Origin: Hericium rajendrae | Lineage: Eukaryota; Basidiomycota; Agaricomycetes; Russulales; Hericiaceae | Direction of reading: 5' to 3' | NCBI GenBank assembly: GCA_033439255.1 | Contig: CM065890.1 | Coordinates: 1,302,001-1,366,000 of the forward strand | Length of the DNA: 64,000 nt | Shown here: piece after piece, positions 1 through 64,000 of the stretch | Numbering within the stretch: the first letter of the stretch is position 1 | Layout: each line of letters begins with the position of its first letter | The notes under the pieces: model-generated | Databases searched by the model: none | Told to the model about the DNA's origin: nothing | The model's input: only the letters and a program-made list of their open reading frames with translations | Made by a program: the position numbers and the translations under genes

Positions 1-2006
1 GCAATCGGCATGGTTCTTCTTATTGTCGTCACAACCATATGTTTGCCTGTTTCCACACCCAAAACAAATGCCAAATAGCAAACGGACAAAGCAATGCTTG
101 CCGCACCGATGCTTGTGCGTCAAGCAGCCATTGCACCTATTTTGTGTGAGTATTCTTCTTACATGGGCACAACGCGAGGCGAACGTACTTACCTGATGCG
201 CGCGTCAATCAAACTGCCCACGTACAGAACAACGCGATAGAAGATACGTTGGGACATAAGGATTGAAACAAGTATGCAACGGCAGTCACAGACGGAACTG
301 TGCCATGGTTCGGGCTAGTGTCGTTGTTCTTGCGTCTCTGATAGCGTACTCTGATCCCTCAAACTGGAGACAGTTTTCTCTTATCCGCATGAAGTTCTAT
401 AGGTGTGAGTTGTGACCGATGCCGATTTGTCAATGTACATACTCACCGATCGGCCTCTTCCACCACGTCGAAGTACATAGCTATTTCACGCCGTGCTTAT
501 TCTGCTTCAGGCCTGTGTTGCCAGCAGCACTGTCGCCTTTGATGATGGTAGCGGCTGGACTTCCGATCTTGAGATTCCGCGAAGGTGCGTACTAGGGCCC
601 AGCGCGGCGATCGGCATGACGAGAAGCTTCCTGGATCACTGTTGGCTGTCTCAAACGAGGATGTGAAAGCGTCCACGGCTCGGAGAAGAGTGACTGGAAC
701 TAGCCTGGAACTTGGAAGAGGCTTCAATGCACAGTAATATTTGCGCATGTAACGTCAGTGTAACGCCGAACTTGTCACTCAAATCTAGCGCCGGCTCCTC
801 GGTCAGCCGGCGCTTCCGACTTACAATAATCCAGCTTCCGTCCTCCATCGGCTTTTATAGCTTTCAGCTTCAAACCACATTCAATATTTGTGTCTCGGTT
901 TGCAAGCCCGACGCCTGAGCTCGGCACATCACATGAGGCCTCTTCAGGCTCTTAGCCGGGCGGCGGCATGCTCATTATCCTGGTTTTCTGCGAGTCCGAA
1001 TGTCTATCGAACCGTTATTGTCTGATTCACTGTGCAGGTGAGCACACATATCCTTGAAGGATCTATGTAAATGCTACTCGAAATCTACACTATCCGATCC
1101 AGCCCGAGATAAGAGCATTGAAACGAGCTCTGTGTCGGGGCCCATCGATTGCATTACGGTATCTTGCATCCGTGCGCACCCTCATCCGTCCTCCGAATGC
1201 CTCTTACTAAAGCCTTGCTATTCTGTACTTGCGCATCTACAGTGATATCTTCGTCTATTGGCTTGAGTTGTCTAAAATTCTCCGCCCACTTCATATCTAA
1301 AGGGCGAAGGCCAGATAGTCTGGCACGTCTGACAGCGGGGTCCGGGCCCTGGTGGGAAACGGCGGACGCCCATCAAGGGTCAGTACCAGCTTAGGCGCAT
1401 AAGTAAGTGAAGCACGTTTCTGAATTGCTGAGAGTGTAAGTACTAACTCCGAATCGCGCAATTCATGTTCGTCGAGCAGCCGCTGTTGTCTCCAAAGAAC
1501 GGCGGTCCCTGGCCTTGATGCTGCATATCATCGACTTTGCGGTATTAACACTGAGTTTTGGCTCCGCTTTCTAGCTTGTCTTTGGCGTCGAGAGTCCTCG
1601 AAGCTGAAACATCTAGATTTGCAGCCCTGACTTTGCTCAAAGCTTCCCGTTTGGTCGGTTTGTCCTCAACAACGGACGTCCCAGCCCGTGTAGCCTCCGG
1701 ATGTCTTTGTGATCCCTTTGGCGCGAGTCTGATTGTCTTCTGGTAGGGCTTCTGGATCATCTAAGCGTTTCGCGGAATGAGACGGGATGAGATGGGATGA
1801 ATGGCGTCATGAGTAGTCTTCGATTCGACGGCGCTGGTCTTATAGTGATCGACACTGACATGCGTTGATCTTTGTACCTGCAGAACTGCCAGCGTTTCGT
1901 TGTTTGTTGCAGCAGATGCTGCAATGCCCGTCCAAACGGCTGTGGTATTCAATGGTCACTGCCTGATGGCTTTTGACTGATTTACATAGCCGTCGCGCGG
2001 ACGCAG
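1..2006. other. No supportable gene
   Basis: Both strands carry only short open frames without recognisable motifs. A good minus-strand splice donor lies near 188-196. It follows a short hydrophobic reading frame at about 198-300, so the last part of a minus-strand gene running off the left edge is possible. I could not build a model. A small run of GATGAGACGGGATGAGATGG-like repeats lies at about 1778-1805. Confidence 0.3.
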
Positions 2007-2206
2007 ATGTTGCTACCTTCTGGCGCGGCGAACAAAACAGCGGTGTTTAGCTTGGGCATACGTCTAGATCAATCATTGATCAAGGCGTTGGACATCTCAG
2101 AGGACGTTTGTCCTTGTAATTTCGACGTGTTCGTCAGTAATCGTAATCACAGCGCAATGTTGGCGTCGGTCGCTCAACACCTGCGCCGGATTCCCAGCCC
2201 GGCGAT

Positions 2207-2488
2207 TCATTCCATCATATTGCCCCCGAGTTCCTCCGATCCTTTTGTTTCCCTGGATGCTGGATCCCGATCTTCAGTTTTGATCATCCAGCTCATGCAT
2301 AAACAGACCTGGATTGACTTGTACGCTAAATTCCGAACTAGTCCTCGATGTCGGTATATGCTTTCAGATTCGCTATCTAGAGACAAATTGTCGTCGTAAT
2401 CTGTTTGTAACAGAAAATACATCATACGGTCAGACATCCCGAGCGCAATGATGTTTTCGTACTGAGCTTTCCGTCTGCGTCCTGGCAT
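2207..2488 (-). CDS. Possible small hypothetical protein (93 aa)
   Basis: This open frame begins MPGRRRKAQYENIIALGMSD and contains an acidic serine stretch (NLSLDSESES). It is not similar to any family I recognise. The opposite strand holds a competing frame of 130 codons at 2007-2399 with less natural composition. Reading continues upstream without a stop for a few codons, so it could be an internal exon of a longer minus-strand gene. There is no other support. Confidence 0.2.
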   Translation of the reverse strand: MPGRRRKAQYENIIALGMSDRMMYFLLQTDYDDNLSLDSESESIYRHRGLVRNLAYKSIQVCLCMSWMIKTEDRDPASRETKGSEELGGNMME

Positions 2489-2499
2489 CTTGAGGTTTT

Positions 2500-3146
2500 C
2501 GTCGCGTTCAGCTCTCCTCTATCTCGTCGTGAAGGCTCGACTAGTTGACTCCCGGGCTTATTTTTCTTTCCCTCTAGCATGTCACGAAGCGGAGGTTCTG
2601 TTTCGACTTTCGTCCCCTCAAGCTGCTTGTGGAAGGAATGACGAATGTGCCGTGTCACTCGTGGTTTAGATTGGTCGGCTGATGCAAGAGACGGCGGTTT
2701 ATATCTTATTTTTATTGTTAGAATCAAGGCCGCATGGGAAGCGACCTCGACCAATCATGTAGTACATACTATCCAAGGTCCGGATGCTGAAAGCCAATCG
2801 AAAACAGTTCAAATGCCAGCCTGTCACGATCATACTTAGGTTCTCTTCGCAAGTGCAGAGTAAGTAATCAAAGGTCGTCAAATTGGTATTCAGTCATTTA
2901 CAGCATATCCGTAACACTAAGCATCGCTAAATTTGTACACGAGTCAAGCAAAGCAAGATACAATTTGAAAAGCAGCCCTTCCTCCATCTTATTGCTGCCT
3001 TCATATCTTCGATCGAAACTTTCAAGAATTCAAGCCATACTTACCAATTCCAGGCGGTCAAAACAAGAGCAAGGGAGAAGCACATTTGTAGACGAGAACA
3101 CAGTTGTTAGACGAGAGCATTGTTGTAGACGGCTTGACAGAGACCT
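2500..3146. other. Intergenic, no gene seen
   Basis: Short frames only. The right part is A/T-richer and probably holds the 3' flank of the repeat-protein gene whose stop is at 3147. Confidence 0.3.
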
Positions 3147-4677
3147 TTAGTATCCAGCTCCGCGGGGATCTTGTGCGTTCGAAGGCCGGCGGCCACGAGC
3201 ATTGGCATTCGGTGCTTGGCCACGAGACGAGGCAGATGGGTGCGGCCCCGAACCTTGTTGCTGAGTGTGGGATTGCTGCTGAAGAGAGCCGTACTGGGTA
3301 GAACTGCTAGATGTGTATTGACTAGAAGTGCTGGACGGGTACAACGTAGAAGTGTTGGACGGGTACCCAACAGAAGTGCTGGATGGATTGGTGGACGGGT
3401 ACCCAGAGGAAGTGCCAGACGGATACCGAGAAGAAGTGCCGGACGGGTACCTAGAAGAAGTGCTGGAGGGGTACTCAGCGGAAGTCTGCAGCTGCTGGAT
3501 ATGGCCGCCATTGTACGGGGCCTGAGCGGGGGCATGATGCTGGGAAAGAGCGGGGACGCCAGAGGAACCCTGCGGCTGGGTGTAGGCGCTGCCGTGCGGG
3601 ACCGGGGCGGAAGCATTACGCTGAGACTGAGTATAGCCACCGCTGTACGAGGCCTGAGCAGGGGCATGGTGCTGGGAATGAGCGGGGGCGCCGGATGGGT
3701 AGTGACCAGAATCCTGCGCTTGCGCATAGACGTTGCCGTGCGCGGCCAGAGCGGGAGCGTTGCGCTGGAGCTGAGTGGAGACACCGCCTGTGTGCTGAGC
3801 AGAACTCTGCTGCTGCTGCATATAGCCACCACCGGGCGTGGTCTGAGTGGGAGCACCGTGCTGGGGATAAGGCGGGGGCCAGGGGGTACCGAGCAGACGT
3901 CTGCTGGGAGGAAGCACTGCGCTGGGACTGATTCGGAATGGGACTCTGCTGCTGCGGCTGGGCATGAGCGCCGCCGGATGTGGTCTGAGCAGCGGTACTG
4001 CGCTGAGAATGAGATGAGGCGCCGCGTTTGAGTGCTGAGTGGAGGCCCTGGGCTGGCCCTGAGTGACGCCCTGTTGCGTGTAGGACGAACCAGAGCGTTG
4101 GGGGCCGACGGGTTCGAGGAGACTGGGTCCCGCTCGACGGAAGCTGATACGCCAGAAGAAGGCTAGCAGAATAGTGCCCGTCAGGACCGGGCGGGCCTAC
4201 ATCTCTGTAGGCCATCGCCATGCTTTGTGTTGTCTGCTCTTCGGTGAGAAGGTTGGTGACCCGCCGGCCATTCGCATGAAGATAATTGGCCCCCCAAGCA
4301 CTGCGCTCATCCCGGAGACGCTGCTCGGTGGGCGGAGGCACGCCAGCAACAGCCCCGGCCATTGTCCTCGAACCGGAAGACTGAACATTTCCACTTCCTT
4401 TGCGGCTGGTATGCGCCCGCGCCGACGGTGGGCTGCGTGCCAGAGTCGGAGGAAGAGTACCCGGCATCGCTGCCTACCAGGGTTGAGTTCGTTTCAACAT
4501 CGGAGACGGTTGATCTCGCCGAGGAGAGTTCGGTAGAGGGGGCTGGGCCGGGAACAGCGACGTCTGGGTCGATGAACGGGTCCCAGACTGCCTCGAGCTT
4601 GAAGTATTTGTAGACGTGTGGGGGCGCGACGAGGAGTTCTGATTCCCCGCCGTGTTGGAACTTTGCCTGGACGCCAT
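3147..4677 (-). CDS. Low-complexity Q/S/P/Y-rich repeat protein, unknown function
   Basis: Function is unknown. From the chosen start (4677, MASRQSSNTAG...) the N-terminal part is Ser/Thr/Asn/Arg-rich. A short GT..AG intron of about 45 bases (about 4430-4474) would join it to a mid region with a normal-looking segment (ERSAWGANYLHANGRRVTNL). The C-terminal two thirds is a disordered array rich in Gln, Ser, Pro, Ala, Tyr and His. It has motifs such as GGYTQSQR and GGYMQQQQ and a run of eight-residue YPSGTSSR-like units. It ends in an Arg/Gly-rich tail (RGRRPSNAQDPRGAGY). Composition shows the coding frame switching near 4040 and back near 3885. These look like compensating one-base changes rather than introns. 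An upstream in-frame Met at 4893 is possible. A prion-like or RNA-granule protein is a guess from composition only. Confidence 0.5.
3300..3480 (-). repeat. Coding tandem repeat, 24-base units (YPSGTSSR-type)
   Basis: On the minus strand the reading frame repeats an eight-residue unit of the form YPS-x-TSS-x about seven to eight times, with small changes between units. The DNA shows the matching period (GAAGTGCTGGACGGGTAC-like blocks on the plus strand). It lies within the repeat protein at 3147-4677. Confidence 0.75.
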
Positions 4678-4896
4678 TTCCTTGGGTGAAAAGATGCTAG
4701 TGAAGTTTCGAGGATTTCTAGTGGAAGTGATAGAGATATCTGGGGATGCAGAATATGGACAGAGGGAGGAGCTCTTTATACCATTCGACATGGCCCTCCA
4801 TGGAATCACGGGAATTGAGTGTGGCAAAATTTCTAAGACCCAATGCTTACCAGATGAGCTCCGCACCCGCAGAAAGCCAAGAAAAAGTGCCATCCA

Positions 4897-5995
4897 TCAA
4901 TCCAGGTAGATCGACGTGGGGGAGATGCTGGGTAGGCTGAACGCCATATTGCTTCTACGACTCCCGAGCACGTACACTTCCCCCAAAGCAATGCTCAAGC
5001 CACATATCCGGCGTCGTAGCCTCCTCTTTGTTGCATCTGCCAGTGCCTGACCATGATTCGAAGTTTCCTCATCAACATGGCAAAACCACATGAGCGGTAA
5101 GCAGCCAGCACTCGTTCTAGTTTTCAGAGCCTCACCTGTCTTGAGATGCTAGGTAAATCGTCTTTAGAGTCCAGGAAATTGATTCTGTTGCACCGGATGA
5201 ACACACCGCCTAAGACGATGCTCGAGAGGCAAACTTTCTCCTGTTCATAGTGCATCAGTATGATCGCAGACATCCAACGCTATGGTCACTCACTTTACTA
5301 CTGAAAGGTTCCAGTGTCTTCGCAGCCCTGTTGCAGATATCCGTTGCATCCGTCAGTGCCTCAGATAGAAGCACAATCGGTGCATTTCTCATCTGTGTGG
5401 CAAGGCTGCGCGAGTCGTACATGGCAAGCACTCGGTCAGATTGCCTGAACTGCTCGAATCTGGCGTTGCAGCTTCGGAGCTTGAGGTTTACAGCCTTGTC
5501 CTGGGGGTGCGGACATGGTCAAACTTATCGCCCAGGATCGGGAAAGTGGCACCTGTATGTACCTGGCGAGGTGCTTTGACCTCGAGCTGTGATTCACCGA
5601 AGGAGCCGTACCTGTGGAATAAGCTGCGAAGCAGCTCGATCGAGTATTAGCAAGGTCGATAAGCATGGCCAGATGCTTACTGAATATGCGCTGACGCTTC
5701 TACTCGAGAGGTTGGTTTTACGATCCGTGCGACCAATGGAAAATGGTCGCATTTGAATGCGCCCAACGAATTCTGTGGATATGAGAATCCTCCTAAATGA
5801 GTGAGAGCGAATAGACATACATACATTAGCATCACCGAGCCTTTTTCCCTTGTAAACATCCCGATATGATTCTAGACATCGAGATGCTCTGTGGTCGTGC
5901 GAAAACACAGAACCTACGCCCTGGAGCGTTTTCCGCGTATCGTCGAAACGGAATAAGCTGAGAGTTGACACATGAACCACAGAACGACGAGCCAT
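4897..5995 (-). CDS. Six-exon hypothetical protein (about 268 aa)
   Basis: No family recognised, but the gene model is clean. Exons are 5995-5825, 5772-5681, 5623-5563, 5500-5294, 5240-5136 and 5067-4897. All introns start GT (GTATGT, GTAAGC, GTACAT, GTGAGT, GTGAGG) and end AG, and every junction keeps frame, giving 57+51+69+35+57 codons. The middle is an Arg/Glu-rich helical-looking stretch (NARFEQFRQSDRVLAMYDSR). It is followed by a hydrophobic segment (CLSSIVLGGVFIRCN) and a basic C-terminal region (ATKRRLRRRICGL). The start Met is the first in exon 1, but an extra upstream exon in 6000-6300 cannot be excluded. The third junction, between KAPRQ and DKAVNLKLR, is the strongest evidence, because the unspliced frame closes shortly afterwards. 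Confidence 0.65.
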
Positions 5996-5999
5996 GGTT

Positions 6000-6580
6000 C
6001 ATGGCCGGCCACTGAGACGTTGGTCGACGATTCAATTTCCCGGCTCCGCGACTGTCGCCGCGCAGCTGTCCGGCGCGGCCGGGCACATTCCGGGCGCTCG
6101 GCCTCTGTACCAGATAGCGCCCAAATACACGGAGTCGTGGACCCTCGTAATGTCTGCTCTCGCGACTGAAGTCGCTGGCCCAGCCTGGCGAATTCAACTG
6201 GATATATTTTCCTCTTCGTGACATAGATAGATCATATTCGATCTCGCACTGCGCTGCGCAAAGCAGAAGAGTCATTTCTTGGACCCGAGCACAACGCCCT
6301 GGCAAGTGATCATCTTCTTCCCGACAGGTCTCCTTGAACGCATCATTTCACACTGGGAGGGAGCATCTTGTCCATCATTTTGGCTCATACGCACTACAGG
6401 AATGCGGATTTTTGAACCAGGGTACATAGTGATATTGAACATACTCCTACATTATCAGAGATTTTCAGTGAGTCGAAGATCTGGCGCTGTTATTCCTTCG
6501 GCGTAAGAAGTCGTCTAAACAATCTGATGTCGCAAACTCAAAATTTCATATACAAGGTACTACTTCTGTTACTGGTCGTA
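6000..6580. other. Intergenic, no gene seen
   Basis: Frames here are short and arginine-rich in the antisense direction. They look like non-coding shadows. The segment probably holds the promoter of the gene at 4897-5995 and the 3' flank of the next minus-strand reading frame. Confidence 0.3.
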
Positions 6581-6583
6581 TTC

Positions 6584-7501
6584 TCACTGAAGCAGAAGGT
6601 AGTCATCACGCGCGTGCGGAACTGACTGATCCCCTGACATGCCAGCGCGACGACGATGGGTACGCCGCGGATGAGCATTGACGGCAAGCTGGGCAGAATG
6701 GGGACGCATGCCCATGTTGTGAAAGCTCGGAGCTTCATAAATCGGGAGGAGTATACCAGCGAGGAGGATGGCCATGAGGAGAATGACGGGGACAAGGATG
6801 GCTGGGGAAGCAGAGTATACATCGACGAAAGGTGGAACATTCGCGTTGTTCCCGAATTGGGCAGGCGCGAGCGTGGCCGCATCGAACAGACCAGAGAACC
6901 ATTGCGAGGATATGTTGGGTTACGAAAAGGCACTGTAGGTTGCTGTGGGTTCAGAAGCGGTCGGACCGGTTGCTTCAGGGAATGATGCATGGTCGAGACA
7001 AAGAGTCCAATACTCTCCATCGGGACGAGGGATTGGAGGTGGGTTTTCTGGTGGAAATGGCCTATAATCGAAAGGGCAGTAAGGGCAACAGGGAAACTGC
7101 TCGTCACTCGGATCATAAGATGGCCACTGTTGCTGGGACTCTGACTCTTGGGGCGTGGGTGTATACCGAAGGAATGAGGCATCCATAATCGATGACTGAA
7201 GTGTTCGACACGGGCCTGTCACATTGGGGACATCCGCGAGATGGCGTCCGAGGCAAATATCCAGACTGTCGATTGGTGAGATGTCCTGAGGCCGAGTAAG
7301 GTAACGAAGCCGCGGGAAGAGAGCGTTCACTTTGCCAGATGGTGGGCCCGGAATAGAAGCCAGTGTTGGGAGCAGTTCTATCCCGGTCCGTCTGTAGAGA
7401 AAGAGACTGGAACTGCACATCAAGGCCCAGCGCGTGACCTTGATGATCAGAAATGGTAGAGCGTCCATGGTGATCCATCTGCTCTGTTTAGTTGAAAGCA
7501 C
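6584..7501 (-). CDS. Possible single-pass membrane protein, frame uncertain
   Basis: Two minus-strand frames meet near 6930. The upstream frame (7501-6920) is Pro/Ser/Tyr-rich, with several cysteines (CCPYCPFDYRPFPPENPPP). The downstream frame (to 6584) contains a good transmembrane helix (ILVPVILLMAILLAGILLP) followed by a basic stretch (HPRRTHRRRAG). Together they would make a protein with an N-terminal outside or disordered part, one helix and a short basic tail. I found no convincing splice pair at the junction, so either a one-base change or a different exon structure is needed. A third frame at 7113-7478 is a rival for the first exon. No family recognised. Confidence 0.35.
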
Positions 7502-8153
7502 CGAGGAAAAGACGGATAAGAGCTATGCGATATCGGCGTCGTGTGGAAATTGGGAGATATGCGAGACCTCACCAGCGATATGTTTGCTTATGTTCCCCTT
7601 CGTTCATGGACAGAAAAGCTCTATTAGTCCAAGAATGTCCAGATACGATTGTCAGCTCCCGACAACAAGGAAACGTACCTTTGGCAGGGCTTTTGCCTAG
7701 TTGCCCAACTGCTGCGTAGAACCATATATTATGCGTAGGGAAAATCTTGGAGCGTCGATGATCCCGATGCGAACAAGATTGCAAGACGGACCCTGCGTGC
7801 ACATCACAAAATAGGCCCACGTCATTGCGTCTCTTCCTATGTACGGACACTCCTCCTGACGGCATCCAGTAGAAGAGTTATCGCTATCTGCTTGATTTAA
7901 CAAGATGGTCCATCAGCGTTAAGCAGGTCAGACAAATCGGTACGCAGCAAGCCTGTAGCACTGTGGCAAGACTCGCATGTATGGACCAGGACGTCATTCT
8001 GGATGGGCTATGTTGTCACCTGGGACCGTCAGCCCACACGAGCGCCATGATGCGCAATTCGAAGCACTCGACGTTCACAAAGCGTTTTTCATTAGCTGAT
8101 TAATATTCACGCACTTATGAACGTGCCTGTTGCGCCATTGTCAGCATATCGGA
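7502..8153. other. Intergenic, no gene seen
   Basis: No supported gene. Short minus-strand frames at 7569-7903 lack motifs and are probably non-coding. Confidence 0.3.
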
Positions 8154-9206
8154 TTACTTGGACGCTGTATCTAGCTCCCTCTTGATCAATCCTTCCCACG
8201 TTGTCGGCTCTCGCCCGAGGAGCCAGCCTAGGACATTGGTGCTCCCTGGGATGCCCCTAACGCGATGATCAGTGACACTTTGAAAACCAACCAGAACGGA
8301 GATACAGGCTAGCTTACCGCGTGTCGTAGTAATCGAACATCACCTCGAGCGCCGTCTCCCAAAGTTATCCCTGATAACGCCTCGATCTTCCATCACTTTC
8401 AACGCGAGCGTCCTTTCGGGACCCTCACGCACCCTACTGGCTCTCCGCCGTGTTCAAGGGAGTAGTTGGTCAGCGCCTGCGCAACGTCGGCGTACGTGCA
8501 GTTGACACCGACGAGCTCGTATCGCGCGCGGATGTGGTCTGGGCGAGATCAGGATGGATGCAGCGACGGCAGCGAGGTCGTGCAAGTCAGGAAGCCTTGG
8601 AGGATGGTGGACGAGAATGCGAGGGGAAGGACGTGGGATTCGAGGATGGATGGAAGCGATAAATTTTGCATAAGGTGCGTAGGCTAATATGAGATCAATC
8701 ATCTGAGCACTCGCGGCGATCGAAGAACGCACCTGGAGGATGGTGTATTGTAAACCAGATTCGAAGAAATACTCCTCTGTCCTGTCTCGAGGTCAACTAT
8801 CAAATCGACATATGGAAGAAGGGAATAACGCACTCGAGTTTGACCCAGTGATGAGCCATCTTCGATATGTATGGATGCAGCCCGCCTGAATAGACGAAGT
8901 GCTCGACGCCCGCAGCGAGTGCAGCATCAATCATATTCTTGCTCATCCGCAATTCATCGCCCGATAAAGGAGCATTGAAGAAGATGGTCTTGATATCTAC
9001 GAGTGCATTGACCAAGGAACTGGGGTCGAGAAGATCGGCGACCACAATAGAGGAAGATAAAGAGGGATAACGACTAGAAATTCTTGCTTGGGACGCGATA
9101 TTGTGAGCGACGAGGCGCAGGGACGGGAAGGACGGGGCTGAGAGAAGAGCATCGATGACATGAGCGTTCGTGCGAGATGAGGCTGGAACGTGATGAGAAT
9201 TGACAT
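8154..9206 (-). pseudogene. NmrA-like (atypical short-chain dehydrogenase) gene with several frame breaks
   Basis: The product belongs to the NmrA-like NAD(P)-binding family (Rossmann-fold, usually regulatory or reductase-like). Family landmarks are readable in order: MSILIT at the N-terminus (9206), RTNAHVIDALL, DLLDPSSLVNALVDIKTIFF, AGVEHFVYSGGL, HHWVKLE, then TEEYFFESGLQYTILQ. After an intron come PTHLMQNLSLPSILESHV, DLHDLAAVAASILIS, YELVGVNCTYADVAQALTN, YYDTR and the last exon GIPGSTNVLGWLLGREP to the stop at 8154. Splice signals remain (for example GTAAGC..TTAG before the last exon). Frame is lost at least three times: just after MSILIT, where the glycine-rich nucleotide-binding loop should be; before DLHDLAAV; and before YELVGVN. 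Each looks like a one-base change. Either a young pseudogene or a good gene with assembly indels. Confidence 0.8.
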
Positions 9207-10458
9207 CCTAGTCAACGAATACGCAGTGGTGGGGTGTAGAACAAGAATCAAAGGTAGAACCAGAACAACGTGGGCGGGATAAGCCGAAGAATCAAATCTG
9301 CCGACTATAGCGGGAAAATGGCGCGTGCGTTCGCCGCGCGTCTACATCCAGTATCCGGCGTCTGGAGAGGGAGAACATTGAAAGCTCAGATCACGACAGC
9401 CGAGTTTGCTGTTGTAACCAGCGCCTAGAAGTCCGAATAATTCGAGCACAATCCGCGGCAAGGACGTCCTGATATACAAATTACAAGACAATCAGCAGCG
9501 GGCGATGGTCATCTGGAATCGACGGCATGAGAATGAAAGCGAAAGAGCGGTTTACACGCTAGTCAAGGAAGACCAGAAGGAGCTTGTCCATGGAGATAGA
9601 TCGCAAACATTTCTAGCTACGTCATTCCTTGTCCACGCAAGAAACTTATGGACTAAACGGTGTGGAATAGAAAGACGGGACTTACCATCAGCAATGGCTG
9701 TCTTCGCAGATGACAAGTGAACTAGCACAACTCTTTTGTTTCCGTTTTGTTTCCGTTTGTTTCCGTTTGTAATCTAAGTTATCTCTGTCCAATTTGTCGT
9801 TTCGCAGAAAATTGACTGGCGGTGAACCAAGATATTCAGCATTTCAGCATTTAGGAAGACAATATGTATGGCTTGAACCTGAGACAACAAGATAACTGAG
9901 ATGCAAGGACGGGTTAACAGATAATAGATGAGAGCTCAACGTCGACGTCGCACCCATCGCCGAGTCGTCGAACTTGTTGGCGTGGAGCTGATGCCGGGAC
10001 CTGCCGAAATCCGCAGACGGGCGCCAAACGTCACCTACGCGCAACCACCGGTCAACGTTTCAACTACCACCATCCAGCACCCCCAGACTCAACGTTCCAC
10101 AATTAATGCACTCGAGCACCTCGACGCTGCATATCATTTAGAATGTCTTAGCAATTTCAAGCGAAGGCATGGTTACCAATGACAGAGAAATAGACTCGGT
10201 GGCGAGTAAATGACACTTATAGCTCACAGGGTTGTCTTAATCTGATCCTTTATAACAGAGCAGCACCACGGCCGTGTCGATGCCGGTCTGCTGGTCAATA
10301 TACAGGGATCGTGGAAATCGGATTGTTCTCCAAGATAGAGGAATCCTCTTTAAATAAAAATGCTAGCAATTTGATTGAAAGGTGCGCGTCCTTCCCTTCG
10401 ACGCCGACGATTCCATAACACTTTTTTCCTACCATATCTTCCAGTCAGCCCATCTGCG
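9207..10458. other. Intergenic, no gene seen
   Basis: No gene is supported. At about 9735-9770 there is a short tandem run of a GTTTCCGTTT unit. The right third (10200-10440) is probably the promoter of the AA9 gene. Confidence 0.35.
9733..9770 (+). repeat. Short tandem GTTTCCGTTT-type repeat
   Basis: Three to four imperfect copies of a TTGTTTCCG unit lie side by side in intergenic DNA. Confidence 0.6.
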
Positions 10459-12225
10459 ATGTGGCCCACACTCATCTTGTCATTTTTTACAATTACAATA
10501 TTTATTTCAAATGCCTAACGCTCATGGCACCATCATCACAGTCGATGGCAAAAAGTACAAGGGAATCGCCCCCTGGGAGGGCGATTCCCCCAGTCCCAAC
10601 AGACGGTCCATTTCGCCAGGTTGCGACAAATGGACCCGTCAAGAACCTCAAAAGCGCGGATATCGCCTGCGGCCTCGACGCGCAGTTCGCCGGAGGTGTC
10701 GCAGATGCTAAACCGGGGAGTGCTTTGGTGTTCGAGTGGGGCAACATTGGTAGTGAGGATGGTGCGGTAAGGAGCGATTCTTCTCCTGCGATCTGGTCTC
10801 GGCTCATTCTGTTCTGCATAGTGGCCACACGACGTAGGGCCAATCATGACCTATATGGCCCTTTGCAAGGGCAGCTGCACGAAGTTCAATGGTACGGATG
10901 CCCAATGGTTCAAGATCGACCAACTCGGTCAGAAGAAGGATGGGACGTGGTTTCAAGGCGACCTCAGTGCGTACACAATCACGTTAATACGTTACGTGCT
11001 CTTGGATGCGTTGTTGATGCTTTCTCAGTGGCCGGGAAGCCTATCACCCTCTCCCTCCCGAACGACTTGCCCTCCGGCGACTATCTCCTCCGCCATGAGA
11101 TCATTTCACTCCATCTCGCCGAATCAGTAGGAGGCGCCGAGTTCTATCCCAACTGTATTCAAATGCGTGTCGCTGGCGACGGGTCCAGCACGAAGCAACC
11201 GGATAACACCGCGTCGTTTCCTGGCGCGTATAATGCGGATGACCCTGGGATCCATATTAATGCAAGTTTCCTTGGTTTATTATTGGGACAAACACTTATC
11301 ATCTTGCGACGCAGGTTTCAACAATCCGGAGAATTTGAAATACATCTTTCCTGGACCACGACTGTCCGTCTTTATGGTGACGATAGATATGGCATCCACG
11401 GAAGGTGGCCTGGCGCCGTCAGGTGCTCTTCAAGCTGGTGCCATGCCATCACCATCCGCTTTCGCGGATGATAGCACATCAAATTCGGTACTCCAACGTC
11501 ACAGTCTCCTGAAACCACGTCTTCAGACTCAAACTCTGGCGATGACTCGTGCTCGGACAGCTTCTCATCCAACGACAGCGAGCCTTCATCTACTCCTACT
11601 GAAGACCCTGCTGGCGACTCAACGTCTTCCGATGACGACCCGAATGCAGGACCAACTGACGAGCCGTGCTCGTCCGAGGCCCCGTCTTCCGTTGACGGAG
11701 GGTCCTCTGCCGCATCGGAAACAGATGCTCCCACGTTGACCGCAACGCAAACGGCGACTGAGGACACGGGTGTAGTCACAACCGTCGTGACAATGACGGT
11801 CATCGTTACGCCGCTTCCGACACTTCCTCCTACGAGCATGCCATCAAGTGATGATTCAGACGCTTCTACGGCACCATCAGATATCGCGCCTACCTCAAAT
11901 CCCTCAGATGCCTCGATAAGTTCTACTGCCTGGCTCTCTTTCTTCTCAACCAATTGCTTCTTCGCCTGTCACCAGTCCGTCGACGCCTGCGCCGAATCTT
12001 GCTGTGGATCAACCGCTTTCGGCTATGGCAACGCCGTTCACAACGCTTTCTTCGAGCACAAACGCAAGCCCTCGTCCCATGGCAATGAGAAAGCACAGAC
12101 GCAGGCACGATGCAAGCCGCTCTCGTCGGAATGCGCGGCGATGGTCAGGCGGACAGCGTCCCGCCCGATCCGCGCTCCTCGTGCACTCGGAATGGAGCAA
12201 ATTGCCTGATGATAATCCTGGCTGA
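10459..12225 (+). CDS. AA9 lytic polysaccharide monooxygenase with acidic Ser/Thr tail; frame broken
   Basis: A secreted copper enzyme that oxidatively cleaves cellulose or related polysaccharides. The start at 10459 gives a signal peptide (MWPTLILSFFTITIFISNA). The mature protein should begin at the copper-binding His of HGTIITVDGKKYKG. Further landmarks are WEGD, FRQVATNGPVKNLKSADI, FEWGN, an intron, then WPHDVGPIMTYM with the second copper His. After these come FNGTDAQWFKIDQLGQ, an intron, and GDYLLRHEIISLHLAE. GGAEFYPNC holds the axial Tyr, followed by DDPGIHIN, an intron and NNPENLKY. A long Ser/Thr/Asp-rich extension with a TVVTMTVIVTPLPTLP patch follows and ends in a basic cluster (MRKHRRRHDASRSRR). 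Frame changes occur at the signal-peptide junction (about 10515), after WEGD (about 10582), near 11485 and near 11940. All catalytic residues are nevertheless kept. Pseudogene or assembly indels. Confidence 0.85.
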
Positions 12226-13192
12226 GCTGCGCTTGGTGTAAGCTAGGAACTTCTGGAAGTACTAGTGTATAATAGCTGTGTAAGTCGAAGATATCTGAAA
12301 CAATGGATGTTTCGAATTTAGGACGGACTGTCCAACGCTGCCTGCTCGTACGTAGCACAGCTTGAAGCCCGGGAATCTGGTCTTGGTAAGTAGTACGCCG
12401 ATGCTGCTTTCCTCCTATTGCCGGCGGACCTTACGGCTAGCTCATCCTCGGGACTTCTCCTGCCTTTACAGATGCCATGATAAAATGAAAATGCGCCGCG
12501 CCACCGAGAATTCGTCATCCAAGAGTCAACTATTCGTCGCCAGCGATTCTTTCGTCGAACTTTCTGCACAGCCTCGTGAGCACCTGTTCGTCTCCCGTCC
12601 GCAGAGACTGTCTGCATGCATGAGCTACTGAATTCCACTGTTTGTAGGACCAGCCGACGTAGCTATACGGGTTTACTCAGGCAGACCCCTGCGGCTGATA
12701 CAATCTCTCTGCCTTCTCTAAAGGCGAACCATCGATGACTTTCCCGCTTATCTGGCTACCACTACTTATATTCGAGTCCGTGAAACCCGATGTCTTGACG
12801 TGAGTCCCTGCAATCTATCCGAATGCGATAAGATTCACTGTATCTTGATTTCCAGATGCAACATGTATGTCCAGAAGCACAGACACAGCATTGATGGGCC
12901 CCAAGGGCAACACGAGCCATATGGACTCATGCGAATTGCAACAAGCCATGACTCCGTCATCCTTCTGGAACGCGGGCCACTTGGTATTGTGTTGTATTCC
13001 TTTTGGCAAGTGCATCTTGTTGCATGGCTCATGACTGGTCAGCGTTCCGTTCAGAAGGGTATCTTCTGTGGCGGACACCTGACCCATGTCGAGCTCACTG
13101 CCTCAGTTCATGCTGTCCACTATATTTGAAGAGCGCCGGCTGGGTCCCAGTTGCTTTAAAGGAGCCGATCGGGATGTATTGAGGTCTGTGTC
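12226..13192. other. Intergenic, no gene seen
   Basis: Contains the AA9 3' flank and the promoter of the first caspase-like gene. Frames at 12318-12638 and 12800-13129 show no motif or splice structure. Confidence 0.3.
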
Positions 13193-15180
13193 ATGCCCCC
13201 ATTTAAACCTTCCCGCCTTAATGTCTCAAATCCGTTCTTGAACTGGCAGCCCTTCCCTTGGGAAGGCCGTCGAAAGGCTCTTCTCATCGGCATCAGCTAT
13301 CAACTCCATGTGTCTACGAAATACCCAGAACTCATAGGCCCTCCGAAAGATGTCAGGAAGATAAGAAAGCTTCTCATGGGTGAGTACTTGAGTTTTCAGC
13401 ATGTCCCATGATTTTATCGTGACGCCTCTCCAGATCAGTACTCGTTCAGGGATGATGAGATCGTCATGATGACCGATGATGATCCGACTATGGTCACCAC
13501 CGATTTGTGGCCAACACGCGAGAACATTGTTCGTTTATCCCGAATCCTCTTACTTATGCACTTGACTCTCATCCCATACTCACCGTTAATTTGAATCTAG
13601 GTTAAGCAAATCCAAGTCCTCGTGAACGGCGCTAGAACAAACGACTTCTTCATCTTCCATTGTAGGCTTTTGATTGAGGACACTTCCCCGCTCACATCCG
13701 ATCTCCATAGACTCAGGACATTGTGGCCAGCAAGAAGCGACAAATGACCTGAACGAAGTCGATGGTAAGGACGAAGGTAAGACATGACTAATAATCATTT
13801 ATGGACATGGACAATTGACTCGTTTTTGTTTTACTAGTCCTTATCGGCTGCGATTTCCTCGGGCTTGTCGATGACGTATGTCTTCTTTCTCTCCTCATAT
13901 GCACCTGTACTGATTCTACCATAGGACATTCACAAGGAGCTGGTGTCTCCTCTTCCGAGAAGGTCTAGGCTTACGGTGCGCTCTAGCTCTCGTTCTCTGT
14001 GTCGACGTGATCAAATCCTACCGGCACAGGCATTCTTGGATGCTTGTCATTCGGGAACCCTGCTTGACCTGGACCACTATGAGTGTCATTTCTCGCGCCC
14101 GCGATCTTTATCTGAACGTTCGTGCCCATTCCACTTTTCCAGCATAGTTCAAACTCACATCAATCTGAAGCCAGCACAGGCTCGTTGAATATCATCAGGC
14201 GTTCAGAGTTTCCAGTCGACGCGTTTCGACCCGATGCATACCTCCATTCGACCCCGTCAAGAACTTGGCAGAATGCGAGGCTGCACTACGTATCCGTGAA
14301 ATTGAAATTAAGATTGATCGCCATCGTCCGATTCTCAGGAAAAGCGACTAACCAGAAATTCCGGAGGGCGAAGCATCTGTTTACGTGCGGCGAGAAGTGC
14401 CAGTTTACCCCACACAGTGGAGCTGTTGTTGTGAGTCTGTTAGGTCTTCGCTGAGCGATCGTTTTCTGATACAGGTCTCGTAGATATCCCTTTCAGCCTG
14501 TCTAGATCACCAAATAACATGGGAGGATAGGCGTGATCAAGGAGCTGCTATGACAGTCGTGAGACTTTCTTTGTGTCTCCCTCTACGATGTACTAATACA
14601 ATGCCATATCAGGTGCTAATTAAGATCTTAGGTAGTCACGCGAGACCTAGGTTAAGCTCGCTTATTGACAAACTCACAGAGAAGGATCCAGCAGTTACCA
14701 TCGAGGAGGCGAAGCGGCAACTCGCGTTTGTCCTTTTCCACGTCAATCATCTTCTGCTAACGGCGAATTGTCCTCGTCTCCGACAGCCATGGGTTGTTGA
14801 AAGCTGCGATGAAGCGGCATAGGAAGTTTCGAAAATGGGTGGCGAAGAACGGTCACATGCGCTATTCCCCCGAGGAGCTGCAGAGAATCAAGGATGATCC
14901 TCTGTATGGGTTTGACCCTCAGGTCCCTCAGGCAAGCTCTCTGCTCGGTGTCGCGCTAGTTCCACGACTCACATACTGTACTCCTCTGAATTCAGTTCGG
15001 AGGGATGCGTAGACTGGTTAGTCAACCATTCATCCGAATCATCCTTACTGACAGAAGGTATTGCAGCCCATGACGGAGACGCTGATGCCAGCGCCACTCT
15101 ACCGAGTACGGGCCATGCCATTCCGCCGGCGTACTGCGCCCGCAGTCAGCCTCCCATCTTCAAATTTCCCTCGTATTTGA
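13193..15180 (+). CDS. Caspase-like (metacaspase-type, C14) peptidase, tandem copy 1
   Basis: A caspase-fold cysteine peptidase; fungal metacaspases cut after Arg/Lys. The first exon (MPPFKPSRLN...) carries EGRRKALLIGISYQ, the first strand of the p20 fold. After introns come DDEIVMMTDDD, DLWPTREN and VKQIQVLVNG. The catalytic His lies in FHYSGHCGQQ, spliced across a GTAGGC..CATAG intron. DGKDE, VLIGCDFLGLVDD, LVSPLPRRSRLT and AFLDACHSGTLLDL, with the catalytic Cys, follow. The C-terminal half has a basic helix (FRRAKHLFTCGEKC), VSLSACLDHQITWED (p10-like) and FDPQVPQ, and ends PSSNFPRI at 15180. Cys replaces the usual Gly after the catalytic His. There are about ten short introns. It is one of three tandem copies in the same direction. 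The dyad is intact and no frame break was seen. Confidence 0.88.
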
Positions 15181-16108
15181 TATATGGCTATGGACTAGAT
15201 GATCACGCTGTGTTTTGCCACTCGCCCTCATTTACTGATCTGATTTGACCCCAATCTCTTTCTCAGATGAGCCTTATACCACATCGCATTATGTGCTTTT
15301 GTTATACCCGATCTCGATCACCGTCGTTGTCTCGTAATGTTTCTTCATTTCTTGGCCTGCACTTACTCTACAGCATTCTCGAGAGACATTAATGCAAAGT
15401 CTGGCTATCATATGATTTTTTCCAGGACTGATCAATGTAGCTGCATGAGTTGACTTCAAGGCTCTTGAGAGTGAACTATATACGTCGAGAAGTCACGATA
15501 AGTCACGATTGACGGTCTTTCTTACCCCTTCTAGATGCGCTAAAGATACACGTTCATCTGGCCATAGCTGGACCGACGTCTCACCCGTGAATCTTGGCAT
15601 CGTGATGTGAGTCCGCGCAATTGATCTAAACAAGACCATGTTGAGGACGACATCTTGATATCCAGGCAGCGCGTTTGCATCGAGAAGACCCGACTTGACA
15701 GTTTGATGTTTCATGAGCGCGGAACAGCAACTTTCGCGATTAGCAACCAACAAGCCTTAGCTCACTCGCTCACTCGCCTTACGACAGGAAAAGTCTGCTG
15801 TGGCGTTCCGGTCAGCGCATATGCATCATGTGTCGAATTCATCTCTATTATAAGCCGTTTCGTTTCTCGTCGGCGAGCCGCACGTAGAGCCTCGATGTGC
15901 GTCAATCAAGTGGATGCAGATTTGAATGCGGCGCCTTCGCCGCCGAAGGAAGGAAGGAAATGCATTCCGCAGCGGTCCTGATTACACTGTCTTGATTCTT
16001 CATCAGTCTCCCAGGCTTGCTCACACATCTATACATGCCCGTAGTAGAAAAGCACAGGAGGTCCATGTTTGCTAAACAGAAGACCTTTGGGTCCTGAAGG
16101 CCAGTACC
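15181..16108. other. Spacer between peptidase copies 1 and 2
   Basis: No gene is supported. A plus-strand frame at 15655-15981 and a minus-strand frame at 15493-15753 have no motifs. The segment should include the terminator of copy 1 and the promoter of copy 2. Confidence 0.3.
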
Positions 16109-18084
16109 ATGCCGCTACCTACGCCTGCCCCCCTCAAAGCCATCAACTCTTTCTTGGATCCGCCGCCACTGCCTTGGGAAGGTCGACGGAGAGCGCTTCT
16201 CATAGGCATTAACTACCAACATGAAAAATGTGATAAATACCCACCGCTCAAAGGCCCTTCCAATGACATTGAGAAGATGAGGCAGCTGCTTATAAGTGAG
16301 TCTCCGATATCCATGCACGTCTCGCGATCTTATCTGATGTTCGTCTAGGTCAATACCAGTTTGGGGATCATGAGATCGTTATGATGACAGATGACGACGA
16401 GAGGATGTCCGGCACTGACTTGTGGCCGACGTGCGATAATATTGTAAGTTAAATTTCTTGGAACCTCATACACGCTTGACTTTCCATCCCGTACTCAACA
16501 TGTGTTCACATTTAGGTCAAGCAGATTGACGTACTCGTGCACGATGCTGAACCGCATGATTTCTTTATCTTTCACTGTAAGCGACTTGTTCGAGTATCCC
16601 CGCATGACCGTCACATTACACCTTCTAGTCGCGGGACATTGTAGCCAGCAAGACGCGGTGGATGACCCTACTGAAATCGATGGCTTGAACGAAGGTAAGA
16701 TACCATCAATGATCGTCCATGGACATGACTATTGACTCCTTCCGTCTTACCAGTCCTTATCGGTTGCGATTTCCATGGGCTTGTTGATGACGTGCGTTTT
16801 CTTTGCCCCCAGCATATTTCCCGATACATCCCATGCTGATTCTATAGTAGACAATTCACGCAAAATTAGTGGATCCTCTTCCGAGGAAAAGTCGACTTAC
16901 AGTACGTCCTAGCCATCCGCTTTGCATTGAAATGTGCTGAATCTTACCGACATAGGCAATTTTGGACGCTTGTCATTCAGGGACTATGCTCGACCTGGAG
17001 CTTTACGAGGATGATTCGCAGCCGCGATCTTTATCCGAATGTGCGTCTCTGCTGTACTTTACTTATGCAATATGAACTGTTGACGGCGGCCTGAAGCAAA
17101 GACGGGTTCCGTCAAAGATTCAAACGTTCAGGTAGAGGTATTGCAGCGTGATGCAAGCACCTGGCAGAACGCAAAGTCGCGCTATGCATCCATGAAAATT
17201 AAAATGATGGCCGTTGTTCGGTTCTCGAGAGCAGCACGGACGCAGAAGTCCCGAAGAGCAAAGCATCTGTTCACTTGCGGGGAGCAGTGTCAGCACACAC
17301 TGCATGGTGACGCTGTTGTGGTGAGTTTTTCAGTTAGCGATCGAGTGAGTCGCTGTTTATACGCTACGCACTTCGCAGGTATCCCTTTCAGCATGCCTGG
17401 ATCACCAAGTGACATGGGAGGATCGCCGTGATCAAGGAGCAGCTATGACGGACGTGAGTCCTGATCTGCTGTACTGTCTATGATGTGCTCATACTGGCGT
17501 GATGTATTAGGCCTTAATCAAAATTTTAGGTAGTCGTCCGGGATCTAGCTTAAACTCATTTACTGACAAATTTACAGAGAAGGATCCAGCGATCACTCTC
17601 GGGGATGTGGAGCAGCAACTCAGGTTCGACCTTTGAAACATTAACTATCTTTGCCTGCGACTGATTTTCCTTCGTCCAACAGGTCTAATTTGCGGACTAC
17701 AGCACACAAGCGCCATGCGAAATTCCGAAAAATGGTGAAGAAAAAAGTCAAAGAGTGCGCACCAGCGGAAGAGCTGCAGAAATTAAAAGAACATCCTTTC
17801 TATCACTTTGATCCTCAGGTTCCTCAGGTAGGTTCTCTGTTACGTGGTTACGCTTCTTCTGCAACTTACGTACTCTCTTTATTTCAGCTAGGAGGAATGC
17901 GTGAATTGGTTAGTCAACTACTCCGAACTTGCATCATCGGAATGAGCCTTATTGATACCAAGTGCCACAGCCGATGGCAGAGACACTGATGCCAATCCGC
18001 CGACCGCCTGTACCATTGCGCCAATTCGCTGTGCCAACAGATATAAGGATAAGGATCCCATCTTTCAATCTCTCCCGGATGTGA
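16109..18084 (+). CDS. Caspase-like (metacaspase-type, C14) peptidase, tandem copy 2
   Basis: Closest to copy 1, with the same exon order. Exon 1 is MPLPTPAPLKAINSFLD.. with EGRRRALLIGINYQ. Then come DHEIVMMTDDD, DLWPTCDN and VKQIDVLVHD. The catalytic His lies in FHFAGHCSQQ and is followed by DGLNE, VLIGCDFHGLVDD and IHAKLVDPLPRKSRLT. AILDACHSGTMLDL holds the catalytic Cys. The basic helix (SRRAKHLFTCGEQC) is followed by VSLSACLDHQVTWED and FDPQVPQ, and the end is PSFNLSRM at 18084. Intron ends are GTGAGT/CTAG, GTAAGT/TTAG, GTAAGC/CTAG, GTACGT/ATAG and so on. The repeated gene structure and about 900-base spacers point to local duplication. Catalytic residues are intact. As in copy 1, Cys replaces Gly after the catalytic His. 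Confidence 0.88.
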
Positions 18085-20314
18085 GATCATGGTGCGCGTC
18101 GCTCAGAGAAAACCAATTACAGAGTCACTTTTCCGTAGGATACTGAGATTCTTCCTTTCGATTTTTACTTAGTATCTATTGTATTGAAGTAAATCTATTC
18201 TGATATTTTCTTGGGACAAATGCCGGTGTCGAGTGGCGATCTTCGTGTCCTGCAGTCCGTAGCTGCATGTCCATCACAGGTGAATACTCGTTTTGGAAAA
18301 ATATTGGCCGGAACCCGTTTTCACTGCTGCAATGACCGTTTTCAGGGATGGGCATGCTCGAAATCAACTCCGTTTTGTTTAAAATTAGCCAGGCAAAAAG
18401 CTATCAGAGGAGGATCTACGCTTCACATGGCAATTTGGCCGCGCCGAACCGTGTTCTCACGCTTCACTCGTGTCGCGGTGCTTCCACGGAGTTTCCACGG
18501 TGCCGCTGCTCATTACTGTAGGTCGTTCTGTTAACTTGCTTTTTCTCAGGTACGCTGCTTGGAACGTCAATCTGACCCATCTCGAATGGCGTACGATAAG
18601 TACTCAAGTACTCAGGCTCTGCAGTATAGCAGGTCTCTCTCGTTTTAGTGCTCCTTTCCAGTCTGCCTTCTGCTCTCCTGCCCCGCCCGCCCCGCCGGCA
18701 ACCAATCAACTGCATTTTCGTGTGTGTCCTCATTGCTCGGCATCCCTTCCGCGTCACAACCACTGTAATGCTGACCTCGCAATCTCAGGCTCTCGCACTG
18801 CTTCGTGTGCGTGATCACGACGATCTCTTTGCCTCGCGACTGTGTCTCTGCAGCGGGCTCTCGCAGGTGAAAGGCGACAGCTATGCGGTGCACGCACGAA
18901 GGTATGTTCGCCAGCGCAAATTTGAAGCTAACAACATCACGATGTTCTACACGCCGAAGGCTGCGGCAGGGTCGAAGATGAAAGGCAGCGCGCCATTGCT
19001 TAGAAAGACAGTAGCGGCAGCGAAGGACAAGTCTGCGCCGAAGAATGAAATATGTAGTTCTCATCGTCAAGCCTGGCTGTTTCAAGAACGGCAACTCTAG
19101 CATGATGGACAACATCATCGCGTCCAAGCTGTACTGCCGACCATGCACCAACTCCACATGCCGCTGAGATTCGCGCCCTACCACTGTCATCATAGAAGAT
19201 CACTTAATATGCAGCGGCACTTGAGCGGCATTTCATATTTCTTCCCGCTTTTCGATGATCGAGGAGCTGATTGTACTGACGTCACACAGCGCTACTCCTC
19301 TACCTCGATTTACAGCTAACACATGTCATATTATGCCACCCTTGACTTCGAACTTTTGCTCACTAACCCACCAGGTGTCTAAGCTCGATAGCACTGAGGC
19401 TTGAGCAAACTCTCCCCATCCCGCGACGCTGCCGCCTACTACTCTCAGACATGTCGCCAGGTTTGCTGACTGCGGCCCTTCGATGGTGTACATAAGTACC
19501 GAGGCCTATGCTTATGGTTGTATCGTAGATCTGGCCCACGCCTTTTGGTCATGGCTTGACTCGGAGGGACGATGTTTTATGTCCAGATCCGTGCGATCCG
19601 ATTGGCGCTTCCCTCAAGCTGCCTGCCCGAGATAATCCCGAGGGTGGCGTGTAGACCACGGTCGCTAGCGGTGGTTCCTCGCCTGCTAGTATACCAAGAC
19701 GAACCCCGAGATGCGTGCGGCAGGCCATATCGTCCCCAAGACATTCGAGGACCTGCTGATCGTGCTGAAGGACACTTACGACGCGCTGCAAGCGGTGCAT
19801 CAGTCGCTCACCATCTGCATAGACTACAAGTAGGCGCGGTATCCGACGAGCGCGAGCAGCTGCTACTCTACACCAGCATGAATATATTGGACGTGTTCAA
19901 GAACGACTTGACTTAGCACTTGCATGTAGTATAAGTAGTTCTGAGGTTACATTGCCCGCCAGACAGCCTAGCGAGGGATAAGTATGCTAAGGAAACCCGA
20001 AGAGTACAGAGGGCCCAGCGTCCATCTTGGAGTGACGCGAATTCAAATGACAATACGGCAGCGCGTCAAAGACCCAGCAGCACATCGAGGACACAGCGTC
20101 AGGCGGTGCCGCGCTGTATTTTCGACACGTCTCTTCACTTGGGGCTCCAGTACTGAAACCATCTCGACACTTCTATATGCCGGTAGGCACAGGTATATCT
20201 TTATGTACGACTATTTTGTCGCTGATCATCAAGAACCCATTCAGTAACAGGCGCTCGGTACTGCAATGCACAAGCCATGTCGCACTGCAGCCCCCGGGCC
20301 CGCCCTCTCGAACG
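18085..20314. other. Long spacer with coding-like fragments between peptidase copies 2 and 3
   Basis: More than 2 kb without a clear gene. Two plus-strand pieces look coding but stay unassigned. One, about 18768-19100, begins MLTSQSQALALLRVRDHDD and ends in a Lys/Ala-rich part (LLRKTVAAAKDKSAPKN). The other, about 19711-19916, contains PKTFEDLLIVLKDTYDALQA and, one base out of frame, EREQLLLYTSMNILDVFKND. They could be remnants of one or two lost genes. Confidence 0.35.
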
Positions 20315-22214
20315 ATGAATCCTTCTATGCGACTCGTCCCGAGAAAGAGGAAAGCCCTCCTCATTGGTATCAGGTATCGCTGGAAGATATCCGAACAGTA
20401 CAAGACGCTGGATGGCCCCGGGAACGATGTTAAAAGGATGAAGGCAGCGCTGACCCGTGAGTCGCTGCATTTCTGTGAGATTCAAGTATAGAGGGGTAAC
20501 ATACTGCTGAGCGACAGATCTTTACCATTACCGCGAGGAGGACATTGTCGTCATGACGGACGATCAGGATCGGGAGGATCTGCAATCGAATCTATGGCCT
20601 ACCCGCGACAATATTGTATGATTCTATCCTGTTACCTGAATGCGACCACCCCATTGAACTGACATTTCATTCCAGCTCAAGGCTATCCAGGCCCTCGTGC
20701 ATGATGCGAATCCGGGAGATAGTTTTCTATTCCATTGTATGCAGCTCCTCGCCTTCCTGGATGATCAGCGATAGATTACCAAATATCTCGTTTGTAGATG
20801 CCGGTCACTCGACGCAGGTCGACGCGCTTTTCGACACTAACGAGGACGATGGATTGGACGAGGGTAAGACTTATCTAGCATGCAATCTTAAGTTGCATAC
20901 TGAAAGCAGAGTCTCGTGCAGTGCTTATTTCATCCGACCTTCGAGAGATCGTTGACGACGTTCGTGTTACTAGTTCACAAGCACCCTACTACTGCTGATA
21001 TGGACGCGAATAGGACTTGCGCGAGCATCTCGTTGACAAGCTCCCTCCAGGCTGCAGACTCACGGTTGGTCATGTCCAAACGTTTTGACACGGAGTTCAC
21101 AATTTATCTAGGCTATTCTCGATGCATGCCACTCTGGGACGATGCTCGATCTCGACCATTATCACTGTCATTGGTTCAGACGCAATTCGGAACGTCAGTC
21201 CATGGTCCATCGCGTTCGGCGAGGTTACTTACAGCGCGCTGACCTATCCTTATAGCGGCAATGAGAAGTGCCCTCGATGATACCTTCGTCGAAACCCTTG
21301 AAGTGGCAGTCCAGCCTCGTGCGAATCAACTCATCGAGCGACTCCATCGAGGTGTTCAACGAGCCAGGGACAAGCTCAAGTTCTCCGTGTTCAAATCCAA
21401 AGCAACGGGTATCCTCGCCGTCGTGCGGATCCGAAATGCGATCCGATACGCACGAAAGGCAGATAAGAAGGCAGAAAAAAGCGCTGCGGTCGGCTTTGCG
21501 AGCACGGGGAGGAGAATGGCCCGTTTGTTGTATGTGACCTGCTCCCTATCTACGTCTCTCACCTCATGAATGTCCGAAGGTTTCTATCTCAGCTTGCTCC
21601 GATCATCAAATGACGTGGGAAGATGGCACTACTGGTGCAGCTATGACTATCGTGAGCTGCTTTAATTTGGCCTCGATGTTCGCTTCTCACTAACCTCTCT
21701 CAGACGTTACTTGGTATAATGGGTAAGTCCAAAGGTTCCTCCAAACATTACGCTGCAATTGACTAAATTTTCCTAGAGAAGAAACCCTCCGTCACCGTCG
21801 GCGAGCTCTTCAAGCAACTGAAGTAAGTGGATGCTTGACTTAGGACGTCTTATCGAGTGCTTATAATCTCGAATTGAAAGATCCAGATTATTTGATCACG
21901 CCATCAAGAATCATCTCAAGGTGCTGCGCTTCAAGAACATGTTCAAGGCGACGATGCCCAACGAAATCCGAGCGGGAGTTGATAAAATGTTGCAGTTCGA
22001 GGTGCAAGTGCCTCAGGTAAACCTTCATCAATCTTGTCCCCTTCATATCAACGAGTCTCACCTTCCCTCTCTTCAGCTTGGCAGTCTCAACAAACTGGTG
22101 AGCTTCATCCCATATGTGTCCAAATTTCGATGCTGAGGTTGTCCACAGCATATGAACGAGCAGTTCATTCTTGGGGACGCCAGTTCCACCGTGCCTGCGT
22201 ACCTACAGTGGTGA
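20315..22214 (+). CDS. Caspase-like (metacaspase-type, C14) peptidase, tandem copy 3 (divergent)
   Basis: Third and most divergent copy. I chose the start at 20315 (MNPSMRLVPRKRKALLIGIRYRWK), because the family motif KALLIGI then lies about 14 residues in, although an in-frame Met lies upstream at 20177. Then come EEDIVVMTDDQ, NLWPTRDN and LKAIQALVHD. The catalytic His lies in FHYAGHSTQV, and AILDACHSGTMLDL holds the catalytic Cys. The following region is longer and more basic than in copies 1 and 2 (KADKKAEKSAAVGFA). It continues with VSISACSDHQMTWED, EKKPSVTVGELFKQLK and FEVQVPQ, and ends AYLQW at 22214. Ser follows the catalytic His where copies 1 and 2 have Cys. Splice sites and frames are coherent. 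Different substrate or regulation from copies 1 and 2 is possible, but this is inference. Confidence 0.85.
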
Positions 22215-22639
22215 CCGCTGTCGTTCCACGTCCGTCTCTTCCCTCGGACACCTAATTTTGCTATGATTATTTGTCGATTTGCTCATGTTATTTCTCAGCT
22301 TATGCTTCACTATCTATCCACACATGATACTCACCTGCAGAAACTCCCCGTCCCGTTCATTTACCGATCTTGTGTATATACCGTTGCATCTATACCCTGT
22401 CTCACTATACCTCGGAATGATAAACCAGACTCTTCATCGGTTCGCAATCGTCCCTGCCGGTTTCTAATGGCAGAAGACTGCTGAGATGACTGCGAGGGTG
22501 TCACTCAAACTCAATCATGCAAATATTACAATAAAGGAGTGGATTTGTGATGTAGCGATTGTATACTACAACGATAATGAGTGGACAGCAACTTGTGCAA
22601 CGTGTATCAATACTAGCTAGTGATGCACGATAACCTTTG

Positions 22640-22830
22640 AATTACAAGGCTTTCAAAGCCAATGACCTAGAAGATCTAGAATGAATGTGATGACACGAAC
22701 GGGGAAACGAGGCTTCCAGAGCCGCGGATCATATCGTCGACATTGAATCTTGAAGGAGTGGAGTTTGAGCTTCCAGAGCCAATAACCTTGTGATGTTTTA
22801 TGATAGAGTTTGAAGGAGTGAATGGGGGGT
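22640..22830 (-). repeat. Imperfect minisatellite with CTTCCAGAGCC core
   Basis: Three spaced copies of a block like GGCTTCCAGAGCCAAT (at about 22650, 22709 and 22770) and two copies of TTGAAGGAGTG (at about 22752 and 22811) occur within 190 bases. The units are diverged. Function unknown. Confidence 0.45.
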
Positions 22831-22908
22831 CCAGAAGTTAAAATATCAAGCAGAGGCTGTGAGTTGTTTGCACCTGAGTCGTCGGACCAGCCAGGGCAAC
22901 GAGATTGA

Positions 22909-23145
22909 TCAGCGAGGTTTCTTGTTCCTAGTCGACCTGCGAAGGACAACACCACCATGGCCAGGGACCTGTGCAGCCACCGCTTCGCCTTGCTGGGTGG
23001 CCGATCGGGTACCCGTCGCGGGATGGCTGTTGCCAGGCCCAGCGGGCTCTTGTGCAGCCTCAGACGGAGCAGTTTCAGGCTCAGCGTCACTGGTATCAGC
23101 GCCAAGTGTAACCGCCGCTGATACGCCTCGAGCTGTGTTCAGCAA
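22909..23145 (-). CDS. Possible small protein with RRSTRNKKPR tail (78 aa)
   Basis: This open frame is Ala/Glu/Pro/Gly-rich and ends VLRRSTRNKKPR, a basic cluster like a nuclear signal. It could be a last exon of the decaying gene immediately upstream on the same strand, or a separate remnant. No family recognised. Confidence 0.22.
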   Translation of the reverse strand: MLNTARGVSAAVTLGADTSDAEPETAPSEAAQEPAGPGNSHPATGTRSATQQGEAVAAQVPGHGGVVLRRSTRNKKPR

Positions 23146-23936
23146 CGTCAGACCTCATCTCACCATCTCCCATGCAGTTCCCCTTCACTCCCATCCAGCT
23201 TTCAGCTCCTCACCCACCAACCTCGCTCAGAGCGGTGATGTCTCTCATCTCAGGAGTTGTCAGCTACTACAGGCTTCACCGAGGTTTCCTCAAGTTTGCT
23301 CCAGATCGTCCTCAGCGGTTTTGGTGAGCCAATCAGGTTGCTGGCATTATGGGACCGGGTCTGTGTTGTACAGGATGCCTGGATGCCGCCTTTTGATGGT
23401 TTCGGACCATAAATGTACCATAGAGCAGCCGAGTCCGAGATCGCCCGAGACCGCCAAGGGCGAGTTTCTTACTTGTATGGTAGAGGGAGTCCCAGCTTCG
23501 AATAGAACCCCCCAGTGCACCTTTCCCCCTCAGAGCTCAGACCTCAGAAGTCTCTCTCACTGTTGTTCTCATCGTTCTCCGGACTTTAGACAAGTCCGCC
23601 CTCTTTAGGCCAGTCCGCCCGCAGCGTCGTTCGTCAGATTCAGTCATATCAGCCGCTTTTCAGTCCTTTTCTCTAGGATTAGTCCGTCGTATCAGAGACC
23701 CGTGTGTCTCGTCATTCTCCTTGTCATTCTACAGCCGTTCCTCATCCTTCCCAGCCGCTTATCACCAGATCGCCTCAGACTCGCCCTTAGCGAACCGGTC
23801 GCTCCATTGTTCCTGCTGCAGTGACCCTCAGCTGCCCTCACCTCACTCCTCACTTGAGATACTTGGTCCCCTCGCACCCCCCGGTACTCTGTTGGTTTTG
23901 GTTTTGGCTGCCGCCTCCATTCCCAGGGTCCACACA

Positions 23937-25369
23937 TCACCGCGGCAGGCCCTCTATCCTGCGCACGAGATGTGCTTGCGCGTCCGCTGTCTGCAGCACA
24001 CTGTTGAGAAATCTAGGCCGTTTCTCTCGGCCCGTCTTGCGCTGGATTGGACCGTTGCCTTCAGAGTAAATGTTCGCACCATCATGGTCGTCAGAACGGC
24101 CGCGCTTGCACGATCCTCGAGCACCAGATGTTTTGTTCTGAGCTCCGTCAGCAGCAGCCTGAGGCTGATCGCCATCCGTTGGCACAACACCTTGACGGTT
24201 CCGCATGTGTTTGATAATCCGATCTGGTTCTAATTTCAGGGCATCGGTGTCCTGAGCCGGGATAGCGCGACGGGCAGGGCCTCGCTTGCGGTTCTTCTTT
24301 CCAGATCATTTAGGAGCCTTGACAGGTGGGTACTCGGACGATGGGATGAAAGAGTTATTGCTAGGAGACTTGTTCTTTGGGCTATTCTCGGGCGAATCAG
24401 CTTGTTCCGCTGGGGCATGTAGGTCCCTCTTGTACTTTTTGAGGGCCCTTGTTGCAACATGCTGATAGATGTTGATCAGGAAATGACAATATGCGAAGGA
24501 ATGATAGTACGCACGAGATCCAGCACCTCGGCATCGCTTGAGTAGTCAGAAGGAAGCTGCAGCCAGGACGGCTGACGTGACAGACCCTGCGGCATCATCA
24601 AGTCCAGAGCCCATATGAACCGAGGGTTAATATGACCGTCCAAGATAATCTCTTCATCGGAGACGATTGGCTTCGGAAGGTCGAGATTTCCACTGTTGGT
24701 CCGCCGAATGCGGGCCCAGTCATCTGGCCTCATGAACTTGAAGCAAAAGAAAATCATCCCGTAAGTTATGAGGCCATAGACGACATCTTCCTTGAACCGA
24801 TGAAACACAAAGAAGGCCTGCTCACATAGCTGGATCAGGTCTTGACTGAGCCTTTTCGCAATCCCTGTTAGGTTGTTGACATCATAACCCGCAATGTCTT
24901 CAGCCTCAGCCACAATTGAATGACCCTCAGTTACGTTGGTCTTGCAACTGTCCTCTTCCCATTGTTTGGCTTCCAGTCATCCTAGCAGACAAGCCTTGTC
25001 ACTGTCGTCTTTGGAGAGAACCGTAATTGTGTGATTGGGGCTCCGACGCGTAGAAGTGCCGTCATCCATAGTGGCCTCGAAACAGCCTTGAGGAATAACA
25101 GCTATAGTTGCCCCTGATTCTGGATTACTCCATGTCGCGGCGTAGGTATCGAGGATGAGAGTAAGCGGCCCATAAGTGTACGCTTCGGTCTTCGGGTGAT
25201 GCCTCAATTGGTCGACTAGGTTCTCGAGGCGCTCAAACCAGTGTTTCTTGTCGATGACAATCACCTATATACAGCTAAGTATGAGCAGATCAAAGAATAT
25301 GAAATGATTGCTCACATCTTTATCTCGGTATAGAGCGTCGATAGCTGAACGGGGAGCGCCTGCGCTCAT
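23937..25369 (-). pseudogene. Decaying gene of unknown family, two in-frame stops
   Basis: The family is not recognised. The start is at 25369 (MSAGAPRSAIDALYRDKD). An intron at 25315-25265 (GTGAGC..TATAG) leads to an exon with VIVIDKKHWFERLENLVDQL and LILDTYAATWSNPE. The frame meets TGA just after KACLLG near 24980. Beyond it the same frame stays coding-like for about 190 codons, with two hydrophobic stretches (YGLITYGMIFFCFKF and FIWALDLMM). A GTGCGT..CTATCAG intron (about 24514-24459) then leads to a basic, disordered part (SGKKNRKRGPARRAIP, KRGRSDDHDGANIYS). A second TGA lies near 24310. The long frames on either side of each stop suggest recent decay, or CGA-to-TGA changes. The product would have been a nuclear-type protein with a basic tail, judging only by composition. 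Confidence 0.5.
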
Positions 25370-25770
25370 GGCTAATCTGTGATGGGGGATTCAGAGCAGA
25401 AATATAGGATACGGTCTCAGAAATTCCAGCCATGGGGATTTATACATATTCTTCGTGGCGCCTCAGGCCACAATGCGTCTGTACCTGAGCCAAAGCGTGG
25501 ACGAAAACTGTGCAGCTGCATTGTCCTCAAGTCAGGAGTCACAATAGATATCAGACACAGTGACGATAGGCCTCCACGAACCTGCATTGTTCGTGTTGTG
25601 ACACTTGGTGTGGACAGTCAACCGCGCTCAAAGCTCGCGTTCATTGTCCGATGCAGTGACGGATACGCACAGGTTAGCGTCCGCAACTGAGCGTGAGCGG
25701 GCAGGCGCGAGCCGGGGAGCTGCACGGGGCGTCTGATGAAAAATCTACATGTGACCGCGTAATTGGCGCT

Positions 25771-25807
25771 CAATCAAGCGCCCAAATTTGTTGTTGACGA
25801 CCTCTGA
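25771..25807 (+). promoter_or_regulatory. Upstream block shared by family members A, B and C
   Basis: The block ATCAAGCGC..CCAAATTTGTTG..GACCTCT upstream of copy A recurs upstream of B (about 27221-27262, ATCAAGCGC..GCCAAGTTTGTTGGACCTCT). A weaker form lies upstream of C (about 28231-28265). B and C also share GGCG(T/C)CTAATG and a CACGTG E-box. The blocks probably mark the promoter or the edge of the duplicated unit. Confidence 0.5.
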
Positions 25808-25919
25808 CTCGTACCTTGCGTGCACGGTCTACATTATTATCAAGCTTCACGCTTGGTCTCTCTTGCATCTTGCACTCTCATAGAGTATCTTACTTGAACG
25901 TTTGCCCTCAACCTCCAGC

Positions 25920-26450
25920 ATGCCCCGTATCTCAGAACGCGAATATCATCTCCTAAAGTCGCGTGGCCCGTGTAACGAAGATCATCCTGAAGCGATCCGT
26001 CGCAAAGCACGACGTCGTAAAGTTTGTTCTACCAGTTCTCTTCAAGCTCGTCACTCTGACCATCTTTCTCAGGTGCTTACGTCGAGACTGCAGAAGTTAG
26101 AACCAATGGAACAGCTTCCACCAGAGTACATCATTTCGACCAAGACGACATGCCATCGGCCCCCACGACTGCACTATTGCATCAGCGTCACTTCGCATCA
26201 GCTGTATGACTACGCCGTAAAGAACCACCTCATGCCCGAGCAATACATTCGCGACCGCTCGCATCTTTACTGCGGCATGGATGAGGCTGTCAACGAGCTA
26301 GAGCGGTTATCCGGAGCCATGCTGTCACTTGAAGCGCCAGGCTGGTCCGCCGAGGACTCCTGGCTAGTGGCCCGCTATACCAACTATAACTACTCATACC
26401 ACATGAAGACGGGTCCGCCAGATGACGATGTGTTCGCTCTCATCCGCTGA
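25920..26450 (+). CDS. Family A-E member A; early stop 15 codons before family end
   Basis: First member of an unrecognised family. Exon 1 is 25920-26021 (34 codons, MPRISEREYHLLKSRG.., basic). The intron is 26022-26072. Exon 2 starts at 26073 with VLTSRLQKLEPMEQLPPEYI. Conserved blocks follow: PPRLHY, YDYAVKNHL, GMDEAVNELERLSGAMLSLE, WLVARYTNYN and MKTGPPDDDVFALI. I prefer Met 25920 to 25902 because member D starts at the matching MPYVSERE. The frame stops at TGA (26448-26450), where the other members have Arg (CGA or AGG) of the CREL block. Past it the family C-terminus is still readable (ELATTATPKWYRVT) to TAA at 26493-26495. The loss is therefore small and recent, or TGA is read through, or it is a sequence error. 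Function unknown; no signal peptide or membrane helix. Confidence 0.75.
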   Translation: MPRISEREYHLLKSRGPCNEDHPEAIRRKARRRKVCSTSSLQARHSDHLSQVLTSRLQKLEPMEQLPPEYIISTKTTCHRPPRLHYCISVTSHQLYDYAVKNHLMPEQYIRDRSHLYCGMDEAVNELERLSGAMLSLEAPGWSAEDSWLVARYTNYNYSYHMKTGPPDDDVFALIR

Positions 26451-26498
26451 GAATTGGCCACGACTGCCACGCCAAAATGGTATCGCGTCACCTAATCT

Positions 26499-26555
26499 GT
26501 GAGTATGGAAGGCTGTCCTCTTCTTCTTTCTTCTGACTGCCACTTACTTCAATAG
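26499..26555 (+). other. 3'-UTR intron next to the family stop (member A)
   Basis: A GTGAGT donor begins three bases after the family TAA and the acceptor is TTCAATAG. The same arrangement is found in members B, C and D. Confidence 0.7.
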
Positions 26556-27328
26556 ATTTGCCTTTTTCGCTCAACGTTGCATCACCCTTTATCATCTTTT
26601 CGCTTTCCATAGATCTTAACTTTCAAATTCCCATTATACGGACTCAATACCCCAATAGCTAACCTGTAACATTCACATATTCTGTAAATCGGCACTGCTT
26701 GTCGCTATCCAGCCTACTTTTCTCCCCTCATTTGCCTTCACACAGAGCCACAATAATGAAGGTCGGACAGCCTGGCCCTGTCGGTTAGCCTGCGGTATGT
26801 TCCTCGACAACGGCCGGAAGCTAGGCGAACAGTGAACGACCTCCCATTGTTACCTGCCCCGTCCGAATGGCCAAGCTCTCCGCCAATCGTCACCTCACTC
26901 TGCAGTGCGTCTTTTGTTCCAATTTTGACAATTTGACCTGTCAATCTAGATCTTCGTTATCAGAGTGTCCTTCATCATCCCTATCATCGCCGAAAGCATA
27001 GTGCTCGCGCCAGAGCTCATCTCGACTTGATGTGCGAAACGAGGGCTTTGGATCTCTGCGTCTTCGTCCGCCATCTTCGTACCCGCCATGCTGATCACTC
27101 TTCCTAGTTGCGCGTATTACTATTACGACAAAAGGGGAGACGCATTGACGACTCGGACTCGGAGACACTGTGAGCGTGATGGGCGTCTAATGTATTTACA
27201 CGACCACGTGTTCTTTGTGAATCAAGCGCGGTGCCGCAAGGCGCCAAGTTTGTTGGACCTCTTCCCCTCATCTCCTCGCATTGCATACTTATCTAGCATA
27301 TCATCTCCGATTTCCCTACACTCGAAAC

Positions 27329-27923
27329 ATGACTTGTACTCGGAGACGCGAACACGATTCCAAATGGCGGCGCGGTGCTTGTATCCGTGTTCACCATGCC
27401 ACAACGCGTCAGCCAGCTTGTGGCACGACGAGACGTTGCGAAGTATATACATGTCAGTTTTCTCCGTGTCTGCCATGCTGAGCACACGTTGTAGCATTTT
27501 GTATCGCTACAGAAAGCCTTGGAGCCAATGGAACAGCTGCCACCCGAATATATCGTTCCGTCCAAGCTGAAGAAGCCATGTCCGCGTCCCCCACGATTGC
27601 ATTATGGCCTCGACATTAGTCCCAACGCGTTGTGCAGTTATGCTATCAAGCATCATCTTTTCTCCGCGCAGCTCCTCAATGATGGCACGGCACGATACAG
27701 CGGCATGTTAGACGCTGTCAAGCATCTACAGCGGTTGTGCGGAGTTAAGCTGTCTCTGCAAGCACTGCTTTGGACTGCCGAAGAAACATGGATGATCTCG
27801 CGTTATACGAACTATACTCCTTCTGTCTACATGAGGACAGGCCCATCGGATGAGGAAATTTTTGCTGTCATCTGCCGAGAGCTGGCCATTACCGCGACGC
27901 CAAAATGGTACCAAGTGATGTAA
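27329..27923 (+). CDS. Family A-E member B, intact
   Basis: Exon 1 is 27329-27442 (38 codons, MTCTRRREHDSKWRRG.., basic with several Cys). The intron is 27443-27494 (GTATAT..TTGTAG). Exon 2 is 27495-27923 (142 residues plus stop). Without the intron the two conserved parts lie in different frames; with it they join as TRRCE-HFVSLQKALEPMEQL. Conserved blocks are PRPPRLHYGLDIS, LCSYAIKHHL, AVKHLQRLCGVKLSLQ, WTAEETWMISRYTNY, MRTGPSDEEIFAVICRELA and PKWYQVM at the end. Exon 2 is exactly as long as in member C. No known domain recognised. The predicted protein is about 180 aa, soluble and of mixed charge. Confidence 0.78.
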
Positions 27924-27926
27924 ATT

Positions 27927-27976
27927 GTGAGTACGCTATATTCTCTTCGCTTCCCATCTCTGACTTGCTGCAATAG
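27927..27976 (+). other. 3'-UTR intron next to the stop (member B)
   Basis: A donor GTGAGTACG starts three bases (ATT) after TAA. The acceptor is TGCAATAG. Length 50 bases. Confidence 0.7.
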
Positions 27977-28346
27977 ATCTTGCATTCTTTTATCCAGTAC
28001 TGCGCCACCCCATAACATCGATTCGCCTCTCGTAAATTATTGACTTGCTCAAATACTTCTGTATCTTATCAGTAACAATTATGTTTTGTATATCAGTGCG
28101 ACCTCACTCTAGCAATTTTCACTTCATGCTCCATCTGTGTTCACCAGGCCTACAGTACGACCCGAACATCAACATATCTTAAGATACTCGCAGCTAGAGC
28201 TGCGCTGGGCGCCTAATGCTCACGTGCTCTGGTCAAACGCGCGACTCGGCGGCGAAGTTGCCTCTTTCCTAGATTCACCACCCCCGTCTCCTCCTCGGAT
28301 TCCACAATCTGCCAGTATATAATTCTCGTCTTCTTTCAATCGGAAC

Positions 28347-28938
28347 ATGTCCTACACTGGGAAGCGCGAATGCCGTTCCAAAAAGCTGCGTGGCGCGTGT
28401 ATCCGTGTCCATCCTGCAGCGACCCGCCAGCCAGATTGCGGCAGGACAAGATTCTGCGAGGTTCGTGCATATCAACTCCAATGCTTATCAGGCTCAACGC
28501 CCTCCCCAGTATCTCGTATCGCGACAGAAAGGCTTCGAGCCAATGGATCAGCTCCCACCCGAATACGTTCTTGCGTCCAAACCGAAAAGGTCATGCGGGC
28601 GTCCCCCACGATTGTATTTTGGCCTCGACATCACTTGCGACATGTTGTGCAGTTATGCTATTAAGCATCTTCTTCACCCGGCGGAGCTCACTTTGGACCA
28701 CAAGCAACGATATACTTGCATGCTAAAGGTCGTCGAGCACTTAACCCGGCTATGCGGTGCCAAGTTGTCTCTGCAAGCGCCACTTTGGAGCACAGAAGAT
28801 GAATGGCTGATAGCCCGCTATTCCAACTACAACCCCTTCTCCTATATGAAGACGGGTCCACCGGATGAGGAAGTTTTTGCTATTGTCTGTCGAGAATTGG
28901 CCGTTAGCACCATGCCAAAATGGTACCAATCGATCTAA
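28347..28938 (+). CDS. Family A-E member C, intact
   Basis: Exon 1 is 28347-28460 (38 codons, MSYTGKRECRSKKLRG..), very like member B (RGACIRVHPAATRQPDCG against RGACIRVHHATTRQPACG). The intron is 28461-28509 (GTTCGT..CCCCAG). Exon 2 is 28510-28938, starting YLVSRQKGFEPMDQLPPEY. Blocks are RPPRLYFGLDIT, LCSYAIKHLL, HLTRLCGAKLSLQAPLW, EDEWLIARYSNYNP, MKTGPPDEEVFAIVCRELA and MPKWYQSI. A longer single-frame reading from 28390 exists but ignores the intron that all four visible members share. B and C are the closest pair and lie about 0.4 kb apart, pointing to recent duplication. Confidence 0.78.
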
Positions 28939-28941
28939 ATT

Positions 28942-28990
28942 GTGAGTATGCTAGACTGTTTACTTGATCTTGTCTCACTTCCTGCAATAG
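28942..28990 (+). other. 3'-UTR intron next to the stop (member C)
   Basis: A donor GTGAGTATG starts three bases (ATT) after TAA. The acceptor is TGCAATAG. Length 49 bases. Confidence 0.7.
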
Positions 28991-29233
28991 ATTGTATCCC
29001 TCTCACTAGACCATCGCGTCGCCCTTCAACATCGACCTCCTTCCTATAAATTATCGGCATCTTCATATACCCCTGTATCTAATCATTAACAATCGCGTCT
29101 CGTGTACATCCATAGATCCATGCAGCTGACTCTCCCAATCTTCACTTCCTGTGCCCCATATTGATCCATTTATTCGCCGATCCCGCTATTTCAACGTCTA
29201 GATCTGAAGGTTGAACGTGCCGCCAGCTGGTTG

Positions 29234-29279
29234 ATGCACGAGGATTGAGCTAGCTATGTAACATAGCCGGCTCGTGCAT
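29234..29279. repeat. Nested inverted repeat (possible hairpin)
   Basis: The outer arms ATGCACGAG (29234-29242) and CTCGTGCAT (29271-29279) enclose the inner arms GCTATGT (29253-29259) and ACATAGC (29261-29267). It lies between member C and the MYND gene. It may be a terminator-like hairpin or the trace of a small mobile element. Confidence 0.6.
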
Positions 29280-29289
29280 TGCAAGGAGC

Positions 29290-29314
29290 CACGCCACGCC
29301 ACGCCACGCCACGC
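29290..29314 (+). repeat. Short CCACG tandem repeat
   Basis: Five direct copies of a five-base CCACG unit follow the inverted repeat. Confidence 0.7.
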
Positions 29315-29365
29315 CTCAGCTTCGTTATAGCGTCGATTCCAATATCCGATAAATTCATGACTACG

Positions 29366-30702
29366 CTGTCAAGTGCTTTCAAGATCTTTGCGAAGGATTG
29401 TATGGTTCAAACTTCGCGCTGCAAATCATAGCCATCGCGATCCGAGCGCTGGCTCGGGTACATGGCAAGCAGCTCATTGCAAGCGTCGCCAGGCCATATG
29501 ACGATGATTGAATTATATGCAACGCTGCGACAAGCTGGCAAAGGAACGCGAACAGCACGGACGGAGATTCTTCAACCAGTGCCATATCGCCGACAGTCCG
29601 ATATGGTATCCAGTCCCGAATAACGACCTGGGCTTCTCGCTCCCACGAAGTACATCTTTCAAGGATGCTTACAGATGTCTTATCGATGTATGTGTACGTT
29701 ACCTCAGGTAAACGTGCCAGTTATATAGCGACTTCACGTATGCCTGGTTAGCCCACATCCCAGGCCCCATCAGGCTCACGTACTGTATGTCCGAGCAGAC
29801 TCTACCTGTAAGCGTCTTCTTCCTCGGATGGGAGAAAGTGCGCCTCGAAGCGGACGTCATCCTTCCCGTTCCTGTAGGCACCGCTCTGGACGATCAGGAT
29901 GCCCTGCAACGACAGTTCGTTCGCGTCGTGCCCGACTTGAAGCATAGCTACCCGATGAGATGTGAATTCTGCGGTAAGTATGATGGACTGTATGTATGTC
30001 GGACAAGCTGACCTTTCGGCTCGTCGCTCCCAGGCTTGCCGGCTCAAGAGAACCATCTCAACTTGATCAATGCTCCTTTCATGCCGCCGAAGGGGCGGCC
30101 TTGGCGGGGTATCTTGAGCCCAGGACCCCATGCCAATGCATACGTCAGTCTTGAAATCCTCCTCGTAGTCGTGTCGACAAGGGAGCTGAATACGAGCCAC
30201 TTAGGTGCATTCTGTTCGCGAGATGGCCGGCCCTTGCGGGAAGAAGGCACAGGGCATGGCGAACATGTCGGCCTATATGGCCATACTGACCGGAACGCCA
30301 CTCGATCGCGCGTGGATCCAACATGACGACTTTGAGAAGGTGCGCTATCCGAAGAATGGGTCATGCGCCTACTGCCAGAAAGATGAGACTATCGGGAAGG
30401 CGACGAGCCGATGCTCGAAGTGCAAGGCGACGCTGTACTGTAATTCCGCATGTCAGAGGGTTGGTGCACCATTTGTGTAGCACTGTGATCAGCTTATCGG
30501 ACCGAAACATTTGCAGGAGGACTGGTCTAGGCATCGGAAGACGTGCAAATGGATCAAAGGAGTACGATTGGTGCATACCGTACGTGATACTCAAGACTTA
30601 ACGGCTCAGCGGGCTGACTGCGGAAGATAGGATGGGGAAGTCGATGTCTGGAAGGAGAATCCAGAACCGCTGTCGCCGAGCCCCGACTTCCATCCATTCT
30701 GA
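29366..30702 (+). CDS. MYND-type zinc-finger protein
   Basis: A MYND finger is a zinc-binding protein-interaction module. Here it lies at the C-terminal end: CAYCQKDE..CSKCKATLYCNSACQR, completed after an intron by EDWSRHRKTCKWIKG, which supplies the W..H...C part. Exons with consistent frames: to 29691, 29752-29973, 30034-30143, 30205-30459, 30517-30579 and 30631-30702 (ending SPSPDFHPF). The N-terminal region (QRCDKLAKEREQHGRRFFNQ, SEQTLPVSVFFLGWEKVRLE) matches nothing I know. Upstream, a further coding-like frame (FALQIIAIAIRALARVHGK, about 29366-29507) would join only after a one-base change near 29508. The start is therefore uncertain. Confidence 0.75.
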
Positions 30703-30988
30703 CCTTCCGCCTAGCCACGCACTCATAAAACAGGGCAGATTTCACGGCGCTGGGGAAAGCCTGCACATGGAGCAGAAAGGGCAAGCGTTCGCACTGATAT
30801 AGTGCATCGGGTCAGTGACATTTTGAAGGACAGCTTGGCTTACTAGTGACCATACTCGTGAAATTCCTTCAGCGGGCTTGCGTCACCCGACAACAATGGA
30901 GGTTCAAGGTGCTGACTCGAATGTACTAGGAACAATACTTACAAAAAGATCATTGCAGGAGCGATGACATTCAGGTAGAACCATTTGT
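30703..30988. other. Convergent 3' flanks, nothing else seen
   Basis: Short intergenic stretch between the stops of the MYND gene (+) and BUB3 (-). Confidence 0.5.
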
Positions 30989-32378
30989 TCAACTGTCCGT
31001 CCAGCCCTTAGGCTGTCAGAAAAGGGTTAGCTATGTGTGTCTATCGTTCGAGCTGTCTGCGACGTACCTTCACTTCCTCACCCAATGTGCGAATGAATAT
31101 ACCCGGCCTCTCAGCAGTCTTTGCCCCCTCCTCTCCATTGTCCCATGTGTAGCTCACGCCTACCGCTAGTTTCGAACCGTCCTTGTTGAACGCGATAGAT
31201 GCAATGGAGTTCTGGTAGCGAGGGTACTGTCGCAATCGCTTCTTGACTTTGTGGTCCCATATGGAGACGGTGCCGTCCGAGCCCGCTGAAGCGAAAGTAT
31301 TGTATCTAAGAAAAGTGAAGAGGCGAAGGTCAATACACCCTCTTATAGGAGCGAATCGTGATTCACGCACATTGGGTGGAATGCCAGAGAGTTAACAGGC
31401 CAAACGTGATCCACGTCGTCAATTGTCTGTCGATGGCATTTGAAGGCGTATTTTTTGTCCTGAATTTCTGGTGCTGGGTCAAAGTATTCAACGGCAATTC
31501 GGCCCTCAACTGATGCAGTTGCATAGCCTGACACATTGAAAGATAAATACAGGGAGTTTTCGTAAATATTTGGACTCACCTTTGCCGTCAATCATGCACG
31601 CAAGCGCTCGCGTCATGAACTTCAGACTGCTCTCCCTCGTCTGCTCGGGCTGGTCCATTTTTCTAATGTCGTAGATGTGGAACAAACGACTGGCCATGGC
31701 AACGACGAGAGTATTGCCGACCAGGTCCATGAAATACACGCGCTCCGGAAGATCGTGTGACGATTGTTGCGGCGTCGAGGCTCGCGGGTCCCAGAAACGA
31801 ACAGTGCGGTCCCATGAGCCGGTGACGAGAACATCTAGAGTGAAGTGCGGTGAGAAGATAGGACTACGACGATAGCACAGGTGACGCACTGCGTTCGCTA
31901 GACCAGTTCATTGCAGAGATAGAGTCGGAATGCTGTCCAAGGTTGTGTATTCTCTCGGTCTCCAGCTCTAATCTGTTCGTAAAGACAAACCATGAACATG
32001 GTTTTAAGATAAGAAAACATTTGCCACGCACTCTCTAACTGAGGTATCAAGTCCACCACTGTATGCATGCGATGCATCACCCCAGGCAACTGACAGGACT
32101 GCGGCTCGGTGATCGAACTTCGACTTCTGTTCGTTCGCTGCAATGTCGTAGAAACGAACAGTCTGCCAAGAGGAATCGTCTTGAAAAAAATACTGGAATA
32201 GGACCCCTTGCAACTCACCGTATCCCATGAAGAGGCAAGCAAATGGTTTGCATTGCTTGGCGAGAAGCGCAAAGAGGAAACACTGTCAAACGGGGGAGAC
32301 GACAATTCAAATTGATCTTGAGCCAATGGAAGTCAGATACAATTGGATCCAGAGAGCAGCAGCACCATTACCTGACAT
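30989..32378 (-). CDS. BUB3: Mitotic checkpoint WD40 protein BUB3
   Basis: BUB3 is a WD40 propeller that brings BUB1 and BUBR1/Mad3 to phosphorylated kinetochores for the spindle checkpoint. The start at 32378 gives only ATG TCA G before an intron, then DQFELSSPPFDSVSSLRFSP and HLLASSWDT. Family landmarks follow: VRFYDIAANEQKSKFDHRAA, HAYSGGLDTSVRE, LGQHSDSISAMNW, VLVTGSWDRTVRFWDPR and FHIYDIRKMDQP. Then come the BUB3 signature EGRIAVEYFDP, YAFKCHRQ, DHVWPVNSLAFHP, YNTFASAGSDGTVSIWDHK, KKRLRQYPRYQNSIASIAFN, and EEVK spliced to PKGWTDS and the stop at 30989. The order and wording are those of BUB3 rather than RAE1. About seven introns; no frame break seen. It shares the window with another kinetochore gene, DAM1, about 29 kb away. 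Confidence 0.93.
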
Positions 32379-32680
32379 CTTGAACGAAAAGCGATAAGGT
32401 AGAAGGTAAGGCCGATGGCTAGTGGATTTTGACGGTCGCGTTTAAGTCGCGTTCACGAGTAGGCGCCCGTCAGCTGAGGCCGCGCATAGCACATGACTTC
32501 GTCTGCAAATTTTCTGCAGTCAAACGTCGACGACAAACGTTCGCTCTTGCTTTCATGCAATTCCCGGCCTTGTATTCGGGTGTTGAATAAATCAATGTCA
32601 ATTCAAAACAGGATTCAACATGCAAGGACTGGTATCAACTTCTACATCTCTGCCGCGCTACGAACTCTCCATCGCGTCCT

Positions 32681-35351
32681 TCATTCCAGCTTTTTCCGTG
32701 AAAACTATCGCAGACGGTGGTCAGATGGATAAATCGGTGTACAACTTGAAGACCAACCAAAGTAACGACAGTCCCATCGGACAGCTTTTCTTTTCTCGGC
32801 ACGAGCTCATATCCAAATACTCTAGGCAGCAGGACCCGCCAACCCGCCCAGTAAATCATGCCTGTCACCATAACGGCTATGCCAACCAAGCAGTAAAGGT
32901 AGTATGGTAGCGGCGGTGTGTCTCCGACGCCATTCGACGGTCGGAGGAATGGTGCCACAAGCACTGAACGTATACGGGTGGATATGGTAAGAAAGGACAG
33001 ATTACACGGAACTCACGGAACACAGATGCAGCAAGGAAGAATACGGCGATAGGCCACCAGACTGCGAGTTCGCGATGGATGCATCAGAAAAGAACGGCGC
33101 GGAGATTAAAGCACTACGCCCGAGTTCGCAGCTAACCTTTGAATGGCCGGTTGATATGAGGCTTCGTCCACCTTAGGTAGAATAGACCCTGATGACACCC
33201 TCTCATGAATTCCGAGCTGATAGACATATGCAGGGGTTTCGGTGGCTTACTCCAACGATGAAGAAGTTGATAATCTGTTGTGGGTACCCCTCAACGTCCA
33301 AGATGAATGGGTAAGCCACACTTGGGGGAGGCGCAATGATGACAATGACCTGAAAACACAGTATGTTTACGTCTCTTATCAGATGAAGATGGGATATAAT
33401 ACTTACTGAAGGGATTAAGTGGATGATGAGGCCTGGAAGAGGGGACTTTCCAGTAGGCCAGTTGGACGCCCAGAAGCGGTTTCCGAAGGGCAGGGGTACA
33501 CCTTCCTTTGCAAGCTCCTGGTTGACACGGGAAGCGGCGAAGGTCTGATGGGGACTTAGCGAGCGTCATGAAGAGGTGCGTGGTAAATTTACGATTGTAA
33601 TGACGTTCTGAATGTCCGTGCAAGTGTTTCAGATTTCGCAATGGAAGAGAAATGTCTCGTACTCACGCTATGGATTCATGAGTTGGTATTGAAGATGACA
33701 ACGTCAGCACATTGCTGTTTCTGCGGCTAACTATCTACTTACCCTAAAGCGCTGAAAGCAGGAATTAAGCAGACAATGATCATGCATTTGAGAGCTCATC
33801 TCACCTTAATGCGACGAAGACGGACAACGCTTTCTCCGCCCTAGCTCCGAAAACGTTCTTGAAGAACAGAGCCGCAACCGTAACTCCGGATTTCAAGATT
33901 TCCTGTTTTGTAGCCGCACTGTCAAAACGCCCATGTCAGGGTGCATGCCATCTGGTGAACAAACAAGAGACAACTTACGAGAAGTAAGCGATGTTCGCTA
34001 GCATGTAGAGGACAGTGGTAATGCCGAGGCCAAGAGGGCCAGCTATCTTAAGGGTTCGTACAGGATCCTTGACGTCGTTGAGAACGTAGTTGACATTTGA
34101 CCACCCAGCGTAGGCATTGAGGACCTTGAAAGTCGCAGTCGCGTACTAGAGCACTGTAAGTCAGAGCTCATCAACGAAGGTTGAACTCCACGCACGTCGT
34201 TGCTACTGTGAGAGCTTCCAGCAAATCCGTCACGGAAGTTGGCATGCGGGTCCTTGATATGAGTACCGCCGCCGAGAACCACCCAGCCTGTGTACAGACT
34301 GTGAGTCTGTACCTCAGCTTGATATTGCATTACTCACCTGTTATAACAACGAATAGCAGGATCACGATTTTAAAAACGCTCAAAGCCTAATATTGCCACT
34401 AAGTACAAATTTTCTCGCGGTTGATTTCACTCACGTTCATGATGAAGATGCCAAGCCTTGGCGTCAGTCCGTGAAGAGCAGTCACGAAGAATATGACTGG
34501 AAGGGTAATCGAAATACGAACAAGCGAGGGAGATGATGCAACTGACCTCCCAGCGCAATCCCGCGCTCTGTCCAACGGCCTGCTTCATGACCTGCGGAGA
34601 CAAGGATACTATGCCACGTCCCAGTAAGTTCGGCCCATGACCTGAATTGTAGGAATTGACATACTTCTGCGCAAAGACCTATTCCGAGTTGATATGAGGT
34701 CAAACTTCCGAAGCACCCTTGACTTAGGTATCGTACTCACAATGCATCCCGAAGCAGTGAACCCGAGCAAGATAGCATTTGCAGCGAAGACCACGGTGGC
34801 AAGGTATTTCGGCTTCGTGTATACGGCTTCCAGGTAGACTTTCTCTCCACCAGACTTAGGAATCATGGTCCCATATTCGAGCCAGACAAAAAGACCGCAA
34901 AATGAGAGCACAAAACCGAGGACCCAGAGCATCAGGGATGCTCCTACGGAACCCACCGAGCCGAGGATCGAGGATGGTGTGGAGAAGATACCAGTCCCGA
35001 TAATGCGACCAACGCTAGATAGAAGCAACAGGATAGAACGTCAGAACGCAGCGTATCGGTGATGAGAGACATCGTAATGAATTCTTACATGAGGAGCGTA
35101 CAGCTGAATACGCCGAGATGGCGACCCATTCCTCCGGCAGTATCTGGAGTCTGCTGTCAATGCGCTGCCGACGAAAACACATACAGCTCGCCATGGCCGA
35201 GCTCATCGACATTGACTTCCTCGACAAATTTTGAGTCGACACCCACCGAGCCTTTGTCGCTGCCCTTCTCCGGACTAGGCTTCGACGCAGAGCTTCCTCC
35301 CGATCCAAGGCCTCTGAACGCGTTCAGCAGAGATGCCATACTGGAAGCCAC
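32681..35351 (-). CDS. MUP1-like amino-acid permease (APC/LAT type), tandem copy 1
   Basis: A plasma-membrane amino-acid transporter of the APC superfamily. The readable signature fits the fungal high-affinity methionine permease (MUP1) group; the substrate is inferred. Landmarks in order: a hydrophilic N-terminus (MASLLNAFRGLGSGGSS..), DTAGGMGRHLGVFS, then TM1 with GRIIGTGIFSTPSSILGSVG. TM2 has LWVLGFVLSFCGLFVWLEYG, followed by MIPKSGGEKVYLEAVYTKP. Later exons carry NAYAGWSNVNYVLNDVKDP, FGARAEKALSVFVALR, RVNQELAKEGVPLPFGNRFW, YPFILDVEGYPQQIINFF and PLPYYLYCLVGIAVMVTG. The tail is KEKLSDGTVVTL, spliced to FSRKKLE at 32681. More than ten introns interrupt it. The first donor is not settled (35200-35180 region). 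It lies head-to-tail with a paralogue. Confidence 0.85.
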
Positions 35352-35988
35352 GTACAGAGGTAGCAGGAGGGCCGAAAGTCAGACTCAACGCACACCATGT
35401 GTTCTGCTCTCTTATCAGGCAGCTCAAAATAGGTCGAAGGACTTCGAAGCTTGAGATGCTCCGCAGAGAACGAACTTTTGGCACGTCGCGTGAAGCGATG
35501 CGAAGCGACATCATTGGCCCACTGGCTGATGGGATTGCGCAATAGAGAGCGATCGACGTTGTCAACTCCCATGGATCCTCAATTGCCTCGAGCGGCGAGC
35601 CATACTTATCAATCAACTGTTTATCGGAAAGATCTCGGTGACTTACCTACGGCTCGATACATCTTCCTGGGTACTACGCACGTATTTCGCGTCGAACTGG
35701 AGGCGTGGCATATCACAGCAAAGACAACTGGGGCGGCGAGAGTCTTAAGTGCAGAAATGAGATGGCGTGTGTATACTTTGATGTGAGCTGAATTTGTTGC
35801 ACGCAACATGATTTACAGATGTCTTCGGATCATATCCTGTTGCGAAGTCGCCATAACACATGCGAATCGCGCTGGAATCTGAGCTGAGGATACCGACACC
35901 TAAGTGGAGAAATGCAAGTCCAGACCTTCCCACCGTAACAAGCGAAACACCGATACGATGATGCCGTGTATTGCTCATCCTGGACCCA
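35352..35988. other. Spacer between the two permease genes
   Basis: About 640 bases with no supported gene. It should hold the promoter of copy 1 and the 3' end of copy 2. Confidence 0.4.
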
Positions 35989-38779
35989 TCAACTCGAGGC
36001 CCACCAATAAAGCAGACCGGCAGCCCAGAAAAAGCGGGCGTTCATAAAATCGTCAAGTGCGTGGACCTGTACATTCAGTCGTCTTTCGTGCGCGAGAACT
36101 GGTGAATAGATGAGTATAAGTTGGCAAACGTCCGCCCGAGACGGAAACCGGGAGAACGCACCAGTGTAACCACAGTCCCATCCGACAGCTCCTTCTTCCT
36201 CATCTCCAGTTTGTAACCAAACAGCCTCGGCAGCACTAGCCACCACACAGCCCAGTACGAAACGCCGAAGACCATCACCCCGATCCCTACGAGGCAGTAC
36301 AGGTAGTACGGCAGCGGCGGGGTGTCTCCAATGCCACCTGGAGGTCGGATGAATGGGACGACCAGAACTGCATCATAGAACTTTGAGATAAGGAAGGAGC
36401 GAAAGATGTAAGTAAACATACGAAACACAGCTGATGCGAGGAAAAAAAGGCTAAAGGCAGGAAGACTTGGAAATGGTCAGATGTGATACTGTATGACCGA
36501 CTGGGGTCTACCTTTAAAAGGCCTCTGTATTTGAGGCTTAGTCCAGCGCAGCCAAAAGAGACCCTAACGTCAAACAAATCAATACGCGTTGGGAGAGTTG
36601 GCAACAGGATGATTACCAGGACGACGAATAGATTAATGATCTGCAGAGGATAGCCTTGAATATCCAGAATGAAAGGTACGCCACGCTTGGTGGCGACGCC
36701 AGGATTACAATCACCTGCCACCATGGATGTCATGGCATGCCGCCCGTATGACATGGATATAATCTTACAGTCGTAAGCAGATGCATGAGCAGTCCCGGGA
36801 TGGGCGACTTGCCAGTGGGCCAGTTCGATGCCCAAAAGCGGTTGCTGAAGGGGAAGGGCATGCCTTCCTTTGCAAGCTCCTGGTTCACTCGCGAATAGGC
36901 GAAGGCCTATTGACAAATGAGTATTGGGGACGTGTACGCAGAAGTGGATTGCTCACCGTGGTCATCACATTCTATACAGTCACAGTGGTGAGCTTTCTCG
37001 AAAAGATGGAATGGACAGCAATGTCCTCACCCTTGAAGGACAACACGTAGGCCGTATCAGATCGTAGCATGGTCAGAAGAACTGGCGTTAGCACTCACCC
37101 CAAAGCACTGTGTCATAAGCGTCAGTATAGAATCATTATCGCGCCGACGATGGACTAACCTCAAAGCGACGAACACCGTCAGTGCCTTCTCAGCCTCATC
37201 GGAAAACACGTTCCTAAAGAATAGACCAGCAACAATAACACCTGAATTGATGATTTCATCCTTGGACGCAGCGCTAGAGTCATTTGAGTATATAAGTCCT
37301 TTTACTCGGCCTATCTGAAGGGAAAACCTACGCGAAATATGCAACGTTCGCCAAAAGATATAAGACAGTCGTAACGCCCAAGCCAAGAGGGCCAGCAATC
37401 TTCAAGGTTCGTACAGGATTCTTGACGTTGTTCATGACATAGTTCACTTGGGTCCATCCTCCGTAGGAGAAAATGATTTTGAACATCGCCGTCGCATACT
37501 ATTCAGGATACTAAGCTGTCTGCGAACGGTAGGATAGTAGAAATGGACGAGCGCACGTCGTTACTGCTCTGCGAGCTTCCCGCGAACGCATTGCGAAAAT
37601 TCGCGTGAGAATCCTGAACACGCGTACCACCGCCTAGCACAACCCAGCCTATCAGGGCAGCAACATAGTCAGCTTGGGCCAGGAGGGAACCATATGACCA
37701 TTTACCAGTAACGACGATGAATAGCAGAATGATGATCTTGAATGCAGTCAGCGCCTTTGAACAGTTTCATAAGTAGCCCCATGTCTTGGTCGATCATACA
37801 ACATACGTTCATCAGGTACACCCCAAATCGAGGTGTCAAGCCATGAAGCAAGACAACAAAGCCGATCGCTAGGTCGACGGAAGTCTTATCAGTCCAAATC
37901 AGAGTATTATTATTTACACTGACCTCCAAGAGCGATTCCACGCTCAGTCCAACGATCGGCGTTGTGCCCAGCGGCGACTAGGATGCTGAAAGCTTACAGT
38001 AAGCCACCAGCTGAAAAGCCAACTCAAGCAGCCAGCCTCACTTCTTCGCAAACACCTAATTAGACATGAGAACCTAGAATGCCCAAGCTCAATAAAGTAA
38101 AGCTCACGATACAGTTTCCCGAAGAGAAGTTCATCAAGACAGCGTTCGCCGCGAAGAACACCGTCGAGAGGTACTTCGGCCGCGTATACACGGCTTCGAG
38201 ATACACTTTCTCGCCACCCGACCTTGGAAACATGGTGCCGAACTCGAGCCAGATGAACAGGCCGCAGAAGGAGATGACGAAGCCGAGGACCCAAAGCATG
38301 AGCGATGCGCCGACGGACCCGACAGAGCCGAGGATCGAGGAGGGCGTCGAGAAGATGCCTGTGCCGATGATCTGGCCGACACTGGAAGTGTGGATTGTGT
38401 TAGAAGACGCAAAAAAGAGGTCAGAAGAACTCGAGGGTGTTGATGTATGATCTCACATGAGCAGAGTACAGCTGGTCACGCCGAGATGTCGACCCATCCC
38501 TCCTGCAGTATCTAGATTATATCACGAATGTTAGCGAGTAGGCAGCGACTCGCGAAACATGCTGAATGGCTCGCCTTCTTCAAAAGTGAGTTCTCCTGGG
38601 CTCATCATAGCGTCGTTCACTTCGACTAGGTCAGCTTCTTTTGCGCCAAAGTGAGCCTTGTGGTCTCTCCCATCATCGTAACCTCTCTTCTCGTCCTTCT
38701 CGTCGACTTCGATAGGACTCGGTGACGGGGAAGACTGACCAGCCTTCTGGCCTCTGACAAGATTAATAAACGACACCAT
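35989..38779 (-). CDS. MUP1-like amino-acid permease (APC/LAT type), tandem copy 2
   Basis: Paralogue of copy 1. The N-terminus (38779, MVSFINLVRGQKAGQSS..) is a longer, acidic cytosolic tail with Lys residues (FGAKEADLVEVNDAM), of the kind that takes part in ubiquitin-controlled endocytosis of such permeases; that role is inferred. After an intron come DTAGGMGRHLGVTS, the TM1 region, LWVLGFVISFCGLFIWLEFG and MFPRSGGEKVYLEAVYTRP. Later exons carry YFANVAYL-type helices, FSDEAEKALTVFVALR and VNQELAKEGMPFPFSNRFW. Then come VPFILDIQGYPLQIINLFVV, PLPYYLYCLVGIGVMVFG and KKELSDGTVVTLV, with a spliced end VHALDDFMNARFFWAAG to 35989. The C-terminal exon is longer and more hydrophobic than in copy 1. 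Exon order is the same in both, so they arose by tandem duplication. Confidence 0.83.
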
Positions 38780-39469
38780 GTCGTTAGGTGGACGTCCTGC
38801 GACGGCTGGAAGTTAGCAGATAAGAGAGTGGCCGTATCCCAGAGCCTATCTCAGAAGACTGCATTTTATACTTCCCTGATTTTATACTTCCTTTGACATT
38901 TGAATGCCCGGCCTGGGTAATAGTATGGCTATCGTCGTATCGAAGCAGGGATAAGCGACCTGCGTGACCTCTGATTGACAGAAACGTGGTGCTGCCGGAA
39001 TTCCATACCACCATCCCAGGTTATCATTACGCTATCTTGGCCTAACGCTAGCCTGGGAAGTTGGACGAAGTTTAGCACGGGACACCATGATGCCAGTATA
39101 CATGCCGATCCGCAACGAGTTACTGCCCCGCGTCGAGTCCCAATCACCTTCTCAAGTCTTGCATCACTTCTTCGGTATCTACGCACATCGCCAAGGACTG
39201 ATAGCTATAGTCGATAGGTATCAAGATACATTCAGTGCGATACTGTAGATGGTTTAAACATGTCAACGAGCGGGCGGAGATGTCCATGTAGCGCACCCAC
39301 AATGCCCTCATCCTTCCATTCCTCTATAGATTACACACAAATTCCTGAATCCAACACCATTCTATGCCAGACATCCGTCTGATGGGGAGGCACCAGCACA
39401 CGCCCCGCACTTGATCCTTGAGCGAATCTACCAATTCCCAATAGCTGCAGAGGATGGCGAAAACCGTCG
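38780..39469. other. Intergenic, no gene seen
   Basis: Promoter side of permease copy 2 and 3' flank of the F-box gene. The frames present are short and lack motifs. Confidence 0.4.
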
Positions 39470-40627
39470 TCAGCACACCTCCATATCACTGTACTGACAG
39501 GGCTTACGGGTATCAACGTCATCCCAGTCAACGCCGCTCTTGCCATAGACGAAACCCGGGGCCTGGTAGAGGTCCAGGTCCCACTCCTTTGCATCCTTCC
39601 ATTTCACGAATGTCGCGTCCTCCTGCGCCACCGCAGCCCAGATCCCCTCCATCTTCTGCGAACGCACGTACTGGTCGGGCTCGTCGGCGAGTATGCGCCA
39701 CTCTCGTGCTCGCGCAAAGACGTCGGGACGACCATCGGCCACATCGCGCCAGTCGAGACGGGCGCGGCGGACGTAAGGGAGGAGGAAGAAGCGCGGGTGA
39801 CGCAGAGCATCGGATAGAAGTGTGAACCAGTTCCGGAGGTGCGAGCAGCTGTGGGACGCGGGCGAGCCGATGCTGAACACGAGCATCTGCAGGTGGGGCA
39901 GCGCGTGCAGGAGCTCAACAATGTTGACCGCAGTTTCGTTCATCACGAGGTCGGATTGCTGCGCGCGTGTGCTGAGAGCGATGTGTGTGAGCGTGGTCAG
40001 GTCGCGCAGGGAGGTGCTGCGGAAGCCAGACAAAGTGGACGTGTACAGGTGCGTGACGGCGCTGAAATACGCATCGCTGAAGTTGACCGGGTGCGGGCAA
40101 CCCAGATGGTAGAGCATGACTGTGCGTGGACGGATATTGTTCTTGCGGAGCCAGTAACCGTGTCCGGCGAGGAGCTGCGCAGAGATAGCGAGACTGGTGA
40201 CATTGCCGAGCTTGCCTGCCATGCTCTCCAGAGCTTGCTCAATCGATGGGCGCTTATTCGGGACCGCAAGCGCCAATGAGCGTATGGTTATATTCTCCAT
40301 CGACAAGGTCGATGTCTTGGGCGCAGGTGGCAGCCACGCGTTCCTCTTGGGTGCGAAGAGCGCGGCGATGGTGGATGCATGCTCGGCTTCTCGGAGCAAG
40401 ATGCTGCGGTAGAGGCAAGGCAGGACCAGGCGCCGCACTGAACTAGATACTAAGCATAGGCTGTAGGCATCCGCGCGGCGTGCGAAAGCCATATAGAGCA
40501 GAATCTCGTGAACGAGCTCTATTGGCAAGCGATGCCAGCGCGGTTCCATGCTGATAGGGTATGTCGCGGCGGGGATTGAGGACACTAGCTGCAAGCTAGT
40601 AGGTAACCTTGAGTTGTCGCCTGCCAC
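39470..40627 (-). CDS. F-box-like protein, single exon (385 aa)
   Basis: An intronless gene, unusual in this window. Near the N-terminus (residues about 29-80) RWHRLPIELVHEILLYMAFA and SLCLVSSSVRRLVLPCLYRS match the F-box pattern of basidiomycetes, where proteins of this type serve as substrate adaptors of SCF ubiquitin ligases. The middle has loose leucine-rich repeats (HLYTSTLSGFRSTSLRDLTT, HALPHLQMLVFSIGSP). The C-terminal part (REWRILADEPDQYVRSQKME) is Trp/Asp-rich. Met 40549 (MEPRWHRLP) is an alternative start that would remove 26 weakly hydrophobic residues. Such proteins are numerous and fast evolving in agaricomycetes, so the partner cannot be predicted. Confidence 0.8.
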   Translation of the reverse strand: MAGDNSRLPTSLQLVSSIPAATYPISMEPRWHRLPIELVHEILLYMAFARRADAYSLCLVSSSVRRLVLPCLYRSILLREAEHASTIAALFAPKRNAWLPPAPKTSTLSMENITIRSLALAVPNKRPSIEQALESMAGKLGNVTSLAISAQLLAGHGYWLRKNNIRPRTVMLYHLGCPHPVNFSDAYFSAVTHLYTSTLSGFRSTSLRDLTTLTHIALSTRAQQSDLVMNETAVNIVELLHALPHLQMLVFSIGSPASHSCSHLRNWFTLLSDALRHPRFFLLPYVRRARLDWRDVADGRPDVFARAREWRILADEPDQYVRSQKMEGIWAAVAQEDATFVKWKDAKEWDLDLYQAPGFVYGKSGVDWDDVDTRKPCQYSDMEVC

Positions 40628-41625
40628 TGAATACGACGGATGAGCCTCACCTATGCGTACGCTGGGTGTTTACCCGCATCCTCTCCACCACCACCACTGA
40701 AGGAGGGTTAGGCATTTCGTTTATCCCTATGAGGGATGATTCATGGTAGGTAGTGTGCTATATTGTGCGAACACTGTGCCCAAGGGAAAGATGAGGAGGG
40801 GGAAGGGCGAGGCGAGATGGTAGTAGAGGACAAGTTGCGGAACTATGAAGCGCCCAATTAGCTGACTCGCGTCCCCGCGTCCCCGTGAGAACCACAGAAC
40901 AATCACATGCCACTATTTTACTTCGACTCGAGAATTTGTTGGACCAACCATTATGTGGCCACGAACGACATTTAGTCGCGCAGAATATCTGCGCAAGCTG
41001 CTCTTGAGCAGAAAATAATTGAGCCTGACGTTACGATTTGGACGCGCCACAGCGCGTGCCTGGATGTGGTTCTCACGTGGAGTTTGATGGCTGGCGGCAG
41101 GGCGACCGGCAGCCTGCAGGTCTCCAGGAGACCGCCATCTCTTGTCGCCCTCCCCATTGTCCTCCAACGACAAAGGATCCCAGAATCTCATTGTTTGCAA
41201 AGCTTATATCTCAAACTTTAGGACTGGGGTCGTTTCACAATGCTCTACTTGGCCTAGCTTTTGGAGGGGGGGGATATATTGCTGGCGAGGTGAGTGCAGC
41301 GCACCTGTGTAGTGGAAGCAAAACTGAACAATCGTAAAAAGTCGTAACGGGGGTATCCGTGCGGAGGATGTAACGCAAGGAGAGGTAAGTGAAGTTAAAC
41401 ATGAATTGCGTCGTGTTGGCGGTGGTGGATACAGCGGATCCGCAGGTCCACACGGCTCAGAATACAGGAAGAATACAAGAAGAAAAGTCCTGGCAGATGT
41501 CGCAGTGTCGCAGGTGAATAGATAGTATACAGTGGTGGACAACCAAGAAGCGAGAAAGGATAAAAGGTGCGATACAAATTAACATACAAGTTGCGACCAG
41601 CGCCAGCGTATATTCATTGAGACCA
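40628..41625. other. Intergenic, no gene seen
   Basis: A stretch of about 1 kb between two minus-strand genes. A G-run (GGGGGGGG) lies at about 41266. No motif-bearing frame. Confidence 0.4.
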
Positions 41626-43249
41626 TTAGAAGCGTTCGGCGGTCATGTTCAGCTCATCGAAGTTGAAGGTCGCCATGAAGGGGTCTGCCTCGCGCCCATC
41701 GTTGCCGTAGCCGATGCCCATGGGCATCTGCTGCTCGGAGTGGCATCCGTTGGTCGGCGTCATATCGAACTTGGGGACGTCGAGCTCGATCGGTGGGATC
41801 CCGTTCACGTCGAAGTCCTCGTTGAAGACGGGCTCCGGACCATTCATCCACATGGTGCCATCCCATGCGTATGGCTGATAACCAAGCTGAGGCGCACCGC
41901 CGCTGTCATGCGCGGGCATCCCGGACACATGCGGCATGCACAGGTCTTCTTGCCGCTGCCATGCGTCTGCTGGGATCTGCACGGTCTCCAGCATATGCGG
42001 TGTCCATGGGCCATGGTGAGGGGACGGCGGGCCCGAAGAGTCCGCGGTGAGGGAGGTAGGCGAGATCAAGCGCATAGGCTCGAACAGAGGCTGATCGGAA
42101 ATCATCAAGGAATGCAGTGGTGCGGCGCTTTGCTTTTCATTGAACATCTGGTGCGATAGCTCAAACGAAACTGGCACCATGTCACCGCCCTGAAAGGAAA
42201 TATCAAAGGCGTCAGCTTCTAGGTGATGCGGAGCTATCAATGGAGAGAAGCACGTACGTGGATGTCCGGATTCCATCCTTGGGGCTGACCGAATGACTCA
42301 GGGAGGAAATCGGTGGACTCGTACTCGTAGTCCATGATGGAACCTGGGAAGATTCGTATGATTCGCGCCGACCAGAAAAGTTAGATGGCGACGACGGCGT
42401 CGACTGCATGAGCAGCTGCGGGATCCGGATCGTCTGCTGGAAAGCCAGGGGAGGAGTAGGTGCAGACGCAGCGCGACGGCCCAAGCGGGGATTAGCTGGG
42501 ACGGCGCCGAGCACGAAAGAAAGCCCGTCGCCATCCGCCTCCGCCTCCTGCTCGTCCTTCTCCTTGCCCTTCCCCGAGCCCTTCTTCCCCTTCACCCGCT
42601 GCGGCCGGTAGACGTAGTGGGGATACATCTCCTCATGTTCCTTCTTCTTCCTCTTCGCGAGGTCCTCCCAGACCTTTCGGTCTTCGGCGGACAGCTGCTT
42701 CCACTGCAGGCTAATCGCCTTCGACAGGTCGGCCTGCCGTTGCTTCTTGGTTGCCAGTGAAGACTTGTCACCATCGCCAGCCTCTAGCGCGTCCAGCGCG
42801 TTGTTACGGTCCTCACAGCACTTGCGGCGGAAAAGAATGAACGCATTCTCCGGCCGCTTGATGTAGTCACCGTCGCCCTTCTTCGGTCGTCGCTCGTTGA
42901 TCTCGTCCGCGGTGGACCGACGCCTGCGACGGGGGCGAGCAGGCGCGGCGGGCGAGGTCTGGGGCGTGGACTCGATAGAGAGGAAGGAGGCGTCGGATGA
43001 GATGGAGGACGAGGGGGTGTGAGTCTTCTTGGGTGCGGGAGTGAGCGTGAGCTGTCTGAGATCGGACTCAAACGGTGAGTTGGACGGCGAAGGAGCGGGA
43101 GGTTTGTTCATAGGGAACGTAAAGGCGCGCGGCGTCGGGGAGATGATGTTCATCGTGGGGGTCTTGAGTTCGTCATCCACGGTCACTTCGAGTGCTGGAG
43201 GACGGACAATAGATGGTGAGCGCCCGATTCTGTGACGTGAGCTGACCAT
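41626..43249 (-). CDS. MATA-type HMG-box transcription factor, copy 1
   Basis: A sequence-specific nuclear DNA-binding protein. I take the start at 43249 (MVSSRHRIGRS); the frame is open further upstream, but a GTAAGT..ACAG intron lies just before. Residues 1-125 are disordered, with a basic run (RPRRRRRSTADEINERRPKKG). The HMG box is at about residues 128-214: YIKRPENAFILFRRKCCEDR, then an unusual insertion (about residues 151-170), SKAISLQWKQLSAEDRKVWE and HEEMYPHYVYRPQR. Near 42320-42350 the frame must change to reach MDYEYESTDFLPESFGQPQG; a 29-base GT..AG segment there would do it, but is very short for an intron. The last intron (GTACGT..TTTCAG) leads to GGDMVPVSFELSHQMF and an acidic Pro/Met-rich tail, which may be the activation region. 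The relation to Ste11/Prf1-like sex regulators is inferred from the box type. Confidence 0.85.
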
Positions 43250-43551
43250 AGACCGAGCAGAAGGACTTACATCGGGCGTGGGTGTCGCGAGTGCGGAGGG
43301 CAGGCATGATTGTTCTATGGGAGGATAATGGGGAAGACGAAGATGGAGCGCAAGAATAAAAGGCGAGATCAGCTCGCCAGTGACCGAAGAACTACGGAAC
43401 ACCCGCGTGTAGCAGGAGGGAGGCAAGGTGGGGTTGCTCAGTGAGGTCGGGAGGGTGTCGCTTGGTTCTTTTGTCTTGCCAGGTCCCGGAGGGCGCAAAA
43501 CAATTGCTAGCAGGTCGCAACGGCAAGACAATACGGAGGGGCGTTAAAGCT

Positions 43552-43788
43552 TTATAGCCTTGAATCCAAGGTTCCGCCGAAGGCCTGCATCTCTTTCCGT
43601 AATTTCGAGATCTGTACTAAAGTCTCACTCATTGTTTGCCCCAGATTGGGATCGTCGAGGGGCATCCGCCCCAATTTGGACAGAATCTCGTACGTCGTCT
43701 CCATTCCGTAACCAAACAGCCCCCAACACACCGGTAAGCCATCTGCCGCCTTGTTATTGTCTTGCACCTCCATGAGAAGACAAAGCAC
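43552..43788 (-). CDS. Possible small protein or last exon
   Basis: The frame ends with a natural-looking helical segment (LVQISKLRKEMQAFGGTLDS) preceded by GLFGYGMETTYEILSKLG. It could be a small gene or the final exon of one, with its start toward 43790-44060, but I see no firm start or splice pair. It lies upstream of HMG copy 1 on the same strand. Confidence 0.3.
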   Translation of the reverse strand: MLCLLMEVQDNNKAADGLPVCWGLFGYGMETTYEILSKLGRMPLDDPNLGQTMSETLVQISKLRKEMQAFGGTLDSRL

Positions 43789-46700
43789 AGGTGCCGACCA
43801 TTCGGTCGAATATTCTCGTGGGACGCATCTGTTCCGATGACCCCGTCCATCGTGTTATCTTTTTCCTTGGTCTGATAGTGTCCCGTGCGCCTTCCTCTCG
43901 CCAACTTTTTCCTTCTATTTCGGAGCGCTTGCCACGGTCCAATTCGCCCATGCCCTCCTTACCCTCGTGGCTATTACTTCCGCACCTGTCCGCCGGCCCC
44001 GGCGAGATACGTGTCTTCTGCTTCCTCCTTTGGCGCCTTGGCTCGCTTGGAATCAAGATGCTCCGCCGAAATCATCCCACTGCCCAGCCCACATGTTAAC
44101 AGCTCAGGATATCCATGATCAAGCTTAATCGCAAATCTATGCACGTTCTCTGATTCGGGCAAGACTTCCCCGCTCGCGCGTCAAACTGTTGGCAACAGCC
44201 CAGTTTTGGTTCCGTGATCCTCGAGAATAGCAATCGGGCTGAGCCCGTCACCTCGACGTCGGTGTGGCGGTGCCTTCGACGTTCCGTGCTGTTTCAATCG
44301 CATTCGCGCGCAGTCCTGCGTTTCGGCTTCTTCGGTCTCAGATCAATGCCAGAACAAGACGCGAACAGCGAACAAGACCTCGACTGTCCGTCATCATATT
44401 CTAGCACGGCTCCGTGCCACCTTGTCTCTGCCCTGGTCCATTATCCTCGGATTTCCGCTGATGTTTTCCTCGGCATCTTCCTTGACCGTGTGTCGGCTTC
44501 GCTGACGGGATTTTCTTAATCGTCATCCTATCTTGGTCGCAAGCAGCGCAACAGATGGCGGGCGATATAACGATAGCCACTTTGATTTCATTTCGCTACT
44601 GCCTATGCTACTTTTGACGTCTATTCCGGCATTGGAACTTTTAAGATTAAGGTGTGCCATATGCCCGCGTCCACTACCCTCCATGAGGCATCCTGTGGTG
44701 TCGTAAGGAGAGAGGAATCCGGCTGGTGATTCCGCGTTGTGGCTGTGTCGGGATTTTATCAGATTCTATCCTCCTTTCCATGAACCAAGACCTTCGTTCG
44801 TCCTTGATGTGCAGCTATGGGGCCGACGGCTTTTAGCATCATTATCGACATCATACATAGGGCTCGCGCCCTGTACCGCCCACCATCGCCTCGAGCGTCG
44901 AGGCGCGCTGGTCATCCATCATGCATCAACATGAGGCTCTCGAGCAATGCACCTCGACATGGACAGCCCTGCTGCGGACGCTCTGGATGTCGAACATCGG
45001 GTCATTCGGCCACGGCTTTCATGCATTCAAGCTCGGGCATACCGCTCTAAAATTTGTCCCAAAGCCATAGACATGGAGGAGCGCGGCAGCTGCACGGCGG
45101 CCTGTCATCTGATCCTGACCAGGTGGATGTGCCGATCAGAAGTGCCCACAGCGATCCTCTGCACGATACCGCTTCATGCCGCCCGTGTTTTACTCCACAC
45201 ATCTGGCATTCCCCGGTGTGCAGATAACACCCCTCGGCCACGCCGGCTCATATTGTTGTCTATATCTCTCAGAACAGCCTCTATTTCACTCGTTATTCGC
45301 ATTTTGGGAATATGCAGGCCATGATCCGTATATTGCGCTACGCAGCAGCTGACTGCGTGCCCGTTGAGCTGACGCTATGTGCTGATGGATCAGATGTGGG
45401 ACCAAGCGAAGGCCTTGTGTGGAAGAACGGCTCCGTACCTCGATCCTTGTCTTGTCTACGAGGTTCCGCGACGGTATCCACCATCGTCGAGATTTGCCTC
45501 CGTTCGCTGCCGAAAAGCTGACTTGCCTATTGTTTGTGTTTCACTTGTTGCTATGATACAGCACGGAGGAGGCTGACCAAGTTCTGAGTTTATGTTTTTG
45601 TCGCGTCTTCCACTTATGATCATGACCACAGCCCCTGAACGCAACAAAACCTGTGCGTACGCTTCGTTTGTGCTTTGACCTCGGCTTCATTGCTGCTAGT
45701 TGAGGCGCTCGATGATCTTCTTGCTTCGACAGATGATGATGCATTCTTGCCTAGCGCACTACCTTCACGTTCAATATCTGCCGATCTGTCCCTGTCAGAG
45801 CGCCACCGCTCTCGTCATGCTGGCGCAGCGCCTGCAGAACCTCGTATACGCATGCTGTACGTGCTCGCAGCATCATGCGCCTGGTGGCCGTGCGCGATCT
45901 CCGAGGCGCGCGACGGGGACGTCGGTGGTCGACGCTGCCCCAACGGCAAGTGATCCGGCGCGGACAGCGCTCTACCTCCATCATGGACGGCCGCGGAGGG
46001 GCGGGTGCCGAAGCGCCTTGCACATGCGGGGCACGGGCCTATCAGAACGTGATTCGTTCTGGAAGACTTCCATCTGTGCGGTGGCGCGAAGGGATGGGTT
46101 CTGGCCCACCTCTGCAAGCGCGCCCTGGCCCTCTCATGCTTGCTTTCTTCGCGCCTCGACCCACGCTCCGCGCCCGCCCTTATCCCTGCGCGATGTCTTG
46201 CTCTTGTCTGCAGCGTGCCTCCGCCCTTGTCCCTCGCCGTGGATCATACAAATATTTCATGTGCGAGCCGCAAGGCGCGTGCTTCGATAAAGGCGTCTGT
46301 GCGTGTCTGCTGATGCGTGAGCGGTTAGAGTGCGTATGCCCTTGCGGCGCGACGCCCGGTGCGCGCGACACACCGCCATTGGACAAGGGCTCGGTAACTC
46401 AGATCAATCTCTGAACAAGATCTCATCGAGATTGGAGATCTTATCGTCATGTCATACGTAGATTGCCGAGCCCCGAGGCCGTTGACTGACAAATATAGCC
46501 TTCATAATACGTATGGTGGCCCCAGCCACTAACATGCAATGCGGAGCGACAGAGGCAACAACATTTTCATCGAGCAAGTGGACTTCCAATCTTCATGGAT
46601 CGAACAAGGAGTGCAAGGCGAGAGGGACAAGACCTTCGCTCCTCGGACCGCTCAGCTGTTACTGACTCCAGCCAGCGCTTGCTGAAATTCGAAAGAACCC

Positions 46701-46879
46701 GAACACTTACAAATCCCTCTGCCGTACGCCAGAAAAAGCTTGTCCAGAGACTTTGCGGTCGCCTGCCCGCCACGCGGACGGGGATATTCGCAATAAAGTC
46801 CTTGCGCGTGGCTCTTCGGCTAGATGCTAAGACAGAAGACGAGCACGGGCGGAATTGAGGCCAAATGCCTTCTCGAGAG
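43789..46879. other. Long gene-poor stretch
   Basis: About 3 kb in which both strands hold many medium-length frames (up to 196 codons at 45700-46290), but these are Arg/Cys/Ser-rich, overlap each other and show no motif. I read it as non-coding, perhaps a long 5' region of HMG copy 1, or a locus for untranslated RNA. Confidence 0.3.
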
Positions 46880-47544
46880 CTATGAACGGAGTTTACGTTC
46901 TTCTGTCCACGTCTTCTGCCTGCATAATCGGCCGTTCTGTGGCGTCAGTATGTCATGCAGGGACGGGTAGATGACATCCAAAAGCCTCGGAGCCAACTTG
47001 CCAAACGCCCACGGAGCGTGGCGTCGGAGATATCTCACGAGGGACGGGATGAGGTCACGGAATACCACGTTGATGTCGGGATACGGGTACCGGCCGACGG
47101 AGTGGGTCTTAAATTGAATCGTTCTCATGGCCATCGTTTCTGGTACCTTGGGCGTGTTTTCCTACGTAAAACGGCGCGAGCGACAGGCGCACGGCGGGAG
47201 TTGCGGTAAGAGCCCTGCGGGAGTCATGGCAGCGGCGGGGGTGGTAGATGGGATTCTCGAAGAAGCCGACGAGCACGAAGAGCAAGTCGAAGGAATGGAT
47301 ATGTGTCAGAATGGAGCACCTGTATGCCCTTATGCAACCCGGTCGCTGGATCACGCACTGAAGATGGGAGCGAAGGGCGAAAACTTCGGCGATAGGCCAA
47401 CCGCATCGAGGATGGCGCCAATCTACCGCCATGTGTGACAGCATCTTCGACTGCGGCGACTGTGCGGTGGAAGAGTCTGGACAAGACGCAAAGAAGTTGT
47501 GCTTTTGGGGTCGCGTTCGGGAGCAGTTGGACGAGCGAGGCCAC
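46880..47544 (-). CDS. Possible coding region, frames unresolved
   Basis: Two minus-strand stretches look coding. One is at 47544-47420 (ASLVQLLPNATPKAQLLCVL, FHRTVAAVEDAVTHGG). The other is at 47134-46900 (DINVVFRDLIPSLVRYLRRH, LAPRLLDVIYPSLHDIL). Between them lies a Pro/Arg-rich part in a third frame. I could not find splice sites that join them and recognise no family. It may be a small gene with unseen introns. Confidence 0.3.
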
Positions 47545-48091
47545 ATAGCGGCAGGTACGGGCTCGATTCGCTACATTGTGAGCTTAAAATGAGCAAATGC
47601 TCACACTACGCTTGACTCAGGTGTAAACATGCCTGGGAGATTCTATAGAGAGTGAGCACCTAGGCGTTATACAGAGAATGAAGACATCTGCAGGGGTGAC
47701 GTTACTTTGATCGTGGTTGTGAATCAATTCTCTGGACCTGATCTCTTGAGCTTTGTCCTGTCTTCGAATGGGTATAAAAGTCAATCAGAATCATGAGACA
47801 AAGCAAGAGGTACGCATGCTTGAGAACCACAGTTCCTGAGAGTCAGTGATCTTGTTCGAGAGAGAATATTGCGAAGGGCGATCAGTGGCTGGTGCACGTG
47901 CTCCTATACGGTCACTTGACGGGCGCTTAGTTGGCGCGCTTACCGCGCGTTCAACTTGCTCCTGACTTCGAGAACCGACCGTCGTCCTCCGTCGTCATTC
48001 GCCGTCGATTACCATCTGACAAGACATTCTTTTATTCAGATTGTATTTTCGTGTCCAGGTCTGGCAGGGTTCGTCCAGGTTCTCGTCGACG
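47545..48091. other. Promoter region of the DNA glycosylase gene
   Basis: No supported gene. It lies directly upstream of the start at 48092. Confidence 0.4.
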
Positions 48092-49088
48092 ATGGCTCGC
48101 GGAGTTAAACGGCGGCGGTCACCGTCTTTGGAGCAACCCAAGCGAGAGCCGTCCTCCTCACTTTCGCCTCTTCCACCGTCTCCAGGCCAATCATCATCTA
48201 AATTAGCAGCATCTAACTCCGTGCAGAGGACTAAAAAGTTGAAAGTACTCGCTGATTTCACCGAGACCTCTCCCTATCCGACATTCATTTCGCCGACGGC
48301 AAAGGAAGCCATCGAAATACACGCGATTCTCGCGAAGGAAGCATCCTCAGCACGCGCGAGGCCGTCTGGACCGCTCGAAGCTTCCTTCCGATGCAGCCAA
48401 CTCCGCTGCCACGTGCGGAAACGTCGCGAATGTCATAGACTCACTCATCGGCACCATCCTCTCGCAGAACACGTCCGCGGCTAACTCGACGTCCGCGAAG
48501 CGCAGTCTCGACGATGCATTCGGCCGTCACAATTTCGCGGCGATCGCAGATGCGCCTGCTTCGGCTGTCATAGAGGCGATCAAGCACGGCGGTCTTGCCA
48601 ACCGCAAGGCCGGCAACATACAGCGTCTCTTGCACGAAGTTCACTTCCGCTATGGGGAGTACTCATTGCAGCACCTGGCTGACAAGAGCGTGTCTGACGC
48701 CGCGGCGATGGAGGAACTCGTCTCGTACGGGGGTGTCGGGCCCAAGACCGCGGCCTGCGTGCTTCTCTTCTGCCTGGGCCGCGACTCTTTCGCGGTCGAT
48801 ACACATGTGTTCCGGCTCAGCAAACTGCTCGGCTGGGTCCCTCCGAAGGCGGACAGGGTGCAGACACAGATGCATCTGGACGTGCGGATTCCGGCGGAGT
48901 TAAAGTATCCGTTGCATGTGCTGATGGTGACGCATGGGCGGGCGTGCAAGGGATGCAAAGGGACGGGATCGAAGTCGGCAGGCTGCCCGCTCAAGAGATA
49001 TCTGAAAGAAAGGAAGGACGTCGTAGAAGCGAAGGTTGAGGAGAAAATCGAGGAGGCTGAGGCTTCGACACGAGGCCTTGGTGAATGA
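48092..49088 (+). CDS. HhH-GPD (endonuclease III-like) DNA glycosylase
   Basis: A base-excision-repair enzyme that removes damaged bases in the nucleus or mitochondria. The start at 48092 is MARGVKRRRSPSLEQPKRE, with a nuclear-type basic tail. Next come LADFTETSPYPTFISPTAKE, CGNVANVIDSLIGTILSQNT and GLANRKAGNIQRLLHEV. The helix-hairpin-helix is LVSYGGVGPKTAACVLLFCL, with the Lys expected for a bifunctional enzyme. FAVDTHVFRLSKLLGW holds the catalytic Asp, and the C-terminus has HGRACKGC..GCPLKRYL. The cysteines are C-x2-C-x9-C, not the four-cysteine iron-sulphur pattern of bacterial Nth, so a cluster may be absent. Near 48385, after RPSGPLEAS, one base must be lost or gained to enter the conserved frame. 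The rest is a single exon to 49088. Intronless C-terminal 230 codons. Confidence 0.85.
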
Positions 49089-50811
49089 GCTCATAGGTAA
49101 GTTCTATCAGGCTAGCGTTGTGGAATTGGATCCCGATCCCGATCCAAGCTTACGATCTGTAACTAACCAATGGCCACCTACAGCGGCCGTGGACCTATCT
49201 ATTCCAGGATCACATGGCCACCCTATTAAACTGTACGTGTAATCGACAACTTCGTGGCATCTTGGATCAGCGGAATTGTGACTCCTTTCAGAGCAGCGCA
49301 AAGCATGCACTTCCATGAGTCTTAAATGTAGAGCGTCGTGGTACTGCGATTTGGATTGTTACCCCCCATGCTCATCCGAGCGCTACGTCTTTACTCACTA
49401 TACGCCATCTATCGTGGATGTTCATCACTCTAACGCATCAAGTGCAACCACTTTCTCCCGCGATATTGACGACTACGTATCAGTACGTGCGCTAGTGTGG
49501 CACCTTCCCAGTTTGAAATGAACGCTCTAGCCTTCAACCACTATCTAAATTTAGATGTGTTTCTATGTTTCAGACATGCAAGCTTGCGTTGTTCGCAACT
49601 CCCTGGCAACCCTCCGGCATATCCCTTCATATGCCCCAAGACAGCCCTGACGTCCCTCATCGACGTTGTCGTCCTCAAGTCTTGGAAGAATAAAGTGCTT
49701 TAGGCTGCGGGTCGATGACAATAGAGGGTGATGCAGTCGGCCATCTATGCCGCGTCGCTCGCTCGTCAACATCGTGCCCGTCACGAACGGAGGCGAAGTT
49801 GTGTCCAAAAGGCTGGGATTTACCTCCGCGCCAAGTTTTGGGACCAAGTCGGGACCGCGATCTAGGAACGGCGCCTACACAGATCGCATCTATGTAATCG
49901 GGCGGCAGGTCGCGGAACAGCGGTTCCGTTAATTATTCATTAATTCAAATATGAAAGTACGTGTCAGCTTTGTTCTCTTACACAAAGTCGACTGTAGACC
50001 TCTCCGAGACATTCTCACATTTCGCTTCTATGTCTGGGTTCATGTGCTTCTTTACGCTGAACCCCGATCTAGGCCGTCGCCGTAGCGGCCAGCTGCCAGC
50101 AGCAGAGGCGATGTCCTCGGTTGTCCCGACTTTCCAGAAACAGAGCCTCGAGAGGATGAGGGTGCGTAGACGATATTCCTATGCAGTGTCATGCACGAGT
50201 ATGAGGTTTTTCGACGGACATGACCTGCTCTCTTCTCTCTGTAACGTCTGCCTCGCGGCAGCAAGTCCTCGTGGCTGCAGTGGCTGCAGCAGACACTGCG
50301 ATATCTGCTCATCATATTCGCGCTTCACGCTCTTGTTTACCTCGTCCACCATCGAGTCTTGTCCTCTAGCTCCCAGCGATTCATCCGATCCCTGGTTTAC
50401 GAGGTGGACGGGATATTCTTGTCAGAACGGTATACATAAGTAAGTCCTGCAGCTGGATTACCTGAGACAACTCCGTATTGCGTGCGGAGTAGCGGAGCGA
50501 GAGCCAGATGCTCGTTCTGACGAGCGTGTTGCATCTGGCGATGGACCTCGATCTGCCCGATACTCGATGCAGCTGCTCGTTGCGGTCTTCGGCTGCCTTC
50601 TCGATTCTTTCATCGTCATATCACGCTTCGCACTACCATGGAACTAACACCAGATCACGATTCTAAACAGCGACCCTCCGCCCAATTACCATACCCAAAT
50701 AAGGTAACTCAGGAAGGATACGTATCTGCGTCCAAAGTAGGAGAAATAGCATCCTGTGCTCAGAAAGGGCAGCTCTGCACGACAGCTTTCGTCCTCGCCT
50801 TCACGTCCGAC
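49089..50811. other. Gene-poor stretch
   Basis: About 1.7 kb with only short frames. A plus-strand frame at 49747-49932 (Arg/Gly/Ser-rich) and one at 49961-50443 are not convincing. The last 200 bases should be the promoter of the DUF6699 gene. Confidence 0.3.
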
Positions 50812-52555
50812 ATGTCGCATTTCCCGAATAGCTATACCAGCCATCTGCACGCCCCGACCGCCCAGCCGCCGTCGCGCCCGACCTCTGTACATTTCGGAAG
50901 TGCAGACCCATGGGGCAATACCGTGCACCCCAGCTTTCACCAGCCACTCGACGCGCCTTTGTACCCCCACGGCTACGCATCTCCATCCCAGATACCTCCA
51001 CAGCGATATGTATCCTCCGGCTATACCCCGTTCTCGCCTCCGCCACCCCCATCGAATAGCCATTATGCCATGCCGCCGCCGCTGCCGATGAGTGGCTCAC
51101 ACTTCGCGTTCAGTGAGCCACTCCAGCCAGTATTCTCCCCACCGCAGGCTGTGCCCGAGGCGATGCATACGCATTATAACGGAGGTTACAGCAGTTTCGC
51201 GCTTCCGCCCCGTCCGACACCCGTTATTAACCCGCCGTGGCCAGCGAATTCAGAATATGGACACCGGCGGCCATGGGATCCGCCGGGCCAGTTCGGGCCA
51301 GAAGATCTGCACGCGGATATGGCATTCACCAATGGCGGCTACGGAGACGTATTGACGCGTTCGGCGCGTCCAGTGAGGAATGCACTCTCGCAGAGTTTGT
51401 TCGAGCCAGATGCGGTCATTACAGAAGAGACGCCTGCGAGCCCGAAGCAGATGAAGCGGAGGCGGAAGCGCCTGATGGGGTGGGTCAAGAAGTTGGCGAA
51501 CAAGAAGGGCCAGATGATCAGGCTCCAGAATCATCGGTGCACGTACCTGGTATGCTATGTGTTGACTCGTGCTCTTTTACATGTGTATTGAGCTGTAAAC
51601 CGAGACCTTGTTTTGGAAGGGTCGCACACGAATGGCAAGGAGCGCAGAAACTCGACCGTAGATCCACAGCATGCACCCATAGCGCCAGAAGAATGGAGGG
51701 CGTTTTCGTGGTTCGCGAGCCCCGTGATCGCGGATGTGCGCGTCGACAACCTCAGTGCGTCCATCCCGGCACCGATGCGCCCACTCTGATGACACTGACG
51801 CATTGACCCTAGGCCCGCGGCCAGATCTGTACCCTGCGATGCAGCAGGTGCGAAGCGCGCAAGAGCTTGTTGGACGGCTGCGCGGGCCTAATCGCTCGCC
51901 GCACCCGGAGAACTGGATACCAGGGTTCCGGCTGGGCACGATACCGCCGCGCCCCGTGGCGTTTCCGCCGCCTGATCCGAGCGCGCGTGCGCGGCCTTCC
52001 CAGGAGACGACGCTAAATCCGTTTCTGGAGCATCGCCTGTGCGGGATGTCGCCGCTGCAGTGGGACTGCGCACTGAAGTCAAGTTCAACGTCGCGTTCAC
52101 GACCGAGTCGACGCACCCGCCGAACAATGTCATCCTTATGCAGGAGGGCGATCTCTACCAGCCAGCGACCTACCCCTTGCGTACTTCCATGCGCATCACG
52201 GGGATAGCAGACGACAGGAAGACGGACCTGTGGCCCGTGGAGATATATAATGCACAGGGCGTGCTCTGCGGCGACGTGCTGCACACGATCTATACGAATT
52301 TCAATCAGCGCATGACGAGGGAGGAATGGAACAGCTTGCCGCCAGAGCGACAGCGACGGGTCAGCTTGGCGTGGCAGACGCGTCATCGCATCGCCGCCGA
52401 AGCAGAGGATGGATTCAGAAGGGACGGAGCCTCAGGAGGCACCTCATGGGTCGGACCCGTTGCGGAGAGTGGATTACTTGCTCGACAGGATTCAGTTCCG
52501 CGGGCTTGCGCCCAGGGACGATGGGACGTGGGTCGTGTGTCTCGGCCCGCCGTAA
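50812..52555 (+). CDS. DUF6699-domain protein with proline-rich N-terminus
   Basis: Function unknown; DUF6699 proteins are abundant in basidiomycetes. From 50812 (MSHFPNSYTSHLHAP) a Pro/Tyr/Ser-rich disordered region runs for about 200 residues. A basic stretch follows (MKRRRKRLMGWVKKLANKKG). The next parts are DDQAPESSVHVPG, spliced through GTATGC..GGAAG to SHTNGKERRNSTVDPQH and EEWRAFSWFASPVIADVRVD. A second intron (GTGCGT..CCTAG, about 51752-51812) leads to PRPDLYPAMQQVRSAQELVG, NPFLEHRLCGMSPLQWD and the DUF6699 core. The core has EVKFNVAFTTE, YQPATYPLRTSMRITG, WPVEIYNAQGVLCGDVLHTI and MTREEWNSLP, and ends with RVDYLLDRIQFRGLAPRDDG and CLGPP at 52555. Frame changes of one base are needed at about 51508 (in a G run), 52068 (inside QWD-RTEV) and 52398. 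The conserved protein on each side argues for assembly indels. Confidence 0.75.
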
Positions 52556-52828
52556 TGGAGGCGACGATGCTACGACCGTCGTGGGAGGTCATGGTACGAT
52601 CATGAGCACTCGAGTCGATCTGACATGTTAAAGATGGTGCCACAATCACACACCTCCATTGTATACTGAGCTTCCGTCCATCCGGTCCATATTCCATTAC
52701 CGTCGTTGCGCTATTTTTGCATATATGCTTTTAGTTTTTGGCTTTCGGGGTTGTTTCAATTCGGGCTATGCTTTGTACATATTTGTACCTGTGTAATTGT
52801 CGATAATGTTGTAATGTAACTCGAGGAC
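52556..52828. other. Convergent 3' flanks
   Basis: A/T-rich intergenic DNA between the DUF6699 gene (+) and a hypothetical minus-strand gene. Nothing else seen. Confidence 0.45.
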
Positions 52829-53458
52829 CTACAACGTGTTCACTTGCGTACATTCCAGCCTGAGGCGAAGTCGAAGTTCGACGCGATGCGAACGTCTCCA
52901 GGGCAGAACTGACCTTAAGTGACGTTGAGAAACCGTAAATGACTGAAGATACTCGGCCCGATGCTCCAGAGGCTGCACGTGGAGAACCAACTCTGGCCCA
53001 GCGAGCCTCGAGCGCACTTCTAGATGGAAGATACAGGCTCAGTTAGCGATAGTCTATTCGGCGTTCCCGACAGATGAAGGATATTGGTCGCCACAGTATT
53101 TCGTCATTACGCGAACGGGAATCCAGGTGACTGCCTCTGACGGGACGATGTGGGCCACGCAGTCAAGACGCCAACGACGCTGAAACATGTCCGAGGAAGT
53201 AAATGGAGCATTGGTAACAATGCGCAAATCCCCTTCAAGATGACAGACGGCATCGGGAAATGGTGAACGACACCCAGTGGACCACATGTCCTGCGGAAAG
53301 GCACGGTCCCGGAGCGAGCTGCCGGACACGAGGGGGCGAAGGAGCTGAATTCTGCCCATCGATGGCAGTGGACGCATCGTGAAATGAGAGGTGCTATCGT
53401 GCGTCGTGGGCTGGGGCCATGCTAGTGTTTGGAGCTGTTGCCAGCGTGTCGTGAACAA
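52829..53458 (-). CDS. Hypothetical two-exon protein, weak model
   Basis: The upstream frame (53458-53054) contains CHLEGDLRIVTNAPFTSSDM, FQRRWRLDCVAHIVPSEAVT and PVRVMTKYCGDQYPSS. A probable intron ending CATCTAG (near 53022) leads to VRSRLAGPELVLHVQPLEHR and EYLQSFTVSQRHL, with stop at 52829. The two parts look like one natural globular protein, but the donor and start are not fixed and exons may extend upstream of 53458. No family recognised. Confidence 0.4.
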
Positions 53459-54011
53459 GGGATGAACCCGATGGGGAGAATAGAGTGATTCCCCTTCGAG
53501 GCGGGCAAAAGCCTAATCTCAGCAGCCGTACACGTCATACCACGTGATGGATGTTCAGATCCGCGGATATGCCTGCTGCAAACGCGTATCTAAGTTCGTG
53601 CAAAAAATGGAGAGATGTAGGCGTACAGTGGGGCGCACGGGATGAAGATTCACGCCCGGAGATAAGTCTAGGAGAGATGATCCGCGACTGGATGGAGCCG
53701 CAGATCTGTGAACGCCGCGCCGCGGTGGATAGACGGATACCAGGATGGGGATGCTGTACGCGGGCTGCCAGGCCTCGAGGCATCAGGGCACCGTGCATGC
53801 AATGTTTGCATGGTAATTGCGTTATCACATGAGCATCGACAGAGCAAAGATTCCCTATCATACCGTAATGCGCAGACAAGCGACATGTGCCGTGCATTGC
53901 GGAATCTTCGCGACTAAACAAACTTCTAAGATTGAGCAACGCGACGCTTGATGCTGGGACGACACCTCCGTCATGATGCATCTTAAGCCCGGTAGAACAA
54001 GATATTTGCAC
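53459..54011. other. Unresolved stretch
   Basis: A minus-strand frame at 53535-54011 (His/Arg/Cys-rich) could be a further 5' exon of the gene at 52829-53458. There is no motif support. Confidence 0.25.
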
Positions 54012-54405
54012 CTACGCGGCAGTCATCCCTGAGAAATTCATCTCGATAGCCTGATCAATACCGGTGTGGTTTGGACACGGTGAGCCAGGGACATGAACTG
54101 AAGGACATGAACTGCCAAACAACGTACCCACGAATGATCCGTAGCTTGCCGTTCCTGTTGCCACAGTACCTTTCCCACCAGAAACACCATAATTCATCTC
54201 GCAAAAACAAAGAGGAGCCAAAGCATAATTGTACGTTTTGGATGGGAGAGTAGCACGTAAGACCACAGCAGCGGTGCCCATGAGGAGAATATGGAGCAGT
54301 GGCCGAGGTCCCGATGAAATTCAGAATATTTCGCAGAAAAGTTGGACGGTGGATCAGCGCGCGAGCTCGGAGCAACACGTTCCTCCACACCATCGTTATC
54401 TTCAT
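54012..54405 (-). CDS. Possible small protein, frame unclear
   Basis: Two overlapping minus-strand frames compete. One at 54012-54281 ends in a Gly/Thr/Ser-rich segment (GVSGGKGTVATGTASYGSFV). The other at 54055-54405 is Arg-rich at its start (MKITMVWRNVLLRARALIHR). A spliced combination is possible. No family recognised. Confidence 0.22.
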
Positions 54406-55352
54406 CTAAAGGGTGTTTGGCCCTTTTAGCCGCCTTTCTTCCATTCTTGCCTCTGAGATTGTTATCGCTCCCACCTCGGATCGGGGATTCTGCAACCTGC
54501 TCCGTTCCGTCAGACGCGAGGTCACAAGGCTTCGAATCCTGTCGAAGGTCTAACGGAAATCACCGTCATCTTCAATAGACTGAAAGACGGTGTTTTGCCT
54601 TACCTGACATGTGTAGCAAGCGGTTCGTCAAGCTTGGAGCTCCATATTGCAACTCGTGGTGGTAAGGATGAGCGCCAGCGGATCATGAGTTCACGACGCG
54701 CACTGACGTGTCCACGCTCTGCAGCTAACTTCACGCCGGGACTTCGTCAAAAGTTGGTCCAAATGCTGGCACTTTTGCCCGTGTGTCGATGGTCAAATCC
54801 GTGCTGATCTCGCAGGCAAATAGGCCCATGCCTGATCTAGTTTCCTTTCCCCCGGTGCCCTGATCCCCATTTGGTCTCCGTGGCAGATAGGCGCGCATGT
54901 CATGACCTGAGGTAATCCCAACAAGCAGTGCCTGCTTGCTGGAACATCCCATACTCTTGCATATCATCGCATATTTCATCGTAGTCGCCCTGCACTGTTT
55001 TTGCGGTCAGTGGAGCTCCCTGCGTAATTTATTGCTCACTTATCGACGGATCTGTGAACTTCTCCAGAACCTGTTTTCGGATCCGAAGGACTTTGTGTTA
55101 CCCGACTCGGCTGCCGGAATTTGTGAGAAATCTCAGACGAATCTCGTTGTCGGACCTCGGTGAGTGAGCGCGCGGATGGTGTCACCGACTTCCTCCTGCC
55201 TAGAAGAGCATAAAGCACGGCACCCTTATACGCCCGTTCTTTGCGCAGGTTTCTGAAGCTCTATTCTTGACCCTCTTGTATCTCGCACTTTCACTCGTGG
55301 ATTCACCTGCAGTATCCCAAGAAACTTGAAAACCGCTTATTGTCTCTACTCC
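54406..55352. other. Intergenic, promoter side of HMG copy 2
   Basis: No supported gene. I looked at a tRNA-like TTCGAATCC piece near 54530 and rejected it. Confidence 0.35.
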
Positions 55353-57185
55353 ATGTCTACAGCCAAAGAACACGATGCCGAGGTGTTCGTAGGCGAGGAC
55401 GATGATGGTGCGTGTGTCACCCGCATACCTCGAACGTACAGAGCTGCTCTGACCATTCCAATTTCGTGTTGCCTCACTTAGACGGGATGCCCCCGCTCGT
55501 CGATCGGCCTCCGCCCATGACCTTCACCTTCTGCACGGACTTCATTCCAATCACGTTCAGCACCGATCCTACGCGTTTCGAGGTCATGCCAGATGAGGAC
55601 TTGCCCCGCATCTGTGCGCCTCCCATCGACCACGAGGAGCACGACGAGGGCGGCCGCGTGTCCGTGGCACGCCCTTCACACGCGAAGAAGCGTGACGCGT
55701 CTTATATCCCGCGGCCGCCGAACGCGTTCATCCTCTTCCGCTCGTCGTTCATTAAGAGCCAGCAAATACCGGACAAGATCGAAGGAAACCGTAGTTCTCT
55801 GTCCAAGATCATCGGTACGTGCTTTCTTGGATTCGCCAGCTTCTAGCATCATTGACGTTTGCTTCTTACTGCTATATAGGGATCGTATGGAAGTCATTGC
55901 CACGTGAAGAACGCGAGCATTGGGAAGCGCAGGCTGTCAAGGCGCAAGCCGAGCATCGTCAGCGCTACCCCCATTGGCGCTTCCGTCCCTGTGCCAACGC
56001 GCTCGCGAAGGTGAAGGACGGACCACCTAGGAAGCGAGGGAGCCGCAATAAAGGGAGGATGGCGCGGAGGCGGAAAATAGCAACAGGGAGAAACGGTGTG
56101 CGCAGATTGCGGGGTTCTTGGCCAAGGGTCTGACGGGAGAAGAGCTGCGGTCGGCGATACAGGCATGGGACAAGGAGTGTGGCGGTAAGGTGGGCGGAAC
56201 GATGGACACGGCGATTGGGAAACAGGAACTGGTTCCGAATCTCTTCGCAGGAGGCACAGGCCTTGAAGACATCGCTAAGTCATGGCGCAAGACCGAAGAT
56301 GACGTCTTGTCTGTCCAGAACTCTCTTGGCATTTCAGCCGTTCAGGATCCAGTCAACGTCCCAGCCACGCAGAATCCATCAAGGTCCGCTCTGCTTCACC
56401 CGATGCGGCGAACGCGAGTTTCAATGTTCCTCTGACTGCCATGTTCAAGCGCGCGTCTTCTGACACTCTTTCTCAAGACCATGTCCAGCCCGCGACGGAG
56501 TACCCAGTCCAGCCATCAAAGCAATACGGAGATACTGTCGCGTTGAACTCTTCCTTCGTACAGTATGAAGTCCCTCCTCCACCAGCTCTTTCACCCACTT
56601 TGTCGGAAGCGTCGACTATATCTAGCTCACTGTCGGCCTTTGAATGGGTTGCTGTAAGTGGCGTTTTTCCACTTATGTTTGAATCTCTCACCGACCGCGG
56701 AGGGCTCTAAGCAGGACCCATATTCATATCGGGCTTCAGGGCAGGAATTTTTAACTCCGTCACCCCCTGGCAGTCCCCAGAGTACTGGTACCGTCGACTC
56801 CGAATTCTACAGCAGCCCTATCGACGCCCCGGTAGCGACGGCTTGTCAACCTGGCTTTTTCTCCATGTCCTCGTCTCTGTATGGCTGGGCAGGCGATGCG
56901 AACCATCAAACAGTGCAGCCTTCTCATGAGACTCATGTTACAGCCAGTTTGGGGTACCGGTCATATGCGCCCCAGAAGTACGTGGAGCTGAAGCAGCGGT
57001 ACGCGTCGCCCATGGTATACACGGAGCAGGGAGTGCCACGAAGCGGATCGGATTATTTCCATCTTTCGTTCAATGGGCTGGCGCAGTATCCGTTCGTCCA
57101 AGCATCCGACGAATATCCTTCCTTGTACCCATGTGACGGCTCTCCCGATAACGCCAGAGCCTATACAGGCTACCCATACGCTTGA
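55353..57185 (+). CDS. MATA-type HMG-box transcription factor, copy 2
   Basis: A nuclear DNA-binding regulator. Exon 1 is 55353-55407 (MSTAKEHDAEVFVGEDDD). The intron is 55408-55481. Exon 2 runs to 55814, an intron splits the HMG box at SKIIG, and the next exon starts at 55879. The box is at about residues 92-165: YIPRPPNAFILFRSSFIKSQ, IEGNRSSLSKIIG, WKSLPREEREHWEAQA and HRQRYPHWRFRP. After KDGPPRKRG the frame must shift (about 56035-56070) to reach CAQIAGFLAKGLTGEELRSA, a helical segment common in this group. It must shift again near 56380 to reach SPDAANASFNVPLTAMFKRA. An intron (GTAAGT, 56653 onward) precedes the Ser/Pro/Tyr-rich C-terminal half (QEFLTPSPPGSPQSTG), which ends GYPYA at 57185. 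It lacks the insertion seen in HMG copy 1, so the two are old paralogues. A mating or fruiting role is a guess. Confidence 0.83.
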
Positions 57186-60100
57186 CCTCGGTCGCACACT
57201 CATCGGCTTTCTAGCGCATCTTCCCAGCTCACGGTTGCTTCTTTCTGTATGAACTACTTCTTGACTCCTCCAGGAAAATCCACTTGTGCATTGTATGCCC
57301 ATCTCGTCTTGTCTCATAACACCAAAACCAAACATGTCTTCTTGACGCCCTGTCTTCTCATCACATTTCCCCGCGTTCCTTCTCGGCTTCTCTTGTGCTA
57401 TCATTTATCCTGAAACTCGTTCACCCTCGACTTCATGATGCAAACTATCTCCGTAGCCATTGTTCGTGCATTCGGGCAGCCACCACGCGAGTCAATCACG
57501 TCCCTGTCTCCGCGAATCGCGCACTGGTGGCGTTATGTTTATGCTCCTCTTCCATCGTCAAATTTGCCTCCGCGTATGGTATTCGGTCTGGCCTGGCGCC
57601 TGTACATCCTTCTCTCCATTGTTCGTTCGATATGTACCCGCATTCGCTGTATCATTGCACCATTTGTCCAGCCTCCGATTGGACACTCATCAAATGTACG
57701 TCTTTCTTCTCTTCTCACACTTTGCCACACAGCACTGACTCGCCTGGTTTTTTTCGAATTGCAGTGTGCTGTTGCGCCCACATCGAAACGCTCGCGTTCA
57801 TTACTCGAAATTTGTACGATACACGTGTAGGTATGTTCCGATCGGGTCTTCGCTTATTCCCTAAGTCTGTGTTACTGCCTCCGTACTCTTCTTGCCGTGC
57901 CTATGTACTTTTCTGACCTGACAACCATGTTGCCTACCTCCCTATGCCTTATGAAGCTATGCCGCGTTATGCCCTCCTGCCGGTAGCTGTGTGAACTTGT
58001 CTCGGTGTTCCCATGTCAGAGTAAGTAGGTCGTGTGTCCAGATGCCGGATTTGTTCAGGGTCGGCATGCGGCCACCGTGCGGCGATGACTATGAATGAAG
58101 TCAATTGCTATGGCTACTCTCACGACTTGCATCTCACTGCGAGAAGAATCAGGTATGTAGACAACTGTTCGGAAGACGGTGTTGAGAAATGGGCCGACGT
58201 TCCCATCAATGCCGTCTTGATCTTATCTTATCTCAGCACCCGATAGACATGCGTCCGACACCAGCTCGGAGTCGACGCGTTGGCAGTCGACCACCACATG
58301 CTTCCACCTGCGCATCTCATAGGTTTGTATCGCACGTCCAATTCCAGTATCAATAAGCCTTTACTCTTTTCTAAGGATTATTCATTGCACATTGATCACA
58401 GGACACTCCGGATTGATCGTACATCGGAGGCAGATCGACCAGCCAGGACACGGCCATCTTATCGACGTGCACTCGAAACTTCCTTGTTAATCGGATGGAT
58501 CTGCTCTGCTCTGATATATTCTGAATGCAGGGTTAGGCTCATGCGGAGAGTTACGAGAAGTGTGGGGAAAAGAGGTAGGCTTTTGTGTTATCGAGCTTCA
58601 TCAGTCCTGATTTTCGATCCTCCGCCTCCTGCCGGTCAGCACTCACCGGTGAAAAATAGTTGCGGATTTGCGATTCTACTGTCATGGGACGCTAGACGTA
58701 ATTTGTGTGGCATGACGGTTGGCACTTCGTCGTTTTACTGAGCAAGTATTCAAACCACCAAAGTCAGGCATTGAGACGACATCTACATCTGCTTCTAGTT
58801 TGACATTCTCAAACCAGCCCAAGTGGAAACGAAAGCTTTCCCTGGGACTCAGAATCTTCTTAATCCTGGGTCGGCGAGTGTCCGACGTTGGAGAGACTAG
58901 TCCGCAGATCACCGGTGCTACGCCAGATTTGCTCGTCGGCCACGAACTCTTCCACGCAGAACGCGACGGGTACAGAACGTGCTCTAGCTCCATAAATCAT
59001 GCCATCCGCCCAGTTCTCGAAATCTAGGGCGCATGGTCGAATACAAGGATGCCTATATTAGGTCGCTTTGGTCGGTCCTCGCCAAGAAGCAGACACTGGC
59101 GCGCATTCACGGGTTCATGCTCGGACTTGGGATGATGCCCAAATGCCGATATGTTCTTCAAAATACCTACGAAATTCTCCTTCGCCCTGCCGTAGCATCG
59201 CGGCCCCTCCGTCAGCAACGCTCCTTCAGGCTACATTCAGGTCCCCCTGCGCATATCTTCGGATAACCCTTGCATCTCTCTCAGCAAGGAACAAAATCCT
59301 GTTTTACTCATATCCAGGAGAACTGTGGACCCGTGTGGACGATGGTGTTACGCCCCTGGTCAGAGGCTCTTCGTCATTTGCTCTGATGATTATCGGTCGC
59401 GATGATCCACTCAAGTGATTTTTGTCCTGGCCCCAATGCTGCTTAGCTGCGTAGCTGGAGAATTCTCTCGCTACTGATTCTGATTCTCGCTGCTCATGAT
59501 CCGCCGCTCAGTACGCACGTCATCCAGGCGCCTCTGTGAGAGCAGCTCGCGATCTGACATTCGCCAATCGAAGTTCCCACCTTCATTCGAACAGGACGCA
59601 ACGGCTATTATAGTAGACTGCGCAGCGCGCGTGTACACGAACTAGAAGCTGGCCCACGCTGGTTCTTCTCCGGAGACAAGCGGCCTCTTTTACAACGTGC
59701 TAGCAATATGAAACTGAGAAGGTATTGGCTCGCTGTGAGAAATCAGCGGCTATGAATAAGTGGTAGGGACATCAAAGAAGAGATGTCGTGGTGCGTTTGG
59801 AACCTCGGGCATCACTGATAATAATTCTTTTTGTCCTCACTCCCACCGACGTTCCGCACTAGGTCCCGCTCATCGAAACATGTGTTCAGCCGACGAGGAC
59901 GAGCGCCTCAATTCACGGCAGATTCGTTATCGTACTTTCAATCATCGTGCAGCCAGCGCCTTGTACCTGGATTATTGTTCTTTTTCAATACTAGCCCGTT
60001 CTTGGTAGCTCTCCAGAACCTTGTAACTTGCCAGCGTGCCGAACCTCTGGATGGTCATATAATTCGGCCCTGCTTCATCCACAGTGATGACCTGTCTGTA

Positions 60101-61054
60101 AGTCGTCCTTCATAACGGTACATCCGGTCTATCATCCTGTGACACGCAAAAATCGAATTATTTCTTCGGTGATCTGCGACGCTCGTCGTTTGCTTCCGGA
60201 ATCTACAGTACATCTTCGGGTTCGGCGTCATCAGTGTCAAGAACAAACGTTCAGGGCCAGAGAGTCGTCTTCAAGACAGGCAACACTACAACAAGGGAAT
60301 TATCAATTGGCTCAGCTGCCGCAGGTTGCGTCTGTAACAAAATGACGAAATTCCACGAGTTTACTGACCCTGCACATGATAAAGTTATCTCCAGCTGGGC
60401 TGACCCACATTTGCGTAAGCGATAGTATATCATCAACGTACTTATACCACAGCGCCTTATGACCATGAGGCTCTCATGCTTTCCGTGCTGGGCATCTGAT
60501 TGGTGCACCTGTGGTGGCGGCGCCCTGTTTCGCCAAATTCTTGTTAGTGAGTCTGATAGAATGTCAGGATCCCAGCAACAAAACACAGGGCATCTTACAG
60601 CATGAAACACTAGAACCCACTGGTGATGATCAGCAATCTGGGCTCCTTTCCGTCTTTCGCCATTTATGTGGTTAATTCCTGTTCGCGGAGGGTTGATCGC
60701 AGGCGTTGCCCTGGTCATCTACAATTGTCTATCAGATCCGCGGCTGTATTTGCATTAGTCCACGTAGAAGTCGCGTCGAGATGCGAAGAATACAATGCTC
60801 TGCTATGGCATATTTGAGTGAACTTACTGTGTTGATGAGCACCCAGGGCGCAAACACAGCTGAACTTTGAAATGTAATACTGTATAAATGTCCCGAATAT
60901 ATACTTACCAACTTAAAATCCATGGTGACAATTTTCCAAGGTAGAATACCACCATACGCGGTGACTGAGAAAAACCCGAGGAGGTCGCGTTAGGATGCAC
61001 GTGATTCAATCCTTTGATCAGGTGGTTTCCACATGACCGCGTCTAAACACCATC
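57186..61054. other. Long gene-poor stretch
   Basis: Nearly 4 kb with no supportable gene. Plus-strand frames at 57395-57916 and 58719-59027 and minus-strand frames at 58682-58993, 59024-59218 and 60251-60718 were examined. Some contain natural-looking pieces (for example KKILSPRESFRFHLGWFENV on the minus strand near 58800-58870). None can be joined by splice sites or matched to a family. Minus-strand splice signals at about 60830-60910 (GTAAGT donors after MDFKL and after INT) suggest one undetected small-exon gene. Confidence 0.3.
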
Positions 61055-62180
61055 ATGCCAGGCCTGACGCCGCATCGTACACCACTCCGAAGAGTCTCGC
61101 AAGGCTCTTTGCTTGCTCTATCACGCTCGGGAGCGCATCCTGACGCGCCGCATGGTCTTGGTTTCATTGAGCCTGCTCTGGCCGAGCTTGCGGACGAGGC
61201 CGACGCGCTTCTTGCAAATGTTGAAGGCTTACACGCTCTGGGAGACTCTTTGCAGACATTTAATGAATCGTTTGCAAGCTGGCTCTACGTGATGAACATG
61301 AATGCGTTGACCGTAGACTGGCCGCAGGTGCGTATCTGCTCATGAACATGTCAGCGGTCACCAACGCAGTGGACGGCAGGCGCCAACGGATGCCTCATTC
61401 ATTATTGCAAAGCGTAGAGCAGGTATGTGAGATTGGCGTTACGTTGCCTCGTTCATGTTGATACGATTACGGATCCAGAGGAGGATGCCAGGGCAGCTCT
61501 TGAGGCCATGCATTCTCAGACCAATCCCGAACCATCAAATCTTGAAAGAACGACCGCCACTACAGACCATGGCGACGAAACGGCCTATGCAGAGACGACT
61601 ATGCCGGATGCATCGGCGGTCCATTCATCAAAATCTACTACGACGGTAAAAGTGAAGAAAAAGGGCAAGCCGAAGATGACCACGAAGGAGAAGAAGGAAA
61701 GAGCTGTAAGTCTCCATCTTCATCAAAAGCCATACAGATCGATGGAATGTGGTTTCATAGGCCGCTGTCGACAAAACCATCTCGTGTCTCCCGTTGGAAT
61801 TCCGTGGAAGCGATCCGGTACGTGTATACTGCATGGTCCACACGCTGCAGGACTTAAAGTCTCTTCAGGGCCTCCGCCGAAATATGGAACAAGTCATTGA
61901 AGGACTCATGGATAGGGCAGGGCAGGGTGTCAAATGTAGGGACTCTTTGTAGTCGGACGTGCCGTTTCCTGATTTTCCTATTCGCAGTGCACGACCTTAT
62001 CAAGCCTCCCGATCTCAATCAAGCTCGAGTCAACAAGTCCTTGATCGCGCTTGTCAATAGGAAAGTCGTGGTGAAGGATAATAGCTCTGTGAATAACGAA
62101 ATCTCAATTTGTGTTGTTTTTATGCTGATCGCGGCGAACAGGGTTCTGTATTATACCATTGGCAAGGTGTCCCTGTCTAG
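61055..62180 (+). CDS. DAM1: DASH/Dam1 complex subunit DAM1
   Basis: DAM1 is the microtubule-contacting subunit of the DASH ring that couples kinetochores to spindle microtubules. Exon 1 (61055-61327) holds the family core: LGFIEPALAELADEADALLA, NVEGLHALGDSLQTFNESFA and WLYVMNMNALTVDWPQ. Exon 2 (61380-61422) gives APTDASFIIAKRRAE. Exon 3 (61479-61705) is EDARAALEAMHSQTNPE followed by a disordered and then Lys-rich part. Then 61761-61817 (AAVDKTISCLPLEFRGSDP), 61851-61935 (DLKSLQGLRRNMEQVIEGLM) and 61988 onward (HDLIKPPDLNQARVNKSLIA). The 33-base gap at 61818-61850 is open and in frame, so it may be coding rather than an intron. The C-terminal end is uncertain: splicing after DNSS to GSVLYHWQGVPV gives the stop at 62180. 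The unspliced frame would run to 62343. Confidence 0.85.
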
Positions 62181-62229
62181 TAACGCTTCCATTTGTACCA
62201 CTATACCCATTCGGCCTTATATCAAGTCT

Positions 62230-62458
62230 GGAGCAATCATGGGGACGAGAGACAGATCTGGTTTGGTCGGTCGTAAAGCCTTGATGATCGAAGATGGCGC
62301 GACAGTTTCGTCCAGTATCTCAGCGAATTTCGCCCCGTCGTGAAGGCTGCTTACGACGATAGATTCTTCCCGAGCGTCAAGAAAACGCTTGGTGGCACAG
62401 CCATAGATTTGCGGCACAGTGAACACAGCGACATTAGTGCTGCAGTGAAGCTGAGGTG
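62230..62458 (+). other. Coding-like fragment, unassigned
   Basis: One plus-strand frame reads LDDRRWRDSFVQYLSEFRPV, then VKAAYDDRFFPSVKKTLGGT and so on to a stop at 62458. Composition is natural, but there is no start and no clear upstream exon. It could be an alternative last exon of DAM1 or the remnant of another gene. Confidence 0.35.
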
Positions 62459-62752
62459 AGTCGTTGCGTGTTTCTGGGATATATGAGCTAGGTAGGGCGC
62501 GGGCTAGCTCAGTTTCCCGCGTGCGTCAGCAGCCAGGTATGTCCGGCCTCGAAAGCTATAAATCAAATTCACTGACGTTCAGTCCGTAGGCTCGGTGAGT
62601 ACAAGCCGCAGAAGGTAGGGGCGTAATGATTGGTCTGGTCAGTTGCATTCATGTACATGAGATATAGTTGTTACTCATTAATTCCAGGGTATCAGAGATA
62701 GTCTATAATTTACAAGAAGGCGTTCGATGGTATATGGCAACGCACTGGAGGC

Positions 62753-62799
62753 CTATTACTGCAAGTCAGAACTGGAAGTGAAAAGTCCTGCGTACTCAC
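62753..62799 (-). other. 3'-UTR intron next to the stop (member D)
   Basis: On the minus strand GTGAGTACG starts three bases (ATT) after TAG (62805-62803). The acceptor is GTAATAG. Same arrangement as in members A, B and C. Confidence 0.65.
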
Positions 62800-62802
62800 A
62801 AT

Positions 62803-63328
62803 CTACATCACTCGGTACCACCTTGGCAAGGCGGTTATGGCTAGCTCCCTGCAGATGATAGCAAACACTTCGTCATCTGGCGTGCCCGTCTTCGTGTAGG
62901 TGAAACTGTGACTGTGATTCGAATAGCGGGAGATCATCCATTCTTCCTCGGCAGTCCAGAGTGGCGCTTGCAGAGACAGGCTGGCTCCACACAACTGCCC
63001 AAGATGCGCGATAGCAGTTGACACGAAGTACCGTTCCGTGTCGTCGGTGATGAGCTCGGCGGAGAGAAGGCAACGTTCGATGGCATAATTGAGCAACGCG
63101 TCGAAGCTGACGCTGAGGCCATAATGGAATTTTGGGGAAGCCCGCACGGCTCTTTCAGCTTGGACGGAATAATATATTCAGATGGGAGCTGTTCCACTGG
63201 CTCGAAAACCTTTTGTCGCAATACGAGGTACTGTAGAAGGTTCAGTAAGGTAGACGTGAAGAGAACTCTTGTGCACGAACTTTGCAACCTGTTGGGTGAG
63301 GCTTCTCGCGTTCTGAGACGTAGGGCAT
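62803..63328 (-). pseudogene. Family A-E member D, one frame break
   Basis: Exon 1 is 63328-63281 (16 codons, MPYVSEREKPHPTGCK), shorter than in A-C but with the same start motif as A. The intron is 63280-63231 (GTTCGT..CTACAG). Exon 2 starts YLVLRQKVFEPVEQLPSEYI. After PCGLP (near 63141) the frame is lost where the others read RPPRL, apparently by one missing base in a C run. It then resumes as FHYGLSVSFDALLNYAIERC, HLGQLCGASLSLQAPLW, EEEWMISRYSNHSHSFTY, TGTPDDEVFAIICRELA and LPRWYRVM at 62803. About four residues are missing before the AIAHLGQLCG block. Most similar to B and C. Either a young pseudogene or an assembly indel. Confidence 0.72.
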
Positions 63329-63769
63329 CCTGGCAGAGCACCAGGCTGAGAGCTGAAGCGTTGCGATGTTCGTAGAATATTGCGCCGAGGCACGAGCGGA
63401 GGAGACAAGGTCGACCATTGCGGAGATTCAACGCACAATGGCGTCCTTCATTGTTCGCCCATGTTCGGGCTGTTCGGCGATAGATGCGGGTTACGCGTGT
63501 TGCTTGTAGCACGAGCTCGCCGCGGAATGTGGGAGGAAAATAGTATTGCTCTGATAAAACTCCTAGGCGTTATGGACTAACTGGTGAAAAAAAAAATAGA
63601 ATAGCTCGAGATTTTATGTGAAGCGGATAAACATTTTCTGGTGCTGAAAAGACAGAGGAGAGTGGAAACCATTCTATTCAATGGCAATCAGGACTTATAA
63701 GGCGCGTAATCAAGTTAACATGCTCACGGACTAAACGACCTACCATTTGGGTGTCGCGGTCGAACCCAA

Positions 63770-64000
63770 CTACCGGTGAATAATGTCAAATACTTCTTTG
63801 GCGTCCGATGGTCCCGCCCGACGCGTATGATTCTAGTAGAGGGCCACTAGCCATGATCCTCCGACAGCCCAGCGCGGTCTTTCCAGAGACAAATTGGCAC
63901 CAGTCAACTCCTTCAGCACCTTGACCACATCTACCATGCCACATGATCGATAGCGAACGCTGTGGACGAGTTTCTTGACATCGGGACAATGTTTGAGAGC
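63770..64000 (-). pseudogene. Family A-E member E, cut by the window edge
   Basis: On the minus strand one frame reads GMVDVVKVLKELTGANLSLE, RWAVGGSWLVALY, then a TAG. It continues in the same frame with NHTRRAGPSDAKEVFDIIHR to a stop at 63770. This aligns with GMDEAVNELERLSGAMLSLE..WLVARYTNY..TGPPDDDVFALIR of member A. It ends at the IIHR position, without the CRELA..PKWY tail. The 5' part lies beyond the window. With an internal stop and a lost tail it is probably a relic, and the most diverged of the five. Confidence 0.55.

What the first reader, a model, noticed from the sequence alone, without database searches (positions are those of the whole stretch)
25771..28990. Tandem trio of an unrecognised ~180-residue protein family (members A, B, C)
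Three adjacent genes share a fixed structure: a basic, fast-changing first exon of 34-38 codons, one intron of about 50 nt, and a 141-143 codon conserved second exon. Shared blocks include FEPMEQLPPEY, RPPRLHYGLDI, L(C/S)GA.LSLQAPLW, EWMISRYTNYN and MKTGPPDEEVFAIICREL. I know no domain with this set. The conserved splice model corrects the naive single-frame reading in every copy. Local duplication with a variable N-terminus suggests fast lineage-specific evolution.
Basis: partly seen in the sequence, partly recalled or inferred. Interest (0 to 1): 0.7.

Follow-up and report, generated by a model that had tools for sequence, protein, structure and literature searches.

The report
Large unnamed fungal gene family
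The three similar genes are real, but they are a small sample of an unnamed family of about fifty copies in what is probably a wood-decay fungus, some intact and some broken, encoding small proteins whose function cannot yet be told from sequence.

Summary
A, B and C are related two-exon genes with a phase-0 intron of 49-52 nt. B and C are intact (180 codons each). A is not: a TGA stops it after 125 exon-2 codons, although the next 14 codons still match its relatives.

The "trio" is not the unit. Two more copies, D and E, lie at the window's right end and a sixth, F, just outside; all three look broken. The genome holds at least 50 places encoding this domain, 34 within 360 kb of one contig. 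With modest support A groups with copies elsewhere, so this is a dispersed birth-and-death family, not a simple local triplication.

No Pfam, NCBIfam or PDB sequence convincingly matches it; bacterial and viral searches gave nothing convincing. Structure prediction was at best moderate (pLDDT 70) and found no fold match. Selection is purifying in both exons; exon 1 is looser in 8 of 11 pairs. No secretion-like or membrane-like stretch and no obvious catalytic set are seen. My best guess is an intracellular recognition or adaptor module; that step is inference. An unnamed, expanded family is a familiar kind of thing: moderately low interest.

The parts
25920..26021 (+). Gene A exon 1 (34 codons, basic: K+R minus D+E = +6)
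26022..26072 (+). Gene A intron, 51 nt, phase 0
26073..26450 (+). Gene A exon 2: 125 codons, then in-frame TGA at 26448-26450; family-like sequence continues for 14 codons to TAA at 26493
27329..27442 (+). Gene B exon 1 (38 codons, +7)
27443..27494 (+). Gene B intron, 52 nt, phase 0; donor GTATAT assigned by position, outside the script's donor pattern
   Evidence: no model
27495..27923 (+). Gene B exon 2, 142 codons + TAA, intact
27927..27976 (+). Putative 3' UTR intron of B (GTGAGT...TAG, 50 nt), 3 nt after the stop
   Evidence: homologous signals in A (26499-26555) and C
28347..28460 (+). Gene C exon 1 (38 codons, +7)
28461..28509 (+). Gene C intron, 49 nt, phase 0
28510..28938 (+). Gene C exon 2, 142 codons + TAA, intact
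28942..28990 (+). Putative 3' UTR intron of C (GTGAGT...TAG, 49 nt)
62812..63206 (-). Copy D: same domain in two reading frames (query residues 14-133 at E 6.6e-37, residues 2-30 at E 0.014), so probably frameshifted
63740..64000 (-). Copy E: degenerate copy with 3 in-frame TAG in the match, which continues past the window end

Best explanation
A, B and C belong to an unnamed multigene family of this fungus that evolves by birth and death. The genes make proteins of about 180-215 residues in most models, soluble and not secreted as far as hydropathy shows. Exon 1 codes a short N-terminal segment: basic in the clade of A, B and C, with a D..GN motif (in its fullest form like EYELD..GN.IPD) in 11 of 16 other members listed. 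Exon 2 codes one conserved domain of about 130 residues, predicted mixed alpha/beta, with conserved Leu, Trp, Tyr and Asn positions and usually ending P.W(Y/H). Shown: the family, its copy number, the splice model, purifying selection, and decay of some copies. Inferred: the domain is a binding (recognition or adaptor) module and not an enzyme, the variable N-terminus sets partner or location, and copies are gained and lost as binding needs change.
For: At least 50 domain places in the genome, 34 within C7:460-820 kb (merging places with E <= 0.001). Tree of 38 rows with several supported subclades of neighbouring copies. Omega below 1 in 11 of 11 pairs for both exons. Decay: A (TGA), D and F (frame breaks), E (stops), C4:3339 kb (1 TGA), plus broken or fragmentary C7 copies at 662.4, 669.6, 699.7 and 810.1 kb. 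No membrane-like segment in A, B or C (maximum 19-residue hydropathy 0.42-0.97). The only invariant alignment column among 29 members is an Asn; the near-invariant ones are four Leu and one Trp, which does not look catalytic. Neighbouring pairs of domain places on C3 and twice on C7 suggest a self-contained domain.
Against: The functional step has no direct support: no expression data, no homologue of known function, no fold match. The only usable structural model is of moderate confidence, made from 4 sequences, and a second run collapsed (pLDDT 47). Missing catalytic signs do not exclude an enzyme. Some copies could be untranscribed. Restriction to fungi was not tested against any eukaryotic collection.
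Confidence: 0.4

Rival explanations
1. The family is a polymorphic self/non-self or parasite-recognition repertoire of the fungus: many diverged copies, each recognising a different partner.
For: High copy number in clusters, copies gained and lost, looser constraint in exon 1 in 8 of 11 pairs.
Against: No known recognition-type partner domain appeared in the 10 flanking ORFs scanned (10 of 118 non-family ORFs of at least 130 aa, chosen among the longer ones, within about 1.5 kb of members). Omega is below 1 in every pair; no positive selection seen. No population data.
Confidence: 0.15
2. The clade with basic exon 1 (A, B, C and C7/C6 kin) became nuclear or nucleic-acid-binding proteins through the basic N-terminal segment.
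For: Net charge of exon 1 is +6 to +11 in the 8 clade members listed, against -7 to +9 in 16 other members.
Against: One other member is as basic (L014, +9). No convincing DNA-binding family match and no fold match.
Confidence: 0.2
3. Most copies are passengers: duplicated gene debris spread by unequal crossing-over or mobile elements, without function.
For: Four of the six C13 cluster copies look broken. One flanking ORF has a sub-cut-off reverse-transcriptase zinc-finger match (21.5 bits against a cut-off of 27.5).
Against: Purifying selection in all 11 pairs. Of 34 C7 places, four are fragmentary or broken by what was seen. The C6/C7 pair keeps its intron and shares 748 bp at 84%, arguing against retrocopying.
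Confidence: 0.1
4. It is a divergent member of a described domain family that sequence models miss.
Against: No Pfam match shared by more than 2 of 29 members, no PDB sequence match, no Foldseek match with E below 0.3.
Confidence: 0.3

Closest known systems
Unnamed hypothetical proteins of Polyporales and other Agaricomycetes (recalled, not tested here)
   Same: I recall similar hypothetical proteins with a GN.IPD-like start and PP.WY-like end in wood-decay fungi; a lead from memory only.
   Different: No eukaryotic protein collection was available, so neither membership nor distribution was tested.
Tandemly expanded, lineage-restricted orphan families under birth-and-death evolution (general kind, from general knowledge)
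   Same: Clusters, dispersed outliers, intact and broken copies, looser N-terminus.
   Different: Nothing found that sets it apart except its own sequence motifs; restriction to a lineage was not tested against eukaryotes.
DUF6699
   Same: Also a Pfam family of unknown function in this window (51976-52602).
   Different: No scanned family member matches it (29 members, E <= 1).

Membership tests
Any Pfam-A family | convincing match to a Pfam model | tested here: not met
   0 families for C; among 29 members, 10 families matched, each by at most 2 members, best E 0.0077; cut-offs are not printed for members other than C
Any family with a solved structure | profile match to a PDB chain sequence | tested here: not met
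   0 matches at E<=10 with the 29-row profile; single-sequence best E 0.47
Any known fold | Foldseek match to PDB or BFVD | tested here: inconclusive
   best E 3.2 and 0.37; model only pLDDT 69.9, pTM 0.61
Bacterial, archaeal or viral homologue | encoded relative in GTDB or IMG/VR contigs | tested here: not met
   (4-row query, two peptide patterns): 56 pattern matches in GTDB contigs, none a relative by tblastn; (C alone): two 25-residue matches in IMG/VR (E 4e-4, 6e-4), with no further family resemblance in the 900-base stretches read. These scans reach only relatives that keep the chosen patterns
The family defined here (two-exon gene, exon-2 domain ending P.W(Y/H)) | homologous phase-0 intron before the exon-2 domain | tested here: met
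   26 of 37 members modelled, best model phase 0 in 25 (score favours phase 0), 11 without a model; for B by hand
Secreted effector-like small proteins | N-terminal hydrophobic signal segment | tested here: not met
   maximum 12-residue hydropathy in the first 41 residues -0.74 (A), -0.20 (B), 0.52 (C); no dedicated signal-peptide predictor available
Polyporales hypothetical proteins (recalled) | sequence match in other basidiomycete proteomes | not testable with these tools
   no eukaryotic collection available; the window's genome has no held relatives

The most novel reading that the evidence does not exclude
A previously undescribed alpha/beta domain used by a wood-decay fungus as a large, fast-turning-over intracellular recognition repertoire, with the N-terminal exon swapped or re-evolved between clades to change target or location.
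Probability: 0.08. Interest if true: 0.65.

Novelty: new member of a known kind. Interest (0 to 1): 0.3.

Why it matters
About fifty copies of an unnamed domain in one fungus is a sizeable gap in annotation. A Pfam-style model built from these members would annotate it wherever it occurs. If the copies vary between strains they would be candidates for a fungal recognition system; otherwise the finding is an ordinary expanded orphan family.

Tried and rejected
Rejected: 'tandem trio' as the unit, since the genome shows at least 50 places. Rejected: A as an intact third gene (TGA). Rejected: viral origin. The two IMG/VR loci match only residues 1-25, and no further family sequence is seen in the 900-base stretches read. 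Rejected: bacterial relatives, within the reach. Tried without result: Foldseek PDB, Foldseek BFVD, PHROGs (one unnamed family, 1 of 29 members, E 0.008), NCBIfam. A second structure prediction with B first was poor (pLDDT 47) and was not searched. Paper searches (listings and abstract starts only, no paper opened) showed nothing about such a family; one search returned no paper, and the terms were general because the family has no name, so this does not show it is unpublished. I did not hand loci from the genome search to the structure predictor, since its stated rule does not list them; that limited it to 4 window sequences.

Rows used and dropped. Alignment A1 has 29 rows: 29 of the 30 loci, L001-L003 being entered by their window coordinates; E (L028) was left out as degenerate, A was ended at its stop, and D and F entered only with the part in their main frame. 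The tree has 38 rows: those 29 plus one member from each of 9 of the 10 loci (the tenth, L031, is F, already present). Not in the tree: E, the second copies in L033, L036 and L040, C7:718.8 kb, the C4 copies at 3338 and 3339 kb, and the fragmentary C7 places. The count was typed in; one weak match on C11 (1267 kb, E 0.007) was left out.

Full report
What was checked. The window is part of a 46.8 Mb, 19-contig genome (C13:1302001-1366000). Introns and an ORF matching AA9 (LPMO) in the window fit a wood-decay fungus; that is inference, and the species was not identified.

The three genes. Splice models fit all three copies at one homologous place. A has 34 + 125 codons then TGA; B and C have 38 + 142 codons each. 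The introns are 51, 52 and 49 nt, phase 0. B's donor (GTATAT) was assigned by homologous position because it lies outside the script's donor pattern. In A the sequence after the TGA still reads ELATTATPKWYRVT before the next stop, close to B's ELAITATPKWYQVM, so the stop looks recent, or is an assembly error. B and C are far more alike than chance, and A is clearly related.

More copies. In one search the C exon 2 finds 50 matches at E <= 10 (50 candidates scored, so capped; the weakest have E 0.1-0.4). Merging places with E <= 0.001 gives 50 distinct domain places: 34 on C7 (460-820 kb), 7 on C13, 3 on C4, 2 on C3, and one each on C1, C6, C9 and C11. The two C3 and four of the C7 places are neighbouring pairs that may be two-domain genes, and some places are fragments, so the gene count is somewhat lower; on the other hand the search scores only its best candidates. 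On C13, D and F appear in two reading frames each (for D the second frame is a weak 29-residue match, E 0.014) and E carries three TAG, so four of the six C13 cluster copies (A, D, E, F) look broken.

Relationships. In a 38-row tree the clade of A, B, C, D, F, four C7 copies and one C6 copy is fully supported (100/100). Within it D joins B and C (99/93; B with C only 87/10), while A joins the C7/C6/F group with modest support (88/80). So A, B and C are probably not each other's closest relatives. D and F are in the tree with part of their sequence only. The C6 copy and a C7 copy share 748 bp at 84% identity including the intron, pointing to DNA-level duplication.

Exon 1. Of 16 members outside this clade whose exon 1 was listed, 11 carry a D..GN-type motif, in its fullest form like EYELD..GN.IPD followed by GYKLT (counted by eye); in the 8 listed members of the clade of A, B and C it is a basic segment (+6 to +11) without that motif. 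Omega was higher in exon 1 than exon 2 in 8 of 11 pairs (6 of 8; A-B and A-C but not B-C). It was below 1 in every pair for both exons, the highest being 0.82 for exon 1 of the C6/C7 pair. The pairs share members, exon 1 is short, one search used the matched part of exon 2, and several dS values are near or above 1, so the figures are rough.

An intron after the stop. A GTGAGT donor with a matching acceptor follows the stop of B and C at 3 nt, and the old stop position of A likewise. Similar signals are visible by eye in several relatives. I read these as 3' UTR introns; unproven without cDNA.

Identity. Pfam, NCBIfam and PDB sequences give no convincing match. PHROGs gives one unnamed weak match for one of 29 members. 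GTDB and IMG/VR gave no convincing relative. The first AlphaFold model (C exon 2, 4 sequences) has pLDDT 69.9 and pTM 0.61, with order strand-helix-helix-helix-strand-helix-helix. Foldseek found nothing (best E 3.2 in PDB, 0.37 in BFVD). A second model failed (pLDDT 47). The fold is therefore open.

Function. No secretion-like or membrane-like segment, no catalytic-looking pattern among conserved columns, a domain that seems self-contained and turnover of copies make a binding or adaptor role my first guess, at about 0.4 including the structural claims. A recognition repertoire, a nuclear role for the basic clade, and a hidden known fold remain open; these readings overlap, so their odds do not sum to one.

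Literature. Five paper searches (listings and abstract starts seen, no paper opened) showed nothing on this family. Terms were general, so this says little about whether it is in print.

Verdict. A real, sizeable, unnamed family; the trio is a small sample with one member probably broken. Interesting for annotation, ordinary in kind.

Noticed in passing
window 10419-11468 (+): ORF with a strong AA9 (LPMO) match, E 2.4e-32.
   Followed up: no
window 30205-30480 (+): MYND zinc finger ORF downstream of gene C, E 7.9e-7.
   Followed up: no
window 42215-43543 (-): HMG-box ORF, E 3.6e-9.
   Followed up: no
window 48243-49085 (+): HhH-GPD DNA repair ORF, E 1e-12.
   Followed up: no
window 51976-52602 (+): DUF6699 ORF, E 2.5e-19.
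   Followed up: no
L036, L040 and C7:718.1-719.2 kb: Neighbouring pairs of the family domain, possibly two-domain proteins.
   Followed up: partly
L033, minus strand, upstream of the copy at C7:461601-461957: Repeats of a TTTGCTCGC-like unit upstream of this copy (by eye).
   Followed up: no
window about 29289-29316 (+): Short run of CCACG repeats (by eye).
   Followed up: no
L023:153-827 (+): Per1-like gene (PF04080, E 1.8e-47) beside a C7 family member.
   Followed up: no
L026, start of exon 2: A TAG lies where relatives read on after the usual acceptor; the script's model uses an acceptor just after it, so this copy may be broken or spliced differently.
   Followed up: partly
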